Below, piece after piece: positions 1 to 64,000 of a DNA stretch of 64,000 bases. Position 1 is the first letter of the stretch. Every line of letters starts with the position of its first letter. A model generated the notes under the pieces. It had not been told where the DNA came from. It searched no databases and saw nothing but the letters and a program-made list of their open reading frames with translations. The DNA is from Akkermansia sp. (GTDB lineage: Bacteria; Verrucomicrobiota; Verrucomicrobiia; Verrucomicrobiales; Akkermansiaceae), in NCBI GenBank assembly GCA_017472085.1, contig JAFUQZ010000021.1, positions 1 through 64,000 of the forward strand, read 5' to 3'. The translations under genes were made by a program, and so were the position numbers.

Positions 1-137
1 CATCCTGTCTGTGTTTCGCCTCCGGCTTCCTTCCCACCCCACATTACTGTGACGCAGTTGCCTTCGGCTATTTGATTCCGCTCTGTCAGCGGCTCATTGG
101 GGACTCTCACCCCAGTTACGTGTCATGCCTGACGTAC
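1..137 (-). mobile_element. Group II intron, 5' end (cut by window edge)
   Basis: Read on the minus strand, this stretch has the look of domain I of a bacterial group II intron. It starts with GTACGTCAGGCATGAC, followed by GGGGTGAGAGTCCCC, then AAGGCAACTGCGTCAC and GGTGGGAAGGAAGCCGGAGG, all phrases I associate with such introns. The proposed first intron base is the complement of 137. The rest, including any reverse transcriptase, lies beyond the window. The insertion point is directly after the T run of a terminator-like hairpin, as is known for class C introns. The class was not established here. Confidence 0.7.
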
Positions 138-174
138 AAAAGAGGAGGCAACAGGCCTCAGCCGTGCTGCCTCC
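138..174 (-). terminator. dnaN terminator, intron insertion site
   Basis: On the minus strand GGAGGCA pairs with TGCCTCC (144-150 with 168-174), with a smaller GGC/GCC hairpin inside the loop, followed by TCTTTT. It lies 36 bases past the dnaN stop codon. The group II intron starts directly after the T run. Confidence 0.65.
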
Positions 175-209
175 CCCACGTATCACCTTGGGAAACTTGC
201 TTATGCCTG

Positions 210-1298
210 TTACACGTGTATGGGCATCAGAACGTACAGGAATTCATCCGCCACGCGCATCACACCGGGGCTGGAGGCATCGATGAGGTCGATGGCTACT
301 TCGCTGTCGCCGACGGCTTTCAGCGGTGCCTGCACGAAGTCAGCGTTGAATGCAATGGAAAGCTCACGACCATTGTAGTCGATGGGCATTTCTTCATTCG
401 CTTCACCCATGTTCTTGGCGCTGGACTGCACGCGCATGGCACCCGGCACGAACTGGAAGCTGACGATGTTGGACTTCTCAGAGGAAAGGAGGGAAACGCG
501 GCGCACGGTCTCGTTGAGCTCCGGGGCGGGCAGGATGATGCGCTCGTTGTAGCGGCTGGGAATCACCTGGCGATAGTTCGGATAGTTGCCGTCTATCAGC
601 TTGGTGATGAGCAGAGTATCGCCGAAATCAAAGGCGGCCTGGTTGGTGGTGATACGTACCATCACATCGCCGGCATCGCCCAGCAGGCGGTGCAGCTCAG
701 CCACGGCGCGGCTGGGGATATCGATGCACACGTTCTGGGATTCCGGGAACTCCAGCTCATTCTCGAAGAGAGCCAGACGGCGGCCATCCGTGGCCACCAG
801 CGTGAGCTTGCCATCCTGGAAGCAGGTGTAGATACCGTTGAGCACATAGCGCATACCGTCGTTCGCAATGGCAAACTCGGTGTAGCGGAATCCCTTGTTG
901 AGCATAGCCTGCGGCACCTTGAACTCGCGCACCTCGCGGAAAGAGGGCAGCCCCGGGAACTCATCGGCACTCAGTCCATTGAGTTTGAATCGGGCACGGT
1001 TGCAGCAGATGGTGGCCACTGTGTCCTTGACCTCTACCTCCACCTCGCCGTCACGCAGCTCCCGGATGATGCTCTGCAGCTTCTTGGCCGGCAGGGTCAC
1101 AGCACCCGCTTTCTCCACAATGCAGGGAACTTTGGTCATGATGGTCAGCTCCATGTTGGTGGTCATGAGCTGCAGCTCCCCGTCTGCCACGGAGAGCAGG
1201 ACATTGGAGAGTATGGGCATGCTCGGGCGGGTTGATACCGCACCCGTCACCTTGTTGAGCCCATCAAGAAGCACCTGTTTAGCAAGAGAAAATTTCAT
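210..1298 (-). CDS. dnaN: DNA polymerase III sliding clamp (beta subunit)
   Basis: This 362-residue protein matches the beta clamp in length (about 366 residues in E. coli) and along its whole sequence, starting with MKFSLAKQVLLDGLNKV and ending with the typical PLKAVGDSEVAIDLIDASSPGVMR and YVLMPIHV. The clamp is a ring-shaped homodimer that holds the replicative polymerase on DNA and docks mismatch-repair and ligase partners. The gene stands alone here, away from dnaA, which is not in the window. An AAAGGA ribosome site lies just upstream, and a promoter with a 17-base spacer lies at 1320-1348. It is not next to the origin candidate, which is about 31 kb away. Confidence 0.97.
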   Translation of the reverse strand: MKFSLAKQVLLDGLNKVTGAVSTRPSMPILSNVLLSVADGELQLMTTNMELTIMTKVPCIVEKAGAVTLPAKKLQSIIRELRDGEVEVEVKDTVATICCNRARFKLNGLSADEFPGLPSFREVREFKVPQAMLNKGFRYTEFAIANDGMRYVLNGIYTCFQDGKLTLVATDGRRLALFENELEFPESQNVCIDIPSRAVAELHRLLGDAGDVMVRITTNQAAFDFGDTLLITKLIDGNYPNYRQVIPSRYNERIILPAPELNETVRRVSLLSSEKSNIVSFQFVPGAMRVQSSAKNMGEANEEMPIDYNGRELSIAFNADFVQAPLKAVGDSEVAIDLIDASSPGVMRVADEFLYVLMPIHV

Positions 1299-1319
1299 AC
1301 GCTATCCTTTGTTGCGCCC

Positions 1320-1348
1320 ATTTTACCCATTGTGTTGCCAACTGGCAA
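1320..1348 (-). promoter_or_regulatory. dnaN promoter
   Basis: Minus strand: TTGCCA (1343-1348), 17-base spacer, TAAAAT (1320-1325). Transcription would start about 15 bases before the dnaN ATG. Confidence 0.6.
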
Positions 1349-1427
1349 GCCAAAATCATGAAAATTACCAGATTTTCTACCATTTTTTCTACACTTATAC
1401 CACATATTGTGTTTTTATAAAGTTTTA

Positions 1428-1463
1428 CCCCGCCGGAAAGTGTACGAATTCTTTCCGGCGGGG
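1428..1463 (-). terminator. Hairpin after rdgB
   Basis: A perfect 13-bp inverted repeat (1428-1440 with 1451-1463, CCCCGCCGGAAAG arms, 10-base loop) lies past the rdgB stop. On the minus strand it is followed by TAAAACTTT, a weak T run. It may end the MATE-rdgB transcript and insulate dnaN. Confidence 0.6.
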
Positions 1464-1497
1464 CAATGATGTGTTTAAGATTTCTTAAAGGATATTT

Positions 1498-2112
1498 TTA
1501 ATACTCAAAACGCGAGGAACGGCAGCGAATCCAATCGGCAAATTGGCGGAGGGCATTGCCGCGATGAGAAATGGCGTTTTTAGCAGCAGCAGGCAGCTCT
1601 GCCATGGTGCAGGTATAGCCCTGCGGCACAAAGAGGGGATCGTAGCCAAATCCCTGCAAACCACGGGGATGGAGGGTGATACGGCCCTCCACCGTGCCGC
1701 AGAAGTGAGCTATCTCGCGCCCGTTCTCAGCGAGGGAGAGGGCACAGACGAAACGAGCGGGGAAGGGAGCCCAACCGCGCAGCACACTGAGTTCGCGCAG
1801 GAGCTTGGCATTATTGTCGGCATCCTGCCCGTGTTCACCGGCATAGCGGGCAGAGAGCACACCGGGGGCTCCGTTCAGGGTGTCCACGCAGAGTCCGGAG
1901 TCATCTGCCAGCACCAGGCCGCTGAATACAGCGGAAATTCCCTCGGCTTTCAAGCGGGCATTGGCAGCAAAGGTATGGCCGGTTTCCTCCACATCGGGAG
2001 CATCCGGCAAATCCAGCAGGGTGGAAACCTTGTACTCCGGCGGGAGAATCGCGGCTATTTCCTGTGCTTTGTGGGCATTACGCGTGGCGATGAGAATCGG
2101 TATCTGAGTCAT
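1498..2112 (-). CDS. rdgB: dITP/XTP pyrophosphatase (Ham1/RdgB)
   Basis: About 204 residues with the Ham1 family hallmarks: N-terminal LIATRNAHKAQEI, the catalytic LADDSGLCVDTLNGAPGVLSAR block, and GFGYDPLFVP with SHRGNALR near the C-terminus. The enzyme hydrolyses non-canonical purine triphosphates (ITP, dITP, XTP) to monophosphates and so keeps them out of DNA and RNA. I chose the ATG at 2112, which gives MTQIPILIATRNAHK and fits the family; an in-frame ATG at 2142 would add ten residues with no homology. Either start overlaps the 3' end of the MATE gene, so translation is probably coupled. Confidence 0.95.
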   Translation of the reverse strand: MTQIPILIATRNAHKAQEIAAILPPEYKVSTLLDLPDAPDVEETGHTFAANARLKAEGISAVFSGLVLADDSGLCVDTLNGAPGVLSARYAGEHGQDADNNAKLLRELSVLRGWAPFPARFVCALSLAENGREIAHFCGTVEGRITLHPRGLQGFGYDPLFVPQGYTCTMAELPAAAKNAISHRGNALRQFADWIRCRSSRFEY

Positions 2113-3493
2113 GAATGGGGGTTTGATAGGTCTTTTTAACAAGAATGCGGGTCAGGAAGAGGTAGATGACAATGAATCCGAGGGTGGCCGAAAGAACATC
2201 TGCCAGTACCTGAGAGAACCACACGCCGTTGGTGCCGAAATGGCGGGGCAAAATCAGCAGGCAGGGGATGAGGAAGATGAACTGGCGGGTCATGTTCAGG
2301 AAGATGCTCATCACCGGTCGTCCAATGGCCTGGAAGAAGTTACCGATGACAATCTGCGACCCGATGATGGGGAACACGAGAGCCATGATACGGGTACCGT
2401 TCGTGGAAATATCGATGAGGCGAGAGGAGTCACCGCCCGTATCTTTGACGAACAGCAACACCATTTCCCGGGGGAAGAGCTCCATCATCAGCCAACCGAA
2501 TGTGGTGATGGCGCTGCCGGCCAGCATGGCATAGAACAGAACTCTCTTCACCCGCCCGTAGTTACCCATGCCCAGATTGTACCCGGCAATGGGCTGCATG
2601 CCCTGGGTGATACCCAGCACAATCATGACGAAGAAGAAAATAACGCGGTTGATGATACCGAAAGCACCGGCCCCCATGGGGCCTTCGCAGCTCTGCAAGG
2701 CATAGTTATAGGCCACCACCACCAGGCAGCCGCAGGCATTCAGCAGGCAGGGCGGCAGACCCACCATGCAGATACGGCGCAGGATAGGGCCGCAGAGCTT
2801 GTAGATACCCCCGCGAAAATGCAACACACTGCTGCGGTGCAGGAAATGCGATATCACCCAGATGAGCCCGACTCCCTGAGCCAGCACAATGGAGAGGCCT
2901 GCCCCGGTCATTCCCCAATCCAGCACGTAGATGAAGAGATGCGCGCTGCTGATATTGACCACCAGTGAAATGAGCAGGCTGACCATAGCCTGTTTCGGAT
3001 AGCCGCTGGCGCGCATCAGGTGATTGAGGTTCATGAACATGTTGGTAATCGGATAACCCAGCAGCAACACCAGCATGAAATCGTAGGCGGGCTTCATCGT
3101 CTGCCCGGAAATACCGAATACACCCAGAATCTGCTCCAGCACCACCACCGGCAGCAGCCCCAGCAACAGCCCGGAGAGGATACTCACCACCAGGCAATGC
3201 CCCAGGATACGAAATGCACGGTCAAAATCCTGCTGTCCCAGGGAGATGGATGCCAGCGAGGAGCAGCCCAGACCAATCATGGAACCGACGGCCACCATCA
3301 GGTTCGTAATCGGGAAAGCCAGCGCCATGGCGGCGATGGCATACGGCCCGCAGCACTGGCCTATGTACATAGCATCCACCAGGTTATACACCGACATGGC
3401 GGCCATGCCCACAATCGCCGGTAGCGAATACTGAGCCAGCAACCGAGCAATCGGCTTGCTCTCCAATTCCACCAGCTTGGCATCTTTCTGCAT
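2078..3493 (-). CDS. MATE family multidrug/Na+ efflux transporter
   Basis: A roughly 471-residue, 12-helix membrane protein of the MATE family. It shows the early signature PIARLLAQYSLPAIVGMAAMS, a YNLVDAMYIG segment, and the repeated second half with GITQGMQPIAGYNLGMGNY. MATE proteins export cationic drugs or metabolites in exchange for Na+ or H+; the substrate cannot be told from sequence. The ATG at 3493 (MQKDAKLVELESKP) is preferred because the upstream ATG at 3529 only adds residues not typical of the family. The gene lies 38 bases after the TPR gene and overlaps rdgB by about 35 bases. Confidence 0.92.
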   Translation of the reverse strand: MQKDAKLVELESKPIARLLAQYSLPAIVGMAAMSVYNLVDAMYIGQCCGPYAIAAMALAFPITNLMVAVGSMIGLGCSSLASISLGQQDFDRAFRILGHCLVVSILSGLLLGLLPVVVLEQILGVFGISGQTMKPAYDFMLVLLLGYPITNMFMNLNHLMRASGYPKQAMVSLLISLVVNISSAHLFIYVLDWGMTGAGLSIVLAQGVGLIWVISHFLHRSSVLHFRGGIYKLCGPILRRICMVGLPPCLLNACGCLVVVAYNYALQSCEGPMGAGAFGIINRVIFFFVMIVLGITQGMQPIAGYNLGMGNYGRVKRVLFYAMLAGSAITTFGWLMMELFPREMVLLFVKDTGGDSSRLIDISTNGTRIMALVFPIIGSQIVIGNFFQAIGRPVMSIFLNMTRQFIFLIPCLLILPRHFGTNGVWFSQVLADVLSATLGFIVIYLFLTRILVKKTYQTPIHDSDTDSHRHA

Positions 3494-3531
3494 ACAGGAT
3501 AAGATACGACTGCAATGGAATTTTGTCAAGC

Positions 3532-6021
3532 TCAGGGTTTCTTCTTAATCTCACGGATTTCCTCGCTGCCGCGGCGGCGGAGGCGCTGAGGCTCCGGGCG
3601 TTTGAGACGAAGCCTGACCCGGATGCGGCGGCCGCGTTTATCACGCATTTTACTGCGAATACGAATGGTGCGGAAGCGCTTGGGATCAGTCACATGCCCT
3701 CTGCCGGCAGCGGACGGTGTCTTGACGGTTTCAATATCTCTGCGAATCTCTCTGAGCGCCACATCGAAGGGGTCTTCCGGGGCAGCCGGTTCGGTGGATT
3801 CACCCTCGGCGGGTTGGTCACCCGTTTCACTCGGGTCAGCATCCGGGTCCATGGGGGCAACGGGGTCATCCAGCCGCTCAGCATCCCTGCGGGCGATGAT
3901 GTCGTTCATCTCCGGGTCATTCTTCCGCAGTTCATTCGCCTCATCGTTGGGATTGATGGTCTCCACGAGGTCTTCGCCGGGTTGATTGGCGTTGTCCGGG
4001 TTATTGCGGAGGTATTGCTCGAATTCGGGATCCGGCTCGGCACCGTTGGCGATACTGCGGTCGTATGCTCGCGCGGCTTCGGGAATTTTCTTCATTTCGG
4101 CATAGAGGCGCGCCATGTTGTAATGGGCATCCCCCAGACCGGCTTTCAGCTTCACCGCTGCGGCAAAGTGCTTGAGCGCGGCATCGTATTCGCCGCTGAT
4201 GGCCTCGATATTGGCCAGGTAGAAGAAAGCCTCGGCATTGCCGGGGTCCAGCTCAATGGTACGGGCAAACATGATGCGCGCCTGATCCATCTGGTCGAGG
4301 CGGTAGTGGCAAATTCCGGCCAGATAGTAGGATATGGCCAGATCGGGCGCCAGTCGAGCGGCACGGGTCAGATACTCAATACCTTCCTCGCATTTGTTGC
4401 GATACAGCAGAATCGTGCCCAGGTTCACCAGCCCCGCCACGTGGTCGGGGTTGGAATCGTAGAGGGTGCGGTAGAGCTGTTCAGCGGCGGTATAGCGCCC
4501 TTTGGAGAACGCCTTGGCGGCCAGGGTGGCCAGAGCCTCAGCCTCCAGGCCCTCGCGCACGGCGGCAGCGGCTTCCTGCTCTCCCTGTTCTGTACCAGCC
4601 ACGCTGTTCTTTACGGCTTCCATGACTCGCCGCTCTGCATCCGTCAAATCGAGACTGCTCTCCTGGTCGAGCTTCTGGAGGGCGCTGAGGGTGGCAGGGT
4701 CCTGATTTTTAATCTGTTTATAGGTTTCGATGAGGAGCTTGCGACCCTCTTCCTGCATGGCGATGGTGCGCTTCTGTTTGGCAATCACCTCGCGCAGCAG
4801 CTTGTTTTCCTCTGCCAGGGCGGGGTCCACATTCGGCGCATTGGCCTGCGTCTCCAAATCGGCTTCCAGATTATTGAGACGCTCCGTGAGATCGGAGACA
4901 CGGCGGCGGTAGCCCATGTTCTCCTCATAGATACCGCTCATTTCATCGCGGAGGCGGTCGGCCTCTGCGCGGGCTTCATCGAGCTGCTGTTGCAGGACGG
5001 CCTGCTGGTCACCGGAACCGGCCATCTGAGCCTCCAGTTCCGCCACGCGAGCCTGAGCATTCTTGAGCTGCTGGTCGAGCGTGATATTCTGGTCCAGCAA
5101 TGCCTTGGTCTTTTCGGGGCTGTTCAGCTCCACAATGGCTCGCAGTTGTTCGTTTTCGGCTTTCAGGGCATCACGCTCACGGGTGACCCGCTCCAGCTCT
5201 GCCTGAGTGGCTGCCAGGGTGGTCTCCAGTTCTGCCACACGGGATTCGGCTTTCTGCCGGGCATCTTCGGAGGCCCGGTACTTGGCCTCCATCTCTGCCA
5301 GCTGGCGGGAGAGGGAATCCACTACCTGATTACCGGCGGCGCGTTCCGAGGTAATCTGTTTCTGGAGGCTTTCGTAGCGCTCCTTATACATCTTCTGCTC
5401 CGTCTGAGCGACGATGAGCTGCTTCTGCACGTCCTCGAACTTCGTGTTCAGCTCCTTATAGGCAGCAGCCATGCGGCGGCACTCTTCCTGAGCCAGTGCC
5501 AGAGCATTGTACAGCTTCTTATCCGTGCTGTCGTAGTCCGGCAGCTCGATGGGCCGGTAATCAGAGGGGGCTGTTTCTCCGTCTGTCGGCGGATTCACCG
5601 GCTGTGGCACCAGCGTGGTGCGCGGGCCCTCCATGGAAATGGGACGGCCGGGCTGGCGTCCCGTCGGAATGGGCGCATCCTTGGCTTTCCGGCGATAAGT
5701 GGCCATATTTTCTGCCAGCAGGCGGCGGCGCATGGACACCAGGTTACTCTTCCAGTTCGGGTAATCCTTCACGATACCGGCCAGGATTTTTTCCGCCTGC
5801 TGTCCCCGGGAAATGGCAGCATTATAGTTCTGTTGCTGTGCCAGGCGTTCCGACTCGCGACACATGCGGTAGGCCGTCAGGTAAATCTCTGCCGGGTCCT
5901 GCACCATCTGCCTGTTGACTGTCATGGCAGGAGTCTGAGGCTGTTGAGCATAGAGCGGAGTCCACGCCGTCAGCGCGAGAGAACAGAGAATGGCAGCAGT
6001 ACTGGTGCGAAATGAATTCAT
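3532..6021 (-). CDS. Exported coiled-coil/TPR protein
   Basis: About 829 residues starting MNSFRTSTAAILCSLALTAW, a signal peptide with a likely cut after PLYAQ. An N-terminal helical part is followed by a long heptad-rich coiled coil (about residues 150-420, rich in Glu, Gln, Arg and Ala). Consecutive TPR-like units follow (about 490-670: VAGLVNLGTILLYRNKCEEGIEYL, LDPGNAEAFFYLANIEAISGEYD). Then come an acidic linker and a very basic C-terminal tail (RRIRVRLRLKRPEPQRLRRR). It is probably a periplasmic or envelope scaffold. It sits between the transglutaminase-like gene and the MATE gene on the same strand. No enzymatic motif was seen. The start at 6021 is preferred over 6039. Confidence 0.75.
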   Translation of the reverse strand: MNSFRTSTAAILCSLALTAWTPLYAQQPQTPAMTVNRQMVQDPAEIYLTAYRMCRESERLAQQQNYNAAISRGQQAEKILAGIVKDYPNWKSNLVSMRRRLLAENMATYRRKAKDAPIPTGRQPGRPISMEGPRTTLVPQPVNPPTDGETAPSDYRPIELPDYDSTDKKLYNALALAQEECRRMAAAYKELNTKFEDVQKQLIVAQTEQKMYKERYESLQKQITSERAAGNQVVDSLSRQLAEMEAKYRASEDARQKAESRVAELETTLAATQAELERVTRERDALKAENEQLRAIVELNSPEKTKALLDQNITLDQQLKNAQARVAELEAQMAGSGDQQAVLQQQLDEARAEADRLRDEMSGIYEENMGYRRRVSDLTERLNNLEADLETQANAPNVDPALAEENKLLREVIAKQKRTIAMQEEGRKLLIETYKQIKNQDPATLSALQKLDQESSLDLTDAERRVMEAVKNSVAGTEQGEQEAAAAVREGLEAEALATLAAKAFSKGRYTAAEQLYRTLYDSNPDHVAGLVNLGTILLYRNKCEEGIEYLTRAARLAPDLAISYYLAGICHYRLDQMDQARIMFARTIELDPGNAEAFFYLANIEAISGEYDAALKHFAAAVKLKAGLGDAHYNMARLYAEMKKIPEAARAYDRSIANGAEPDPEFEQYLRNNPDNANQPGEDLVETINPNDEANELRKNDPEMNDIIARRDAERLDDPVAPMDPDADPSETGDQPAEGESTEPAAPEDPFDVALREIRRDIETVKTPSAAGRGHVTDPKRFRTIRIRSKMRDKRGRRIRVRLRLKRPEPQRLRRRGSEEIREIKKKP

Positions 6022-6108
6022 GGAACAGAGACGCATCACATCATACCTGATTGCCGCCTCATTGCAAGATAGAATCGTGTCAAATTATGCGGGGATATAC
6101 GCAAAAGC

Positions 6109-6135
6109 CGCTGATGGTGCTCAGCACCATCAGCG
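6109..6135 (-). terminator. Terminator after the transglutaminase-like gene
   Basis: A 12-bp perfect stem (CGCTGATGGTGC, 6109-6120, with 6124-6135) with a 3-base loop is followed on the minus strand by GCTTTTGC. It lies 26 bases past the stop of the gene starting at 8471. Confidence 0.8.
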
Positions 6136-6161
6136 AATCAAACTTTTCCGGCCTCTGCAGC

Positions 6162-8471
6162 TCAATCGCTCTTTTTGGCGTTGCTGAGGCGTTCGTTGGC
6201 CTCTTTGGCAATCTTCTCAGCTTTCCTGGAATTACCGGCTCTGGCATAGATATCCGCCACCTGTTTCTGGATGGAGACTTCCTTGGAGAGCTTGAAGTAA
6301 TCACCGCCGCCGGAGCGAATTTCCTTCTCGAAGAGCTTTTCGGCTTCCTTGGCCAACTGAGCCCAATCTCGCGGTGTAGCTTCAGCTTTTTCATAGTTGC
6401 TGACGCACTGGGAAAGCAACTGTCCGAAGATATCTCCGCGTTTGGTGTAGCCCTTGAGTTCCTTGCGGTAGAGATTGTAGAGACTGCGGATATCCTTATT
6501 CTCCGCCAGCATGGAAGCCTGGCGACCAATGGCCTCTACCACGAGGTCGCTGCGATCCTCGCCGCCGTTGCGGCGCAGCTGGCGCAGACTGCGATCCATG
6601 GCCTGTTTCTTACCGGCGGTGGAGCGGCCGCTGATGATGTATTTATCCTCCACCTCGGCGGCGATGTCCGTCAGCTCCGTATTCTTGCGGCTCTGCACAC
6701 CGAGGGTATTGTGGATGCGGCGCCACTCACCCATGCCGACTTCGGAGCCGCCCTCCTGCCCCAGCATCTCCACGAGGTTGCTCCAGGCAGCCGTGAGCGT
6801 AGGATAAGCGCCGGAGACGTAACGTGCCGCTCCGCGGGCTTCATCCACATTACCACTGCTGAGCAGGAAGCGGGAGAGGCCGATGCAGTCTGCCGCACCG
6901 TCATACTGCCCGGGTTTCTCCTTTTTGGTCTGAAGCAGGAGCATGGATTCATGATGGCGGCGCCCGGAACAGGGGTTCGTGTAGGTGCCGGTCTTGTAAC
7001 CGTAGCTGTTAATCTGGTTCCACTGGGTTTCTGAATCGTTGGAAACCACCCAGGCATGGCCGCCGCGGTCACCGTCACCTACGGCGTAAACGGCGGGAAT
7101 GCCCGCCACCTTGGCCGTGTTGGCGGAGTAGTAGGCCTGGTCCATGCAGATACCGCCCTCCTTGCGGATTTCTTCGAACGTGTAGTGGGTGTAGGGGTCT
7201 TTGCCGTTCTTGGCGCGGTCCATCAGGTACTTGATGGAGTTGTAGGCCTTGCTCGCCCAGGAGGCGCGGTCATAGCTGAGGTTCTTCTCCACCCACTCAA
7301 ACTCAGATCGGGGGAGACGCACATCCACCACCATGAGGAGGCGTGCCACGCTCATCTTCTTCACATCCGTGAGCAGCTTGCGCTTGCTGTCGCGCTGGCG
7401 GTAGTATTCGAACACCTCCGGCATCTTCAGCACCGGGGTCTTGGGGTTGCGCAGGCGCCCGTTGGAGTTGGCCGTACCGGGGTTCACCAGGGAGCAGGCA
7501 ATGGCCAGATTCAGGTATTTGGCGCGGTCTTTCTCCGGGGTGTTGAGCCAGATGTTGTAAAAGGTCTGGATGGCGAAGGGCATGTTCTCCGGACGGCCCT
7601 CCTGAAGCATGTAGTTCTGAATGAAGGCATGCAGCGGGCGGCTGCGGTCATTCACCAGCCAGCGGATGAAGTCGCGCCCCGATTCCGGGGTGGAGCCCTT
7701 CAGCGGTTTGGAACCGAGCTTATCCTCCGGGTGAGTGATATAGCGCAGCGATTCCTGGCCGGAATAGTTGATGAGAATGCAGAGCTCCACCGCATTCATC
7801 AGGTTGCGGGAAGAGCGGTAGGCATGGTAATTGAGCTTGCCCGTACTGCCGCCCAGCAATCCCTGCACCGCCTCCACAGTCTTGGCCGTGAACGCCTTGG
7901 AGAACTCGGCATAGTTACCCTCCTTCAGCACGTTCTCCAGCATGGTATTGAACTTCTCTCGCTCTTCGCGGGAGAGTGTACCCGTCAAATCCACCGATTC
8001 ATCATAATCGCCCTTCTCCGGCTCCTCAGGCTTTTCCGGCTCCTCGGGTGTTTCATCAGGTTCTTCATCCTGTTGCTCCTGCTCGCGGCGGCGGCGCTCC
8101 TCCTCCTCTGCCCGGCGGCGGGCTTCTTCCTCTGCCTTGCGGCGAGCCTCTTCCTCCGCAGCCTTACGGCGGGCTTCCTCCTCTGCCTTCAGGCGCTCCT
8201 GCTCGGCTTTCTCGCGGGCAAGGCGTTCGGCTTCCTCCTTAGCCTTGCGGGCTCTTTCCTCGGCTGCTTTCCTGCGGGCGGCTTCTGCCTTTTCCATGCG
8301 GATGCGCTCTTTTTCCTGCATATCATAGTAGTAGTAACCGCCACCGCCAATCACAATTGCCAACAGGATGAGGATAATCACTCCGGCATTGTTGCTACCG
8401 GATTTTTTGCCGTAGCTGTTCCTGGGGGGTGTCGGGGGAGATATCGGGCGTCTGGAGGGTTTCTTTGCCAT
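6162..8471 (-). CDS. Membrane-anchored transglutaminase-like/coiled-coil protein
   Basis: 769 residues. A basic Pro-rich head (1-28) precedes one membrane helix (about 29-49, GVIILILLAIVIGGGGYYYY). Next is a highly charged Lys/Glu/Arg/Ala coiled coil (about 52-135) and a PEEPEKPEE linker. The globular part contains a transglutaminase-like signature: Cys442 in GGICMDQAYYSANTAKVAGIPA, His472 in GGHAWVVSND and a possible third residue, Asn488, in QINSYGY. The C-terminal 200 residues are helical and TPR-like. The fold would place a Cys-His thiol enzyme or an inactive binding module outside the inner membrane; the target is unknown. It is first in a same-strand run with the TPR protein, MATE and rdgB, separated from them by a terminator. 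Confidence 0.7.
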   Translation of the reverse strand: MAKKPSRRPISPPTPPRNSYGKKSGSNNAGVIILILLAIVIGGGGYYYYDMQEKERIRMEKAEAARRKAAEERARKAKEEAERLAREKAEQERLKAEEEARRKAAEEEARRKAEEEARRRAEEEERRRREQEQQDEEPDETPEEPEKPEEPEKGDYDESVDLTGTLSREEREKFNTMLENVLKEGNYAEFSKAFTAKTVEAVQGLLGGSTGKLNYHAYRSSRNLMNAVELCILINYSGQESLRYITHPEDKLGSKPLKGSTPESGRDFIRWLVNDRSRPLHAFIQNYMLQEGRPENMPFAIQTFYNIWLNTPEKDRAKYLNLAIACSLVNPGTANSNGRLRNPKTPVLKMPEVFEYYRQRDSKRKLLTDVKKMSVARLLMVVDVRLPRSEFEWVEKNLSYDRASWASKAYNSIKYLMDRAKNGKDPYTHYTFEEIRKEGGICMDQAYYSANTAKVAGIPAVYAVGDGDRGGHAWVVSNDSETQWNQINSYGYKTGTYTNPCSGRRHHESMLLLQTKKEKPGQYDGAADCIGLSRFLLSSGNVDEARGAARYVSGAYPTLTAAWSNLVEMLGQEGGSEVGMGEWRRIHNTLGVQSRKNTELTDIAAEVEDKYIISGRSTAGKKQAMDRSLRQLRRNGGEDRSDLVVEAIGRQASMLAENKDIRSLYNLYRKELKGYTKRGDIFGQLLSQCVSNYEKAEATPRDWAQLAKEAEKLFEKEIRSGGGDYFKLSKEVSIQKQVADIYARAGNSRKAEKIAKEANERLSNAKKSD

Positions 8472-8578
8472 GCACTTATGCTATCTTTTTGTTGCGGCAA
8501 GTAAAGCAAAAAAAACATTTTCCGGTTAATTTCCGATGAGGGGGAGGGCAAATTCACTCTTACGAGAGCCGTTTAAGC

Positions 8579-8607
8579 TTGCCAATGCAGGCTTTTAATG
8601 CTATGCT
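8579..8607 (+). promoter_or_regulatory. purB promoter
   Basis: TTGCCA (8579-8584), 17-base spacer, TATGCT (8602-8607). The predicted start is about 48 bases before the purB ATG. Confidence 0.55.
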
Positions 8608-8662
8608 GCGCGCGCACCCGGGCAGGGTGTCCCATCATCTATCAACTTAGTTTTCAAGAGAC

Positions 8663-10087
8663 ATGAACGCAATTCCCAATGTACTGGCAGGCCGCTACGC
8701 CTCCGATGCCATGAAGTCCATCTGGTCCGCAGAGGGCCGAATCGTGCTGGAGCGTGAGTTCTGGATTGCCGTGATGAAAGCCCAGAAAGACCTGGGGCTG
8801 GATATCCCGCAGGAAGCCATTGATGCCTATGAGAGCGTCAAGTCTCAGGTGAATGTGGACTCTATCAACGCCCGCGAGCGTATCACCCGCCATGATGTGA
8901 AGGCCCGCATCGAAGAGTTCTGCGATTTGGCAGGCCACCAGCATATCCACAAGGGAATGACCAGCCGCGACCTGACGGAAAATGTGGAGCAGCTGCAAAT
9001 CCGGCGCGCCATGTGCATCATCCGCGACAAGGCCGTGGCCGTGCTGGACCGCATGGCCAAGTGCGCCGGCGGCTGGCGCGACCTGGTGCTGGCAGCCCGC
9101 ACGCACAACGTGGCGGCACAGGCCAGCACTCTGGGCAAGCGCGTGGCCATGTTCGGCGAGGAGATTGTGCACTGGGCCTGGGCCTGGGTGAGCATCATGG
9201 ATCGCTACCGGGTGCGCGGGCTGAAGGGCGCCGTGGGCACCCAGCTCGACCAGCTTTCCCTCTTTGCCAAGAATGCCGACACCGTGCGACAGCTGGAGGA
9301 GCGCATCTGCGCCCACCTCGGCATTGCCTCCAAGTGGATGAACGTGGGCCAGGTCTACCCCCGCTCCCTGGATTTCGAGGTGATTTCCGGCTTGGTGGGT
9401 CTTTCCAGCGGCCCGAGCAGTTTCTGCAAGACTTGGCGTCTGATGGTGGGGCACGAGCTGGTCACAGAGGGCTTTGCCAAGGGGCAGACCGGCTCCAGCG
9501 CCATGCCGCACAAGATGAACCCCCGCTCCTGCGAGCGTGTCAACGGCTTCCACGCCATCCTGAAAGGGCATCTGAACATGATTGGCGGTATCATCGGCGA
9601 CCAGTGGAATGAGGGCGATGTGTCCTGCTCCGTGGTGCGCCGCTGTGTGCTGCCGGATGCTTTCATGGCCGCCGACGGCCTGTTTGAGACCTTCCTGACG
9701 GTGCTCGACCAGATGGGCGTGTATGAGCCTGTGGTTCGCACGGAGCTGAACCGCTACCTGCCCTTCCTCATGACCACCACTATCATGATGGCCGCCGTGA
9801 AGCGCGGCGTGGGCCGCGAGGAAGCCCACGAGGTCATCAAGGAGCACGCCGTGGCCGTCTCCAACGACCTGCGCAACGGTGCCATCCCGCAGAATGACCT
9901 GCTGAACCGACTGGGTGCCGATGCCCGACTGAAGCTCACCCGCGAGGAAATTCAGGAGATTTACGATGCCAACGCCGGCGATACCGGCATGGCCGCTCAG
10001 CAGGTGGATGCCTTCGTGGATATGGTCGCAGAGCTGGCCTCCCGCTACCCCGATGGCGTAGGCTACACCCCCGGATCCATTCTCTGA
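8663..10087 (+). CDS. purB: Adenylosuccinate lyase
   Basis: 474 residues of the fumarase/aspartase superfamily, with the signature GSSAMPHKMNPRSCERV that carries the catalytic Ser loop. The active-site blocks HKGMTSRDLTENVEQLQ and ARTHNVAAQASTLGKRVAMF are also present. The enzyme acts twice in purine synthesis, releasing fumarate from SAICAR and from adenylosuccinate. The closest match in style is the long eukaryote-like or Legionella-like form rather than the 431-residue Bacillus form. No other pur genes are nearby. A weak terminator (CTGCGAG/CTCGCAG, 10162-10182) follows, next to a dispersed ATTGACG-type repeat. Confidence 0.96.
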   Translation: MNAIPNVLAGRYASDAMKSIWSAEGRIVLEREFWIAVMKAQKDLGLDIPQEAIDAYESVKSQVNVDSINARERITRHDVKARIEEFCDLAGHQHIHKGMTSRDLTENVEQLQIRRAMCIIRDKAVAVLDRMAKCAGGWRDLVLAARTHNVAAQASTLGKRVAMFGEEIVHWAWAWVSIMDRYRVRGLKGAVGTQLDQLSLFAKNADTVRQLEERICAHLGIASKWMNVGQVYPRSLDFEVISGLVGLSSGPSSFCKTWRLMVGHELVTEGFAKGQTGSSAMPHKMNPRSCERVNGFHAILKGHLNMIGGIIGDQWNEGDVSCSVVRRCVLPDAFMAADGLFETFLTVLDQMGVYEPVVRTELNRYLPFLMTTTIMMAAVKRGVGREEAHEVIKEHAVAVSNDLRNGAIPQNDLLNRLGADARLKLTREEIQEIYDANAGDTGMAAQQVDAFVDMVAELASRYPDGVGYTPGSIL

Positions 10088-10111
10088 TTGACGATTTACG
10101 AATTGAAAATT
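10086..10111. repeat. Dispersed intergenic repeat (ATTGACGA-TTTACGAATT type), copy 1
   Basis: GATTGACGATTTACGAATTG begins at the purB stop codon. Related strings occur at 17493-17535 and 42371-42405, each just after a gene end. Confidence 0.5.
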
Positions 10112-10161
10112 CCGCTCGCTTTGCTCGCATGCAGACACCCGGCAACCAACTCTCTGTCCTA

Positions 10162-10188
10162 CTGCGAGCCAAAAACTCGCAGAACTTT
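10162..10188 (+). terminator. Weak terminator after purB
   Basis: CTGCGAG (10162-10168) pairs with CTCGCAG (10176-10182) and is followed by AACTTTT. Confidence 0.45.
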
Positions 10189-10242
10189 TCCTTCGTCCAT
10201 TGTTCTTCGTTCTTTGTCCATTAATTTTTCATTTCATACTGC

Positions 10243-12411
10243 ATGACCCCTCCTGAGGAAAAGCTTCTGTTTGAGAACGCGCTGTGGCGGCTCACCACCC
10301 GGCGAACCTGCCGCAACGGCACGGAAGCCGCCGTGGAGGGCAGCACCCTGCGTATTTCCCGCAACGGTGTCGTGCGTGAACAGGAGCTTCCCAGGGGAGT
10401 CCCCGCCGGGTTCCCCCGCTATGTGGGGGATATCCCCGTGCTGGTGGCCGCCTATAACAGCGCCGCGCAGGAGCTGACCTCCATCCGCACGGAGGAGGGC
10501 CTGCTGCGCGCCGGGGCGGCTTGGCAGGGAGTCTGGACCCGCGATACGGCCTACGCCGCCGCCCTTGGCGGTGCGCTCGCCGCGCCGGAGGACTTCCGCC
10601 GCAGCCTCATGAGCCGCGTGCGCGATGGCGTCATCATGCAGGACACCGGCACAGGCGGCGGCTGGCCGGTCTCCACCGACCGCGTCTCCTGGGCTCTGGG
10701 AGCCTGGGCGGTCTACCGCGCCACGGGTGACCGGGAGTGGCTGGAGCAGTGCGCGGATATCATCACCGCCACGCTGGAGCAGGATGCCCGTGTGCTGCCG
10801 CAGGACACTCCCCTGCAACCGGGCGAAACATCCTTTATCGACTGGCGGGAACAGAGCTACCCCGATTGGGCAACGCCCGCCCTCATCGGCTCCTGCTATG
10901 CCTTTGGCACCAATGTGGTGCATGCCGTCTGCCGGCGTCTCCACATGCGCATGCTGCGCCTGCTGGGCCGCCATGCGGAAGCAGACCGCCGCGAGGAGGA
11001 ATACGATACTCTGGCGGAAGCCATCAACAAAACTTTCTGGAGCCGCGCCAACCAGCAATACGGCATCCTGTTCACCCCCCACGGTTACCTGGATGAGCGC
11101 ACGGATTCCCTGGCCAATGCCCTTGCCGTGCGCTACGGCATAGCCGGCGAGCACAGCGAGCGCGCCATGCAGTCCCTGCCCCGCTCTGCCTACGGCACCC
11201 CCGTATTCTCCCCCTACAAGGCAGGACAGCAGGCCGCCTATCACAACCGCGCCATCTGGCCCTTCGTGGAGGGGTGGGTGCTCCAGGCACACGCCGAACT
11301 GCGCGACTGCGCCGGTTTCGCATTCAGTCTGGCTTCCCTGCTGAGCGCTTTCCTGGTGAATGGTTCCCACAAGGAGAATTTCAACGCTGAAAGCGGAGAG
11401 TCGGATGAAACCATCCAGAACTCTGACAGTCAGCTGTGGAGCATCTGCGGCATGCTCGGTGCCGTGTATCACGGCCTCTTCGGGCTGCAATTCGAAGGCA
11501 ATAACCTGGTGTTCAACCCCTGTGTGCCGAAAGAATACGCCGGAAGCCACTGGATTACCGGCCTGCATATCGGTGGAATGACGCTCAGCGTACACCTCAA
11601 GGGCTACGGAACCGAGATTTGTTCCGTACTGGTGAACGGCAAGCCGGGACTGCCGACCATTCCGCTGGATACGGAGGGCCATGTGCAGATTGAGCTGGAG
11701 CTCATACCCGCAGATGAGGAACAGCCCGCAACGCACTTCCCGTTGGCAGTCAATGATTTGCCGGAACCGCAGTGGGATAACCCCACGGAGAAAGAACTGC
11801 GCTGGCTGCCGGTGCCGGGTGCGGCATCCTATTGCGTGTACCGCAATGGCAAGGCCTATGCCACGGTGTTGGACTGCCATTGCGCGGTTTCCCGCTCTGA
11901 GCTTTATTTCAACAGCTTTTGTGTGCAGGCGGTGAACGGCAACACCGCCTCCTGCCTCAGCAGACCCTTCGAATGCTCTGCCCCCGGTGCCACCCGCTGC
12001 CTGCGTCCCCACCGCATCGGGCAGGAAGCCGAATACGCCGTGGAAAAAGGTCAGGCCTGGCTGGATACCCGTCCCTGCACCTCCCGGCTCGATTTTGAAC
12101 CCGCCACGCTGGCAGCCGGCACCTACCGCCTGCGGCTGCTGTACTGCAATGCATCTGATTCTCTGCGCGACGGTGATTCATGCGCCCTCCGCGAGCTGTT
12201 GATAGATGACGAATACGCCGGTATGATTCTCCTGCCGCACAATACCGAAGCCGGAAACTGGGATGATTACACCCTCTCTGCCTCCAGGGTGCTGGAACTG
12301 CCCGGCGGGCAGCACTGCTTCTCCCTGCGCTACTCCGACCGCTGCATCAACTCCAACGGTCGCCTCAACCAGTGCATGATTCGCCACCTGGAGCTCACCC
12401 GCCTCCTGTAA
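10243..12411 (+). CDS. Six-hairpin (alpha/alpha)6 glycosidase with FN3 and CBM-like tail
   Basis: 722 residues, no signal peptide, so probably cytoplasmic. Residues about 60-410 look like an (alpha/alpha)6-barrel glycosidase: GVWTRDTAYAAALGGALAAPEDFRRSLM, GWPVSTDRVSWALGAWAVYRATGDREWL, SFIDWREQSYPDWA and NRAIWPFVEGWVLQAHAEL. A beta-sandwich region follows (about 440-500). Next is an FN3-like domain (about 515-590, NPTEKELRWLPVPGAASYCVYRNGKAY), then a carbohydrate-binding-like sandwich (about 600-722, TLAAGTYRLRLLYCNASDS). The GH family and substrate could not be fixed. It may recycle an intracellular oligosaccharide. It ends at a terminator shared with the facing lipoprotein gene. Confidence 0.7.
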   Translation: MTPPEEKLLFENALWRLTTRRTCRNGTEAAVEGSTLRISRNGVVREQELPRGVPAGFPRYVGDIPVLVAAYNSAAQELTSIRTEEGLLRAGAAWQGVWTRDTAYAAALGGALAAPEDFRRSLMSRVRDGVIMQDTGTGGGWPVSTDRVSWALGAWAVYRATGDREWLEQCADIITATLEQDARVLPQDTPLQPGETSFIDWREQSYPDWATPALIGSCYAFGTNVVHAVCRRLHMRMLRLLGRHAEADRREEEYDTLAEAINKTFWSRANQQYGILFTPHGYLDERTDSLANALAVRYGIAGEHSERAMQSLPRSAYGTPVFSPYKAGQQAAYHNRAIWPFVEGWVLQAHAELRDCAGFAFSLASLLSAFLVNGSHKENFNAESGESDETIQNSDSQLWSICGMLGAVYHGLFGLQFEGNNLVFNPCVPKEYAGSHWITGLHIGGMTLSVHLKGYGTEICSVLVNGKPGLPTIPLDTEGHVQIELELIPADEEQPATHFPLAVNDLPEPQWDNPTEKELRWLPVPGAASYCVYRNGKAYATVLDCHCAVSRSELYFNSFCVQAVNGNTASCLSRPFECSAPGATRCLRPHRIGQEAEYAVEKGQAWLDTRPCTSRLDFEPATLAAGTYRLRLLYCNASDSLRDGDSCALRELLIDDEYAGMILLPHNTEAGNWDDYTLSASRVLELPGGQHCFSLRYSDRCINSNGRLNQCMIRHLELTRLL

Positions 12412-12485
12412 AAGCCCGGCGGCGTCCTTCGGTCTCTATGCTCCCCGCTAAAGACCCGGATTCTTCCTTTTTCCGCAGCCGATGA

Positions 12486-12511
12486 AAAACCCGTGGTTCC
12501 CCACGGGTTTT
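12486..12511. terminator. Bidirectional terminator
   Basis: AAAACCCGTGG (12486-12496) and CCACGGGTTTT (12501-12511) form an 11-bp stem with a 4-base loop between two converging genes, serving both. Confidence 0.85.
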
Positions 12512-12540
12512 CTGTTGCAACAAGGATTCTGCGTTATTCA

Positions 12541-13428
12541 TCAGCGGCGATGACCGCCGCCACGATGCCCACCATGCCCTCCACCGCGGTGCCCGCCCAT
12601 GCTGCCACCACTCGGGCGATGACTCATGCCGGACGAACGGCTCATACCACCGCTACTCGGGCGGTTCATGCTGCCGCCGGGGCGGGTATTCGGGCTGCCC
12701 GGGCGATTCATGCTGCCACCGGGGCGGGTATTCGGGCTGCCCGGGCGGTTCATGCTGCCACCGGGGCGGGTATTCGGGCTGCCCGGGCGATTCATGCTGC
12801 CACCGGGGCGAGTGTTCGGGCTGCCCGGGCGATTCATGCTGCCACCGGGGCGAGTGTTCGGCTGCCCGGCATGCGCACCGTGGTTCGGGCGCTTTCCGGG
12901 TCTGTTGGCATGCCCGCCGGGGTTAAATGGACGGTTCTGCGGCTTCCCTGCATGGTGAAGATGGCCTGCGGGTTTTCCGGCATGAGCGGGTGCACCATGA
13001 TGGAGAGAATGACTCGGACCATGATGTCCGCCGGAGGGGCGGCGACCGGGGTGATGACCATGCGGGTGGTGGCTCGGGCAGTGAGAGCGGTGAATATGGC
13101 GCGGATAGCGCCAGTGACCGCTGTACCACGGCGCCGGCCCCCAGGCCGGCACGATACAGGCCGCCGTCAATGCACCAAAGGTGAACACCGCCGCCCCGTA
13201 GGGATCATACCCATACACGGGACGTCCGTAATAATAACCGTAAATCGGGAAACCCGCCGCATCATAGCTGGCATCCGTCCAGGCAGCCACATGACCATGG
13301 GAATCCACTGCAATACCACCGCTGCCGCCCACGGCTACCTCTCCGTGAGGTCCCACCGTCACAAAGCAGGAGGAAAGCATCACAGACGATGCCGCCAGCA
13401 CAGCCAGATAAATGGATTTTTTTTTCAT
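12541..13428 (-). CDS. His-rich lipoprotein with 14-residue tandem repeats
   Basis: 295 residues. The N-terminus MKKKSIYLAVLAASSVMLSSC is a lipoprotein signal with a lipobox ending at Cys21. A Gly/Tyr-rich part (GYYYGRPVYGYDPYG) follows, then a His/Pro/Gly-rich region. From about residue 190 there are five near-identical 14-residue repeats (GSPNTRPGGSMNRP). The tail is rich in Ser, Gly, Arg and His (HRGGGHGGHRGGGHRR). The His clusters suggest metal binding or a disordered envelope or surface protein, but this is inference. The repeat unit is encoded by a 42-bp DNA repeat, so copy number could vary between strains. Confidence 0.75.
   Translation of the reverse strand: MKKKSIYLAVLAASSVMLSSCFVTVGPHGEVAVGGSGGIAVDSHGHVAAWTDASYDAAGFPIYGYYYGRPVYGYDPYGAAVFTFGALTAACIVPAWGPAPWYSGHWRYPRHIHRSHCPSHHPHGHHPGRRPSGGHHGPSHSLHHGAPAHAGKPAGHLHHAGKPQNRPFNPGGHANRPGKRPNHGAHAGQPNTRPGGSMNRPGSPNTRPGGSMNRPGSPNTRPGGSMNRPGSPNTRPGGSMNRPGSPNTRPGGSMNRPSSGGMSRSSGMSHRPSGGSMGGHRGGGHGGHRGGGHRR
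12658..12867. repeat. Five 42-bp tandem repeats inside a lipoprotein gene
   Basis: The string TTCATGCTGCC recurs at 12665, 12707, 12749, 12791 and 12833, exactly 42 bp apart. Units differ by single bases (G/A at the base before TTCATG; GGTATT or GAGTGTT). The period keeps the reading frame. Confidence 0.9.
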
Positions 13429-13618
13429 AACACCGATACTAAAAGAGGTTCATACACAGCCGGTTCACTACCGGTCACACTTACTCAGGCGTATTCTGCC
13501 TGAACTTTTGTTTAAAATAAAGAATATTTTTTGTTAAACAGCTATTTTTTTCTATCAGAAGCCGGTGAAAACGCTTGCTCTGTAACATGCAGACAGGTAA
13601 AATATCCCCCGAATACTC

Positions 13619-14089
13619 ATGGAGCCACCCTCACCACCATTTGATGAAGAAACTTACCCGCCGGGTTTGTTCAGGAGGTGCGGCCGTGTGCTGAAACGCT
13701 TTGCAGAGAGTCGATGGCAGCTGCCTCTGAGAGCGGTGGCGGTTCTGACCATCGGCGCGGCGGTCATGAGTGCGGCCGCAGAGTTATCTCTCTTGACAGG
13801 TGAATCACCCGGGTGGATAGAGAGTATTCTCAACATCGGGCTGGTACTGTTTCTGACCGACGCGCTGGCAGGGCTGATGGTACCGCTCTGGCTGGTAATC
13901 ATGACGGCAGTGTGGATTCACCGCGAGGATTTATGGGAGGCTCTCTGCAGTTGGTCGGCAAGCGCTGCCGCTGCCGTGATAGCCTGTCTGGTAGCCATCT
14001 GGCTGGCATTCGGCATGCCGCACCATGCACCGATCTGGCGTGATACCGACCATATCCCGCAGGAGCAAGAGAGAGAATCGGGAATATGA
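13619..14089 (+). CDS. Small membrane protein, unknown function
   Basis: 156 residues. A basic N-terminal stretch is followed by three probable membrane helices: about 38-58 (LPLRAVAVLTIGAAVMSAAAEL), 70-98 (ILNIGLVLFLTDALAGLMVPLWLVIM) and 112-132 (AAAAVIACLVAIWLAFGM). The C-terminus is polar. I do not recognise the family. It lies 208 bases before rpmB, which has its own promoter. No clear ribosome site precedes the ATG, which is common in this window. Confidence 0.6.
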   Translation: MEPPSPPFDEETYPPGLFRRCGRVLKRFAESRWQLPLRAVAVLTIGAAVMSAAAELSLLTGESPGWIESILNIGLVLFLTDALAGLMVPLWLVIMTAVWIHREDLWEALCSWSASAAAAVIACLVAIWLAFGMPHHAPIWRDTDHIPQEQERESGI

Positions 14090-14131
14090 CATGCAGCTCA
14101 CAGGCAAGAAGGCAAACTACGTCATGCTGAC

Positions 14132-14181
14132 ACGGACATTCGCGTTGCCGGACTGCCCCTCCGGCAGAGGGTGTCCGTCTA
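14132..14181 (+). terminator. Two-part hairpin after the small membrane protein gene
   Basis: ACGGACA and TGTCCGT form an outer stem and GCCGGA/TCCGGC an inner stem, about 45-90 bases past the stop codon. A T run follows only about 30 bases later, so the terminator reading is uncertain. Confidence 0.35.
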
Positions 14182-14232
14182 CATTCTGCATTGCAAATTC
14201 TGCATTTTCTTCAATTTTTTTGGGGGTTTTGC

Positions 14233-14260
14233 TTGACGAGGTGAGGAAATGGTGTATAAT
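14233..14260 (+). promoter_or_regulatory. rpmB promoter
   Basis: TTGACG (14233-14238), 16-base spacer, perfect TATAAT (14255-14260). The predicted leader before rpmB is about 31 bases. This is one of the strongest promoters in the window. Confidence 0.8.
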
Positions 14261-14297
14261 GGCGCTCCGCAAAACTAAAACGTCACCTTAAAATCTT

Positions 14298-14576
14298 ATG
14301 TCCAGAATCTGCAATATCACGTTTGCCATGCCTCACAAAGGCCGCCGCATTCATCGCTCCGGTCTTGCCAAGAAGAAGGGCGGTATCGGTCGTCACGTCA
14401 CCAAGGTGGTGAACCGCACGGTATATCCGAACCTTCAGGAGAAGCGTATCTGGGTGCCCGAGCTCAACGGCGGCAAGGGTGGTTTCATCCGCATGAAGCT
14501 TTCCTGCAAGGCCCTGCGCACCATCTCCAAGAACGGTGCTTACAATACGCTGAAAAAGGCCGGTATCCTCTACTAA
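14298..14576 (+). CDS. rpmB: 50S ribosomal protein bL28
   Basis: 92 residues beginning MSRICNITFAMPHKGRRIHRSG and containing TVYPNLQEKRIWVPELNGG and FIRMKLSCKALRTISKNGAYNTL, the bL28 pattern. It is a structural protein of the large ribosomal subunit. It is longer than the 78-residue E. coli form because of an inserted KKKGGIGRHVTKVVN stretch. The zinc-binding Cys pairs of some L28 proteins are absent; only Cys5 and Cys76 remain. rpmG, often its partner, is not adjacent. Confidence 0.95.
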   Translation: MSRICNITFAMPHKGRRIHRSGLAKKKGGIGRHVTKVVNRTVYPNLQEKRIWVPELNGGKGGFIRMKLSCKALRTISKNGAYNTLKKAGILY

Positions 14577-14597
14577 AATCTTTTCCGGATTTTTTTT

Positions 14598-14704
14598 GAA
14601 CGTTATGGCGGCTACCCGGGTCTCCTGAATAAAGGTAAACGGGAAAAGCCGCCGACGTTCCAAAACGAACGCGGATGCCCTGTGAGTCCGGCAGCTCACA
14701 TTTT
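14598..14704 (+). promoter_or_regulatory. Structured leader with competing hairpins (attenuator-like)
   Basis: Between rpmB and the 75-residue gene, GAACGT (14598-14603) plus GGCGGCT (14607-14613) can pair with AGCCGCC (14647-14653) plus ACGTTC (14655-14660). CGTTC (14656-14660) can instead pair with GAACG (14667-14671), which would break the large stem. Then TGTGAG (14681-14686) pairs with CTCACA (14695-14700) directly before TTTT, a terminator shape. This is compatible with an attenuator, but no known RNA class was recognised. Confidence 0.4.
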
Positions 14705-14726
14705 ACTTCAAGCATTTTCCAAACAA

Positions 14727-14954
14727 ATGACACCTCAACAGACCAAAATCGCGCTTCGTATCAACGATGATAACCTCAACCACCACCTGTGGAACAACCG
14801 CGGCGTATGGTGGTGCCACGTGACGGTTCACAAACCGGATGCCACGGCTGAGCGCCTGCGCTTCTCTCTCAAGACGCGCAATATTGAGAAAGCTCGCCGT
14901 CTCCGCGACCGTATTTTCGAGGATATTCAGCGTCACTTCGGCATCGCTGCCTGA
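14727..14954 (+). CDS. Orphan integrase arm-domain-like miniprotein
   Basis: 75 residues from the ATG at 14727 (MTPQQTKIALRIND). The centre, RGVWWCHVTVHKPDATAERLRFSLKTRNIEKARRLRDRIFEDIQ, follows the pattern of the arm-type DNA-binding domain at the N-terminus of tyrosine integrases: aromatic beta strands, an Arg-rich strand, then a helix with KARRLRD. No catalytic domain follows; the frame stops and an MBL-fold gene starts 119 bases later. It could be a domesticated DNA-binding protein or an integrase remnant. The intact frame and position after rpmB argue for a kept gene. A GTG at 14682 would add 15 residues but lies inside the terminator-like hairpin. Confidence 0.6.
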   Translation: MTPQQTKIALRINDDNLNHHLWNNRGVWWCHVTVHKPDATAERLRFSLKTRNIEKARRLRDRIFEDIQRHFGIAA

Positions 14955-15073
14955 AGGTAAGCGGTTCATACCTGAAGATTGTTTTTTCATTGCAGATGAA
15001 CCGGTGCAGGAATGCATCGGCTCATCTGTTTTGTATACTGCCTTATTTTCGGCTCGCCAAGAGGGAGTTGCAC

Positions 15074-15712
15074 GTGTACAATGGAGGCGTGAGCAGGATT
15101 CAGATTTATACCGGTCGTTCCATGGGGTGCAATGCGTACCTGATAGAGGGAACGGACGGCTACGCGCTGGTGGATGCGCCGGAGGGAGTGGCCGCCTGGT
15201 TGGCACGTACACTGCCGGAGGGTGAGCGTGTGGCGCACCTGCTTATCACCCACCAGCATTTTGACCATGTGCAGGATGCTGCGGCGGTGCAAGAACGCTA
15301 CGGCTGCACCATGCATGCCCACAGCGCGTACAGCACCTCCCTCACGCTGGAAGAAGCAGCAGGCGGCTGGGGAATTCCGCCGGTGCCGGCTTTTCATGTG
15401 GATGACGCCTTCGGCAGCAGTACGCCCCAAGCCGACTGGGCGGGGCTGGAGTGGGAAATTTTCTCCATCCCGGGGCACGCGCCGGATGGGGTGGCGTATC
15501 TGCTGAGGGGAGAGGGCTGTGTCTTTGTGGGGGATATCCTCTTTGCCGGGTCTGTGGGGCGCACGGATTTTCCCGGGGGCAGCATGGCACAGCTGGTGCG
15601 CGGTATTCGCACGCACCTGATGCCGCTGGACCCGCACACAGAGGTATTCAGCGGGCACGGTCCCTCCACCTCCATCGGGGAGGAGCTGCTCAATAATCCC
15701 TACATCGCCTGA
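15074..15712 (+). CDS. MBL-fold metallohydrolase (glyoxalase II-like)
   Basis: About 212 residues. The metallo-beta-lactamase motif HQHFDH (in LLITHQHFDHV) binds the dinuclear metal site, and further ligands are plausible in IPGHAPDGVAYLL, VGDILF and FSGHGPSTSIGEE. The family hydrolyses thioesters such as S-lactoylglutathione and related substrates; the true substrate is unknown. I chose GTG at 15074 because GAGGGAG lies six bases before it. A second GTG at 15089 is possible, and the far upstream ATG at 14990 is unlikely. The DEAD-box gene follows after 39 bases, so co-transcription is possible. Confidence 0.85.
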   Translation: MYNGGVSRIQIYTGRSMGCNAYLIEGTDGYALVDAPEGVAAWLARTLPEGERVAHLLITHQHFDHVQDAAAVQERYGCTMHAHSAYSTSLTLEEAAGGWGIPPVPAFHVDDAFGSSTPQADWAGLEWEIFSIPGHAPDGVAYLLRGEGCVFVGDILFAGSVGRTDFPGGSMAQLVRGIRTHLMPLDPHTEVFSGHGPSTSIGEELLNNPYIA

Positions 15713-15751
15713 TGTGACGTTAAGTTTTCAACAAAGAACCAGAAGAGAGAT

Positions 15752-16954
15752 ATGACATTCGAAGAACTGGGGCTGGCCGCGCCCATTCTGGCGGCTGTGA
15801 AAGACTGCGGGTATGAATCCCCCACACCTATTCAGGAACAGGCAATCCCGCAAATTTTACAGGGTAAGGATGTCATCGGTGCCTCGCAGACCGGCACCGG
15901 CAAATCCGCTGCTTTTGCGCTGCCGCTGCTCAGCCGGATTGAGCCTGTCGGGCGGCCGCAGATTCTCGTGCTGGAGCCCACCCGCGAGCTGGCTGACCAG
16001 CTGGCCGAAGCGTTCCGCGCCTATGCCGCGCACACGGATATCAAGGTGGGGCTGCTGTACGGCGGCGTGGGCTACGGCAAACAGACGGAGGAGCTGCAGA
16101 AGGGGGTGGATGTCGTTGTCGCCACACCAGGGCGCCTCATTGACCATTTCTACCGTGGCAACATGAAGTTCAAGGAGGTGAAGACCCTGGTGCTGGATGA
16201 GGTGGACCGCATGACAGATATGGGCTTCCTGCCCATTGTCCGCAAGATTGTGAACCTCTGCCCCTGGGATGGACGCCAGACGCTCTTCTTCTCTGCCACG
16301 ATGCCGCAGATTCTCCAGGGCTTTGCCAAATGGTGTCTGACCGACCCGGTGGAGATTGCCATTGCCCGCCGCGAGGTGGCCTCCACGATTTCCCACGCGT
16401 TCTACCCGGTGGGGCTGGATCAGCGGGATGAGCTGCTGCTGGCGCTGGTGAAAGCCACGGATTTCCAAAACCTGATGGTGTTCACCCGCACACGCAAGGA
16501 GGCAGATGCCGTGGCCGACATGCTCTCCCGCTCCGGCTGGGACAGGCAGGTCACCTGCATGCACTCGGATATCCCCCAAAAGGAGCGTATGGCCGCCCTC
16601 AAGGGTTTCAAGGAGGATAAATTCCGCATCCTGGTGGCCACGGATGTGGCCGCCCGCGGTATCGATATCAACGGCGTGACCCACGTCATCAACTACCGCG
16701 TGCCGGAAAACCCGGAGGACTACGTGCACCGCATCGGCCGCACCGGGCGAGCAGAGGCCACGGGCGATGCTTTCACCCTGCTGACAGCGGATGAGGTGGA
16801 CTTCGCCAAGAGTGTGGAAGCTTTCATCAACCGGAAAATTGAGCGCCGCAAGCTGGAGGGCTTCGACTATGCCTACACGGCACTGCTGGAGACCTCCCCC
16901 GTGCGCCCCGTACGCAAACCGCGCCCGGCTGCACCCAAGCGCCGCCGCCGCTGA
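15752..16954 (+). CDS. DEAD-box ATP-dependent RNA helicase
   Basis: 400 residues with all helicase motifs in order: Q motif PTPIQEQAIP, Walker A SQTGTGKS (45-52), PTRELADQ, TPGR, motif II DEVD (150-153, Val instead of Ala), SAT (182-184), VATDVAARGIDI and HRIGRTGR. A short basic tail (RKPRPAAPKRRRR) likely aids RNA binding. Such proteins unwind short RNA duplexes in ribosome assembly or mRNA decay; without a specific C-terminal domain the exact RhlE, SrmB or CshA role cannot be assigned. ruvC follows after 15 bases. Confidence 0.95.
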   Translation: MTFEELGLAAPILAAVKDCGYESPTPIQEQAIPQILQGKDVIGASQTGTGKSAAFALPLLSRIEPVGRPQILVLEPTRELADQLAEAFRAYAAHTDIKVGLLYGGVGYGKQTEELQKGVDVVVATPGRLIDHFYRGNMKFKEVKTLVLDEVDRMTDMGFLPIVRKIVNLCPWDGRQTLFFSATMPQILQGFAKWCLTDPVEIAIARREVASTISHAFYPVGLDQRDELLLALVKATDFQNLMVFTRTRKEADAVADMLSRSGWDRQVTCMHSDIPQKERMAALKGFKEDKFRILVATDVAARGIDINGVTHVINYRVPENPEDYVHRIGRTGRAEATGDAFTLLTADEVDFAKSVEAFINRKIERRKLEGFDYAYTALLETSPVRPVRKPRPAAPKRRRR

Positions 16955-16969
16955 CAGGACTGCTGAGCC

Positions 16970-17476
16970 ATGCGCGTTGTCAGCATAGACCCTGCCATCC
17001 GCAACACGGGCTACGCTGTGCTGGAGGGCGATTTCCGCGCGCCGAAGGCTCTGGCCTACGGCACGCTCTCCCTGCCCGCCAAACTGCCGCAGAGTGCCTG
17101 TTTGCGGGCGATTCATGAGCATGTCTGCTCGCTCATCCGCGAGTGGCAGCCGGATGAGCTGGCCATCGAGGGTATCATCTATGTGCAATCCCACCGCACG
17201 GCCATCTCCATGGGCTCCGCGCGCGGGGCAACGGTGCTGGCGGCAGCGCTGCATGATTTGCCCATCATGGAATATCCGCCCACCTGTGTGAAGCTGGCCA
17301 CGGTGGGGCGCGGCAGTGCAGGCAAGCCGCAGGTGGCGTTCATGATGCGCGCCCTGCTGCAGCTCAGTGAGACCCCTGCCCCGGACGCGGCGGATGCGCT
17401 GGCCATCGCATACTCCCATCTGGTGGCGGCCGACCCGCTGCGGGCCCATCTCTTCCGCGACCGCAAATATATCTGA
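16970..17476 (+). CDS. ruvC: Holliday junction resolvase RuvC
   Basis: 168 residues of the RNase H-fold resolvase. The acidic catalytic set is visible as Asp7 (VVSIDPAIRNTGYA), Glu67 (LAIEGI) and Asp139/Asp142 (APDAADALAIAYSH). RuvC cuts Holliday junctions delivered by RuvAB to finish recombination. ruvA and ruvB are not next to it. It is 15 bases downstream of the helicase gene and probably in the same transcript. A dispersed ATTGACG-type repeat lies just past its end. Confidence 0.93.
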   Translation: MRVVSIDPAIRNTGYAVLEGDFRAPKALAYGTLSLPAKLPQSACLRAIHEHVCSLIREWQPDELAIEGIIYVQSHRTAISMGSARGATVLAAALHDLPIMEYPPTCVKLATVGRGSAGKPQVAFMMRALLQLSETPAPDAADALAIAYSHLVAADPLRAHLFRDRKYI

Positions 17477-17492
17477 TGAGCTCACCGGATAG

Positions 17493-17535
17493 GAATTTAC
17501 GAATTTGGAGTTACGATTGACGAATTTAAATCGTC
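17493..17535. repeat. Dispersed intergenic repeat (ATTGACGA-TTTACGAATT type), copy 2
   Basis: The stretch GAATTTACGAATTTGG followed by GATTGACGAATTTAAATCGT lies between the converging ruvC and PoxB-like genes. It shares ATTGACGA and TTTACGAATT with the copy after purB. Confidence 0.5.
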
Positions 17536-17559
17536 TATTGTAAATCCCGTTATTTTCCA

Positions 17560-19242
17560 TCAGCGAAAGAAGCGCCGATTCCCGAAGATGACTCGGAAAT
17601 GGTGTTCACCGCTTCCCCGGTTCACCAGGCGGTGATAACCGCTTTCACCCCGCACCATCACTTCCGGCGGTAAAGGCAGCGCATGCCCGTCCACCTCTGC
17701 TTCCAGCAGCGATGAGGCCGATTCGGCCAGCCAGTTCCGCACAACCCGGTGAATTCGGCGGGATTGCCGAATCTTCTCTGCCTTCACCCCCATGGCGGCG
17801 GCCAATTCCGCCACGGACAAGGGGCCCGGCGGACAATCCCGTGGGGCAGAATCACCGCCGTCTAACCGCATGCTGTCCGAAAGCAGTCGATGAAACACCA
17901 GAATTTTGAGTGACAGATGCTCGCGCAGCAGAGTCAGCAGCTCGTTCAGGTGGCGTAAAACGCCCTCGGCCGTACACACTGCAATGACCTGTCGGGAGGG
18001 ATAAGCGGATTTGGCCCCTATCCCCATGGGCAGAGCACTCTCTCCCAATCCTGAGCGAAATGCCCCCTCCAAGCGCTGTTTGCCCCGCGGATGCAGGTAG
18101 CGGGCACACCACAACATGGGAGAACCGCCATCTACGCAGTAGACGGCATCCGGCTCTGCCAGGTCGTTCACCACCCGGGTTATCAGCTCCGGGCGCAGGG
18201 GATAGCGGTCATCCGTACTCCGCACATGCTGCTCTGACCGGGCCAGTTCCCTCCGGTGCAGACTGCCCATGGCAGAAGCAAAGTCATCATTCATCTGTTG
18301 TTTCACCAGCGGCAGCAGCTCCCGAGCCACTTCACCCACATCTCCTGCCACTCCCAACCGCAGTCTGACATGCCTGCCCAATGCCACGGGGTCACTATCC
18401 ACCTGAATCACGTTCCCATGACCGGGCAGATATTCCTCGCAGTCAAAATCTGTGCCCCACAGCACCAGCAGCTCACAATCCATCACGGCACAGGGCGCCG
18501 CACCCCAGCCCATCATTCCGGTCATGCCCACACTCAGGGGATTATCGCTTTCCACCACCTGCTTGCCGGACATGGTGAATGCCACGGGTGCCTGCAATCG
18601 CTGCGCCAGCATCAGAATTTCCTCCCGGGCCCCCTCGCAGCCGTGGCCACATAAAAACACCGTGCGGTTAAATTGGTTCAGGATGGAGGCCATCTCTTCC
18701 ACAGCTGCCGCGCAAGGGCGCAGCGGTCTCCCCACGGCAGACGGCAGAATAGACCGCACCTCCCCAACTGCAGGGAATCCGGCCACTTCTTCCCGTATCA
18801 GAAGAAGAACCGGCCCGTACCCGGCTTGAATCCTCCGCAGCGCCTGCATCAACATCGGCTCAGCCTCTTCCGGCCGCTGCACGAGTTCGACACGACAAAG
18901 CCCGCACAGGCCGTCCGGCAGGCTTGTGCCGGACGGCATTACTCCCAGCACCAGCAGACGGTCTCTGTTTTCAACCGCCTCTGCCAGCGCTGCACCTGTG
19001 CGATAAAGTCCGGGGCTGCACCCTGCATAGCATACCTGAAGTGCACCGGTGAGTCGGGCTCCCATGGCGGCGGCCAATACGGCGGCATCCTCCTGCTGCA
19101 GCTCGGTGCGATGCTTCCAACGCTCCTCACGATGAAATGTTTCCATCAATACGTTGTCACACTCCCCGGCCAGGCTGTACAGCTGCTGCCGCCCTCCTTC
19201 AGCCAGTATATCGCACCATTGCTCTGCCACGGTCTTGCTCAT
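17560..19242 (-). CDS. PoxB-like protein with a degenerate ThDP-binding motif
   Basis: 560 residues that align from end to end with pyruvate oxidase PoxB of E. coli (572 residues). Matching segments include CEGAREEILMLAQRLQAPVAFTMSGK, DNPLSVGMTGMMGWG, DGGSPMLWCARYLHPRGKQRLEGAF and the C-terminal membrane-binding-like LPPEVMVRGESGYHRLVNRGSGE. The Glu that activates thiamine diphosphate is kept (Glu51). The Mg-ThDP motif is not: the GDG of PoxB is TAE here (424-426 in AVCTAEGVLRHLNEL), and the metal-ligand Asn pair 26 residues later reads HR (451-452). PoxB normally oxidises pyruvate to acetate and CO2 with FAD at the membrane. This copy probably cannot hold Mg-ThDP and may have a new role. Confidence 0.8.
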   Translation of the reverse strand: MSKTVAEQWCDILAEGGRQQLYSLAGECDNVLMETFHREERWKHRTELQQEDAAVLAAAMGARLTGALQVCYAGCSPGLYRTGAALAEAVENRDRLLVLGVMPSGTSLPDGLCGLCRVELVQRPEEAEPMLMQALRRIQAGYGPVLLLIREEVAGFPAVGEVRSILPSAVGRPLRPCAAAVEEMASILNQFNRTVFLCGHGCEGAREEILMLAQRLQAPVAFTMSGKQVVESDNPLSVGMTGMMGWGAAPCAVMDCELLVLWGTDFDCEEYLPGHGNVIQVDSDPVALGRHVRLRLGVAGDVGEVARELLPLVKQQMNDDFASAMGSLHRRELARSEQHVRSTDDRYPLRPELITRVVNDLAEPDAVYCVDGGSPMLWCARYLHPRGKQRLEGAFRSGLGESALPMGIGAKSAYPSRQVIAVCTAEGVLRHLNELLTLLREHLSLKILVFHRLLSDSMRLDGGDSAPRDCPPGPLSVAELAAAMGVKAEKIRQSRRIHRVVRNWLAESASSLLEAEVDGHALPLPPEVMVRGESGYHRLVNRGSGEHHFRVIFGNRRFFR

Positions 19243-19278
19243 GCTCTTTTTTTCTCATGGCAGCCCCGGCTTTTCAAG

Positions 19279-19896
19279 CTAACTCTCCACCTGTTCCGGT
19301 TCTCCCACCTCCTCTCTCTGCTCCTTTCTGAAGCTCCTCCAGCTGATTGCCTGCTTCCGGCACGCATTGCGCCAGCTCTTCAATTTCATCACTTCCGATT
19401 TCAGGTACAGGCATTGGTGTCTGTATCCTCTCGTCGTCATGACCCGCCGCCGAATTTCAGACAATTTGCCCGATGCGACATAGCGGTACAATGTGCTGCG
19501 CACGATGCCGAGTATCAATAGCGCATCTGCTGCCTTCACCAGTGTGGCCGGCAGATGCTTCTGCACCGGCGGCAATCCCCGGAGCAGTTGCTTCACCGCT
19601 TCCCTGTCCCAGTAAAATACCGTTCGTCCGCTGCCGTTGTGGCGTACTAAACAAAAGGGAATATCCTTCTTCCTCAACAGCATATGAGCGGAATTGATGC
19701 TTCTTCCCAGAATCCGCGCTGCTTCATGGGTGGAAATGGTATCATGCAGCGGATAATCAAAGGGCTTCCCCGTCTGCGGATTCATCCCTTTGTCTGCACG
19801 AAACGCCGTATCCGGAAACTTAACCCCGGGTACATTGATTAACCGTATTCCTCCCAGTCCTTTCAGTGTGCGCGGCAGCCAGGCAGGGCTCACCAT
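19279..19896 (-). CDS. Double helix-turn-helix (excisionase/MerR-like) protein
   Basis: 205 residues with two DNA-binding-like units. The first (about 54-105) is ISTHEAARILGRSINSAHML followed by a wing and FYWDREAVKQLL. The second (about 118-172) is LVKAADALLILGIVRSTLYRYVASGKL followed by a wing and LYLKSEVMKLKS. Both resemble the winged helix of excisionases and MerR-type proteins. The tail is basic and acidic by turns. GGAGG precedes the ATG. It stands 36 bases before the PoxB-like gene and could regulate or be co-transcribed with it. The family was not recognised further. Confidence 0.65.
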   Translation of the reverse strand: MVSPAWLPRTLKGLGGIRLINVPGVKFPDTAFRADKGMNPQTGKPFDYPLHDTISTHEAARILGRSINSAHMLLRKKDIPFCLVRHNGSGRTVFYWDREAVKQLLRGLPPVQKHLPATLVKAADALLILGIVRSTLYRYVASGKLSEIRRRVMTTRGYRHQCLYLKSEVMKLKSWRNACRKQAISWRSFRKEQREEVGEPEQVES

Positions 19897-20218
19897 TCCG
19901 GCGCCACCTCCGATAGCGCTTCTCTTGTTTCTTTGTTGTTCTTCATTGGGGTAGTCTTTCCTTTGTCAGAAAGTTCTCCATCTCTAACAAATTCTCCCCG
20001 AAAAATCAAGTCTTTTGTTGTTATTTTTTATAAACATCTATATATCAATCAGATATCAACTCCGCAGCCATCCATTTAGCCATTCCGGGCATTTCCTGTG
20101 AAAAACAGATTGACCTCAGGTCTAATTGATTTTCCGAAAAGATATTAACAGGCAATAAGATACCCCCTGCCGGGCAGTTTATCCGACAGGAGGCAGCAGA
20201 AAGGGGATTCAAGGCTGA
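19897..20218. other. A+T-rich gap with no recognised gene
   Basis: 322 bases upstream of the double-HTH gene. Much of it is A/T-rich (around 19990-20060), so it probably holds that gene's promoter. Near 20167-20191 CCTGCCGG and CCGACAGG can pair with one mismatch after the next gene's stop codon, without a T run. I see no RNA gene. Confidence 0.5.
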
Positions 20219-21184
20219 TCAGTAGCGTCTGTTGCGATAGCGGGAGAGCTTCTTACGCTCGCCGGAACCACGCATCATGCCGATGAGGGTGAGCAGGATC
20301 ACGATGGCAACGGCACCGCCAATCAGCATCGCCGGACTGACCCCCTGAAGACCCACGGAAGCCTGAATCGCGGAAAGATTGAACCGGGATTCAACCTTGA
20401 TTTCCTCGAATTCATCCTCAATAATCTCTTCGTCAGATTCGGTTGCGGTAAGTTCCGGAGCAGTTGCATCGGAAGAGCTTTCTGCGGTCTTGCCCACAGA
20501 GGAAGAGGAAACAACGGGCTTTCTGACCACCGTGGTGCGGCGACCGGGTTTAGGCGTTGATGTCGCAGAGGAAGAGGAGGAGGAGGCCAGAGGTGTCCGA
20601 AGGCGCTTGGCCTCCTGCTCGGCAATCACTTTACCGACAGATGCCCCGGCGCGGTTACCCAGAGCCGTCTCACCGCCGGAAGCCGTATCAGCCTCACCCA
20701 GCAGGCTGCGGTTACTATCCGGCAGGGTGCGATAAATCATCACCTTCTTGCACTTTTTGGCCTTGTTCATTTCCATGAACGCATAGCAGCTCCCGGATTT
20801 GGCATTGTGAGAATTGACAGGCACGTTGTATTTCTCGGCCTTCTTCTTGTCCATCTTTTTCCACTTGGTCTTGCCGGCACCGGTAATTTGCCGCACATCT
20901 GCCGCAGCTTTCTGCGGATCAACTCCGCTGCCGTACTCCAGCATCACCATGAGCAGCTGATCATTCTGCGGATTGAAATCCACGGAAACGCGGCGGTTGC
21001 CGGAGATGACCCAGGTGCGGCGTACCGTGAAATCATCCAGCACGGTGAATGAATAATCCTTGGAGAGTGTCTGGTCCGCCTGCGTGCGAGTCAGGGTCGG
21101 TGTAATTTCATCCAGCTGCAGCGCCATGGCAGGAGCCGTGACAACCATCAGTATCAGGGTAATCAGGTATAATAGTTTCTTCAT
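20219..21184 (-). CDS. Exported protein with C-terminal membrane anchor, unknown
   Basis: 321 residues. A signal peptide (MKKLLYLITLILMVVTAPAMA) is followed by a folded region to about residue 150 (YSFTVLDDFTVRRTWVISGNRRVSVDFNPQ). A Ser/Thr/Pro-rich and then acidic linker follows (about 200-270). A membrane helix comes near the end (MLIGGAVAIVILLTLIGMM) with a basic tail RKKLSRYRNRRY. The layout suggests an envelope protein held in the inner membrane with its main domain outside the cytoplasm. The family is unknown. A promoter with a 17-base spacer lies directly upstream. Confidence 0.7.
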   Translation of the reverse strand: MKKLLYLITLILMVVTAPAMALQLDEITPTLTRTQADQTLSKDYSFTVLDDFTVRRTWVISGNRRVSVDFNPQNDQLLMVMLEYGSGVDPQKAAADVRQITGAGKTKWKKMDKKKAEKYNVPVNSHNAKSGSCYAFMEMNKAKKCKKVMIYRTLPDSNRSLLGEADTASGGETALGNRAGASVGKVIAEQEAKRLRTPLASSSSSSATSTPKPGRRTTVVRKPVVSSSSVGKTAESSSDATAPELTATESDEEIIEDEFEEIKVESRFNLSAIQASVGLQGVSPAMLIGGAVAIVILLTLIGMMRGSGERKKLSRYRNRRY

Positions 21185-21199
21185 ACGTATCTGCGGGTC

Positions 21200-21228
21200 A
21201 GCATAGCATATCTAACGAATGAGCTCAA
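21200..21228 (-). promoter_or_regulatory. Promoter of the exported protein gene
   Basis: Minus strand: TTGAGC (21223-21228), 17-base spacer, TATGCT (21200-21205). The predicted leader is about nine bases. Confidence 0.5.
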
Positions 21229-21269
21229 GACTTTTCTTCTGAGTATCAAATGCGCGCGCTTAGCACGCC

Positions 21270-21418
21270 TATTCCTCAGGAATAGTTTTTCATACGCACG
21301 CTGTGCGTTTTCGCACAAGGCGGCAGCCTTGTTTTCACAGCTCCCGCAAGGGTGCTTTTTCATCCGTGATATTCACGACAGGAGCATCGGATGAAAAAAA
21401 AGCCTGCTGCCGCAGGCT
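21270..21418 (-). repeat. Hairpin array, TTTTCA/TGAAAA family, inverted partial copy
   Basis: Short hairpins alternate with TTTTCA-type spacers: TATTCC/GGAATA, CGCAC/GTGCG, CAAGGC/GCCTTG, AGCTCCC/GGGTGCT, CGTGA/TCACG, then after GATGAAAA the hairpin AGCCTGC/GCAGGCT. Order and sequence match the unit at 55296-55537 read in reverse complement, from its last hairpin back to the AAGCCTGC one. The final hairpin also serves as a terminator. Confidence 0.8.
21393..21418 (-). terminator. Terminator of the His-rich lipoprotein gene (array hairpin)
   Basis: Minus strand: AGCCTGC/GCAGGCT (21401-21407 with 21412-21418) followed by eight T. It is the last hairpin of the array copy and lies 15 bases past the stop codon of the next gene. 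Confidence 0.85.
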
Positions 21419-21432
21419 GATGACACCGGGCT

Positions 21433-21741
21433 TCACCAATGGTGATGGCCGTGGTGGTGGTGGTGATGATGCCCATGATGATGCCCGAAGATAATCGGCG
21501 GCAGGGAGATGCCCAGGGTAAAAGCAGGACGAGCAACCACAGGAGCCGGGGCAACAGGCTGTTGCGGCACGTATGCTTCCTGATACACGGGAACGGAGCC
21601 GCTTTTCTCATCTGCATAGGGATTGTAGGGCATATCGGGCGGCGCTCCGGCCACACCACCCGCCGCGGGATAGTAGTAGCAGGAGCTCAAGGCCGCTGCG
21701 ACAAGCATCCCGCCTGCCCATCTGTATGCTTGTTTCTTCAT
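21433..21741 (-). CDS. Small lipoprotein with a His-rich C-terminus
   Basis: 102 residues. The N-terminus MKKQAYRWAGGMLVAAALSSC is a lipoprotein signal with the lipid Cys at 21. A short Tyr/Pro-rich region follows, and the last 17 residues are almost all His and Gly (HHHGHHHHHHHGHHHW), a likely metal-binding tail. It may bind Ni, Zn or Cu in the periplasm or at the outer membrane, as inferred from composition only. It resembles in style the His-rich lipoprotein at 12.5-13.4 kb but shares no clear domain with it. Confidence 0.7.
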   Translation of the reverse strand: MKKQAYRWAGGMLVAAALSSCYYYPAAGGVAGAPPDMPYNPYADEKSGSVPVYQEAYVPQQPVAPAPVVARPAFTLGISLPPIIFGHHHGHHHHHHHGHHHW

Positions 21742-21812
21742 GATATATGGCTGCGTCTGTTATACCGGACTCCACCCTGTCAGGCGCGGCAGTGCAGCCG
21801 TTTTGTTTAACC

Positions 21813-22448
21813 TCAGCGGATAAAATTCGTAAAAATGGCTTTTTCACGGGCAGGCGGCAGGATTCCGGCGGCTTCAGCAGCCTCTCTGCACTTGAGATGC
21901 CAGGCCAGATTACGGGCGATGATACGCATGTTCTGCATGCCCTCCTCATCCTGCCGCACTTCATCCGGGCCGGCACCATGCACCATGTTCCAATAGCGCC
22001 CGGATATGATGGGCATTTCGGATATCTGGAAGTATTTATTGAGCTGGTCAAGCGCCGCTGTTGTCCCGGCGCGGCGGGCGCTCACCACAGCCACGCCCGG
22101 CTTGTGACGGAATACATCCCGCCGTCCGATGAAGGCAGAGTAGAATACCCTGTCCATAAACGGCACGATAGCCCCACTGGCAGAACCGTAATGCACCGGC
22201 GAGCCCAGCACCAGGGCATCATACTCCGCCATCATCTCCACAAAGGCATTCACCCGGTCATCCGTGGCGCACTTGCGGAGGGTATAACAGGCGCGGCAGC
22301 CGGTACAGGGCTTCACTCCTTCCGTGCCGATATAGTAGATATGGGTACCGATTCCCTCGGCTTCCAGAGCATCTGCCATCTCCCGCAGAGCGGTGTATGT
22401 ACACCCTTTCTCATGCGGCGACCCGTTCACAAGCATTACTTTTTTCAT
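21813..22448 (-). CDS. Flavodoxin-like NAD(P)H-dependent FMN reductase
   Basis: About 211 residues with the flavodoxin-like fold: MLVNGSPHEKGCTYTAL (phosphate loop for FMN), LGSPVHYGSASGAIVPFMDR (flavin contact) and VVSARRAGTTAALDQLNKYF. A Cys cluster CTGCRACYTLRKC follows the first half, as in iron-sulfur flavoproteins. It probably transfers electrons from NAD(P)H to small acceptors. I chose the ATG at 22448 (MKKVMLVNGSP). The promoter at 22456-22484 would start transcription at or next to this ATG, which rules out the upstream ATG at 22484. Confidence 0.85.
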   Translation of the reverse strand: MKKVMLVNGSPHEKGCTYTALREMADALEAEGIGTHIYYIGTEGVKPCTGCRACYTLRKCATDDRVNAFVEMMAEYDALVLGSPVHYGSASGAIVPFMDRVFYSAFIGRRDVFRHKPGVAVVSARRAGTTAALDQLNKYFQISEMPIISGRYWNMVHGAGPDEVRQDEEGMQNMRIIARNLAWHLKCREAAEAAGILPPAREKAIFTNFIR

Positions 22449-22455
22449 GCCGGCC

Positions 22456-22484
22456 AGTATATCCCATCCTCGCAGGGAGCGCAA
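22456..22484 (-). promoter_or_regulatory. Promoter giving a leaderless mRNA
   Basis: Minus strand: TTGCGC (22479-22484), 17-base spacer, TATACT (22456-22461). Only seven bases separate the -10 box from the ATG at 22448. Confidence 0.6.
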
Positions 22485-22551
22485 GTGTGTTCTTCATCAC
22501 ATGTGCTCATTCCACATGCGTCGGGCTAATCGCTGGTACGCATACGCCCCG

Positions 22552-23430
22552 TCACTCGCATTGCTGCAACAGCTCCCGGGCGTCAGCCACGGGTGTGAGC
22601 CACTTCTCGCGACGCAGCCAGGTGCGCTGGCGCTTGGCATACTGCCGGGTGGACAGCGCAATGGCAGCGGCCAAATCCGCGCGGGAGAGACGACCGGCTA
22701 AGTGTTCCATCACCTGAGGCAAGCCCAGGGTCTTCGCTGCAGTGGGAGAAAGGGTGGCAGGGATGAGGGCAGCGACCTCCTCAATGGCTCCCTCCTCCAG
22801 CATGCGCTCGGCACGGGCCGCAATGCGGGCATCCAGCTCTTCCACCGGTCGGGTGATGACATATCCCCTGCCGATGGGTTGCTGCCAGTTGTTGCGCCAG
22901 TAGGAAAGCGGTTTGCCCCCCAGCAGGACTATTTCCAGGTTGCGCTCCACATAGCGCGGGTTCTGCAAATTCGTGGCGGCGGCTCCCTCCGGGTCGGCTT
23001 CCTGCAGACGGCGCACCAGTTCCTCCGGCGGCAGCTTGCTCAGCTCTGTCCGCAGCGCCGGGTCGCTCGGCGGGGCCGGGGATATGCCGTGGGAGATGAA
23101 TTTCACATACAAGCCGGAACCGCCGGTGATGAGGGGGCGTTTCCCGACCGCCTGCAAGCGCCGGATGCATTCCCCTGCCCGCCGGGCATGCGTGGCGGCA
23201 TCGTTCTCCTCCGCGGGGTCCAGAAAGCCTACCAGGTGATGGGGGATGCGGGACAGTTCCTCCCGGGTGGGTGCAGCGGTGATGATGGGCATGCCGCGGT
23301 AGACCTGGTAAGCATCGGCGCTGATGATTTCAGCATTGCCCAGCTTTTCTGCCAGCTCAACCGCTGCCGCACTCTTGCCGCTGCCGGTCGGGCCCAGTAC
23401 AAAAATGGGTTCTGTATCAGGATTCTTCAT
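22552..23430 (-). CDS. miaA: tRNA dimethylallyltransferase
   Basis: 292 residues. The P-loop GPTGSGKS (13-20), SADAYQVYRGM, LVGFLDP, GGSGLYVKF and the C-terminal IALSTRQYAKRQRTWLR are all MiaA hallmarks. The enzyme adds a dimethylallyl group to A37 of tRNAs that read codons starting with U. Its ATG overlaps the stop codon of the last DUF805 gene (ATGA), so it is the end of that operon and probably translated by coupling. hfq and mutL, common neighbours elsewhere, are absent. Confidence 0.96.
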   Translation of the reverse strand: MKNPDTEPIFVLGPTGSGKSAAAVELAEKLGNAEIISADAYQVYRGMPIITAAPTREELSRIPHHLVGFLDPAEENDAATHARRAGECIRRLQAVGKRPLITGGSGLYVKFISHGISPAPPSDPALRTELSKLPPEELVRRLQEADPEGAAATNLQNPRYVERNLEIVLLGGKPLSYWRNNWQQPIGRGYVITRPVEELDARIAARAERMLEEGAIEEVAALIPATLSPTAAKTLGLPQVMEHLAGRLSRADLAAAIALSTRQYAKRQRTWLRREKWLTPVADARELLQQCE

Positions 23431-24017
23431 TCGAAAAGATATTTAAGGGACGTACCATATTGGTTTCTTCCTTTTTGGCTGTCGATACACCCCAGTATCA
23501 ACAGGAACACCACATTCAGGGGCGGCAGTAATACGAATGTTACCAGGAAAAAGATACTGAACAAGCTGCGCACTGCTTCCACGGTGATTGTCTTGTGAAG
23601 AAGATATAATGCCGTAAAGAAACAGGGTATAACCAGCAGCAATAAAACCCATCGGCCGCTCCACCCCACATCATGCAGCCGCCTCACCACCACACTGCCG
23701 GAAAGCAGCGGAATGATAATCAGCAGTGTTACCACACAGATGATTCCTACCACATGCGGATAAGGTATCAATGTCGGAAAGCAACGATACGTCGTATCCA
23801 CGATGTTAATGAGAAAAAACACTATCAGCACCATCCCCCACCAGCACCAATATTCATTGCGACAGGAGCGACCGCGAAACTGGAAAACCCGCCGCAGTGC
23901 GAGAAGAAAAAGTGCTCTGATGCTGCTTACGCGAACGGCCTGTGCACGCCCGCAGACGGAACAATATTTTTCTTCCACACCATGTCGGGTGTTACAATAT
24001 GGGCACGCATGCATCAT
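23427..24017 (-). CDS. DUF805 membrane protein with zinc ribbon (paralogue 5)
   Basis: 196 residues. It starts with a zinc-ribbon-like pair CPYCNTRHG and CSVCG. A DUF805 segment follows: ALRRVFQFRGRSCRNEYWCWW before the first helix and VVRRLHDVGWSGRWVLLL in the middle, with four to five membrane helices. The family-typical end IDSQKGRNQYGTSLKYLFE is present. The GYF_2 domain of its neighbours is missing. It overlaps both the preceding gene and miaA by the four bases ATGA. Function of DUF805 proteins is unknown; they are inner-membrane proteins. Confidence 0.85.
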   Translation of the reverse strand: MMHACPYCNTRHGVEEKYCSVCGRAQAVRVSSIRALFLLALRRVFQFRGRSCRNEYWCWWGMVLIVFFLINIVDTTYRCFPTLIPYPHVVGIICVVTLLIIIPLLSGSVVVRRLHDVGWSGRWVLLLLVIPCFFTALYLLHKTITVEAVRSLFSIFFLVTFVLLPPLNVVFLLILGCIDSQKGRNQYGTSLKYLFE

Positions 24018-24814
24018 CGGGGATATTTGGAGGAAGGGCCGTAAGCATTACCACCGCGTTGGGTATCCTGAAAGTGGGAAATGATGATGCGGAAGCTCAC
24101 ACCGATAGGTATCAGGCACAGGAGGGCGTATGCCACGGCAAATGCCGTGGTGCCCGGTTCCAGTAAAAAGAAGGCAAAGAGAGGAGTCAGGAAGCTCAAT
24201 ATGCCCCCGGGTATCCAGACACCGCTTGCTCCGATATCATGCAGACGGCGTACGGAAACGCTGACGTAGGGTATCATCATCAGTGCGGTCGGTACCAATA
24301 CTACCACCAGCAGCACTATCAGACCTGACAGGTCAAAATCCTCCATCGGGCTTGCATATAACATGGATACCAGGGGCATGAGTAAGGTCACTATACCGGA
24401 TAATATGTACAGAATGATATTCTCAAACAGTACGAAGCTCCAGTATTCCATGCGGGTGGCACGCCCGCGCAGGGTGAAGCTCTTTTTCATGGAAAAGACA
24501 AAATTCTTCCACAGATTTGCACGATCCTCCGGCGGCAGAGCCATTTCATAACCGCAATGCGGGCAATTTGCCGGCATGATGAATCCGGTGATGTCTTTCC
24601 CGCAATTCGGGCAGGCTCCCATGGAGCTGTTCTCAATGATGGCGAGTTCCTCCGCCATCTCCGGCAGAGAGGACAGGGGAACCCACTCGCTGTTCTCCTC
24701 CGGCACCACCGGGGTTTCCGGCAGCAGTGCCTCCGTGCGAATGGCTGATTTCAACTGTTCTTCCGTCAGAGGTCCCACCGGCTGGCGGCAGCTGTTCAGA
24801 TAATAGTAGTTCAT
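24014..24814 (-). CDS. GYF_2/zinc-ribbon/DUF805 membrane protein (paralogue 4)
   Basis: 266 residues. The N-terminal GYF_2-type module (MNYYYLNSCRQPVGPLTEEQLKSAI) usually marks a cytosolic peptide-binding or sensing part. It is followed by a zinc ribbon (CPNCGKDITGFIMPANCPHCG, about 69-89). The DUF805 region has FTLRGRATRMEYWSF and VRRLHDIGASGVW between membrane helices. It ends FQDTQRGGNAYGPSSKYPR, the shared tail motif of this set. It begins three bases after the stop of paralogue 3 and overlaps paralogue 5 by ATGA. Confidence 0.87.
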   Translation of the reverse strand: MNYYYLNSCRQPVGPLTEEQLKSAIRTEALLPETPVVPEENSEWVPLSSLPEMAEELAIIENSSMGACPNCGKDITGFIMPANCPHCGYEMALPPEDRANLWKNFVFSMKKSFTLRGRATRMEYWSFVLFENIILYILSGIVTLLMPLVSMLYASPMEDFDLSGLIVLLVVVLVPTALMMIPYVSVSVRRLHDIGASGVWIPGGILSFLTPLFAFFLLEPGTTAFAVAYALLCLIPIGVSFRIIISHFQDTQRGGNAYGPSSKYPR

Positions 24815-24817
24815 AGG

Positions 24818-25816
24818 TCAGGCGTGGGGATATTTAGATGAGGGTCCGTATTTGTTCGCGCCGCGTTGGCTGTCGATGCAGGCTACAATGAGTATTCCCA
24901 CCGAAACCAGATGCGACAGCATCGATATGATGGCATTCATCCATACCATCCCACGGGATAAACCCAGGGGATGGGTCGAATTGTCTTTTCCCTCCTCCCA
25001 TTTTCCGGAACGATACCGCGCAGAGCGAACCTCTCTGCGGGCGATGACCCGAACTTCGCCATCCCCTTCAGGAAACCTGATTTCCGGATGTTTTTTCCGC
25101 AATTTCTCCAGGCTCATGACTTCATCCGTGTTGCTCACCATGCGCTCCACCGGTATATCAGACCACATTATCTTCGAGTAAGCCGCATAGCTATGGCCAT
25201 ACACCGTAATGACAAAGGGGATAATCACCCACCAGCCACTCAGCCCGATATCGTGCAGACGGCGTACGAGGAGCGGATACGTGAGAAAGGCTCCCGCCCC
25301 GGCGATGAAATAAAAAATGCAGAACAAATCCGCAGGCAATAGCATCGGGGAAATACTGTTGAACTGTACCGATGATATGCTCGACAGTATCAGCAGCAAC
25401 AGCAGGAACAATACGCCGAAAAGACAAAAGGACCAGTATTCCTTGCGCTGACTGCGCCCGCGAAAGCTCAGAAGCCTCCGCAGCGCCAGACAGAAAAAGC
25501 TCCACATGGAACTATCGGCAGGAGCCTGTGCTGCCCCGCAGGAGGGACAGGAGGGCGGCAGGACATACCCCTCCTGCTCTGCACCGCAGCGGACGCAGCA
25601 ACCAAGTTTCCCGAAAGACAGCGGCGGGGATGGTACAGGCATGGACTGTGGTTGATTCAACCATCCCTGCTCTGATAAGGGACGCCAGGTTTTCTCCCCC
25701 TCGGCAGCACAGAGGGTATCGGCACTGATGGTGCCGTTGAGCACAAGGGCACTCAACTGTGTGGCGGTATAGGGCCCGCAGATGTTGCGGGCTTCGTCCA
25801 GATAGTAGTATTTCAT
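24818..25816 (-). CDS. GYF_2/zinc-ribbon/DUF805 membrane protein (paralogue 3)
   Basis: 332 residues with the same order of parts: GYF_2 (MKYYYLDEARNICGPYTATQLSALVL), zinc ribbon (CCVRCGAEQEGYVLPPSCPSCG), then DUF805 (LSFRGRSQRKEYWSFCLFG and VRRLHDIGLSGWWVIIPF). A soluble insert of about 60 residues, rich in Glu, Lys and Arg, stands before the last helix (EVMSLEKLRKKHPEIRFPEGDGEVRV). It ends DSQRGANKYGPSSKYPHA. Its ATG overlaps the stop of paralogue 2 by four bases. Confidence 0.87.
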   Translation of the reverse strand: MKYYYLDEARNICGPYTATQLSALVLNGTISADTLCAAEGEKTWRPLSEQGWLNQPQSMPVPSPPLSFGKLGCCVRCGAEQEGYVLPPSCPSCGAAQAPADSSMWSFFCLALRRLLSFRGRSQRKEYWSFCLFGVLFLLLLLILSSISSVQFNSISPMLLPADLFCIFYFIAGAGAFLTYPLLVRRLHDIGLSGWWVIIPFVITVYGHSYAAYSKIMWSDIPVERMVSNTDEVMSLEKLRKKHPEIRFPEGDGEVRVIARREVRSARYRSGKWEEGKDNSTHPLGLSRGMVWMNAIISMLSHLVSVGILIVACIDSQRGANKYGPSSKYPHA

Positions 25817-26496
25817 GATTGGGGGTCGGGTATTTGTTCAGCGGTGATTTTTCGCGACGGCAGGAAGCCGGGAACTATCAGCAGGAGAAGGAAGATTCCG
25901 TTGCTTCTGGTCAGCACCTCCAGGCAGAAGAGTGTCACTTTCCTGTCCTCCCATACCGGGTCTGAGATACGATGATACATCTGCAACAGTTCGCTTTTCT
26001 CGCGCTCCTGCAAACGAGCCAGGGCTTCCTGCCGCGCCGGAATATCATTCACATATTCCAGATGCACCCGCTCTTTTTCCCGGTCTATTTCATCGGTGAT
26101 GGGTTTCGCGGCACGCAGAGTCTGCACCATGACAGGAAAGCCCAGATGAACATACAGCGCCAGATTCAGCATCAGGCTGAGCATCACCTGCCATGACCAC
26201 GAGGGCTTTAATCCGGCATCGCGCAATCGCCGCGCCAGCATCAGAAAGAACGGCGCCAGTGCCGCCGCCACCACCGCCACGGCATACAAAACCATCAATA
26301 CAGGTATATACCCTGCACCGTTCAGATGATAGGCAATACCCGCCGCCACTCCTCCCAGACACAGCAGAAAAACTGCCGCCAGACACAGGGGAATCGTGCC
26401 CAGCAACCAACCCCAATACTCCAACCTCCCTGCCCTTCCCCGCGGGCTGTACCAGCGGGCGGCGAATTCTGAATTCGGTGGCAGGGAGTCGGACAT
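25813..26496 (-). CDS. Divergent DUF805-like membrane protein (paralogue 2)
   Basis: About 227 residues from ATG 26496 (MSDSLPPNSEF). A TTG at 26511 would overlap the upstream stop as TTGA and is an alternative start. The GYF_2 and zinc-ribbon parts are lost. The DUF805 core is degenerate but visible: YSPRGRAGRLEYWGWLLG and LARRLRDAGLKPSWSW. A charged helix-forming insert (ITDEIDREKERVHLEYVNDIPARQEAL) comes before the last membrane helix, as in paralogues 1 and 3. The standard DSQRG-type tail is absent. It looks like a partner that has drifted, perhaps a hetero-oligomer subunit. Confidence 0.78.
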   Translation of the reverse strand: MSDSLPPNSEFAARWYSPRGRAGRLEYWGWLLGTIPLCLAAVFLLCLGGVAAGIAYHLNGAGYIPVLMVLYAVAVVAAALAPFFLMLARRLRDAGLKPSWSWQVMLSLMLNLALYVHLGFPVMVQTLRAAKPITDEIDREKERVHLEYVNDIPARQEALARLQEREKSELLQMYHRISDPVWEDRKVTLFCLEVLTRSNGIFLLLLIVPGFLPSRKITAEQIPDPQS

Positions 26497-26507
26497 TTTC
26501 CGGGAAA

Positions 26508-27590
26508 TCAACCTCGGGGATACTTGATGCAGGGGCCGTACTTGTTCGGGCCGCGCTTGCTGTCGATAAATCCTATCACCAGCGATGCCAATGCTGCCAG
26601 AGCAGAGAAAATGTTGCCCAGTCCGTACATCACCATGAAGGAAGAATTATCCGAACCTGTATACATCTGCATCATTTGAGCCTCCATCTCCTTTTCCAGC
26701 ATTTTTTCTGCCAGTGTGGCATTCAGTCTGCGCTTGTTCTCAATCTCCCGCGCCAAAGCTTCTTCACCTCTCTCCCGGGCATCTGCAGCCAGACGAGCCG
26801 CCGCCTCTGCGGAAGCTGTCTCATTCTGAACATATGTTTCTGAAAGCGAAACTATGACTTTTCCGCCCTTCTCCGCAAAATCCTGCATCATCGGCACAAC
26901 AAGATACGTGCACCCTATGCTGACAGCCAAGATGAGAGCCGACCACCAGGCAGACAATCCCATGTCATGAAAGCGCCGCCCATACAGGAAAAACCACGGG
27001 ATAGAATAGAGCGCAAACATCACGGTGAGAAAGATACCCACATCAGGAAAAACCTGTATGAATTTATCTGCATCAAACGCTGTCTCCGCTTGAAAGATGT
27101 CCGCACAAATCAAAACCACCCCGATGGCCAGGAAGTATATCCATAAACATGTTACCGGTATCATCCCCACGCAGAACGCCCAATACTCCTTGCGTGTGGC
27201 ACGCCCGCGCAGACTGAACATGCGCCGCCCGGCATGCAGCATGTTTGCCCAGAAACTATCGCTCGCCGGGCGCAGGCGATACCCGCAGGAGGGACACCTG
27301 TTCGGCACAGACCAGCCGGTCAGCTCATGCGAACACTTCGGACAGCATCCGGGTTCCACACCCACGCCGCCACGAGCAAAACCAACAGAATCCCCTGCCC
27401 CGGTCATCACCTGTCCATTCTGAACCCAGGGCTGTTCACTGAGGGGTTTCCAGTTAGCATCTCCGGCCAACGCCACCTTGGTCTCCTGTGTCACGGCGCC
27501 GGACAGCATCAACGCCGCCATTTGTTCGATGGTGAAAGGTCCTTCGGGCTTGTTGGAATCATTAAGATAGTAGTATTGTGCACTTCCCAT
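26508..27590 (-). CDS. GYF_2/zinc-ribbon/DUF805 membrane protein (paralogue 1, operon head)
   Basis: About 360 residues from ATG 27590 (MGSAQYYYLNDSNKPEGPF). It contains GYF_2 (about 5-60), a zinc ribbon (CCPKCSHELTGWSVPNRCPSCG) and DUF805 (FSLRGRATRKEYWAFCVGM, YGRRFHDMGLSAWW). A long charged coiled insert before the last helix includes AEAAARLAADARERGEEALAREIENKR. It ends FIDSKRGPNKYGPCIKYPRG. The upstream ATG at 27617 lies before the predicted transcription start, so I reject it. It heads a six-gene run ending with miaA. Confidence 0.87.
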   Translation of the reverse strand: MGSAQYYYLNDSNKPEGPFTIEQMAALMLSGAVTQETKVALAGDANWKPLSEQPWVQNGQVMTGAGDSVGFARGGVGVEPGCCPKCSHELTGWSVPNRCPSCGYRLRPASDSFWANMLHAGRRMFSLRGRATRKEYWAFCVGMIPVTCLWIYFLAIGVVLICADIFQAETAFDADKFIQVFPDVGIFLTVMFALYSIPWFFLYGRRFHDMGLSAWWSALILAVSIGCTYLVVPMMQDFAEKGGKVIVSLSETYVQNETASAEAAARLAADARERGEEALAREIENKRRLNATLAEKMLEKEMEAQMMQMYTGSDNSSFMVMYGLGNIFSALAALASLVIGFIDSKRGPNKYGPCIKYPRG

Positions 27591-27602
27591 AAATGTCAGG
27601 CT

Positions 27603-27631
27603 ATTATCGCCGTTCACCCGTGCAATGTCAA
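27603..27631 (-). promoter_or_regulatory. Promoter of the DUF805-miaA operon
   Basis: Minus strand: TTGACA (27626-27631), 17-base spacer, GATAAT (27603-27608). The -10 box ends 12 bases before the ATG at 27590, so the leader is about six bases. Confidence 0.65.
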
Positions 27632-27911
27632 GCTATCAGTCTGACACTCTGCAAAAGAAACACCGCTGTGCCGTCGGTGGTATGAGAAGCCACGTTCCCA
27701 TTAGTCAGGTGGGTGCGGAGTGGGGGTCGCTGAGGTATCCATTGGACGGAACATAAAACCCCTCGTACTTGATGCCCCTTATATATATACATCGGTCCGG
27801 GCCTTATAGAACCACGCGTCACGAGCACAGCAGCTGGTTTCTTATATACCATACTCCCCTGCCCTATGCAAGCCAATTCTGTCGTATCTTTCACAACTGT
27901 TGGATGATGTT
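27632..27911. other. Gap with no convincing gene
   Basis: Lies between the diverging DUF805 and argS transcripts. A 113-codon minus-strand frame (27628-27969) spans it but has no ribosome site and no recognisable domain, and it runs across the operon promoter and the parS site. In another minus frame a short stretch ends ...GFYVPSNGYLSDPHSAPT; I could not tie it to a family. No RNA gene was recognised. Confidence 0.4.
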
Positions 27912-27927
27912 TGTTCCATGTGGAACA
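27912..27927 (+). promoter_or_regulatory. parS-like site 1
   Basis: TGTTCCATGTGGAACA. Compared with the perfect palindrome at 31331 it differs at one central base. Confidence 0.7.
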
Positions 27928-28008
27928 TTCTCCTTTTTTATCATATAAAAAAGACTGATATTTCAACATTTAAGACACGCACATGCGCGCGCGTAAGCGC
28001 GATATTAT

Positions 28009-28037
28009 TTGACAAAAGGTGGATAAATGTGTATAAC
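28009..28037 (+). promoter_or_regulatory. argS promoter
   Basis: TTGACA (28009-28014), 17-base spacer, TATAAC (28032-28037). The box ends 12 bases before the argS ATG, so the leader is about six bases. Confidence 0.7.
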
Positions 28038-28049
28038 TGCCGCAGACAC

Positions 28050-29804
28050 ATGACGATACCTCAGATATTAACAAAACAACTGTCGGCAGCCCTCAGCACC
28101 GTACTGGGTGATGCGCTGCCGGAGGGATTCATACCTACTGTGACACCGTCGCAGGATTTACGCTTCGGTGACTACCAGAGCAATGCAGCCATGATGCTGG
28201 CCAAACAGGCACGTACCAACCCCCGCGCCCTCGCCACGCAGGTGCTGGAAGCCTTCGGTGAATCCGAAGCAGCCACACTCGAAATCGCAGGTCCGGGCTT
28301 CATCAATTTCCGCATCCGACCGGAATTCTTTGCCCGCATGACAGAGGCCATGATGAATGATGAGCGTCTGGGCGTGGCAAAAACAGAGCAGCCCAAAACA
28401 CTCGTCATCGACTTTTCTGCCCCCAATGTGGCAAAACCCATGCATGTGGGTCATATTCGCTCCACCATCATTGGCGATACACTCGGACGCCTGGCCCGCT
28501 TCCTGGGTCACACGGTGATTACGGATAATCACATCGGCGACTGGGGAACTCAGTTCGGAATGATTCTCTGGGGATGGAAGAATATCCTGAACCAGGAAGA
28601 GCTGGCCAAAGACCCCATCGAAGCTCTGCTGGCCGTCTACAAGGAGGTCAACACCCGCTGCAAGGAAGACACTTCCCTGCTCCCTGTCTGCAAGGCTGAA
28701 CTGGTGAAACTCCAAAGCGGCGATGAGGAAAATCTCAACATCTGGAAACGCTGCATCGAAGTCACCAAGATTGGTTTGGAAAAGATTTACAGTCAATTAG
28801 ATATATCATTTGATCATTGGCTGGGCGAAAGCGCATATAATGATGCACTCGCACCGCTTGTGGACGACCTTATCGCCAAGGGTATTGCCCGCGAAAGTGA
28901 CGGTGCCATCTGCGTGTTCTCAGATGGTTTCCATAAGCCCCAGAATGACCCCTTCCTCGTGCAGAAAGACGGTGAATGGGTACCTGTGCCGGCTATCATT
29001 CGCAAGGCCGACGGCGGTTTCCTCTATGCCACCACGGACCTCGCCACGCTTGATTACCGCACCACCCATTTCAACGCAGATTCCATCTGGTATGTGGTGG
29101 GTGCACCCCAGGAAAAACACTTCAAGCAGATATTCGATATCGAGCGTATGCGCGGCGTGAGCGGCGACTTCCGTCATGTTGCCTTCGGGTCCATCCTCGG
29201 TAAAGATCGCCGACCCTTCAAGACTCGCTCCGGTGATACCGTGAGCCTTCAGGACGTCATCGACGAGGCTGTTTCTCGTGCCGCCAGAGTCATTGAGGAA
29301 AAGAGCCCGGACATGCCGGAGGACGAAAAAGCAGCCGTTTCTCAGGCCGTCGGTATCGGTGCCATCAAGTTCGCAGAGCTCTCCCAGAACCGCATGAGCG
29401 ACTACATTTTTGACTGGGACAAGATGCTTGCCCTCACCGGTGATACCGCACCCTACCTCCAGAATTCTTACGTCCGAGTGCGTTCCATATTCCGTAAGAT
29501 AAATACACAATTCGTTAAGCCTCAAACTCTTACATTTACACGGGATGCAGAGATTCACCTGGCACGTATGCTGGTCCGATACGGCGAAGTAGTGCCCTCA
29601 ACTCTCGACGATTGCCGCCCCAATCTGCTGGCTTCCTACCTGTATGATTTGGCCCGCGCATTCCATAGTTTCTATGAAGCTTGCCCGGTACTGAAGAGCG
29701 AAGGAGACACACGTGAAACACGTCTCGCCCTCTGCGACCTGACTGCTTCCGTCCTTAAACATGGTATGGGTCTGTTCGGTATTACCATGCCTGAAAGAAT
29801 GTGA
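28050..29804 (+). CDS. argS: Arginyl-tRNA synthetase
   Basis: 584 residues from ATG 28050 (MTIPQILTKQLSAALSTVLG). It has the class I core: FSAPNVAKPMHVGHIRSTIIGDTLGRL, where HVGH is the HIGH motif, then DNHIGDWGTQFGMI. RPFKTRSGDTVSLQDVIDEA stands in the place of the KMSKS loop, as is usual in ArgRS. The C-terminal anticodon-binding domain ends MGLFGITMPERM. It charges tRNA-Arg. The longer frame starting at 27900 would cross the parS site and promoter and is rejected. It is the first rightward gene after the divergence point next to the proposed origin. A parS-like half site lies within it near 29705-29720. Confidence 0.97.
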   Translation: MTIPQILTKQLSAALSTVLGDALPEGFIPTVTPSQDLRFGDYQSNAAMMLAKQARTNPRALATQVLEAFGESEAATLEIAGPGFINFRIRPEFFARMTEAMMNDERLGVAKTEQPKTLVIDFSAPNVAKPMHVGHIRSTIIGDTLGRLARFLGHTVITDNHIGDWGTQFGMILWGWKNILNQEELAKDPIEALLAVYKEVNTRCKEDTSLLPVCKAELVKLQSGDEENLNIWKRCIEVTKIGLEKIYSQLDISFDHWLGESAYNDALAPLVDDLIAKGIARESDGAICVFSDGFHKPQNDPFLVQKDGEWVPVPAIIRKADGGFLYATTDLATLDYRTTHFNADSIWYVVGAPQEKHFKQIFDIERMRGVSGDFRHVAFGSILGKDRRPFKTRSGDTVSLQDVIDEAVSRAARVIEEKSPDMPEDEKAAVSQAVGIGAIKFAELSQNRMSDYIFDWDKMLALTGDTAPYLQNSYVRVRSIFRKINTQFVKPQTLTFTRDAEIHLARMLVRYGEVVPSTLDDCRPNLLASYLYDLARAFHSFYEACPVLKSEGDTRETRLALCDLTASVLKHGMGLFGITMPERM

Positions 29805-29806
29805 AT

Positions 29807-31261
29807 ATGAAAACAAAACAGCTGTTCCACATGGAACAAAAGCTCGTCATCCTCTGCGCCGTTTCAGCCATTCTGGCTGGCGGCGCAGAGCCGCTTTATG
29901 GGGAAAACATAACCTATCAGAACTCCCCTGCCCTGCCCACAAGTAACGATCGGCCGATTCCTCTTGCAAGAATCATACTTGCCACAGAGAACGCAGAAGC
30001 AGCGACACTAATCAATCTGGGCTTGCAGGATGTTTTGCTTGGATATGAATCGCGCGCGCGCGCGTATTTTATCAAGGCATTGAATATGGAACCTCACGCA
30101 CCTCTCGCTTTGTGCGGACTCATGCTTCTGGAACAATCCAGGCGCATCGATTACAGCATACAGTTGCAACAGCTCACTTCCATTATCAACTCAGCCGACT
30201 TTACAGCAACGCCACAGGAATTATTCTACATAGAAACCTTTCTGAAATTACTTTCCGGAGATGTGCCTGGTGCAGCGAGAGATTTCGAACAACATGCAGA
30301 ACGATACCGAGCAGATATATTCTCCGGTTGCTGGGCTGTCTCTCTCTATCATTCGTTGGATAAAGAAGAGTCGGCAGAAACATTATCAACTGCTCTTTAC
30401 GAAAGGAAACCAAATCATCCGCTCTGTCAGTTCTTTCGTTGTTTCGTATTCGAATCGCGTGGACGTGTTCCACAGGAAATCATAGACCTGTCACGGAAAT
30501 GTTGTGTTACGACAAAGCACCATCCTATGGTCATACATCTCTGTGGTCATCTTCTCTACAAAGAACAGCTATATATTGAAGCGGCTGACCAATTCCGGCA
30601 TGAGAGAGAAATCCTCCAATCAGATATCACAACAGAGGACATACCTGCAGCCGAAACTTTCGAATGGCATCGTGCCGGTCTCTATGAAGCTTCGGCAAGG
30701 TTGTGTACAACTACCGATAAAACAAAAGTTCAATCGTTCCACATGGAACTTCTGAATGCACGAAAACTTGAAAAAGAAATAGTCCATGCCGGTGATATAC
30801 TGTATCGATGGGAAACAATGACGATTCCCATGCGGCATCTGCTTTTCAGGAATACAGCGCCAAATACAGAGGAAGTTCGGCACGCCATTGCATGCAGTGT
30901 TCCACATGAAACATTTCTCGATGATGACTTGTGTCACCATTTTTCTGATTGTCTGAAATCCGTGCTCCACATCAAAGTTCTGACAAAACAGAAACGAACG
31001 AGCAAAGTCAATTCAACACTTGAAAAGGCAGAGCAGTCTTATCAATGCTTGCGCGATTCACGTGAAACTATTGCGCAAAAAGGAATGACCTATCGAATGT
31101 GTTACATGAGAGCTCTCGATTGTGCAGAAAGCGCGTTATACATGGCTCGTGCGCTCGTCTACAAGGATTCATCTTCTTTGTGGAATGAACGTGTATCAGA
31201 ATCTCTTTCACGGCAAAAGCAATACCGCATGCTTCCTCCCATGCTACGTTTATCTGAATGA
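29807..31261 (+). CDS. Exported TPR-like protein carrying parS sites in its coding sequence
   Basis: About 484 residues. The N-terminus (MKTKQLFHMEQKLVILCAVSAILAGGAEPLYG) looks like a signal peptide after a short lead. Helical repeats with a TPR-like rhythm follow (ATLINLGLQDVLLGYESRARAYFIKALNMEPHAPLALCGLMLL). There is no enzyme motif, and the function is unknown. The gene is visibly A+T-richer than argS and has many Cys and His codons. Three parS-like 16-mers lie in it (29823, 30735, 30898), read as FHME or VPHE, so the codons are constrained by a DNA signal. A GTG at 29801 overlapping the argS stop is an alternative start. Confidence 0.7.
   Translation: MKTKQLFHMEQKLVILCAVSAILAGGAEPLYGENITYQNSPALPTSNDRPIPLARIILATENAEAATLINLGLQDVLLGYESRARAYFIKALNMEPHAPLALCGLMLLEQSRRIDYSIQLQQLTSIINSADFTATPQELFYIETFLKLLSGDVPGAARDFEQHAERYRADIFSGCWAVSLYHSLDKEESAETLSTALYERKPNHPLCQFFRCFVFESRGRVPQEIIDLSRKCCVTTKHHPMVIHLCGHLLYKEQLYIEAADQFRHEREILQSDITTEDIPAAETFEWHRAGLYEASARLCTTTDKTKVQSFHMELLNARKLEKEIVHAGDILYRWETMTIPMRHLLFRNTAPNTEEVRHAIACSVPHETFLDDDLCHHFSDCLKSVLHIKVLTKQKRTSKVNSTLEKAEQSYQCLRDSRETIAQKGMTYRMCYMRALDCAESALYMARALVYKDSSSLWNERVSESLSRQKQYRMLPPMLRLSE
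29823..29838 (+). promoter_or_regulatory. parS-like site 2
   Basis: TGTTCCACATGGAACA, the exact reverse complement of site 1, placed in the start region of the TPR-like gene. Confidence 0.7.
30735..30750 (+). promoter_or_regulatory. parS-like site 3
   Basis: CGTTCCACATGGAACT: the 14-base core matches site 2; only the two end bases differ. Confidence 0.55.
30898..30913 (+). promoter_or_regulatory. parS-like site 4
   Basis: TGTTCCACATGAAACA. The right half equals the GAAACA arm of the classical parS TGTTTCACGTGAAACA. Confidence 0.65.
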
Positions 31262-31295
31262 TAACACTCAGCAAGGCAGGGGAGTTTTATTCTGT

Positions 31296-31330
31296 GGTCT
31301 TTCGGGAATTATCCGAAAGACCATTATTTT
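31296..31330 (+). terminator. Terminator of the TPR-like gene
   Basis: GGTCTTTCGG (31296-31305) pairs with CCGAAAGACC (31313-31322), followed by ATTATTTT. A parS-like site starts at the next base. Confidence 0.8.
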
Positions 31331-31346
31331 TGTTCCACGTGGAACA
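31331..31346 (+). promoter_or_regulatory. parS site 5 (perfect palindrome)
   Basis: TGTTCCACGTGGAACA is a perfect 16-bp palindrome. Known ParB sites have the consensus TGTTNCACGTGAAACA or the GTTCCACGTGGAAC form. It is the only non-coding, fully symmetric member of the cluster. Confidence 0.8.
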
Positions 31347-31402
31347 ATAAACTTTACCGAAATATCTTAATTTACCAAATAATTTCTTTTCTCACAAATC
31401 GG

Positions 31403-31431
31403 TTGACGGGGCAGGGTTTATATGTTATATT
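31403..31431 (+). promoter_or_regulatory. Promoter giving a leaderless mRNA (lipoprotein gene)
   Basis: TTGACG (31403-31408), 17-base spacer, TATATT (31426-31431). Six bases separate it from the ATG at 31438. Confidence 0.7.
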
Positions 31432-31437
31432 CCTAAT

Positions 31438-32115
31438 ATGAAAATCAACATACTCCGTTTGACATTATTACTTTGTTCCATGGTGGCATTGACGGCCGGT
31501 ATCAGCTCCTGTGCCTATACTCAGTTTAACAAACAGATAGTTGAAAAGGCAACAGTATATAATGGGTTTGCCGTGGAACTTCCTCTCAGTCTGTATTCTT
31601 GTCAGGGTAATTGGTATGTCAAGGTACGTAAGTTGGAAGTACAGAAAATCAAGCCCTTTGTTCATGACAGCATCATGTTGAAAGACTCTTCGAAGGAAGC
31701 TTTAGGTACTCTTAAACCATTTTCTTATTATACTGAATATCAATATATTAGAATATCAGAGGGAACAGCTGCCGTCTTACAGCGAGCAGACGGTTATGCC
31801 ACGCTCGAAACACTGTGTGATGAATTGAAATCCAACTATGCAGAGGGGAGTCTTGCAGAGCTTACGGACAGCATGCAGCATCGGGTTTACGCGCAAATCA
31901 AGACAGAGCAGGGGAACATAGCCTACGTGGCTCCTGACGGTCAACCCATTCGCAAACCCGGTGCGGGTATTAAGGTTCTCAGCAAGGCGGCACTTGTATG
32001 TGTGGATGTACCCGGTACTGTTATCTGTAATGTATGCATGCCTGTAATGGCGCCTTTCATCTTTTTCCATGATTTCCTGAGCGATGAGACCTCAATTAGT
32101 AATATAACTCATTAA
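31438..32115 (+). CDS. Lipoprotein, unknown function
   Basis: 225 residues. The signal MKINILRLTLLLCSMVALTAGISSC ends in a lipobox with lipid Cys25. The mature part is mixed alpha/beta with no family that I recognise (YNGFAVELPLSLYSCQGNWYVKVRKLEVQ). Near the C-terminus a hydrophobic stretch CVDVPGTVICNVCMPVMAPFIFFHDF may insert in or lie on a membrane. It lies between the last parS site and the proposed origin. The transcript should start at its ATG. Confidence 0.7.
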   Translation: MKINILRLTLLLCSMVALTAGISSCAYTQFNKQIVEKATVYNGFAVELPLSLYSCQGNWYVKVRKLEVQKIKPFVHDSIMLKDSSKEALGTLKPFSYYTEYQYIRISEGTAAVLQRADGYATLETLCDELKSNYAEGSLAELTDSMQHRVYAQIKTEQGNIAYVAPDGQPIRKPGAGIKVLSKAALVCVDVPGTVICNVCMPVMAPFIFFHDFLSDETSISNITH

Positions 32116-32310
32116 CACTTAATATATTATATCAGTTATTCACAAAATCCGGTGAATAAGTCTGTGAATAAGTGGTGAATGAGTATGTGAACAACTTTTA
32201 TTCACCGTGAGAGCGAGTCTTATCAACCGTGTTATACACAGGGACAGTACAAAGAAAACGATTGCATCTTAAAGGTTTAACTCAGTTATTAGACTTATTC
32301 ACAGGACTGA
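32101..32310. other. oriC: Putative chromosomal replication origin (oriC)
   Basis: Four perfect TTATNCACA DnaA boxes: TTATTCACA at 32136 (+), 32163-32171 (minus) and 32295 (+), and TTATACACA at 32232 (+). Near-matches are TTATTCACC (32198 +; 32151-32159 minus), TTGTTCACA (32186-32194 minus) and TTATCAACC (32220 +). A strongly A/T-rich tract (32101-32134) directly before the first box could be the unwinding element. parS-like sites cluster within 4.3 kb and transcription diverges just to the left. dnaA itself is not in the window, so this rests on sequence pattern. Confidence 0.75.
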
Positions 32311-32384
32311 TGATGATGAATTTGAATTTCTAATATTCAATAGTCATCAAATCGGAAAAGGAAAGGAGCTCCTGACAGCTCACC

Positions 32385-32412
32385 TTGACATATGTCAGGC
32401 AGGTGATAGAAT
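32385..32412 (+). promoter_or_regulatory. ribD promoter, leaderless
   Basis: TTGACA (32385-32390), 16-base spacer, TAGAAT (32407-32412). Six bases later comes the ribD ATG. There is no room for an FMN riboswitch. Confidence 0.65.
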
Positions 32413-32418
32413 GAAGCC

Positions 32419-33465
32419 ATGGATGACTTATCTCCCAATCAGGATTATCTTTGGATGATGCGAGCCGTAGAGCTGGCACGGCGCGGTGTAGGCACGACCA
32501 GTCCGAATCCGCCGGTAGGAGCCGTTATAGTACGCGATGGATTTATTCTGGGAGAAGGCCATCATGAAATAGCCGGTGAGCTGCATGCCGAGCGTCGTGC
32601 CATCGACAATGCCCGCTGGAAAGGTAATGAACAATGGCTGAAGGGTTCCACTATTTATGTGACGCTGGAACCCTGCTCGAGCTACGGACGCACGCCTCCC
32701 TGCACAGAGGCTATCATCGAAGCAGGTATCAGCAGAGTTGTCTATGGAGCTGTAGACCCGGATGAGCGTCATCGTGGCAGGGCAGATGAAATCCTGCGTG
32801 CGCATGGAATCGAAGTGGAACATGGTGTATGTGGGGAAGTGTGCGAGATATTGGTACGCCCCTGGGCCTGGTCGGTCAAGCATCGGCGTCCATGGGTGCT
32901 GGCAAAGGTGGCCACGACCATGGACGGACGCATGACGCGCCGTGATGACCGCTGGTTGTCCAGCCCGAAGGCGCTTCGCAATGCCCACCAGCTGCGGGCA
33001 GAGAGCGATGCCATTCTGGTGGGAGGCGGAACGGTGCGGATGGATGACCCGGCACTGACGATACGCACGCCGTTGCAGGTACCCTCACCGCGCAAGAAAC
33101 AGCCCTATCGCATCGTTCTGACACGCGACCGCAACAGTATACCGGCCGACTGTCAATTGCTGACGGATAAGTACGCAGATCGAACGATTATTCTGGAACA
33201 GGTGTCTGATTTGAAGGTGATGCTGGAAGAGCTGTACAGCCGATACGGCATCGTGAATCTTCTGCTGGAATGCGGCGGGCAGCTGCTGCGGCATTTCCTG
33301 GAGGAAGGGCTCGTGAATGAATGGGTGCAGGATATTGCCCCGATTCTGGGTGGCGGCCCGGCGCCAATGGTGCCGGGGGACTACCTGAAACGCGAGTGCA
33401 GATTCAGGGAAGAGGAGATTCTGGCCTGCGAACCCGATATTATCCTGAGAGGAATACTGGAATGA
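32419..33465 (+). CDS. ribD: Bifunctional riboflavin deaminase/reductase
   Basis: 348 residues. The N-terminal deaminase has the zinc set His56-Ala-Glu58 (GELHAERRA) and Cys86/Cys95 (LEPCSSYGRTPPC). The C-terminal reductase has KVATTMDGRM, SDAILVGGGTVRMDDP and LLLECGGQLLRHFLEE. It performs the second and third steps of riboflavin synthesis after GTP cyclohydrolase II. Other rib genes are absent. The metallophosphoesterase gene starts inside its stop codon (ATGA). The upstream region is the proposed oriC. Confidence 0.96.
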   Translation: MDDLSPNQDYLWMMRAVELARRGVGTTSPNPPVGAVIVRDGFILGEGHHEIAGELHAERRAIDNARWKGNEQWLKGSTIYVTLEPCSSYGRTPPCTEAIIEAGISRVVYGAVDPDERHRGRADEILRAHGIEVEHGVCGEVCEILVRPWAWSVKHRRPWVLAKVATTMDGRMTRRDDRWLSSPKALRNAHQLRAESDAILVGGGTVRMDDPALTIRTPLQVPSPRKKQPYRIVLTRDRNSIPADCQLLTDKYADRTIILEQVSDLKVMLEELYSRYGIVNLLLECGGQLLRHFLEEGLVNEWVQDIAPILGGGPAPMVPGDYLKRECRFREEEILACEPDIILRGILE

Positions 33466-34295
33466 AATACTGGCGATGGTATGTGAGACTCTTCATCCTG
33501 TTGACAATGGGCGCTGCGGCGCTGTATGCCTGCTTTGCGGAGCGGGAATGGATAGAGGTCACACACCATCGCCTGGAGCTTCCTGAATGGCAGGGCGGGA
33601 CGGCGCGGCTGGCGGTGTTGAGCGATTTGCATGTACGGCCGGAAGATGAGGAATATCTGAAACGCATCGTTAAGCTGACCATGCAGCAGAAGCCGGATGC
33701 GGTGTTGCTGCTTGGGGATTATGTGAACGATACTCGCAACACGCTGACTCTCGAAAAGTTTGAGGAAATACTGAAACCCCTCTCAACCGTGCCTTGTTTT
33801 GCCGTGCTGGGCAATCATGACTACTGGTATGGAGCCCGGAAATTACGGCAGATGTTCAAACGTCTGAATATTCCTCTGATGGAAGGCAAAAAGCAGGATT
33901 TGCCCGTTGGAGAAACGGCTCTCACCATCGCCGGGATGCGCTGTGCCTTCACATATCGATACCCCGGTGCTGTCTCGCAGCCCGAAACCGGCAAACCCTT
34001 TATCCTGCTGACCCACTCCCCGGCGGGAGTGAAGTTTGCCCCTCCCGGAACGTCTATTACCCTTTCCGGCCACACCCACGGCGGGCAGATTCGATTGCCA
34101 TTCTATGGTGCTCTGGTGATGCCGGATCGGGATGTTGACCGCAAAAAGTCTGCCGGTTATCATGAGACGAAAGGGCGGGCATTTTATGTGAGTCGCGGTC
34201 TGGGTACCAGCCAGCTGCCTCTGCGCTTCTGCTGCCGCCCGGAAATTCTGATATTAGAGGTGGCAGGATTCTCCGCATTGTCGGAACAGGCCTGA
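33462..34295 (+). CDS. Membrane-anchored metallophosphoesterase (YaeI-like)
   Basis: About 277 residues from ATG 33462 (MKYWRWYVRLFILLTMGAAALYACF), which overlaps the ribD stop. One N-terminal membrane helix is followed by the calcineurin-like core: LSDLHV, LLGDYVND, LGNHDYWYG, LLTHSP and SGHTHGGQIRLP, giving all Asp, His and Asn metal ligands. Related enzymes remove phosphate from UDP-diacylglucosamine or cyclic nucleotides; the substrate here is open. Being coupled to ribD may hint at a flavin-nucleotide phosphatase, but that is only a guess from context. Confidence 0.9.
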   Translation: MKYWRWYVRLFILLTMGAAALYACFAEREWIEVTHHRLELPEWQGGTARLAVLSDLHVRPEDEEYLKRIVKLTMQQKPDAVLLLGDYVNDTRNTLTLEKFEEILKPLSTVPCFAVLGNHDYWYGARKLRQMFKRLNIPLMEGKKQDLPVGETALTIAGMRCAFTYRYPGAVSQPETGKPFILLTHSPAGVKFAPPGTSITLSGHTHGGQIRLPFYGALVMPDRDVDRKKSAGYHETKGRAFYVSRGLGTSQLPLRFCCRPEILILEVAGFSALSEQA

Positions 34296-34330
34296 AGTCC
34301 TGTCATGATACTTGCCAGAGGTAAAGGCTT

Positions 34331-35092
34331 ATGATAGAATGCGCGACCGTGAAATCGCTCGTGCAACAGGTAATGGTGATGCTGACAGTGCTGCTTCTGG
34401 CAGGGTGTTATCCTGCCCAGGTTCAATATCCCTATACCGTGGCGGTCACCAAAAAACGTGTTACCCTCAGGGATAACCTGCTGGCCTTGCTTCCCGCTGC
34501 TCAGCAGAAAGAACAGGCCGCGCAGGAGGAAGCCCGCTGGCTGGCTGATACGGCCTACAAGGCGGCTGCCGGTATATCGCGCCTGAACGGCTCCTGGTTC
34601 CCCGGCTGGGCGGGCAATGCCCTCATCAACGCCCGATTGCAGGACCGCGGCCTCTGCTGGCACTACCAGCATGATATGTACCGCGAGCTGCGGCGGCGGC
34701 CGCTGGATTATTTCCGGCTGGGATGCTGCGTGCGCGATGCCACCCGCGCGTCTGAGCATAATTGCCTGTATATTGCCGCCCGCGATGCTGACTGGCCGAA
34801 TGCCTGGGTGCTGGATGCCTGGATGTGGAACGGGCGATTGAAAGTGAATGATGCCCGGAAGCTGAATCCGCGGCGCTGGACGGATTCGCCCTCCGTATGC
34901 CGCACACAGTCCGTCTGCTACCCGGAGGGGCACACCTGGCCCATGGAGCATTGGAGCGTGCTGCGCTCCGCGGATGGCGATTATCAGGGCTACTGGATGG
35001 AGGAGACGAGGCGTTCCTCGCAGTACCGGCGCATGTATGATAATATCCTGAAGGGCAGGGAAGAACACCCCGGTTCCCTTACCAACTATTGA
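34331..35092 (+). CDS. Papain/transglutaminase-like lipoprotein A
   Basis: 253 residues with lipobox LLLAGC (Cys26). A helical segment EEARWLADTAYKAAAG precedes RGLCWHYQHDMYRELRRR with Cys109. Then come SEHNCLYIAA with His143 and WVLDAWMWNGRL with Asp162. This Cys-His-Asp order and spacing fits a compact papain-fold (transglutaminase-like) enzyme. Extra Cys residues (GCCVRD, VCRTQSVC) may form disulfides. AGAGG stands before the ATG. It is 3 bases from its paralogue, which it matches along its length. The substrate is unknown; cell-wall or protein targets are possible. Confidence 0.7.
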   Translation: MIECATVKSLVQQVMVMLTVLLLAGCYPAQVQYPYTVAVTKKRVTLRDNLLALLPAAQQKEQAAQEEARWLADTAYKAAAGISRLNGSWFPGWAGNALINARLQDRGLCWHYQHDMYRELRRRPLDYFRLGCCVRDATRASEHNCLYIAARDADWPNAWVLDAWMWNGRLKVNDARKLNPRRWTDSPSVCRTQSVCYPEGHTWPMEHWSVLRSADGDYQGYWMEETRRSSQYRRMYDNILKGREEHPGSLTNY

Positions 35093-35095
35093 CAG

Positions 35096-35857
35096 ATGAC
35101 ATTTGACCGGACAGGCAGATTGCTCGTGCTGTTATCGGCCCTCGTGCTGATGGCCTGCCAGACGGCCCCGCCGCCGGAGTATGCCTACACCCCGCCCATC
35201 ACCGAAAAGCGCGTGGAGCTGCAGCAACGGATGTTGCGTCTGTTGCCGCAGGTGCAGCAGAGCGAACCCGCTGCGCGGGAGGAAGCCCGCTGGCTGGCCG
35301 ATACCGCCTACAAGGCAGGGGCAGCCATTGCCCGCTATAACGACCCTGTTTTCATGGCCTGGATGAATAATCGCATGGTCAACTCCATGTGGAATTTCAG
35401 TGAGCGCGGCCTCTGCTGGCACTACCAGCACGACATGTACCGCGAGCTGCGTCGCCGGGCGTTGAGCTATTTCCGCATCGGCTGCTGTGTCAGAGACAAA
35501 GGCGATGGATCCGAACACCATTGCGTCTATGTCTCTGCCGCCGGGGGAGCCTGGCCGGAGAGCATCATCCTGGACCCCTGGATTTGGAACGGTCGGCTGG
35601 AAGTGCTGGCGAACGGAGATTTCCCGCTGAAACGCTGGGAAGATGAACCGGGTATTCTCCCGTTTTTGCAGAGCGTCTATCCCGAGCGCCATTTGCAGCC
35701 CTTTGAGCACTGGGCGCGCGTGAAAGACGGCAGCGGTTTCCGGGGCTATGTGAGCAGCTTCACCGAGGAAGGCAAAAACAGCCGCCAGGGCAGGCTCATG
35801 CAGAAGCGCATCCGGCAGGGCATGCAACAGCGCGGCGGTAAGCTTTATCACTATTGA
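35096..35857 (+). CDS. Papain/transglutaminase-like lipoprotein B
   Basis: 253 residues, the same length as lipoprotein A and clearly a tandem duplicate. The lipobox is LMAC (Cys21). The shared core is EEARWLADTAYKAGAA, RGLCWHYQHDMYRELRRR (Cys107), EHHCVYVSAAG (His141), IILDPWIWNGRLEV (Asp160) and SVYPERH near the end. The two blocks around Cys are identical at 18 of 18 residues, while the N-termini and tails have diverged, as expected if the Cys-His-Asp site is under selection. carB follows after about 110 bases. Confidence 0.7.
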   Translation: MTFDRTGRLLVLLSALVLMACQTAPPPEYAYTPPITEKRVELQQRMLRLLPQVQQSEPAAREEARWLADTAYKAGAAIARYNDPVFMAWMNNRMVNSMWNFSERGLCWHYQHDMYRELRRRALSYFRIGCCVRDKGDGSEHHCVYVSAAGGAWPESIILDPWIWNGRLEVLANGDFPLKRWEDEPGILPFLQSVYPERHLQPFEHWARVKDGSGFRGYVSSFTEEGKNSRQGRLMQKRIRQGMQQRGGKLYHY

Positions 35858-35966
35858 GATAACAGCATACGGGCAGAAAACAGGTAGAAAAAAAACGCAG
35901 ATAATTGCATATTAGTCTTGCAATTTAGGCTCATTTGTGGCATATATCTGCAAGTTTACACCAATC

Positions 35967-38900
35967 ATGCCTAAAGACACGTCTATCAAGAAGATTCTCG
36001 TCGTTGGCTCCGGTCCCATCGTGATCGGACAGGGTTGCGAATTTGACTACTCCGGCACCCAGGCCTGCAAGGCCCTTCGCGAGGAAGGATACGAGGTTGT
36101 ACTTGTCAACTCCAACCCCGCCACCATCATGACGGATCCGGAGACGGCACCACGCACCTACATTGAGCCCATCACTCCCGAATACGTGGAGAAGATTATC
36201 GCCCGGGAGCGTCCGGATGCCATGCTGCCCACCCTCGGCGGACAGACCGCGCTCAACTGCGCGATGGAGCTGCACCGCCGCGGCGTGCTGGAAAAGTACG
36301 GCGTGCGCATGATTGGCGCCAATGCCGAGGCTATCGACAAGGGCGAAGACCGCCAGCGATTCAAGGATGCCATGGTCAAAATCGGCCTGGATGTGCCCGC
36401 CAGCGGCGTGGCTCACAACATGACCGAAGCCTGGGACATCGCCAAAAACGTCATCGGCAGCTATCCGATGATTATCCGTCCCGCTTTCACCCTGGGCGGC
36501 AGCGGCGGTGGTATCGCCTACAACAAGGCTGAGTTCGAGGAAATCTGCCTGAGGGGTCTGGATCTGTCCCCGGTGAATGAGGTTCTGATTGAGGAATCCC
36601 TGCTGGGTTGGAAGGAGATTGAGATTGAGGTGATGCGCGACCGCAACGATAACTGCATCATCATCTGCTCCATTGAGAACCTGGACCCCATGGGTATCCA
36701 CACCGGTGACTCCATCACCGTGGCACCCGCCCAGACCCTCACCGCCCGTGAATACGCTCTGCTGCGCCAGGCCTCTTTTGACATCATCCGCGAAATCGGC
36801 GTGGAATCCGGCGGCAGTAACATTCAGTTCGCCGTTGACCCGAAGACCGGCCGCCAGGTCATCATTGAGATGAACCCGCGCGTGAGCCGCTCCTCCGCGC
36901 TGGCTTCCAAGGCCACCGGTTTCCCCATCGCCAAGTTTGCCGCCAAGCTGGCCGTCGGCTACACGCTGGACGAGCTGCGCAACGACATCACCAAGACCAC
37001 CCCCGCCGCTTTCGAGCCCACCGTGGACTACGTGGTGTGCAAGGTTCCGCGCTTCACCTTTGAGAAGTTCAAGAAGGCAGATGAGCGCCTGACCACCTCC
37101 ATGAAGAGCGTGGGTGAGGTCATGAGCATCGGCCGCACCTTCAAGGAATCCCTGCAGAAGGCCCTCCGCTCTCTGGAGACCGGCCGCTGGGGCTTCGGTT
37201 TCGATGCCAAGGACCCGGTGAATCCCACCCGCTCCGAAATCGTCAACAAGCTGGCCACCCCGAACGCCGACCGCATCTTCTGGTTACAGACCGCCTTTGT
37301 GAACGGCTTCACCATCGAGGAGGTGGAAGAGCTGACCGCCATCGACCCCTGGTTCCTGGATCAGCTCAAGCAGCTGGCCGATGCCGGCATGCAGCTGGCC
37401 ACCCTCGATCTGGCAGAAGCCAAGAAACTCGGCTTCTCTGACCGCCAGATTGCACTGGCCCGCGGTTGCAGCGAGGATGACATCCGCGCCGAGCGCAAGG
37501 CCAAGGGCATTACCGCCATCTACGGCCTGGTGGATACCTGCGCCGGTGAGTACCAGGCCATCACGCCTTACTACTACTCCACCTATGGCGAGCAGAACGA
37601 AGCCCGCCCCAGCGACCGCCGCAAGATTATGATTCTGGGTGGCGGCCCCAACCGAATCGGGCAGGGCATTGAGTTCGACTACTGCTGCGTGCATGCCTCC
37701 TTTGCTCTCAAGGAGCTGGGGTATGAGACCATCATGGTCAACTCCAACCCGGAGACCGTTTCCACGGACTTCGACACCTCGGATAAGCTGTACTTCGAAC
37801 CGCTCACCCTGGAAGATGTGCTCAACATCGTGGACCAGGAGAAGCCGGAGGGCGTTATCGTCCAGTTCGGCGGCCAGACCCCGCTGAACCTCGCCGCCGC
37901 TCTGGAAGAGCGCGGTGTGCCCATCATCGGCACCAGCCCCCGCAGCATCGAGCTGGCCGAGGACCGCAAGTATTTCTCCGCCCTGCTGGATGAAATCGGC
38001 CTCAAGCAGGCAGAAGCCGGCACCGCCACCAACGAGGAAGAAGCCGTGGCTGTGGCCCGGCGCATCGGATTCCCCGTGCTGGTGCGTCCCTCCTTCGTGC
38101 TGGGCGGTCGTGCCATGATGATTGTGTACGATGAGCAGGAACTGCGCACCTACATGCGCGAAGCCGTGGATGCCTCCCCGGAACGCCCCGTGCTCGTGGA
38201 CCGCTTCCTGGAAAATGCTCTGGAAATCGACGTGGACGTCATTGCCGACGGCGAGATGAGCGTGGTGGGTGCCATCATGCAGCACGTTGAGCCCGCCGGT
38301 ATCCACTCTGGTGACTCCGCCTGCATGATTCCGCCGAACCGTGTCTCCCCCGCCATGCATGCGGAAATGATGCGTGCCGCCAAGGAACTGGCCGCCAAAC
38401 TCAACGTGAAGGGTCTCATGAATTGCCAGTTTGCCATCAAGGACGAGCAGCTCTACGTCATCGAGGTGAACCCGCGAGCCTCCCGCACCGTTCCCTTCGT
38501 CTCCAAGTCCATCGGCGTGCCGCTGGCCAAACTGGCTGCGAAGGTCATGAGCGGCATGAAGCTCAGCGAACTTGGCTTCACCAGGGAAGTGGTGCCGCCG
38601 TACTACACCGTGAAGGAAGCCGTATTCCCCTGGAACCGTTTCCCGGGTATCGACGTGGTGCTGGGTCCGGAAATGCACTCCACCGGCGAGGTGATGGGTG
38701 TGGACACCGACCCCGAGCTGGCCTACCTCAAGAGCCAGATTTCCGCCTTCAACCCGCTGCCCACGGAAGGCACGGTGTTCATCTCCGTGAACGACCGCGA
38801 CAAGGACACCGCCCTGGAAGTGGCCCGCAACATTGCGGAAGCCGGCTTCACCATCTGTGCCACCAAGGGTACGATGATTCACCTCCTGCAGAACGGCATT

Positions 38901-39176
38901 GAGTGCGACCGCGCCTACAAAGTGTGGGAAGGCCGCCGCCCGAACATCGTGGACCGCATCAAGAACAACGAAATCTGCTTCGTCATCAATACCCCCGGTT
39001 CTCACGATGCCCGCGCAGACGAGGTGGCCATCCGCGCCGCCGCCGTCAGCACCGGTATCTCCTATGCCACGGATATCTCCAGCGCCCGCGCCTGCGCCGC
39101 TGCCATCCTGCACAGCAAGAACAAGGTGACGGAGGTTCGCACCCTTCAGGAGCTCCACGCATCCAATCAGGGCTGA
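35967..39176 (+). CDS. carB: Carbamoyl-phosphate synthase large subunit
   Basis: 1,069 residues from ATG 35967 ([23 protein letters not shown]), against 1,073 in E. coli. Two ATP-grasp halves are seen ([42 protein letters not shown]), each with its [16 protein letters not shown]-type start. A C-terminal MGS-like regulatory domain follows ([26 protein letters not shown]). The enzyme makes carbamoyl phosphate for pyrimidines and arginine with CarA, which is not adjacent. The longer frame from 35937 is rejected. A possible promoter is TTGCAA (35918) with CATATA (35941). Confidence 0.98.
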
Positions 39177-39199
39177 ACCCACCTCCGATAAAACGTCTC

Positions 39200-39237
39200 G
39201 CCGCCTCCCGCAATACACCCCCGGGAGGCGGCTTTTT
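39200..39237 (+). terminator. carB terminator
   Basis: GCCGCCTCCC (39200-39209) pairs with GGGAGGCGGC (39223-39232) and is followed by five T. Its right half (39221-39237) recurs exactly at 40404-40420. Confidence 0.9.
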
Positions 39238-39287
39238 CGGAATGTTGCATTCCATTAACCGGTATAAAAAGAACAATATCTGATACT

Positions 39288-40312
39288 GTGAAGAACCAAG
39301 TTACCATCCGCAGTTCCGCCGCAGAATACCTGACTTACATCGCCAGCGTAGGTGAGGCAGCAGAACAATTTGAAATCCGCTATGAGGATGAGAATATCTG
39401 GTTGACGCAGAAGATGTTGGCCTCATTGTACGGCGTGGATACAAGAACCATCAACTACCACCTGAAAAAGGTTTTTGCAGATGCGGAATTGAGTGAGGAT
39501 TCAGTTATCCGAAAATTTCGGATAACTGCCGCCGACGGCAAAAACTACCGGGCGCTGCACTATGGAATACAGGCCGTCATAGCGGTGGGCTTCAAAGTAA
39601 ACTCCGAACGGGCGGTACAGTTTCGCAAGTGGGTGAATGCCATAGCGCATGAGTACACCATCAAAGGCTGGGTGATGAGCGCCTGAAACAGGGCACTTAT
39701 CTCTCCGACAAATACTTTGACGAGCAGCTGGAGCGTGTGCGCGAGATCCGCGCCAGCGAACGCCGCTTTTACCAGAAAGTGACGGATATCTATGCTACCG
39801 CTGTTGACTATGATCGCACGGCTGCGGCTACGCGCCGTTTTTATGCTACGGTGCAGAACAAGTTGCACTACGCCGTACACGGGCACACGGCCGCTGAGTT
39901 GATTGTGAAACGCGCTGATGCTGAAAAGCCGCACATGGGGCTCACCACCTGGAAGGATGCACCGGATGGCAAAATCATCCGCAGCGATGTCAGTGTGGCC
40001 AAGAACTATCTGAGCGCGGAGGAAATGGCACAGCTGAACCGCCTGGTGACGGCGTATCTTGACTTTGCAGAAAGCATGGCATTGCGCAAAATACCGCTGA
40101 CCATGGAGGACTGGGAAAAGCGCCTCAATACCTTCACCGAAATGTTTGAGTACGGCCTGTTGAAAGATGCCGGACGGGTAACGACGGAAATTGCCGGGCT
40201 GCATGCAGAAACGGAGTTTGAGAAATACCGAATCGTGCAGGACAAATTGTTCCTTTCTGACTATGACCGCTACCTGTTGGAGCTGGAGGAGGAAATGAAA
40301 GGAAAACAGTAA
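39288..40312 (+). pseudogene. rhuM: RhuM-family protein, frameshifted
   Basis: Two adjoining frames make one RhuM-type protein of about 340 residues. The first part (39288-39686, GTG start) has IWLTQKMLASLYGVDTRTINYHLKKVF and GIQAVIAVGFKVNSERAVQFRKWVN, then stops after KGWVMSA. The second frame, from 39674, continues DERLKQGTYLSDKYFDEQLERVREIRASERRF and on to 40312. A net loss of one base near 39672-39674 explains the break; the fixed reading would be GW(V)DERLKQ. RhuM proteins are widespread on islands and phages, with a DNA-binding-like N-terminus and unclear function. A sequencing error is possible. Confidence 0.8.
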
Positions 40313-40386
40313 TTGGTCTCATATCTGAGGAAAATATCTTGCTTTATGCACGGATTGGAGACCCACATATGAGTGAAAAAAGAATT

Positions 40387-40420
40387 CGCCTCCTGAAATA
40401 ACTCCGGGAGGCGGCTTTTT
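40387..40420 (+). terminator. Terminator after rhuM
   Basis: CGCCTCC (40387-40393) pairs with GGAGGCG (40407-40413), followed by GC and a T run. Confidence 0.8.
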
Positions 40421-40487
40421 TTATGGCTGAGCAGCGGCGGGGGTGATGAACGCCGAGACACGGCCCCCGCTGCAGAGCAGGGTAGTA

Positions 40488-41732
40488 TCAGGCGGTTCCC
40501 TCGCGCTTGCGGTCGCGGCGGCGGTAGCCGGTGGGGGTTTCCTCTGCCTTGAAGTTGTAGATGGGCTTGAGGATATCATTCACTTCGACCGTCGGATCGA
40601 TATGGCCGAGGATAGCGTCCATACCCTTGTAGGCCATGGGGGCTTCATCCAGGGTCTTGCTGCTCACGGAGGTGGTGTAGATACCCTCCATCTGGCGCTG
40701 AAATTCCTCCAGAGAGAGGTTTTCCAGTGCCGCAGAACGGCTCATGATACGGCCGGCACCGTGCGGGGCACTCTGATTCCAGTCATCGTTTCCCTTACCG
40801 GTACCGATGATGCAGCCGTCGCGCATGTTGATGGGGATGAGAAGCCTCTCACCCAGTCGGGCAGAGATGGCACCCTTGCGTACGATGTTGCTTTCATGGT
40901 CGATGTAGTTGTGTGTGGTATGGAAGGCATCATGCGCCACCAGACCGAGCCGCCCGATGATGATTTCTGCCATGAGTTCGCGGTTTCGCAAGGCAAAACG
41001 CTGGCAGATGGCCATATCGTGCAGATAGTCCTGGCGGGCCTCCCCCTCCAGATAACAGAGGGCCGGCGGAATCAGGTTTCCCCCGCCCGGTGCGGCGGCT
41101 CTCAGGGCTTTGATAGCTTCGGAGATTTCCTTCTCGCGCCCCTCTGCCCGCAGTTGCATGGCGAGGGCATGGCACTGCTCGCGCAGTTCCTTGGAAGAGA
41201 TATGGGATTCTATGGCCCGGTTCTGGTAAATCTCACAGACCTGGTGCCCGAGGTTTCGGGAGCCGGAATGGAGGATGAGGTAGTAGTTACCCTCCGAATC
41301 CACATCCACCTCCGCAAAGTGGTTACCACCGCCCAGGGAACCAAGGCTTCGGCGCAGGTGCGGCACATTCTTCAGCTTGCTGAAGCAGCGCAGAGCCTCC
41401 ATCTCCGGGAAATCTTCCACAATCTCACGGTGGGCGTGCATACCGCCCGGAATGTTGCGGTGCATCACCTCATCCAGCGCAGGCAAATCCGGCTTCTTCT
41501 TGCCCAGACAAAGCGTGTACATACCGCAGCCGATATCCACACCCACGATGTTCGGAATCACCTTGTCTCCCAAATCTGCCGTGAATCCAATCACACAGCC
41601 CATCCCGGCGTGTACATCCGGCATGATGCGAATCTTTGCCTCGGCAAACGCAGGCTGGGCCACCAACTTTGCAATCTGCGTACGGGACTTCTCATCGATA
41701 CAGTCCGTAAAAATCTTGACATTTGCGTTCAT
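40488..41732 (-). CDS. rtcB: RNA-splicing ligase RtcB
   Basis: 414 residues with RtcB hallmarks: MPDVHAGMGCVIGFT, NIVGVDIGCGM with the metal Cys, SLGGGNHFAEV, LHSGSRNLGHQV and the guanylylated His loop SAPHGAGRIMSR. It joins RNA 2',3'-cyclic phosphate ends to 5'-OH ends using GTP and Mn2+, repairing cut tRNA or rRNA. No rtcA, rtcR or archease is adjacent. It is the 3'-most gene of a leftward group with the SprT-like gene and recA; the gap to the SprT-like gene is about 90 bases. Confidence 0.95.
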   Translation of the reverse strand: MNANVKIFTDCIDEKSRTQIAKLVAQPAFAEAKIRIMPDVHAGMGCVIGFTADLGDKVIPNIVGVDIGCGMYTLCLGKKKPDLPALDEVMHRNIPGGMHAHREIVEDFPEMEALRCFSKLKNVPHLRRSLGSLGGGNHFAEVDVDSEGNYYLILHSGSRNLGHQVCEIYQNRAIESHISSKELREQCHALAMQLRAEGREKEISEAIKALRAAAPGGGNLIPPALCYLEGEARQDYLHDMAICQRFALRNRELMAEIIIGRLGLVAHDAFHTTHNYIDHESNIVRKGAISARLGERLLIPINMRDGCIIGTGKGNDDWNQSAPHGAGRIMSRSAALENLSLEEFQRQMEGIYTTSVSSKTLDEAPMAYKGMDAILGHIDPTVEVNDILKPIYNFKAEETPTGYRRRDRKREGTA

Positions 41733-41822
41733 GGCTGCATCTTAACAGAAAAATACCTGTGATACAACGCATCGATTCGCATGTATCATGACTCAATAGT
41801 CATTTATTGCTTCGGTTTGTTA

Positions 41823-42362
41823 TCAGGGCAATGTCCTGATGACCAGGTGGCCGAGCGTCTCTGCTTTTCTGCCCGGGATGTAACAATGCTTCAGGCGGGA
41901 GGGCTGTCGGCGGGGGCGGGAAACGTAGGTGCGGAACACCTCTCCGGTGCTGTCGTGTACCAGAGCGTAGCGCGGGGAGCGGGGCAGGCACGGTGGGGAG
42001 AAATCCTCGCAGCGGGTGGTGGCTCGCTCTCCCGGGATGCCCAGAGCAGCGCAGTAATGCCGCCAGACGCTGCCGTGACCGCGGCTTCGGCGGCGTTCCC
42101 AGGCGAGGGCATGTGCCAGCTCGTGCAGCAGCGTGCGCCGCACCAATTCCGGGTCGCGCGACAGATAGTGTGCCAGAAAATGGCGGGAGAGAGTGATACG
42201 CTTTTCAGCGGGGCGGCAGCAGCCCAGGCGGCGGGTGGCGCGGTCAGTTCCGAATCGCCACCCCTCCAGCCCCAGGGCAGCAAAACACCCCGCCGCCCAC
42301 TCAGCCGGAAAATCCGGGCTGTCCGGGGCAGGGCAGGGTGGTAGGAGGTATTGATTGACCAT
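41823..42362 (-). CDS. SprT-like zinc metalloprotease
   Basis: About 179 residues from ATG 42362 (MVNQYLLPPCP). The zinc site HELAH stands in LLHELAHALAWE at about residues 80-84, with a third His in RGHGSVWRHYCAALG. This fits the SprT/Spartan family, which cuts proteins crosslinked to DNA in eukaryotes and archaea; bacterial roles are little known. Cys residues downstream (TRCEDF, PPC, KHC) may form part of a zinc ribbon. The ATG at 42389 falls in a dispersed ATTGACG-type repeat and is not used. Being next to recA is compatible with a DNA-repair role. Confidence 0.82.
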   Translation of the reverse strand: MVNQYLLPPCPAPDSPDFPAEWAAGCFAALGLEGWRFGTDRATRRLGCCRPAEKRITLSRHFLAHYLSRDPELVRRTLLHELAHALAWERRRSRGHGSVWRHYCAALGIPGERATTRCEDFSPPCLPRSPRYALVHDSTGEVFRTYVSRPRRQPSRLKHCYIPGRKAETLGHLVIRTLP

Positions 42363-42370
42363 CGGGATTT

Positions 42371-42405
42371 TTAATTCGTCAATCGTCAATGGTCAATCGT
42401 CAATT
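42371..42405. repeat. Dispersed intergenic repeat (ATTGACGA type), copy 3
   Basis: TTAATTCGTCAATCGTCAAT followed by GGTCAATCGTCAATTTTA lies between recA and the SprT-like gene. On the minus strand it reads ATTGACGATTGACC and ATTGACGATTGACGAATTAA. Confidence 0.5.
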
Positions 42406-43431
42406 TTATTTGTTGTTGAGGCGTTCGAGGACGGCGGCTTCAATCTCGGCATAGAGCTCCGAATTGTTGCGCAGCAGCTCCTTGGTGCCATCGCGACCCT
42501 GCGCAAGCTGGCTGCCGTTGTAGCTGAACCAGGAGCCGCGCTTCTGCACGATGTCGAACTCCATGGCCAAATCCAGCAGACTGCCCACGGAGGAAATGCC
42601 CTCATTGTACATGATGTCAAATTCGCATTCCTTGAAGGGGGGAGCCACCTTGTTCTTCACCACCTTGAGCTTGGTGCGGTTGCCGGCCACAGAACCGTCC
42701 GTCCCCTTAATCTGCCCGATGCGGCGGATATCGCAGCGCACGGAGGCATAGAACTTGAGGGCGCGCCCGCCGGGGGTGGTTTCCGGATTGCCGAACATCA
42801 CACCGATTTTCTCGCGAATCTGGTTGGTGAAGATGCAGATGGTGCGGGCCTTGGCAATGAGGGAAGTGAGCTTGCGGAGGGCGGCACTCATCAGGCGGGC
42901 CTGAGCCCCCACCGTGCTGTCGCCGATATCGCCTTCCAGCTCCTGGCGGGTCACAAGAGCAGCCACAGAGTCCACCACAATCACATCAATGGCGTTGGAA
43001 CGCACGAGCGCCTCGCAGATTTGCAGGGCTTCCTCACCGCTGTTGGGCTGGGAAACCAGCAGGTCATCCAGATTCACGCCCAGCTTGGCGGCATAGGCGG
43101 GATCGAGAGCATGCTCCACATCAATGAATGCCGCCAGACCGCCGGCTTTCTGAGCCTGGGCAATCACCGTGAGAGTAAGCGTGGTCTTACCGGAGGATTC
43201 AGGGCCGAACACCTCCACGATGCGTCCGCGCGGGAAACCGCCCACGCCCAGAGCGCGGTCGATGAGCAGATTGCCGGTGCGCACCACTTCCACCTCCATG
43301 GTCTTGCGGTCGCCCAGACGCATGATGGCAGTCTCGCCGAAATCTTTCTGGATCTGGAGCATAGCGGCATCCAGCGCACGCTGGCGCTGCGCCATGAGCT
43401 TGTCCTGATCGGGGGTCGTTTCTTTACTCAT
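42406..43431 (-). CDS. recA: Recombinase RecA
   Basis: 341 residues with Walker A GPESSGKT (76-83), the MAW-type and L1/L2 regions ([47 protein letters not shown]) and the core [17 protein letters not shown]. RecA forms filaments on single-stranded DNA for recombination and SOS induction. The promoter (43441-43469) should start transcription only about three bases before the ATG. I see no obvious SOS box there, though the LexA site of this group is unknown to me. Confidence 0.98.
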
Positions 43432-43440
43432 ATCGTGGCG

Positions 43441-43469
43441 AGTTTACCTGTTCGCCCATGGCCTTGCAA
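43441..43469 (-). promoter_or_regulatory. recA promoter
   Basis: Minus strand: TTGCAA (43464-43469), 17-base spacer, TAAACT (43441-43446). Nine bases separate the -10 box from the ATG, giving a leader of about two to three bases. Confidence 0.6.
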
Positions 43470-43640
43470 GCCCAAATTGCGGCACGGTGTATTTTCATAC
43501 GCGGTTGCAGAATGAGCACCGACAATGCATGGAAATCCCTGCCGGAATTCCTTTTCGAGAAGTGATTGCAGTACATACACCGGTTCATTCCCGTTTTTGC
43601 TTTTCGTTCCATTCTGAGCCACACACTTGCCTGTTGCAGT

Positions 43641-43811
43641 TCGCATTTCAAATGCGATATACATTCGGATGCTTTATCACTTGAGCTTAGGGGCGTTTTC
43701 AACAGCGCATCGTTGGTGAATCGATGCGTTCGCTTGATACAAAAATGCATCTTTTTGCGTGTTTTTTAACGTTGTTGCAAACAATCTACTCGACATCGCA
43801 TTTGAAATGCG
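43641..43811. promoter_or_regulatory. Paired palindromes between recA and the autotransporter
   Basis: The gap of about 460 bases holds no convincing gene. It has two odd palindromes that are reverse complements of each other: CGCATTTCAAATGCG (43642-43656) and CGCATTTGAAATGCG (43797-43811). Between them CGCATCG (43706-43712) and CGATGCG (43722-43728) form a hairpin. These look like operator or structured sites for the autotransporter or recA. Confidence 0.5.
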
Positions 43812-43895
43812 CTACACTCCAAGATAAGCGTACAGGTTGGGTGTACTATGCCTGCCTGGTAAGTAGCTTTCCTTAGATTTAACTTCCACAACATT

Positions 43896-46800
43896 ATGAA
43901 ATTACATCTCCCCACGCGCCTTCGCGCAGCTGTTCTCGCCTGCTTCGCAGTCGTGACCTCATTCACCACCACCTTCGCCACGGGTGCCCTCACCGGCGGC
44001 GCGTTCGCCGTTGCCATCGCCGGTAGTCAGGCACTTGCGGCTTATGATGCAACCGAGGCTATTTACTCCGGAACCGGTAATACTAACATTAATTTTGAGA
44101 ATGTGCCGGCGGGAAAGACGCTGACATTTGCAATGTCCCAAGACAATAGCCAGAGAAATTACTTTAGTAACGCCAATCTCACATATAACGGCGATATTAT
44201 AATCAACGGTGGCAGTGACGGCACAACGGGTCTTATTATCAATGATGGTTATAAAGGGAAGGTTATTACGTTTGCCGGTGCAGTCACCGGTAATGGTGTC
44301 ATTAAGAAAACATACAAGGGAACCAATATAACTTTTGCTTTTACGGGTGACGCTACTGATTTCACCGGCAAAATGGACATGGCCGGAGATGGTAACGGTA
44401 ACCATTACAAACTGAAATTCTCGACGACAAATAACAGTTCGAGCACCAAAGGCGTTTCCGGCACGGGAGATATTACCTTTCAGGGGACTACTGATAGTCT
44501 CGTATATGATTACTCCGGAGGTAATACAGTTTATGTGACGAATGCCATCACTGTCGATAATGATGCCTCTAGCAAGGTCGTTCTGTCCGGAACGGATGAG
44601 GTGGTGTTTACGAAAAATGTTACCATTCACCAATTATTTGGAATTGTCGGAAATGATGCTGACCCCACCGGCTCCGCGAATGCCTCTAAGATCACGTTCA
44701 AAGGGGCTAGTTCGACCTTGGGCAAGAGCAATGTAACAAACACCATCACCTCTGCTCTGGAAGTGGCGGAGGGAGCGAATCTGACGCTGGCCGGCACGAT
44801 GTGTTTTGCTTCTCTGGGGGATACTGCACGGGTGACGGGCGCCGGCAGCGTAAGTATTGCTGACGGTTTTACGATGGAATTAGGGGCGGATTTTACCCCG
44901 GAGCTGAAGGAATACAAAGTATTTGGTGAGAATCTGACTCTGACCGGATGGGAAGAACTGACCGCTTCCAGTTTACTGAAGAGCGGGCAGACGATGAATC
45001 GTTCCCGGATAGAGATAACTGCAACCGGCTTTAAGTTCACAGAGATTGGTGCTGAGTACACGGATATGACTACCACCGGGACGCAAAACTGGAATTATAC
45101 AGATACCATTTGGACTACTGGTCAGAATGACAGTGATGATCCTATCGCTTTTGCGGCTGGTGACAGTGCCGTGTTCTCCTCAGATGTAGATTTGACGCTG
45201 ACGGCGACAGAGATAGTTGCCGATGCCGTAACGGTGAATGGTGGCGCCAACCTGACACTGACGGGTAATGGAAACAAACTGAACTGCGCGGATATTACAC
45301 TGAACGGAAATTTGGTGTTGAAAGACAATGTGTTGGCGAATACCAGTCGTGTAAGTGGCACCGGCCCAATGTCCATCGCGGGTGAGGTTCTGTTCGATGA
45401 GAGCCATAGATTTTCATCCTACACGGGAGATATTATCGTACAAAATGGAGGTATTCTGAAGGTGGGGAGCTCTGTGGGAGGAAATGGAGGTGTATTGGGG
45501 GAAGATCTTTTCGCGAACAGTGCTTCCACGCGCACGATAACCGTTCAACAAGGTGGTACCATTGACCTAAATGGCTCGGCTGATTTTTACTACGCCCTTG
45601 TGCTGGCAAATGATTCTGTGTTGAAAAATTCCGGGAGCGGTGTAGGAACCGGTAGCAGGTCATTGCCCAAGACAACGCTGACCGGTGATGCGGAGATAAC
45701 CACGGGAAGTCGTTTGGGTATGTTGGGAAGCAATTACTCCAAGACGACTCTGAATCTGGGAGGACATAAACTGACCAAGAAAGGTGATGGCACGTTCCAC
45801 CTGCTTAATACAGATGTTTCTGCCGGTACCCTGCAGGTGGATGCCGGTGTAATTGAGATTCTTTACCATGATCAAGCCTATGAAGGTAAGTTGAACAATG
45901 TGACATTCTCTCAGGGCACCGGGTACAGCTTTACGACTCTCGCTGATACCATCATGGAAAACACCCAGATTAAGTCTGATGGTACATCGATCATCAAGCT
46001 TCAGCGGGGAGGGATAAAGTTCACAAAAGGCGGCACCGTCAGCAGTCTTGCTTTGCAGAATGCAGGTACAAGCCTCACCATTGAGCAAGGCGCGTCCGTT
46101 TCGGTTACGAACGTAGAGTTGGCCGCTCCCATAGTTAACAAGGGTACATTATCGATTACAGGTACCCTGACCGTAGCCGATTTGGCCGGGTTCACTCCAA
46201 CGGTTTCAACGGGCACTCTTTCCTATGAGGATGCGGACGGAAATAGCGCGGTATCCGGTTATCTGACCGGAGAGCGAGTTTATACCCTGATAGAGAATAC
46301 CGGTGAGCTCAACGATTCGACAATCACCACTGTGGCAGGGGTGGAAGGTGAATATGAAAATGGTCAGCTGACGGTTGATACCCTTGATGACACTATCTTC
46401 TACGTTAACGTTGATCCTGCCACCGGAAAGCCTGATGTGGTTACGGCGGTGGATTTGGGAAGTACGGCAGATAATGTTGCCAGACGGTATCACATTAACG
46501 GCGGCACTCTGGAGGTGGGTACGGATGGGAATAATATTCTGGCGACGGCTACCGGTACAACGGGTATCATAAAGCTGACCGCTGATGCTCAAGTTTCTTC
46601 CAACTCGGAGATACCGTTCAGCGGTGACTTACAGGTGGTGGGTACAGCTGAAAGGCAGACGGTTTTGACACTTGGTGGCACCGTAAATGCACAGGCATGT
46701 AAGAGTGCCAAGGCCAGCATTGCTTCCTGTACTTCGGTGACACTGGATAACGGTAAGCTGGCATATCAGGCGGCGCCTGAAACGGTGAGAAATCTGACCA

Positions 46801-49800
46801 TAACCAACAATGGCGCTGCGATTCAATTTAAGGATTATAAAGATGGCCCTACTATCGAAGATGCCACGGTTTTCGCAGGGACCACCACGTTGGGCGGTGT
46901 TCTGACAATCACAGCTGATTACAAGTATGCCGCTCGCTTCGAAAGACTTTACGGTGCGGGTGAACTGGTAGCAGGTTCTGCCGGGGAGTTCTCTATTCTT
47001 GGCATTAATTCTTTGTCCGGCTTTTCGGGCAAGCTTACGTTTTCTAAAGCTAATGGCAACACGGATATTGCTGTCTCGACCGGAACAACTGCTGTCAACT
47101 TCAAAGGTATTTCTGTTACGAATGCCATGACGTTGGATCTGAATGCGGAAGCAGCTACTACCATGACGGAGGGGCTTTCATTCCATAACGGTGCGACCGT
47201 TATCACGACTGCTTCAAATGGCGGTAGTTTGGAAACATCTCTGGTAGTCAATGAGGACCGGGCTGAGAATGATCGTACGTACAGCGTTCTTCGCCATGCA
47301 GGTTCAGGATTGACAGTCAATGAGATCACACTGAATGACACCGCCAGACTGCAGGCAGAGTTTGATGCTGACGCATTGAGTATCAAAGCCGGTAGAGATA
47401 CACAGCTCAAGGTTGTACAGGGTCATACGCTCACGGTTACTTCATTGAGTCCCATCCCGGGTTCTGATGATAGTTTCCTTACCATTGGAGGCAGTGGAAA
47501 GGTCAACCTGAATGGTACAGGAAGTGTTGCTTCCTTAGGTATCGGGACATGGGGCACAAGTCCGATCGTGGATTTGAACGGTACGTATAGTGTGGGGAGA
47601 CTGCGCATGTCGGAGGTGAGCGAGTCAAAACTCAATCTTAATACGGGTTCAACGCTTAACATAACCGGAACGACTAATGACAACTCTACGAACAGAAGCA
47701 TTCTCCTTGCCCACTGGGGTTATGCTTCCACTCTGGTGCAGGATGGAGGAACCTTGAATGCCGCCGGAGCGGTGATGTATACCGGGTGGACAGGATCCGG
47801 CACGTATCAGGCGAAATCCGGTACTGCCACATTGAAAGGTATTTCGTTCCTGGCTCAGGAGTGGGGTGGAAACAACTACAGAGGCTCATTCCTTCTGGGA
47901 GACGAAACAAGCGGCAGCGCTCGTATCAATATCGGCAGTGAAGGCATATACGGAATCAATAGTGGTGCCGGTGGGGCTGAGGTAACCGTCAAGCTCGGTA
48001 ACGGCACACTGGGTGCTACATCTGACTGGACAATGGGATATGCAGAGAACACCACCGGTACGAATGTAGAGCTTATCGGTATCAACGGCGGTACGGTCAT
48101 TGATACAGCAGATACCACATCCGGTAGTGGTGGTCATACCATCACGATTGATTCGCCATTGGTGGGTAGTGGTAAGTTGGTGAAGGTGGGTGCCGGCACG
48201 TTGAAACTGACGGCGACCAACACCTACAGCGGTGGTACAACCCTCAACGGCGGTACACTGGAGGTGGCCGCAGAGTCGGCTCTGGGTAGTGGAACTCTTG
48301 GCATCACCGGCGGTACGCTGGATGTGACGGGTAATGTCACGCTGGGCGATACTGTGAGCACCACGGTATCGGGCGGCAGCCTGAAGGCATCGCATGCCGA
48401 CGGTTGGACGCTGACCGGTGCAAGCGTGGGCGGTGCTGCGGCGGATGCCGACAGCACCGGCAAGGTGACGCTGAAGAACTCCACCATCACCGGTAATATT
48501 ACGGGTAACGGCAAGCTGGTACTCTCCGGCACGACGCATGCCACGGCGAATGCCACGGTAAGCGGTGCGACTGTGTCCGGTATCACCGTAATGACAGCAG
48601 ATGCCACGAAGCTGACGCTAGACAACACTACCATCAGTTCTGCCATCACCAACGACGGTTCTCTGGAGCTGAGCGGTACGCAGAATGTGACACTGGCCGG
48701 TACTTCCGTTACCTCATATTCGGATGTTTTAAACGGATACAAAACGACAACGGATACCTATGCTCTGGCGAGTGGAACGACTGTTACGACTGCCGCCGGT
48801 ACAACCTGGCAGGTGAATGGTGAGACGGTAACGGATTCCGATTTGACGGACATCAGCTTTAATGGCTATAACCTGATTGTCCAGACAGGCGATTCCGCCG
48901 GAAAGGTCTACTACATCAACAGCGGCAGCGTGGAGTACAAGGCCGATGCCGGATGTGCGGATGCAAGCAAACTGCAGCTGACGGGCGGTAAGCTGGTGAT
49001 GAGTAAGGAACTGGACACCGCCGTGACCACGGGTGGTATCGCCGTGACGGGCAGCAGCACCACGCTGGAGCTGAACGCCGAGCTGGATGCCGGGAAGCTG
49101 AGCCTGGACACGGACGCTGCCACCGTCCTGATGGGCACCGGCACGCTGAATCTGGGCACGGGCACCTCGCTGGACTCCGGCATCTCGCTGGGCACGGAGA
49201 CGGATGCCAGGTGGACGGGCACGGTGAAAGTGGCCGGTACCGCGCTGACCGATGCCGACCTGAGCAGTCTGGGAGTGAGCGGGTCCACTATCGAGCTGGA
49301 TGATACGGACGGCAGCCTGAAGGGCGGCACGTATGCTGCCAAGGTGTTGCTGAGCAATGGCTCGCAGCTGACGCTGGGCGCCAACAACGCCTTTAACGGC
49401 GGGCTGGATGCCACGGCCGGTTCGCTGTCGGTTGTCGGGAAAAACAGCATCAGCACGCTCACGCTGGCTGATGGAGCTGATTTGGGTATCAACCTGGCCG
49501 GGATGGGACTGAGCTCGCTCAAGGATATTGGTACGGATGCCATTCTGACGGTGGGTACGCTGAATGCCGCCACCGCCGGTGGAGCGGTGAATCTGAAGGC
49601 GCTGGCCGGCAATCCCCTGCTGCTGACCATGAGCGATGGCCAGAGCATTACCCTGGCCGATATCACCACCTGCAACGCCTCGCTGGGGCTGCTCATCGGC
49701 AGCAGCACGTCCAACGTGTTGGAGGTGGAAGATGCCAATGGCTTCACCTATACCTACACTCTGACAGCAGACGACACGACCGGGCACAAGCTGGTGACGG

Positions 49801-52800
49801 TGACGGCTAGGTTGAATGCTGCCGGTTGGGTGGGCGATACCGCCGATACCTGGAAGAGCTCGGACGCGGTCGGCGGAACTGATGCCAACTGGGCAGGTGC
49901 CGTAGGCGGCTTCTACGGCTTCGGCTCCGGAACGGTGAATCTGGATACCGCCGGAGTGACGACCGGGGATGTGATTGTCTCTGCAACCACCGGAACAACG
50001 GCATACACCTTTGAGGGCGGCGCTCTGAGTGCCGATACGCTGGCGGTGAATGCCGGTAGTCTGGTACTCAACAATGAGAGCGTGAGCACCACAGCCTCGG
50101 CGCAGGTCTCTGACAGTGCCGGACTGACGGTGAATGCCGGTAAGAAGCTGACGGTCGGTACGGATATGGCTGTGCTGGATACCGCAGAGCTGACCAACAA
50201 TGGCAGCATCAAGGTGACGGGCACGCTGAGCGTGGACAAGACGGCTACCGTGACCAACAACGGCACGCTGGAGGTCGGCAGCATCAATGCCTCCGGCGCC
50301 ACGATTGCCAACAGCGGCACTCTGACCACCGGCGGCGGTACCATCGGCAAACTGACCGGAGAGGGCAGCCTGAGCAACAGCGGTACGCTTACCATTGAAA
50401 GCAAGGAGGCGACCAAGCTGGGCGCGCTTGCCAACAGCGGTATACTGAACGTGGGCGGCGACCTGATGGTGAAGACGGCGGTGACGGCCGGCGGCACGGT
50501 GAACGCTGCCAATGTGACGGTGGACGGCGATGCCGCCTTCACCTCCCTGACCACGGGCAAGCTGAAAGCTTCTTCGCTGACGGTGAAGGATGCCACCATC
50601 ACCACGCTGGATACCGATAAACTGACGGTGAGTGACAAGGGTGCAGTGAAAGTGACCTCTGCCACCACACTGAGCAGCCTGAGCAACAAGGGCATCCTGG
50701 AGGTGACAGGTGATCTGACCCTGACGGCCCCGGTAACGGCCGGCGGTACGGTGAAAGCCTCCAACGTGACGGTGAACGGCGATGCGGCCTTTACCACGCT
50801 GAGCACGGGCAAGCTGAAGGCTTCTTCGCTGACGGTGAAGGATGCAATCATCACCACTCTGGATACGAAGCAGCTGACGGTGCTGGGCGGTACGGTGGCC
50901 GTGACCAATGGTGCGACCCTGACGGCGCTGACCGGTACCGGCACGCTGGATGCTGCCGACAAGGTGAAGCTGGCACAGGCCGTTTCCGGCATGGTGAATG
51001 TAGAGACGCCTGAAATCGAATTGGCCACCTATGGCAGCAGCCTGGGCGCCCTCACCACGGATGCCGTGACCATGCTGGAAGGCAGCACGCTGAGCACTGA
51101 GAAAGCTCTGCTGACGGTGAATGCCGTGAACACCCTCAGCGGTGATACCATCAGCCTGGATGTGAGCGAATCCGCCTATGCAGCGCTGAGCAAACTGGCC
51201 GATGGAAGGTATACCGCCGGGGATTATCTCCTCATTGACGGAGCAGCTTCCGTGGATATGTTCACCTATGCGAACGCAGAGCAGCTGGACTCCATCATCG
51301 CTACCGGTATGAATGCCGGTCTGACGGTGAATGATGGTGTGCTTTCCTTGAGCATTTCCGAAATCACCAATGAGAACGGTGAGGTTGTGGGTATGATTTG
51401 GGATACCACCGGCGGCAACACCATTGCCAACAACGGTTATAGAATTGATACGGAAGCCGGCTTCTACAAGTCATTGGATTATGTGAAGCAGGTGGTGGTG
51501 ACAGATTCCGTCACCTTCGACCTCGCGGCAGACAGCGTGGGTGATTCCGTGGCCGGAAATGCCAGCGAGCCGGTTGCCGGATTGTTCATCCGTAACCTGA
51601 GCGGCGGCGGCGAGCTGACCATCAAGGGCAATACCGCCGCACAGGATGTGGCCACCCTCATGAACACTCCCGGCAGGAAGATTACCGCCGTGGCTCTGAC
51701 GGCAGATGCCGCCACGGTCAACCTCGGACTGCCGAAGGGGGCTGAGGGTTATCTGGTGAGCGACTTGAGCAGCACCGGCCCGACGCTGAAATCCCTGAGT
51801 CTGGTGAACCGCTCCGCCGTGAACGTGAACATCAATACGGAGGTGCTGGGTGATACCGATGTGGCTGACTACACACGCCTCAGCGTGAAGGAGGGCAACA
51901 TCCTGACCACCGGCATGCTGAGCGGCACGGATGAGGCAGAAATAGGCGGTGTCATCACCGTGCGCAAGGGCGGTGTCTATACCGGCACTTACGATGAAGC
52001 CACCCTCGTGGCGGCAGATGGCAGCAACCTGCGCCTGCGTACCGGCGGCCGCCGCAGCATGAGCCTGGTGGTGAACGGCGGTGGTCAGACCACGCTGGAT
52101 TCCGCCGGGCAGGACGGCAGCATGGACTTCCTGCGCGTGGGCGAATCGCCGATGGCCCGTGTGATGAGTGTCGGCTCTGCCACGCTGAACCTCCTGAACA
52201 CGACTGCAACGGATGACGGCATACGCCACAGCACGATTACCCTCACCTCCGATGAAGGAAACTACATCAACAAGTCGGTGGTCACGCTGTCGCTCGGTGC
52301 GGCAGAGACCGCCCGCACCCTCAGCACCCCCGGCAGCCCCGTGGTGATTGATGGCCCGGTAGATGTGACCGCATCCTCCATCGTGGTCAATATGCTGGGT
52401 GATACCGTGAAGAACGGCGTGCTGGAGGTCAATACCGGGTCCGACAGTAATCTGACGCTGGCCCGTTTCGTGACCGGCGGCAATGTGGAGGGCAACACGG
52501 TGACCCTGACCGGCACCCCTGAGATGCAGGCCCTGCTCAACAAGTACTACACCAATGCCCGCCTGGACAGCAAGGGCGCCATCAAGGTGGACCGCGTGAC
52601 GGATTACTACGGCTCCCGCATGCAGCTGAGCGACAATGCCCGGGTGGGTATCGGCATGGCCGATGCCGCTCTGGTGAAGCTCAACCCGCAGGCCAACCGC
52701 AGCGAGTACACCGAGCTGGCCGGAGTGCTGGACTCTCTGGATGCTGCCGTGGCTACCGGCAATAGGCAGGCTGCCGATGAGCTGGGCGCTGCCGTGAGCG

Positions 52801-53771
52801 GTGCTTCCGTGGCTGCCCTGGGTGCTGCCGTGGCCGGTGATGTGGAACGCCAGTTGACGGGAATCCGCAACCGCACCACCACCATGGGTGTGGACCAGAC
52901 GCAGGTGAATGAGAATATGCCCTACTTCAACGCCTGGATTAACGCCGAGGGTGACTTCCGCCGTCTGGATGAGGATGGTACGGCTGCCGGCTACGAACTC
53001 ACCTCCTGGGGCGGTACTGTCGGCTTCGATGTGGATATGACTCCGCGTCTGACCATGGGTCTGGCTGCCACCGCCATGTATGGGGACTTCACCGCCAAGT
53101 CTGCCGACCATGCAGAGGGTGATCTGGACACCTACTACGTGACGGCCTTTGCCCGGTATGCCGCCAATCGCTGGTCGCACACCTTCGTGGCAACCGCCGG
53201 CATGGCGGACACCTCGCTCAAGCGCACGGTGACACATGCCAACGGCAGTTACAGCACAGAGGGTGATGCAGAGGCCATCAGCTTCGGCTTCCTGTACGAG
53301 TTGGGCTATGTGGTGGCCATGAACGAGAGCGCCACCGCCTGCCTGCAGCCCGTGTTCAACGTGATGCTGGCTCACAGCTCGCTGGATGGTTACTCTGAGG
53401 AAGGTCGCGATGCTGCGCTTCGGATGGGCGGTGTGGATATGACCACCGTCACCTTCGGCATGGGTGCCCGCGCTCAGGCCATTATGGGGACGAACCTCTA
53501 TAACCGCTCCTCCCTGGTGGAAGGTCGCGCCCTGCTCAAGGTGCGCACCGGCGATACTGAGGCTGAGGCAGAGAACACCCTCGGTGCCGTTCCCGGTGCC
53601 ATGGGCAGCGTCAAGGCCGCAGAGATGGGCACCATCGGTGCCGAGCTGGGTGTGGGTCTGACCGTGCCCATGGGTGCCGCCGGCGGCGCCATCTTCGCGG
53701 ATGCCTCTCTGGAGGTGAGCAGCGGCTATACCAACATCAACGGTACGGTCGGCTATCGCATCAACTTCTGA
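43896..53771 (+). CDS. Giant autotransporter adhesin (PATR repeats, beta-barrel)
   Basis: 3,291 residues. A long signal region (1-48, MKLHLPTRLRAAVLACF to SQALA) precedes a passenger of Gly/Thr/Ser/Asn-rich beta-helix repeats. It includes a clear autotransporter-associated (PATR) repeat near 1426-1470 (GSGKLVKVGAGTLKLTATNT, then YSGGTTLNGGTLEV). Residues from about 3008 form the outer-membrane autotransporter barrel (AWINAEGDFRRLDEDG, SWGGTVGFDVD), ending in Phe (GTVGYRINF). The passenger is displayed on the cell surface, probably for binding mucin or other cells. An 84-residue unit is duplicated at DNA 50439-50690 and 50691-50942. The first 1,400 codons use more A/T than the rest. Confidence 0.93.
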   Translation: MKLHLPTRLRAAVLACFAVVTSFTTTFATGALTGGAFAVAIAGSQALAAYDATEAIYSGTGNTNINFENVPAGKTLTFAMSQDNSQRNYFSNANLTYNGDIIINGGSDGTTGLIINDGYKGKVITFAGAVTGNGVIKKTYKGTNITFAFTGDATDFTGKMDMAGDGNGNHYKLKFSTTNNSSSTKGVSGTGDITFQGTTDSLVYDYSGGNTVYVTNAITVDNDASSKVVLSGTDEVVFTKNVTIHQLFGIVGNDADPTGSANASKITFKGASSTLGKSNVTNTITSALEVAEGANLTLAGTMCFASLGDTARVTGAGSVSIADGFTMELGADFTPELKEYKVFGENLTLTGWEELTASSLLKSGQTMNRSRIEITATGFKFTEIGAEYTDMTTTGTQNWNYTDTIWTTGQNDSDDPIAFAAGDSAVFSSDVDLTLTATEIVADAVTVNGGANLTLTGNGNKLNCADITLNGNLVLKDNVLANTSRVSGTGPMSIAGEVLFDESHRFSSYTGDIIVQNGGILKVGSSVGGNGGVLGEDLFANSASTRTITVQQGGTIDLNGSADFYYALVLANDSVLKNSGSGVGTGSRSLPKTTLTGDAEITTGSRLGMLGSNYSKTTLNLGGHKLTKKGDGTFHLLNTDVSAGTLQVDAGVIEILYHDQAYEGKLNNVTFSQGTGYSFTTLADTIMENTQIKSDGTSIIKLQRGGIKFTKGGTVSSLALQNAGTSLTIEQGASVSVTNVELAAPIVNKGTLSITGTLTVADLAGFTPTVSTGTLSYEDADGNSAVSGYLTGERVYTLIENTGELNDSTITTVAGVEGEYENGQLTVDTLDDTIFYVNVDPATGKPDVVTAVDLGSTADNVARRYHINGGTLEVGTDGNNILATATGTTGIIKLTADAQVSSNSEIPFSGDLQVVGTAERQTVLTLGGTVNAQACKSAKASIASCTSVTLDNGKLAYQAAPETVRNLTITNNGAAIQFKDYKDGPTIEDATVFAGTTTLGGVLTITADYKYAARFERLYGAGELVAGSAGEFSILGINSLSGFSGKLTFSKANGNTDIAVSTGTTAVNFKGISVTNAMTLDLNAEAATTMTEGLSFHNGATVITTASNGGSLETSLVVNEDRAENDRTYSVLRHAGSGLTVNEITLNDTARLQAEFDADALSIKAGRDTQLKVVQGHTLTVTSLSPIPGSDDSFLTIGGSGKVNLNGTGSVASLGIGTWGTSPIVDLNGTYSVGRLRMSEVSESKLNLNTGSTLNITGTTNDNSTNRSILLAHWGYASTLVQDGGTLNAAGAVMYTGWTGSGTYQAKSGTATLKGISFLAQEWGGNNYRGSFLLGDETSGSARINIGSEGIYGINSGAGGAEVTVKLGNGTLGATSDWTMGYAENTTGTNVELIGINGGTVIDTADTTSGSGGHTITIDSPLVGSGKLVKVGAGTLKLTATNTYSGGTTLNGGTLEVAAESALGSGTLGITGGTLDVTGNVTLGDTVSTTVSGGSLKASHADGWTLTGASVGGAAADADSTGKVTLKNSTITGNITGNGKLVLSGTTHATANATVSGATVSGITVMTADATKLTLDNTTISSAITNDGSLELSGTQNVTLAGTSVTSYSDVLNGYKTTTDTYALASGTTVTTAAGTTWQVNGETVTDSDLTDISFNGYNLIVQTGDSAGKVYYINSGSVEYKADAGCADASKLQLTGGKLVMSKELDTAVTTGGIAVTGSSTTLELNAELDAGKLSLDTDAATVLMGTGTLNLGTGTSLDSGISLGTETDARWTGTVKVAGTALTDADLSSLGVSGSTIELDDTDGSLKGGTYAAKVLLSNGSQLTLGANNAFNGGLDATAGSLSVVGKNSISTLTLADGADLGINLAGMGLSSLKDIGTDAILTVGTLNAATAGGAVNLKALAGNPLLLTMSDGQSITLADITTCNASLGLLIGSSTSNVLEVEDANGFTYTYTLTADDTTGHKLVTVTARLNAAGWVGDTADTWKSSDAVGGTDANWAGAVGGFYGFGSGTVNLDTAGVTTGDVIVSATTGTTAYTFEGGALSADTLAVNAGSLVLNNESVSTTASAQVSDSAGLTVNAGKKLTVGTDMAVLDTAELTNNGSIKVTGTLSVDKTATVTNNGTLEVGSINASGATIANSGTLTTGGGTIGKLTGEGSLSNSGTLTIESKEATKLGALANSGILNVGGDLMVKTAVTAGGTVNAANVTVDGDAAFTSLTTGKLKASSLTVKDATITTLDTDKLTVSDKGAVKVTSATTLSSLSNKGILEVTGDLTLTAPVTAGGTVKASNVTVNGDAAFTTLSTGKLKASSLTVKDAIITTLDTKQLTVLGGTVAVTNGATLTALTGTGTLDAADKVKLAQAVSGMVNVETPEIELATYGSSLGALTTDAVTMLEGSTLSTEKALLTVNAVNTLSGDTISLDVSESAYAALSKLADGRYTAGDYLLIDGAASVDMFTYANAEQLDSIIATGMNAGLTVNDGVLSLSISEITNENGEVVGMIWDTTGGNTIANNGYRIDTEAGFYKSLDYVKQVVVTDSVTFDLAADSVGDSVAGNASEPVAGLFIRNLSGGGELTIKGNTAAQDVATLMNTPGRKITAVALTADAATVNLGLPKGAEGYLVSDLSSTGPTLKSLSLVNRSAVNVNINTEVLGDTDVADYTRLSVKEGNILTTGMLSGTDEAEIGGVITVRKGGVYTGTYDEATLVAADGSNLRLRTGGRRSMSLVVNGGGQTTLDSAGQDGSMDFLRVGESPMARVMSVGSATLNLLNTTATDDGIRHSTITLTSDEGNYINKSVVTLSLGAAETARTLSTPGSPVVIDGPVDVTASSIVVNMLGDTVKNGVLEVNTGSDSNLTLARFVTGGNVEGNTVTLTGTPEMQALLNKYYTNARLDSKGAIKVDRVTDYYGSRMQLSDNARVGIGMADAALVKLNPQANRSEYTELAGVLDSLDAAVATGNRQAADELGAAVSGASVAALGAAVAGDVERQLTGIRNRTTTMGVDQTQVNENMPYFNAWINAEGDFRRLDEDGTAAGYELTSWGGTVGFDVDMTPRLTMGLAATAMYGDFTAKSADHAEGDLDTYYVTAFARYAANRWSHTFVATAGMADTSLKRTVTHANGSYSTEGDAEAISFGFLYELGYVVAMNESATACLQPVFNVMLAHSSLDGYSEEGRDAALRMGGVDMTTVTFGMGARAQAIMGTNLYNRSSLVEGRALLKVRTGDTEAEAENTLGAVPGAMGSVKAAEMGTIGAELGVGLTVPMGAAGGAIFADASLEVSSGYTNINGTVGYRINF
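50439..50942 (+). repeat. Duplicated 252-bp unit in the autotransporter passenger
   Basis: The encoded stretch from GILNVGGDLMVKTAVTAGGT recurs 84 residues later as GILEVTGDLTLTAPVTAGGT. TGKLKASSLTVKDA is shared exactly in both units, and DNA identity is high around it. Confidence 0.85.
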
Positions 53772-53795
53772 TAAGCGCTCTCCGCAGCACATTTC

Positions 53796-53834
53796 CCGGG
53801 CAACAACGGCCATTTGCCGTTGTTGCCCGGTTTG
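53796..53834 (+). terminator. Autotransporter terminator
   Basis: CCGGGCAACAACGGC (53796-53810) pairs perfectly with GCCGTTGTTGCCCGG (53816-53830), 15 bp with a 5-base loop, followed by TTTG. Confidence 0.85.
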
Positions 53835-53926
53835 ATTCAGAAAAGAGAACATTTGTTTTTCCCTCTCCCATTGCTTTCACATGTGTCCCTAATCTTCTGG
53901 ACACGTATGCATGGCTCTTTTTCGCA

Positions 53927-53955
53927 TTGCCAGATGAGGTGAAGAGGCGTATACT
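53927..53955 (+). promoter_or_regulatory. pepP promoter
   Basis: TTGCCA (53927-53932), 17-base spacer, TATACT (53950-53955). The predicted leader is about 23 bases. Confidence 0.6.
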
Positions 53956-53984
53956 TTCCGGCAGAGAAAACCCATCCACGCTAT

Positions 53985-55289
53985 ATGAATCACACGCTGC
54001 GATACGAACCGATTCCCGCTTCTTTCTACACCCGCACCCGCGATAAGCTGGCGGCTCAGTTGCCCGCCGGCAGTCTGGTGATAGTGCATGCCAACGATAT
54101 TTACCCGACCAATGCGGACGGAACGCTGGCGCACCATCAGAATGCCAATCTGTTCTACCTGACCGGCATCGACCAGGAGGAAACGGTGCTGCTGATGCGT
54201 GTGGGGGAAAACGGCAGCCATGAGGACACGCTGCTGTTGCGGGAGACCAATGAGCATATCGTCATCTGGGAGGGAGCCCGCCTCACCCGCGAAACGGCTA
54301 CGGAGCTCTCCGGGGTGCAGGATGTGCGCTGGACGGATGAATACAATGCTCTGCTGGCCGCCTGGGTGCCGGCAGCAAAGGAGCTGTGGCTGGAGACAGA
54401 TAATCACCCGCGCCGTCTCACCTATGTGCAGACCCGCAATGAGCGCATGGCAGCCGCGTTGAAGGCCTCCTATCCGGATGCAAAGACGAGCAGTGTCTAC
54501 CCCCTGTTGGCCGCGATGCGTCTGGTCAAGGAACCGGAGGAGCTGGAGCAGCTGCGCCGCGCCTGCCGTATCACCGGCGAGGGATTCACGGAAATCCTGC
54601 CCGGCATCCATCCCGGCATGGGTGAGTGGGAGATGGAGGCCGCTCTGAGCGCCGCCTACATCCGCCGCCGCGCCCGCAAGTTCTCCTTCCATCCCATCAT
54701 TGCCTCCGGCGCGGATACCTGCGTGCTGCACTACATCACCAACCACAAAGAATGCCGGGACGGTGATTTGATTCTCTTCGACATCGGCGCGGAATACGGT
54801 GGCTACGCCGGCGATATGACCCGCACCGTGCCCGCCAACGGTCAATTTACCCCCCGCCAGCGTGCCGTATACGAGGCGGTGCTGGCTGCCCACCGCTATG
54901 CGGTTTCCATCATGCGTCCCGGTGTGGATAAGATGGACTATGAACGGCGTGTACGCGTGTTCATGGCGGGTGAGCTGGTGAAGCTCGGCCTGCTCACGCA
55001 GGAGGAAGTGGATGCCCAACCGGAAAACCCGCTCTGTGTCCGCAAGTATTTCATGCACGGCACCTCGCATTCACTGGGGCTGGATGTGCATGATGTCACC
55101 CCCGATGCGCCGGTCTTTGCCGCCGGTCAGGTGTGGACCGTGGAACCCGGTATCTACATCCCTGCGGAAAACATCGGTATACGCATCGAGACGGATATCC
55201 TCATCCTGGAGGACGGCGCGGAAGACCTCATCCCCAATGCCCCGCTGGACGTGGAAGATATCGAGCGCCTCATGGGGAAGTGTGATTGA
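53985..55289 (+). CDS. pepP: Xaa-Pro aminopeptidase (aminopeptidase P)
   Basis: 434 residues: an N-terminal creatinase-like domain (1-170, FYLTGIDQEETVLLM) and a pita-bread catalytic domain. All five metal ligands are visible: Asp266 and Asp277 (LILFDIGAEYGGYAGDMTRT), His362 (GTSHSLGLDVHD), Glu387 (VEPGIYI) and Glu402 (IRIETDILI). It removes N-terminal residues that precede proline. There is no signal peptide, so it is cytoplasmic. Its end faces the transporter gene, with two tandem hairpin arrays filling the gap. Confidence 0.94.
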   Translation: MNHTLRYEPIPASFYTRTRDKLAAQLPAGSLVIVHANDIYPTNADGTLAHHQNANLFYLTGIDQEETVLLMRVGENGSHEDTLLLRETNEHIVIWEGARLTRETATELSGVQDVRWTDEYNALLAAWVPAAKELWLETDNHPRRLTYVQTRNERMAAALKASYPDAKTSSVYPLLAAMRLVKEPEELEQLRRACRITGEGFTEILPGIHPGMGEWEMEAALSAAYIRRRARKFSFHPIIASGADTCVLHYITNHKECRDGDLILFDIGAEYGGYAGDMTRTVPANGQFTPRQRAVYEAVLAAHRYAVSIMRPGVDKMDYERRVRVFMAGELVKLGLLTQEEVDAQPENPLCVRKYFMHGTSHSLGLDVHDVTPDAPVFAAGQVWTVEPGIYIPAENIGIRIETDILILEDGAEDLIPNAPLDVEDIERLMGKCD

Positions 55290-55295
55290 CGTCGT

Positions 55296-55537
55296 GTGAT
55301 ACCCACCGTACCACCCACGCAGCGCGGGTGGTTTTCGCAGAAAGGCCGTTCAGGCCTTTCTTTTCACCCCGGCAGAGCCGGTTTTCACAAGCCTGCGCGA
55401 GCAGGCTTTTTTCATCCGATGCTGCATTTTGCAAGCCGCAGATGAAAAAGCTCCCTTGACGGGAGCGATGAAAACAAGGCTGTCGCCATGAGTGAAAACG
55501 CACGGCGTGCGGGTGAAAAATATTTCTGCCGGAATAG
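55296..55537. repeat. Hairpin array, TTTTCA/TGAAAA family, unit 1
   Basis: A run of unlike short hairpins: CCACCC/GGGTGG (55311-55331), AAAGGCC/GGCCTTT (55341-55359), CCGGC/GCCGG (55369-55381), AAGCCTGC/GCAGGCTT (55389-55408), a weak central one, GCTCCC/GGGAGC (55450-55466), GGC/GCC (55478-55487), CGCAC/GTGCG (55499-55511) and a TATTT/GGAATA-like end. The spacers are TTTTC(A) four times in the left half (55332, 55361, 55382, 55407). They are TGAAAA four times in the right half (55443, 55469, 55493, 55514). Confidence 0.9.
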
Positions 55538-55762
55538 GTGATACCCACCGTACCACCTGCGCAGCGCGGGTGGTTTTCGCAGAAAGGCCGTTCAGGCCTT
55601 TCTTTTCATCCCGGCAGAGCCGGTTTTCACAAGCCTGCGCGAGCAGGCTTTTTTCATCCGATGCTGCATTTTGCAAGCCGCAGATGAAAAAGCTCCCTTG
55701 ACGGGAGCGATGAAAACAGGGCTGTCGCCTTGAGTGAAAACGCACTGCGTGCGGGTGAAAAA
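55538..55762. repeat. Hairpin array, TTTTCA/TGAAAA family, unit 2
   Basis: Direct copy of unit 1 at an exact offset of 242 bases, differing at about a dozen positions. Changes sit mostly in loops or restore pairing; for example the hairpin CGCACGGCGTGCG becomes CGCACTGCGTGCG, and the weak GGC/GCC stem becomes GGGC/GCCT. It ends 10 bases before the transporter stop codon. Confidence 0.9.
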
Positions 55763-55772
55763 CGACGGCGAA

Positions 55773-57374
55773 TCAGAGTAACTCAAGGAGCAGGCGGGAG
55801 AGCAGGGTCATGATGATGAGGGCGGCGGGATAGGCTGTGGCATAGGCAATCACCGGTTCCTGGCGGTCGGTTTTGGCCGTGATGGCTCCCAGTGCCGGGG
55901 TGGAGGTGGAGCTGCCGCAGATAGCCCCCAGCGCTTCTGCTAGGGGCATTCGCATGAGCTTTGCCGCCACAAAATAGCCCACCACCAGCGGCACGAGTGT
56001 GATGCCTGCGCCGATAAGGAAGAGGGAGATGCCCTCCTGCATGAGTGTTTCTACCAGCTTTTCGCCGCCGGCCACTCCTGCCCCGGCCAGAAACAGCATC
56101 AACGCCAACTCCATCACCAACACACGCCCGGGGCGTGGCATATAGCCCAGAATGGGGCCGATTTTGCCGAAATGCCCCAGAATGAGTGCCACCAGCAGAG
56201 GCCCTCCGGCCATGCCCAGCGAGAAATCGCTGTCGCCACCCAGGCTGATGTGGATGTTACCCACCAGAATTCCCAGACACACGCCGCCCGCCAGCGAGAG
56301 CAAATCCGTGACGCCGATGGCACTGCTGCGATGGCCGCAGGCATCAGAAAAGGCGCGAATGGCAGCCGGGGTGCCCACGACGCGCAGGATATCATTGCGC
56401 ATCGGCTCCGTATCGCCCGTTGGCACAAAGGTATTACCCAGTCGGTTGATGCGTGTCACCAGAATACCATGATTTTCCAACAGGCGGAGCTCGCTGAGGG
56501 GTTTGTTGCAGAATGCGGGAGCCAGCAGAATCAACTCGGCCGTTTCATCGCCGAAGGTACGCGGCAGGGGTGAGATGCGGGACAGATGCCCCAGCAATCC
56601 GGCATCGTGTTTCAGGTGGCGGCGCTCACCCACCAGCATCACAATCTCACCCTCCTCGAAACAGTCCCCCGGCGAGAGCGGCATCAGGATGTCGCCGCGC
56701 AGCACACGGGTGATGCGGCAGTGCATCCGCCCCTGTTCCATGAAATCTGCCATGTTTCTTCCCTGTACCTCCGGGTTGCTGATACGCACGGGGCGCGTGA
56801 TAATCTGCTGCGGGTCCTTGTCGGCAGTTTCGGGGGGCGCTTCATCCAGATTTTTTTTCAGCAGTCGCGGCAGCAGCTGGACAAACAGGACAATTCCAAT
56901 CACCCCGAAGGGATAGGCAATGCCGTAGCCGATGTTGATGAGCGCTTCACCCCCCGGAATGTCGCCGACACTTTCCATGGCCGCTGCCAGTGCCGGGGTG
57001 CTGGTATTCGCGCCGGAAAACAGCCCGGCCGCCAATGCCGGATTGATACCGCAGACCCGGCACAGAGCCCAGGCGGTGACGGCTCCGGCCAGACTGATGA
57101 GCAGCGCCAGCAGCACAAGCCTGCTCCCCTTGCTGCGCAAAGAGGCAAAAAAGCGGTTTCCCACACCCAGTCCCACGCAGTACACGAACAGGGCTGTTCC
57201 GATACCGCTGACTCCCTCCGGTACTTTCAGGCCGAAATGACCTGCCGCCAGAGCCACAAACAGCACCCCGGAACTGCCGAAAGCAATTCCTTTCACAGAG
57301 ATATTTCCCAGAGCCATCCCCAGAAACAGAATGGCAAAGAGGACGAACGTGGGATTAGTGAGTATCTGCTCCAT
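55773..57374 (-). CDS. AspT/YidE-family membrane transporter with TrkA-C domains
   Basis: 533 residues. Two blocks of five to six membrane helices (about 1-165 and 365-533) carry the paired family motif: SGANTSTPALAAAMESVG in the first block and CGSSTSTPALGAITAKT in the second. Between them are two cytosolic RCK-C/TrkA-C-like domains (about 195-355, GDCFEEGEIVMLVGERRHL and NDILRVVGTPAAIRAF). Characterised relatives exchange aspartate for alanine (AspT) or other dicarboxylates; the substrate here is unknown. It faces pepP and is flanked on both sides by hairpin arrays. Confidence 0.87.
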   Translation of the reverse strand: MEQILTNPTFVLFAILFLGMALGNISVKGIAFGSSGVLFVALAAGHFGLKVPEGVSGIGTALFVYCVGLGVGNRFFASLRSKGSRLVLLALLISLAGAVTAWALCRVCGINPALAAGLFSGANTSTPALAAAMESVGDIPGGEALINIGYGIAYPFGVIGIVLFVQLLPRLLKKNLDEAPPETADKDPQQIITRPVRISNPEVQGRNMADFMEQGRMHCRITRVLRGDILMPLSPGDCFEEGEIVMLVGERRHLKHDAGLLGHLSRISPLPRTFGDETAELILLAPAFCNKPLSELRLLENHGILVTRINRLGNTFVPTGDTEPMRNDILRVVGTPAAIRAFSDACGHRSSAIGVTDLLSLAGGVCLGILVGNIHISLGGDSDFSLGMAGGPLLVALILGHFGKIGPILGYMPRPGRVLVMELALMLFLAGAGVAGGEKLVETLMQEGISLFLIGAGITLVPLVVGYFVAAKLMRMPLAEALGAICGSSTSTPALGAITAKTDRQEPVIAYATAYPAALIIMTLLSRLLLELL

Positions 57375-57450
57375 AATGCGCGCGTATCTGTACCTGCCGC
57401 CCCAATATCATACCCGGCCCTTTTTGTCAAGCTCCGTCTGTTCTCGTACT

Positions 57451-57652
57451 ATTCCTGCGGAATGGTTTTACATCCGCATGCAGTGCGTTTTCGCGCAAGG
57501 CGCCAGTCTTGTTTTCGCAGCTTCCGAAAGGGAGCTTTTTCATCTGAGGCTTTATTGAGCGAGCATCGGATGAAAAAAGCCTGCCTGCGCAGGGGTGAAA
57601 AAGAAATGCCTGTCCGGCCTTTCTGCGAAAACCACCCGCTGCGCCGGTTGGT
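57451..57652. repeat. Hairpin array, TTTTCA/TGAAAA family, inverted full-length copy
   Basis: Reverse-complement order of the unit at 55296: ATTCC/GGAAT (57451-57462), CGCA/TGCG, CAAGGC/GTCTTG, AGCTTCC/GGGAGCT (57519-57535), the weak centre, AAGCCTG/CGCAGG, AAATGCC/GGCCTTT (57604-57622) and ACCACCC/GGTTGGT (57630-57652). One hairpin (CCGGC/GCCGG) is missing. Spacers are TTTTA/TTTTCG/TTTTCG/TTTTTCA, then TGAAAAAA/TGAAAAA/GCGAAAA/ATGAAA. Confidence 0.85.
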
Positions 57653-57701
57653 ATGAAATGCATCATTTATTCCTGCGGGGTATGAATGAGATGCAAAAAA
57701 T

Positions 57702-57724
57702 CGCGCCCGGTGTTCCCGGGCGCG
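57702..57724 (-). terminator. Terminator of the 42-residue lipoprotein gene
   Basis: CGCGCCCGG (57702-57710) pairs with CCGGGCGCG (57716-57724); on the minus strand it is followed by ATTTTTTG. Confidence 0.85.
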
Positions 57725-57749
57725 TGAATGAATTGTCTGTGAAGGTCTC

Positions 57750-57878
57750 TTACTTCTTCACGGGGGCCACCACGATGGGTTCCACAGGAGTATCAACAGC
57801 GGGAGGAGTCTGCTGTTGCTGCTGCTGGCAGGACACGAATGCGGCGGCGGTAAGAGCGAGAACGGTGATGTACTTCAT
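57750..57878 (-). CDS. 42-residue lipoprotein with a poly-Gln stretch
   Basis: The frame reads MKYITVLALTAAAFVSC, then six Gln, then TPPAVDTPVEPIVVAPVKK. It has a complete lipoprotein signal with lipid Cys17 and a mature part of only 26 residues. It is rich in Pro, Val and Gln and ends in two Lys, like a short outer-membrane tether. A strong terminator lies 25 bases downstream, which supports a real gene. The function is unknown; small lipoproteins of this shape are usually abundant structural or toxin-like lipopeptides. Confidence 0.7.
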   Translation of the reverse strand: MKYITVLALTAAAFVSCQQQQQQTPPAVDTPVEPIVVAPVKK

Positions 57879-58015
57879 ATCGGTTGTCTTTCTTGGTTGC
57901 TGATTTACTGAAAAAGCCTATGACTACAGGTCTTTCAGCTAATATCCTATATATAACTTTTGAAATAATAAAGCAAGCTTAAATTTCAAGAAAGGTGATA
58001 AAAAGTAAGGAAAAG

Positions 58016-58186
58016 TCACCATTCCTGGTCGGAGAATGGGGTGGGAGAGACATTCCAGCCACCGCTGCCGCCGCAATAGGGGCAGGCACCCTTGGAGGTT
58101 TCGCCGGTACCGAGGCATTGGCCGCAGCAGCAGGAGCCGAACAGGAGGGCGGTGGCCGCGGCGGTAAGATAGAAGTAGCGATTCAT
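58016..58186 (-). CDS. 56-residue Cys-rich lipoprotein with DnaJ-type zinc motif pair
   Basis: The frame reads MNRYFYLTAAATALLFGSC (lipid Cys19), then CCGQCLGTGETSKGACPYC, GGSGGWNVSP and a short tail. CGQCLGTG and CPYCGGSG are two CxxCxGxG motifs, the repeat that forms a zinc centre in DnaJ, here 14 residues apart on a lipid anchor. It may hold a metal or act in thiol chemistry outside the cytoplasm. It lies 104 bases upstream of the divergent mnmE and shares strand and style with the 42-residue lipoprotein. Confidence 0.7.
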   Translation of the reverse strand: MNRYFYLTAAATALLFGSCCCGQCLGTGETSKGACPYCGGSGGWNVSPTPFSDQEW

Positions 58187-58290
58187 AACAGATGCTTTTT
58201 AGCATACGGGTGGCATTGCTGCAAGGTATTTCAACGTCCACAGGAGCAAAAAGTATTGCAAAACGGGGCTGAGTGTGAGAGGATGCAGCC

Positions 58291-59622
58291 ATGCTGAACA
58301 CCGACACAATAGCTGCCATGGCTACCTCGCCCGGAACGGGGGCGCTGGCGGTTCTGCGCATCAGTGGCCCGGAGGCCATGGAGGTCCTGCAACGCTGCAC
58401 GAGGGGGGGCCGGGTGCCGGAGCCGCGCCGCGCCACGCTGGTGCGTGTGCGGGATGCGGAGGGGCGGGTGCTGGATGAAGCGGTGGCAACGTATTTTGCC
58501 GCACCTGCCAGTTTCACCGGTGAGGATGTGGTAGAGTTGAGCTGCCATGGCGGAATGCTGGTGAGCCGTCGGGTGCTGGAGCGGGCATTGGCCTGTGGGG
58601 CGCGCCCGGCAGAGGCGGGGGAATTTTCCCGCCGGGCCTTTGAGAACGGGCGGATGGATTTGACGCAGGCAGAGGCCATCATGGATATCATCTCTGCGGG
58701 CAGCGATTTGGCGCTGCGGGCAGCGCAGAACCAGCTGCAGGGGGCGATTCGGCACCGGGTGGAGGAGATAGCGCAGCAGCTCATTGCCGTAACGGCGCAT
58801 GTGGAGGCCTATATCGATTTCCCGGAAGAAGATATTACCCCGGATACCATGCAGGAGCTTACTGCCGGGCTGGATAATGCCGCAGCACAGCTGCGCCGGT
58901 TGCTGGATACGGCTGATGAGGGGCGTATTCTGCGTGAGGGCATACGCACGGCCATCGTGGGGGCTCCGAATGTGGGTAAATCCAGCCTGCTGAACATGCT
59001 TCTGGGGTACGAGCGCGCCATTGTCAGCAATACCGCCGGTACTACCCGTGATACTATTGAGGAAAGCGTGACCGTGGGGGGGCTCTGCCTGCGCCTGATT
59101 GACACAGCGGGGCTGCACCACAGCGAGGATGCGCTGGAGCAGGCCGGCATGGAGCGTAGTCGCCGCGCCGGAGCGGAGGCTGACCTGCTGCTGGTGGTGG
59201 CGGATGCCTCTGCACCATGCGCGGAACTCCCGCTGGAGCAGACCGGGGCTCACCGCCTCTGCATCCTCAACAAGGCTGATTTGCCGGAGCATCCTGATTG
59301 GAAAGAGCGCGCTGCGCTGCGTATCTCATGCCGCACCGGACAGGGACGTGAGGAGCTGGAAGCGGCGATAGGAGAGCTCTTCCTGCATCAACGCGCTGAA
59401 ACCGACACCCTTGCCGCCATCAACCTGCGCCACCGTCATGCCCTGCAGGCGGCGCTGGAAGCCACTCTGCACGCCCGCGATGCCATACTGAGCGGGGTAT
59501 CACCGGAGTTCGTCTCCGTGGACTTGCGCGAGGCGCTGGAGGCGGTGGGCGAAATCACCGGTCGCATTGATACGGAAGATATCCTCGACCATGTGTTCTC
59601 CACTTTCTGTCTGGGGAAATGA
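58291..59622 (+). CDS. mnmE: tRNA uridine-5-carboxymethylaminomethyl GTPase
   Basis: 443 residues. The N-terminal folate-binding domain (AAMATSPGTGALAVLRISG) and a central helical part enclose a G domain with G1 GAPNVGKS (224-231), AGTTRDTI (249-256), DTAG (271-274) and NKAD. The C-terminal CLGK (440-443) holds the catalytic Cys. With MnmG it modifies the wobble U34 of several tRNAs. mnmG, rnpA and yidC are not nearby. The last codons run straight into a hairpin array. Confidence 0.96.
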   Translation: MLNTDTIAAMATSPGTGALAVLRISGPEAMEVLQRCTRGGRVPEPRRATLVRVRDAEGRVLDEAVATYFAAPASFTGEDVVELSCHGGMLVSRRVLERALACGARPAEAGEFSRRAFENGRMDLTQAEAIMDIISAGSDLALRAAQNQLQGAIRHRVEEIAQQLIAVTAHVEAYIDFPEEDITPDTMQELTAGLDNAAAQLRRLLDTADEGRILREGIRTAIVGAPNVGKSSLLNMLLGYERAIVSNTAGTTRDTIEESVTVGGLCLRLIDTAGLHHSEDALEQAGMERSRRAGAEADLLLVVADASAPCAELPLEQTGAHRLCILNKADLPEHPDWKERAALRISCRTGQGREELEAAIGELFLHQRAETDTLAAINLRHRHALQAALEATLHARDAILSGVSPEFVSVDLREALEAVGEITGRIDTEDILDHVFSTFCLGK

Positions 59623-59624
59623 TG

Positions 59625-59953
59625 TGTGCCTCCGTCGGGAGGCACATGCTCGGCGTTTGTGTAGACAAGTTTCGCAAGGCGCGAGGCGAAATTCTGCCGA
59701 GTCAGCTGCCGCTTCCACGGCAGAGCGAAATTCCGCTTCGCGGAGCGAAATTAACAGCATGCGCTGTCAGCGAAATTGCTGCCTACGGCAGCAGTGGTGG
59801 AGTACCGCAGCCCTTTGGGCTGCCGAATTCAGTCACTACCGCCGTTCCGGCGGTAATTTCGCTATCTTCGCAGAGGATAATTTCGCTCATGGCGATAGCC
59901 ATGAATTTCGTTCGAGCGGAGCGAGAATTTCGCGTGCCTCCGTCGGGAGGCAC
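59625..59953. repeat. Hairpin array, GCGAAATT/AATTTCGC family
   Basis: The identical 20-bp hairpin GTGCCTCCGTCGGGAGGCAC stands at both ends (59626-59645, 59934-59953). Inside, unlike hairpins are separated by GCGAAATT at 59686, 59725, 59745 and 59770, then by AATTTCGC at 59855, 59879, 59904 (one mismatch) and 59926. Hairpins include CTGCCG/CGGCAG (59706), CCGC/GCGG (59733), ACAGC/GCTGT (59754), GCTGCC/GGCAGC (59778), GCAGCCC/GGGCTGC (59807), ACCGCCG/CGGCGGT (59838) and CATGGC/GCCATG (59888). No coding or transposase signal is seen. Confidence 0.9.
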
Positions 59954-59993
59954 ACTGTATCATCGTTAAATAGGTCTCCATCCCATAATCTTC

Positions 59994-60022
59994 TTGACAT
60001 TTTGGGATGTGGGGCGTATGAA
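59994..60022 (+). promoter_or_regulatory. ndk promoter
   Basis: TTGACA (59994-59999), 17-base spacer, TATGAA (60017-60022), 40 bases past the end of the hairpin array. Confidence 0.65.
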
Positions 60023-60047
60023 TGTGCCAACACAATTTCATAAGATT

Positions 60048-60500
60048 ATGTACAATCGCGACGAAAAGACTCTGATTCTGTTCAAGCCGGACTGCGTCCG
60101 CAAGAACCTCTCCGGTGTGATTCTGCAGCGTCTGCTGGCTGAGGGCTTCCGCCTGCGCGGCATGAAGATGATGCAGCTGAATGATGAACTGCTGCGTGAG
60201 CACTATGGCCACATCATTGACCTGGTGATTGACGGCAAGCCGCTGTTCCCCACGCTCAATGCTTTCATGCAGAGCAGCCCCGTGGTGGCTCTGGTGCTTT
60301 CCGGTCCCGGGGTCATCACCCGCGTGCGCACCATCCTGGGGCCGACCAACTCCATGAAGGCCGACAAGGGCACTATCCGTGGTGATTTCGGTACGAACAG
60401 CATGCTGAATATCTGCCACGCATCCGATTCTCCCGAGAGCGCCGAGGTGGAAATCAAGCGCTTCTTCGCTGACAGTGAGCTTTTTGACAACGTGGACTGA
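60048..60500 (+). CDS. ndk: Nucleoside diphosphate kinase
   Basis: 150 residues from ATG 60048 (MYNRDEKTLILFKPDCV). The phosphorylated His124 stands in NICHASDSPESAEVEI; GPGVITRVRTILGPTNS and GTIRGDFGTN complete the nucleotide site. It equalises nucleoside triphosphate pools by ping-pong phosphotransfer. The start at 59994 is rejected because it falls within the -35 box. A bidirectional terminator lies between it and the amidase gene. Confidence 0.97.
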   Translation: MYNRDEKTLILFKPDCVRKNLSGVILQRLLAEGFRLRGMKMMQLNDELLREHYGHIIDLVIDGKPLFPTLNAFMQSSPVVALVLSGPGVITRVRTILGPTNSMKADKGTIRGDFGTNSMLNICHASDSPESAEVEIKRFFADSELFDNVD

Positions 60501-60524
60501 CAGGTCTTCGTTCAGTTAATGACC

Positions 60525-60564
60525 AAAAAACCGCCCGTATCTCAGGATATCGGCGGTTTTTTTT
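60525..60564. terminator. Bidirectional terminator
   Basis: AAAAAACCGCC (60525-60535) pairs with GGCGGTTTTTTTT (60552-60564), serving ndk and the facing amidase gene. Confidence 0.9.
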
Positions 60565-60568
60565 GCAA

Positions 60569-61681
60569 CTACCGCTTCCGGCGCCGCGAATTGGACTTTT
60601 TGCGTTGCGCCGGACGGCGTTTGCGGGGAGTGGATTTTTTGACGGATTCTGCCTTCTTTTTGGGCGGTTCCACCTTGGCCGGTTCGGCAGGGGGAGGAGG
60701 CGGCGGTGGGAGGGCTTTGAGCTGCGTTTCCGGGTTCATGACGGCGGCAAAGGCAGCAATACCATCGGCCAGTGCCAGAGCAAGCTTGCTCTGGTACTCA
60801 TCGGAGTTGAGGCTCTCGGCTTCTTCCCTGTTGGTGGCATATCCCAGCTCCACCAGAGCCGCCGGGCAGCGCAATGAGCTGAGCAGGCTGTAGTTTACAC
60901 GGCGGCAGCCTCCGTCCTTTGCTCCGGCCTTGCGGACGAGTGAGGATTGAAGCGCAGCGGAGAGAGCAGCATTGGCCGCATCATGTTCATTGGCGGGGCG
61001 TTCCGTTTCTCCGGGGGCTGCGGGGGCCACGGTGTAGGTTTCTATCCCGCTCACATCACTACGGCCGCAGTTGAGGTGGAGGCTGAGGAAAAGAGCATCC
61101 GTTGCCTGATTTGCCAGGTCTACACGGGATTGGTCTGATACGTGCTGATTCACCTCGCGGGTGAGTTTTACTTCTAACCCCCGCTGGCGAAGTTCTCCGG
61201 CCAGCTTGCCCGCCACCATGAGCGCGACATGGGCTTCGCGCGCATAGTCGGTGACGGTGCCCGAATCATGTCCGCCGTGGCCGGGGTCAATGACCACGGT
61301 TTTGATGGCGCGTCTGTTCGCGATATAGGTGGGGCGAAGCACCGGGTCTATCAGCTTCAGCAAGTCTGTTTTGGAAACGAGAATATCGCCCTTGTCATCC
61401 GGCCGTGTGGGGTGGCTGAGGGTACAGCGCAGTCCGTGGATACTTACTACCCGCGGACCGGGCCCGAAAATGAGGGTGACAGTTCCGTTGCCGACGGCTC
61501 GTGTGCCGCTGCCTTTCGGCTGGGCAATCGGCATGAGTTTGTAGAAGCTGCGGATGTCTTCCAGGGAGACGTAGCCTACGTTTTCCACGCTGGTGGTGCT
61601 CCACATGCCACCATCAGCTGTCACAGCAGAGCCGGGCAGTATCAGACCTGCCAGACCGAGAAGCAGAAAGATCGATTTCAT
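60569..61681 (-). CDS. N-acetylmuramoyl-L-alanine amidase (Amidase_3), copy 1
   Basis: About 370 residues from ATG 61681 (MKSIFLLLGLAGLILPG, signal peptide). An N-terminal domain (about 30-130) with YVSLEDIRSFYKLMP is shared with the neighbour. Amidase_3 follows with VVIDPGHGGHDSG, ALFLSLHLNCG and LVELGYATNREEA, giving the zinc His, His and Glu set. A Pro-rich and then very basic tail (PPKKKAESVKKSTPRKRRPAQ) ends the protein. It cuts the stem peptide from peptidoglycan in the periplasm. Its ATG overlaps the stop of copy 2 (ATGA). Confidence 0.9.
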   Translation of the reverse strand: MKSIFLLLGLAGLILPGSAVTADGGMWSTTSVENVGYVSLEDIRSFYKLMPIAQPKGSGTRAVGNGTVTLIFGPGPRVVSIHGLRCTLSHPTRPDDKGDILVSKTDLLKLIDPVLRPTYIANRRAIKTVVIDPGHGGHDSGTVTDYAREAHVALMVAGKLAGELRQRGLEVKLTREVNQHVSDQSRVDLANQATDALFLSLHLNCGRSDVSGIETYTVAPAAPGETERPANEHDAANAALSAALQSSLVRKAGAKDGGCRRVNYSLLSSLRCPAALVELGYATNREEAESLNSDEYQSKLALALADGIAAFAAVMNPETQLKALPPPPPPPAEPAKVEPPKKKAESVKKSTPRKRRPAQRKKSNSRRRKR

Positions 61682-62772
61682 CCCCGCTTGTTCCCTTTCT
61701 TGTTGCGGGAACCAATGGTGGCGTTGCCCATCCGTGAGCCGGATACACTGGTGCGGACGCGACCGCTGCTGCTTTTCCGGGAGGAGGCAACGCGGCTGTT
61801 GCTGCCGGGACTCTTTCGGCAGACGACGCTGCTGTAGCCCAGAATACCCTCGCAAATGCTTTTCGCCAGCTTGTCCTGGTATTTGGAGCTGGAGATGAGA
61901 CGCCCCTCCTCCGGGTTGGAGACAAAGCCTCCTTCAAAGAGGATGGCCGGTCGCTCAATTGTGCAGAGTACGGAGAAGCGGGCGCGCTGGATGCCGCGGT
62001 CGGTGGCTTTGGTGCTCTTGATGGCGCGGCTGTGGATGGCCGTTGCCAGCGCGATGTTCTCACTGTCCTGGTCGTTGCCGGCCAAATCGGCCATGCGGCG
62101 GGTACGGGCAAAGGGAGAGGTGGTACCGTGCGGTGCCAGGGTGAAAGTCTCTATGCCCTCTGCTGCGCGCCGGCCGGAGTTGTGGTGGATGCTCACAAAG
62201 ATGGAGTCCGGGCAACGGTTGGCAATGGCAACACGCTGCTGGAGGGTCAGGAACACATCTGTATCGCGGGTCATGACAACCCGATATCCCTGTTCGCGGA
62301 GAAGTTTACGCAGCTTCAGGGCCACCGCCAGATTGCAGTCCTTTTCCCGGGCGTAGGGACTCACGGCTCCGGCATCGTGCCCGCCGTGACCGGGGTCAAT
62401 CACCACGGTTCGCAGAATCCCGGCGTTTTTGGAAAAGCGCGGCCGCAGCACCGGATCCACCAGCTTGCTCACATCCGTGCTGGATATCATCAGTCGCCCT
62501 GCGTAGGTGCGAATCGGGTAGGAAAGCACATACCGATAATTATTCACATAGAAATCCTGGTGGTTGTTGCGCAGGGAAATGCGGTGTTCACCCTGATAGG
62601 CCAGCATGTTTCCCTTGGCTGCAGCGGGACGCAGATTGTAATTGCGACACACATCTGAAAGTCGTACATATTCCACACCGTCAATGGATTCTGTATTGTA
62701 GACATCCTGTGCTGCGACACGCCCGCACAGACACACCAGCAGTGCCAGTGTGACCATCAGCCATTGCTTCAT
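61678..62772 (-). CDS. N-acetylmuramoyl-L-alanine amidase (Amidase_3), copy 2
   Basis: About 364 residues from ATG 62772 (MKQWLMVTLALLVCLCGRVAAQ, signal peptide). The N-terminal domain EYVRLSDVCRNYNLRP matches that of copy 1. Amidase_3 has VVIDPGHGGHDAGAVSPYAREKDCNLAVALKLRKLL, SIFVSIHHNSG and ILFEGGFVSNPEEG. The tail is Ser/Arg-rich (SSRKSSSGRVRTSVSGSRMG). Both copies probably arose by duplication; copy 1 has HLN where this one has HHN next to the zinc site. A promoter-like TTGTGC, 17-base spacer, TAGACT lies just upstream. Confidence 0.92.
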   Translation of the reverse strand: MKQWLMVTLALLVCLCGRVAAQDVYNTESIDGVEYVRLSDVCRNYNLRPAAAKGNMLAYQGEHRISLRNNHQDFYVNNYRYVLSYPIRTYAGRLMISSTDVSKLVDPVLRPRFSKNAGILRTVVIDPGHGGHDAGAVSPYAREKDCNLAVALKLRKLLREQGYRVVMTRDTDVFLTLQQRVAIANRCPDSIFVSIHHNSGRRAAEGIETFTLAPHGTTSPFARTRRMADLAGNDQDSENIALATAIHSRAIKSTKATDRGIQRARFSVLCTIERPAILFEGGFVSNPEEGRLISSSKYQDKLAKSICEGILGYSSVVCRKSPGSNSRVASSRKSSSGRVRTSVSGSRMGNATIGSRNKKGNKRG

Positions 62773-62856
62773 GTGATGAAATCCCATAGGTTATTTTCAG
62801 TCTAGCATTTTCATCCCCATGGCACAAGCGGAAAATCTGCAATGACGGAAAGAAAA

Positions 62857-62884
62857 ACCGCCGATTTCCGAAGAAATCGACGGT
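62857..62884 (-). terminator. Terminator after tRNA-Ser
   Basis: ACCGCCGATTTC and GAAATCGACGGT pair with one mismatch; on the minus strand TTTTTC follows. Confidence 0.75.
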
Positions 62885-62903
62885 GAAGTGCATTACCTTG
62901 AAG

Positions 62904-62991
62904 CGGAGAGAGTGGGATTCGAACCCACGGTGACATCTCTGCCACGCTCGATTTCGAGTCGAGTGCCTTAGACCAACTCAGCCATCTCTCC
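62904..62991 (-). tRNA. tRNA-Ser (CGA)
   Basis: On the minus strand the sequence starts GGAGAGATGGCTGAGTTGG, a typical Ser type-II tRNA. The anticodon loop is CTCGAAA between CTCGA and TCGAG, giving anticodon CGA. The long variable arm GCGTGGCAGAGATGTCACC follows, then the T arm GTGGGTTCGAATCCCAC. The acceptor is GGAGAGA/TCTCTCC with discriminator G. CCA is not encoded. It reads UCG. Confidence 0.96.
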
Positions 62992-63095
62992 TTGCCCTTG
63001 TCTTGAGGGGCTGCAGAAGCAGCGCGGGGATTTTGCCTTTTTCTTTCTCATCTGTCAAGCAAAATTGCTTGAAAAAGCCAATAAGATAAGAGAAA

Positions 63096-63124
63096 GCACC
63101 TGCGCCGCAGTTGCGGGCAGGTGC
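63096..63124 (-). terminator. Transketolase gene terminator
   Basis: GCACCTGC (63096-63103) pairs with GCAGGTGC (63117-63124), with CCGC/GCGG stacked inside; on the minus strand TTTCTCTT follows. Confidence 0.75.
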
Positions 63125-63146
63125 GGAAAGAACTCGTCGGATGAAA

Positions 63147-64000
63147 TCAGGCCAGGGATTTGGCGGTGGCCACAATGTTGTCCACATTCATGCCGAGGTC
63201 GTGCAGAACGACATCACCGGGGGCAGAGAAGCCGAAATCATCAATGCTGATGATGGCGCCCTGCGGGCCGACGTAGCGATACCAGAGGTCGCGCTTGCCG
63301 GCTTCCACGGAGATGCGGCGGGTGCAGGCCGCCGGCAGGATTTCTTCCTGATACTCCGGGGTCTGCAGGTTGAAGCGGAACATGGAGGGCATGGAGACCA
63401 CGCGCACGTCATCACCCAGCTGCTGTGCGGCCTGAAGCGCGAGGATGACCTCTGAGCCGGAGGCAATGATGATGAGGCCGGGTTTCTCGGTCTTTTCCTT
63501 CAGGGCGATGTAGGCACCCTTGCGTACACCCTTGCGGCGCACATCGGCGGGAATCTCGGCCACGGAGGCCAGGCTGGGCACGTTCTGGCGGGTGAGGATG
63601 AGGGCGGTCGGCCCCTGGCGGCGGCGCATGGCGCACATCCAGGCTCCGGCGGTTTCCTCTTCATCAGCGGGTCGGATGACGTCCAGATTCGGGATGACGC
63701 GCAGGCCGGTGACGGTTTCCACGGGCTGGTGGGTGGGGCCGTCCTCGCCCACGGCCACGGAATCGTGGGTCAGCACGTAGGTGACGGGCAGGTGACTGAG
63801 CGCAGCCACGCGGATGGAGGCGCGCATGTAGTCCACAAACACGCAGAAGGTGCCGGCGGAGACGCGGAAGAGGCCGTCGTAGGCGATGCCGTTGCAGATG
63901 GCGCCCATGGCGTGCTCGCGGATGCCGAACCAGAAGTTGCGGCCTGCATAGTTGTCGGCAGAGAAGTCACCGGCACCCTCCAGATAGTTCTTGTTGGAGG
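63147..64000 (-). CDS. tkt: Transketolase, C-terminal part (cut by window edge)
   Basis: About 284 C-terminal residues. The frame runs past the window, so the start is not seen. [21 protein letters not shown] contains the catalytic Glu and the ThDP-contacting region, and [21 protein letters not shown] is the transketolase signature. The C-terminal domain has [26 protein letters not shown] and [15 protein letters not shown]. The enzyme moves two-carbon units between sugar phosphates in the pentose phosphate pathway. An apparent shorter frame from the ATG at 63908 is only an internal Met. Confidence 0.95.

What the first reader, a model, noticed from the sequence alone, without database searches (positions are those of the whole stretch)
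59625..59953. Second hairpin array with another spacer (GCGAAATT) but the same 4+4 mirror design
Between mnmE and ndk, GCGAAATT appears four times, then AATTTCGC four times (one with a mismatch). Unlike hairpins fill the gaps and an identical 20-bp hairpin caps both ends. The spacer differs from the family at 55 kb, yet the layout is the same. Two sequence dialects with one architecture in one genome point to a class of element defined by design rather than sequence, perhaps copied or built by a shared enzyme. The element as a whole could fold into a multi-branched cruciform.
Basis: seen in the sequence. Interest (0 to 1): 0.88.

Follow-up and report, generated by a model that had tools for sequence, protein, structure and literature searches.

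The report
Mobile hairpin array carrying Gut-1 motifs
The mirrored row of hairpins after the mnmE gene is a worn copy of a jumping-DNA element of gut Akkermansia, and each half of that element is what RNA databases list as a gut RNA of unknown origin (Gut-1), although its hairpins behave more like DNA palindromes than like a conserved RNA.

Summary
Between mnmE and ndk lie four GCGAAATT and four reversed copies (one with a mismatch), unlike hairpins between them, and an identical 20-bp hairpin at both ends.

It belongs to a dispersed repeat family of ruminant-gut Akkermansia. About nine further copies lie in this genome and 12 to 20 in two sister species. In relatives the array sits inside an IS630-type MITE: TA duplication in CTAG, shared terminal inverted repeats, one clean empty site, and an IS630 transposase fragment beside the same repeat in this genome. 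At mnmE-ndk itself there are no such ends. The sister species SIG73 has three tandem copies there, so the identical caps are boundaries of the tandem unit.

Each arm (four spacers, three inner hairpins) is a relative of Rfam Gut-1 RNA (RF01706). Other copies pass Rfam's cut-off, three of them in this genome; the window copy does not.

In arms that pass, 292 stem pairs contain no G-U pairs. This points to upkeep of DNA palindromes rather than of an RNA. I infer template switching within hairpins and slippage between spacers.

'Dialects with one architecture' is partly right: the 55-kb family is also 4+4. But the spacers share a GYGAAA core, and half-arrays are common.

The parts
58291..59622 (+). 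mnmE (443 aa), upstream gene; the array starts 3 nt after its stop
   Evidence: translation; relatives at 50-90% identity
59626..59645 (.). left cap hairpin GTGCCTCC GTCG GGAGGCAC; equals the boundary hairpin of the tandem unit in SIG73
59686..59693 (+). spacer 1, left arm (GCGAAATT)
59694..59723 (.). hairpin between spacers 1 and 2 (CTGCCG...CGGCAG)
59725..59732 (+). spacer 2, left arm
59733..59743 (.). hairpin CCGC TTC GCGG
59745..59752 (+). spacer 3, left arm
59753..59767 (.). hairpin ACAGC...GCTGT; other copies have a different hairpin (GGCTC...GAGCC) at this place
59770..59777 (+). spacer 4, left arm
59684..59781 (+). left arm as a whole: divergent Gut-1 (RF01706) match, 30.2 bits against a gathering score of 50, E 0.0057, model 1-77 complete
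59778..59792 (.). hairpin GCTGCC TAC GGCAGC, inner end of left arm
59807..59823 (.). central hairpin 1 GCAGCCC TTT GGGCTGC, conserved centre of the family
59838..59854 (.). central hairpin 2 ACCGCCG TTC CGGCGGT, conserved centre of the family
59855..59862 (-). spacer 1, right arm (AATTTCGC)
59863..59879 (.). hairpin TATCTTC GCA GAGGATA
59879..59886 (-). spacer 2, right arm
59887..59904 (.). hairpin TCATGGC GATA GCCATGA
59904..59911 (-). spacer 3, right arm, one mismatch (AATTTCGT)
59911..59926 (.). hairpin TTCGAGCGGAGCGAGA
59926..59933 (-). spacer 4, right arm
59825..59913 (-). second, opposite-strand Gut-1 match (central hairpin 2 and right arm), 25.5 bits, E 0.087
59934..59953 (.). right cap hairpin, identical to the left one
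59723..59937 (+). part homologous (85%) to the interior of the TA-flanked MITE copy in SIG73 (L157)
60048..60500 (+). ndk (150 aa), downstream gene

Best explanation
The array is a worn, locally tandem-type copy of a mobile palindromic element of ruminant-gut Akkermansia. In relatives the element spreads as a non-autonomous IS630 (Tc1/mariner-type) transposon. Its ends GTATANCGTTCGRTAAAT are cut and joined into TA inside CTAG by a transposase acting in trans, and the hairpin array is its cargo. The array has two arms facing each other round two central hairpins. Each arm has four 7-8-nt spacers and is a relative of the Rfam Gut-1 motif. The hairpins stay perfect because replication switches template across each short palindrome and so copies one stem arm from the other. 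The identical spacers are direct repeats either side of each hairpin, so slipped-strand replication removes or adds whole hairpins. At mnmE-ndk the terminal repeats are gone and the unit was amplified in tandem in the sister species. Shown: family, dispersal, TA insertion, tandem copies, Gut-1 relationship, absence of G-U pairs. Inferred: which transposase acts, template switching and slippage as the forces, and the lack of an RNA role.
For: Dispersed homologues in the own genome and sister species. Terminal repeats with CTAG/TA flanks in 4 of 6 genomes tested. A clean empty site: G000 GGATTAGCGGCTG against SIG73 ATAC-TA-[element]-TA-GCGGCTG. The array is absent at the orthologous site of a second copy in three relatives. 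A transposase start beside the same terminal repeat in the own genome matches NCBIfam IS630 at E 2e-11. The window core is 85% identical to the MITE interior. Three tandem units at mnmE-ndk in SIG73, the third lacking exactly two spacer-bounded hairpins. Gut-1 matches above cut-off in sibling copies, on both strands, as mirrored pairs. Distinct hairpins: 942 of 1,032 pairs Watson-Crick, all four pair types at every position, 10 G-U against 15 A-C. Gut-1 arms above cut-off: 0 G-U in 292 pairs, against 18 in 243 for tRNAs of the same loci.
Against: The window copy has no IS630 ends, so its own arrival by transposition is inferred from homology. The transposase was found only as fragments at contig ends of one genome and not in 58 relatives; repeats often fail to assemble in MAGs. 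Some copies (L162, L163) lack the outer ends and begin at AAATGGGAA, so the array may also move by another route. Only one empty site is clean. The loop-inversion signature expected of template switching is weak: 7 reverse-complement loop pairs against 2 and 1 in the two controls. Four spacers per arm in species with unrelated hairpins is not explained by slippage.
Confidence: 0.72

Rival explanations
1. Each arm encodes a functional small RNA, as Gut-1 was first described. Selection on RNA folding keeps the hairpins, and the single-stranded GUGAAAU spacers are the conserved functional letters.
For: RF01706 models exactly this motif, and relatives score up to 75.5 bits. The 2010 paper lists Gut-1 as a likely RNA found only in human gut sequence. 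Spacers are conserved while stems vary.
Against: No G-U in 292 stem pairs of arms above the cut-off, and 10 G-U against 15 A-C overall. The motif occurs as mirrored pairs on both strands and inside transposon cargo. No promoter-like site in the window.
Confidence: 0.15
2. The arrays act at gene ends as bidirectional terminators, mRNA stabilisers or gyrase/nucleoid-protein sites, in the way BIMEs do, and are kept for that.
For: Copies lie between genes; this one starts 3 nt after mnmE. Individual hairpins are stable.
Against: Only one terminator-like site, no more than in shuffles. Presence is patchy between sister species. mnmE is followed by other genes and no array in most relatives.
Confidence: 0.15
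3. REP/BIME-type repeats dispersed by a RAYT (IS200/IS605-like tyrosine transposase) that recognises each hairpin with its spacer as tag.
For: Short tag next to each hairpin, inverted and tandem arrangements, species-specific hairpins.
Against: Tag is GYGAAAT, not GTAG/GGAG/CGTC. Hairpins within one array differ from each other. The mobile unit has TA-flanked IS630 ends. RAYT genes were not searched for.
Confidence: 0.06
4. A chance cluster or an assembly artefact.
For: The genome is a fragmented MAG (96 contigs).
Against: An independent assembly (SIG73) has the same array at the same place and 15 or more elsewhere. Shuffles never reach the count.
Confidence: 0.01

Closest known systems
Gut-1 RNA motif (Rfam RF01706; Weinberg et al. 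2010, PMC2864571)
   Same: Four UGAAAU spacers and three hairpins. Sibling copies in the same genome score 51-56 bits and relatives up to 75.5, above the cut-off of 50.
   Different: Described as a free-standing RNA from human gut DNA. Here it is one arm of a mirrored DNA element in Akkermansia, present on both strands, mobile, and without G-U pairs. The window copy scores only 30.2 and 25.5 bits.
RUP of pneumococcus (IS630-Spn1-linked MITE; Delihas 2007, PMC2229807)
   Same: Short intergenic repeat with IS630-like ends at TA targets and the transposase supplied in trans; same kind of evidence.
   Different: RUP is 107 bp and has no reported internal hairpin array.
REP/BIME elements with RAYTs (PMC2817692)
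   Same: Intergenic palindromes in inverted and tandem arrangement, palindromes kept by complementary changes, species-specific.
   Different: REPs repeat one palindrome with a GTAG-type tag. Here each hairpin differs, only the spacer repeats, and the mobile ends are IS630-type.
ISY100 and IS630 (Tc1/mariner family; PMC2170065)
   Same: Insertion into TA with TA duplication, CTAG preferred by IS630.
   Different: Those carry their own transposase; this element does not.
Hairpins maintained by template switching (PMC8794818)
   Same: Perfect stems with multi-base compensatory change and occasional loop inversion explained by replication.
   Different: Described for rRNA and microRNA genes, where loop inversion is rare; here loops vary freely.

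Membership tests
Gut-1 RNA (RF01706) | covariance-model score at or above the gathering score (50 bits) | tested here: not met
   window arms 30.2 and 25.5 bits; own-genome siblings L010 55.6, L011 54.0 and L006 51.5 do meet it
Gut-1 RNA (RF01706) | layout of four UGAAAU segments separated by three hairpins | tested here: met
   full-length model match 1-77 on each of the two strands; spacer is GCGAAAT instead of GUGAAAU
Gut-1 RNA (RF01706) | stem covariation of the kind expected for RNA (G-U tolerated) | tested here: not met
   0 G-U and 3 A-C in 292 pairs of 38 arms above the cut-off
Gut-1 RNA (RF01706) | expressed as an RNA | not testable with these tools
   no transcriptome available
IS630-type MITE | terminal inverted repeats shared with an IS630-family transposase gene | tested here: met
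   for relatives' copies; the window copy itself lacks the terminal repeats
IS630-type MITE | TA target duplication with an empty site in a relative | tested here: met
   one clean case, SIG73 C23 against G000 C69; not the window copy
IS630-type MITE | no transposase of its own | tested here: met
   415-bp element fills the space between the terminal repeats with hairpins only
IS630-type MITE | movement by the cognate transposase | not testable with these tools
   needs a transposition assay
REP/BIME (RAYT) | GTAG- or CGTC-type tag beside one repeated palindrome | tested here: not met
   tag GYGAAAT; hairpins differ within each array
REP/BIME (RAYT) | cognate RAYT gene in the genome | not tested
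xerDC RNA (RF03062) | score at or above the gathering score (72.5) | tested here: not met
   28.6 bits, E 0.1

The most novel reading that the evidence does not exclude
A genus-wide class of mobile palindromes in which only a short spacer and the count of four per arm are conserved while the hairpins turn over completely. The covariation that made Rfam list one arm as the Gut-1 RNA would be a by-product of DNA template switching, so a published structured-RNA candidate would be a transposon arm rather than an RNA gene. The fixed number four would point to an unknown factor that binds or measures the arm.
Probability: 0.35. Interest if true: 0.8.

Novelty: new variant of a known kind. Interest (0 to 1): 0.6.

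Why it matters
It gives the Gut-1 motif a host lineage and a physical context: Akkermansia, and one arm of a mirrored mobile element. It offers a simple test, the G-U against A-C count, for telling RNA hairpins from DNA palindromes kept by replication, which could be applied to other candidate RNA families found by covariation alone. The arrays also form a natural series, in sister species, for watching hairpins gained, lost and repaired between fixed spacers.

Tried and rejected
A link to the tyrosine recombinase genes beside some own-genome copies (L006, L007, L010) was considered because attC-like hairpins came to mind; most copies have no such neighbour, so it was dropped. A first count of loop inversions (34 of 403 loop pairs) was wrong: palindromes read on both strands count themselves. 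With orientation fixed it is 7 against 2 and 1, which is only suggestive. A strict hairpin-array detector found few arrays because stems run into spacers; spacer-based parsing replaced it. The family-wide DNA search drawn evenly found nothing outside the genome; the nearest-relative search did. The xerDC RNA match is at chance level. An early notebook figure of 28 of 69 genomes for one search should read 22 of 69.

Full report
THE OBSERVATION. The array is as described. Four GCGAAATT (59686-59777) are followed by three AATTTCGC and one AATTTCGT (59855-59933), with unlike hairpins between them and the same 20-bp hairpin at 59626-59645 and 59934-59953. All seven exact copies of GCGAAATT in the 64-kb window lie here; 2.3 are expected in the whole window. 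The strand folds 11.6 standard deviations better than shuffles. mnmE ends at 59622 and ndk starts at 60048.

THE ORGANISM. mnmE relatives at 66-90% identity are nearly all Akkermansia MAGs, the closest ones from ruminants. The closest, SIG73 (90%), is genome G163, since the contig lengths agree.

A DISPERSED FAMILY. The array finds about nine more places in its own genome, all sharing the two central hairpins (two of these lie on overlapping contig ends). SIG73 has about 16 to 20 and G150 about 12 to 16, with fewer in G171 and traces in others. Many own-genome copies have only one arm, so the mirror is common but not required.

THE SAME LOCUS IN RELATIVES. SIG73 has three tandem units of about 300 bp between mnmE and ndk, with four cap hairpins for three units. 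The identical caps in the window are therefore most simply the boundaries of such a unit. The third SIG73 unit lacks exactly two hairpins, cut from spacer to spacer, and L167 and L171 each lack one. In most other relatives mnmE is followed by a different gene and no array; RGIG199 and RGIG7740 have arrays of another dialect (ATTTCAT, AATTCAT) directly after the mnmE stop.

MOBILITY. In SIG73, G150 and G171 paired ends CTAGTATANCGTTCGRTAAAT...ATTTAYCGAACGNTATACTAG are found, and in SIG73 and G150 the array sits inside them. This reads as C-TA-[element]-TA-G, the target IS630 is known to prefer (Tenzen and Ohtsubo 1991, cited in PMC2170065). One comparison is clean: SIG73 C23 carries the 415-bp element where G000 reads GGATTAGCGGCTG. 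A second copy (L163) is absent from the matching intergenic region in three relatives, though the exact join cannot be read there. In the own genome the same terminal repeat stands before a coding start at three contig ends; the 114-aa fragment matches NCBIfam IS630 transposase at E 2e-11 and Pfam HTH_23/HTH_32. It was not found in 58 relatives, which is weak evidence because multicopy insertion sequences drop out of MAGs. The same MITE ends also carry other cargoes in G000 and G150. The window copy is 85% identical over 59723-59937 to the MITE interior but has no such ends.

THE ARMS ARE GUT-1. Rfam gives sub-threshold, full-length Gut-1 matches to both halves of the window array, on opposite strands (30.2 and 25.5 bits). 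Sibling copies pass the cut-off of 50: L010, L011 and L006 in the own genome, and many in SIG73, G217, G159, G169, G150 and RGIG199, up to 75.5 bits. Gut-1 was published as a likely noncoding RNA found only in human gut sequence (PMC2864571). The motif is four UGAAAU segments with three hairpins, which is one arm of this element.

RNA OR DNA? Hairpins were read on the spacer strand. Of 1,032 outer stem pairs in 207 distinct hairpins, 942 are Watson-Crick, with all four types at every position, 10 are G-U and 15 are A-C. In 38 arms that pass the Gut-1 cut-off, 292 pairs hold no G-U and three A-C. tRNAs in the same loci have 18 G-U in 243 pairs; that control is small and the tRNA finder itself disfavours A-C. 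A hairpin selected as RNA should tolerate G-U on its own strand far better than A-C. The data fit a palindrome repaired as DNA. Template switching during replication is an established way to do this (PMC8794818). Its loop-inversion signature is present but weak here (7 against 2 and 1 in controls). The 55-kb family shows the same pattern (153 Watson-Crick, 1 G-U, 3 A-C).

DIALECTS AND THE NUMBER FOUR. A spacer pattern, three ATTTCRY spaced by 8-34 nt, hits 22 of 69 Akkermansia genomes, twelve of them 10 to 72 times, while other Verrucomicrobiales have 0-3 and the reversed control almost none (a few hits in G177, G159 and G217 are an unrelated tandem repeat). Hairpins of G217, G159, G169 and G175 share nothing with those here, yet arms of four spacers predominate. 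The 55-kb family is 4+4 with spacers of the GCGAAAA / GATGAAAA kind. So the spacer core and the count are kept while the hairpins turn over. Common descent with fast hairpin turnover is the simpler reading; why the count stays at four is unexplained.

VERDICT. A MITE-borne palindromic array with Gut-1 arms: known kinds of parts in a combination that I did not find described in the papers searched. The mechanism of hairpin upkeep is inferred.

Noticed in passing
window 55296-55762: Two tandem 242-bp copies of the TTTTC-spacer hairpin family, each 4+4; further pieces at 57449-57676 and 21268-21432; no Rfam match for the 55-57 kb copies.
   Followed up: partly
L217 850-1650 (G000 C90), L218, L219: IS630-type MITE ends around a different cargo, about 450-500 bp with hairpins and GGAATTTCA / AAATTTAAA spacers; in C90 nested beside another pair of ends.
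   Followed up: partly
L222, L223 (G150 C75, C67): The same MITE ends carry a third cargo with GAAGGACAATGGACAAAGAACAATGGACGAAGG.
   Followed up: no
L011 1202-1330; G177 C37:781-886; G217 C163:6044; G159 C29:2280: Tandem direct repeat of about 33 bp, CACATTTTCNGNACGACTTTT, in several Akkermansia genomes; not hairpins.
   Followed up: no
L300 900-1200 (G217 C104): Four-hairpin arrays with other spacers (GGTGAAGAA, AATCTCGT) directly beside the Gut-1-type array.
   Followed up: no
L038 7122-9273 (G000 C7): An array lies between two tyrosine recombinase-like genes.
   Followed up: partly
window 43896-53771: ORF of 3291 aa with internal repeats, autotransporter-like by appearance only.
   Followed up: no
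window 12610-12861: Five copies of a 42-bp repeat in step with a reading frame.
   Followed up: no
L004 1200-1300 (G000 C13): AdoCbl-II riboswitch match just above its cut-off, near an array.
   Followed up: no
L355, L398 (viral contigs): Runs of GTGAAAT with hairpins between them in two IMG/VR contigs.
   Followed up: no
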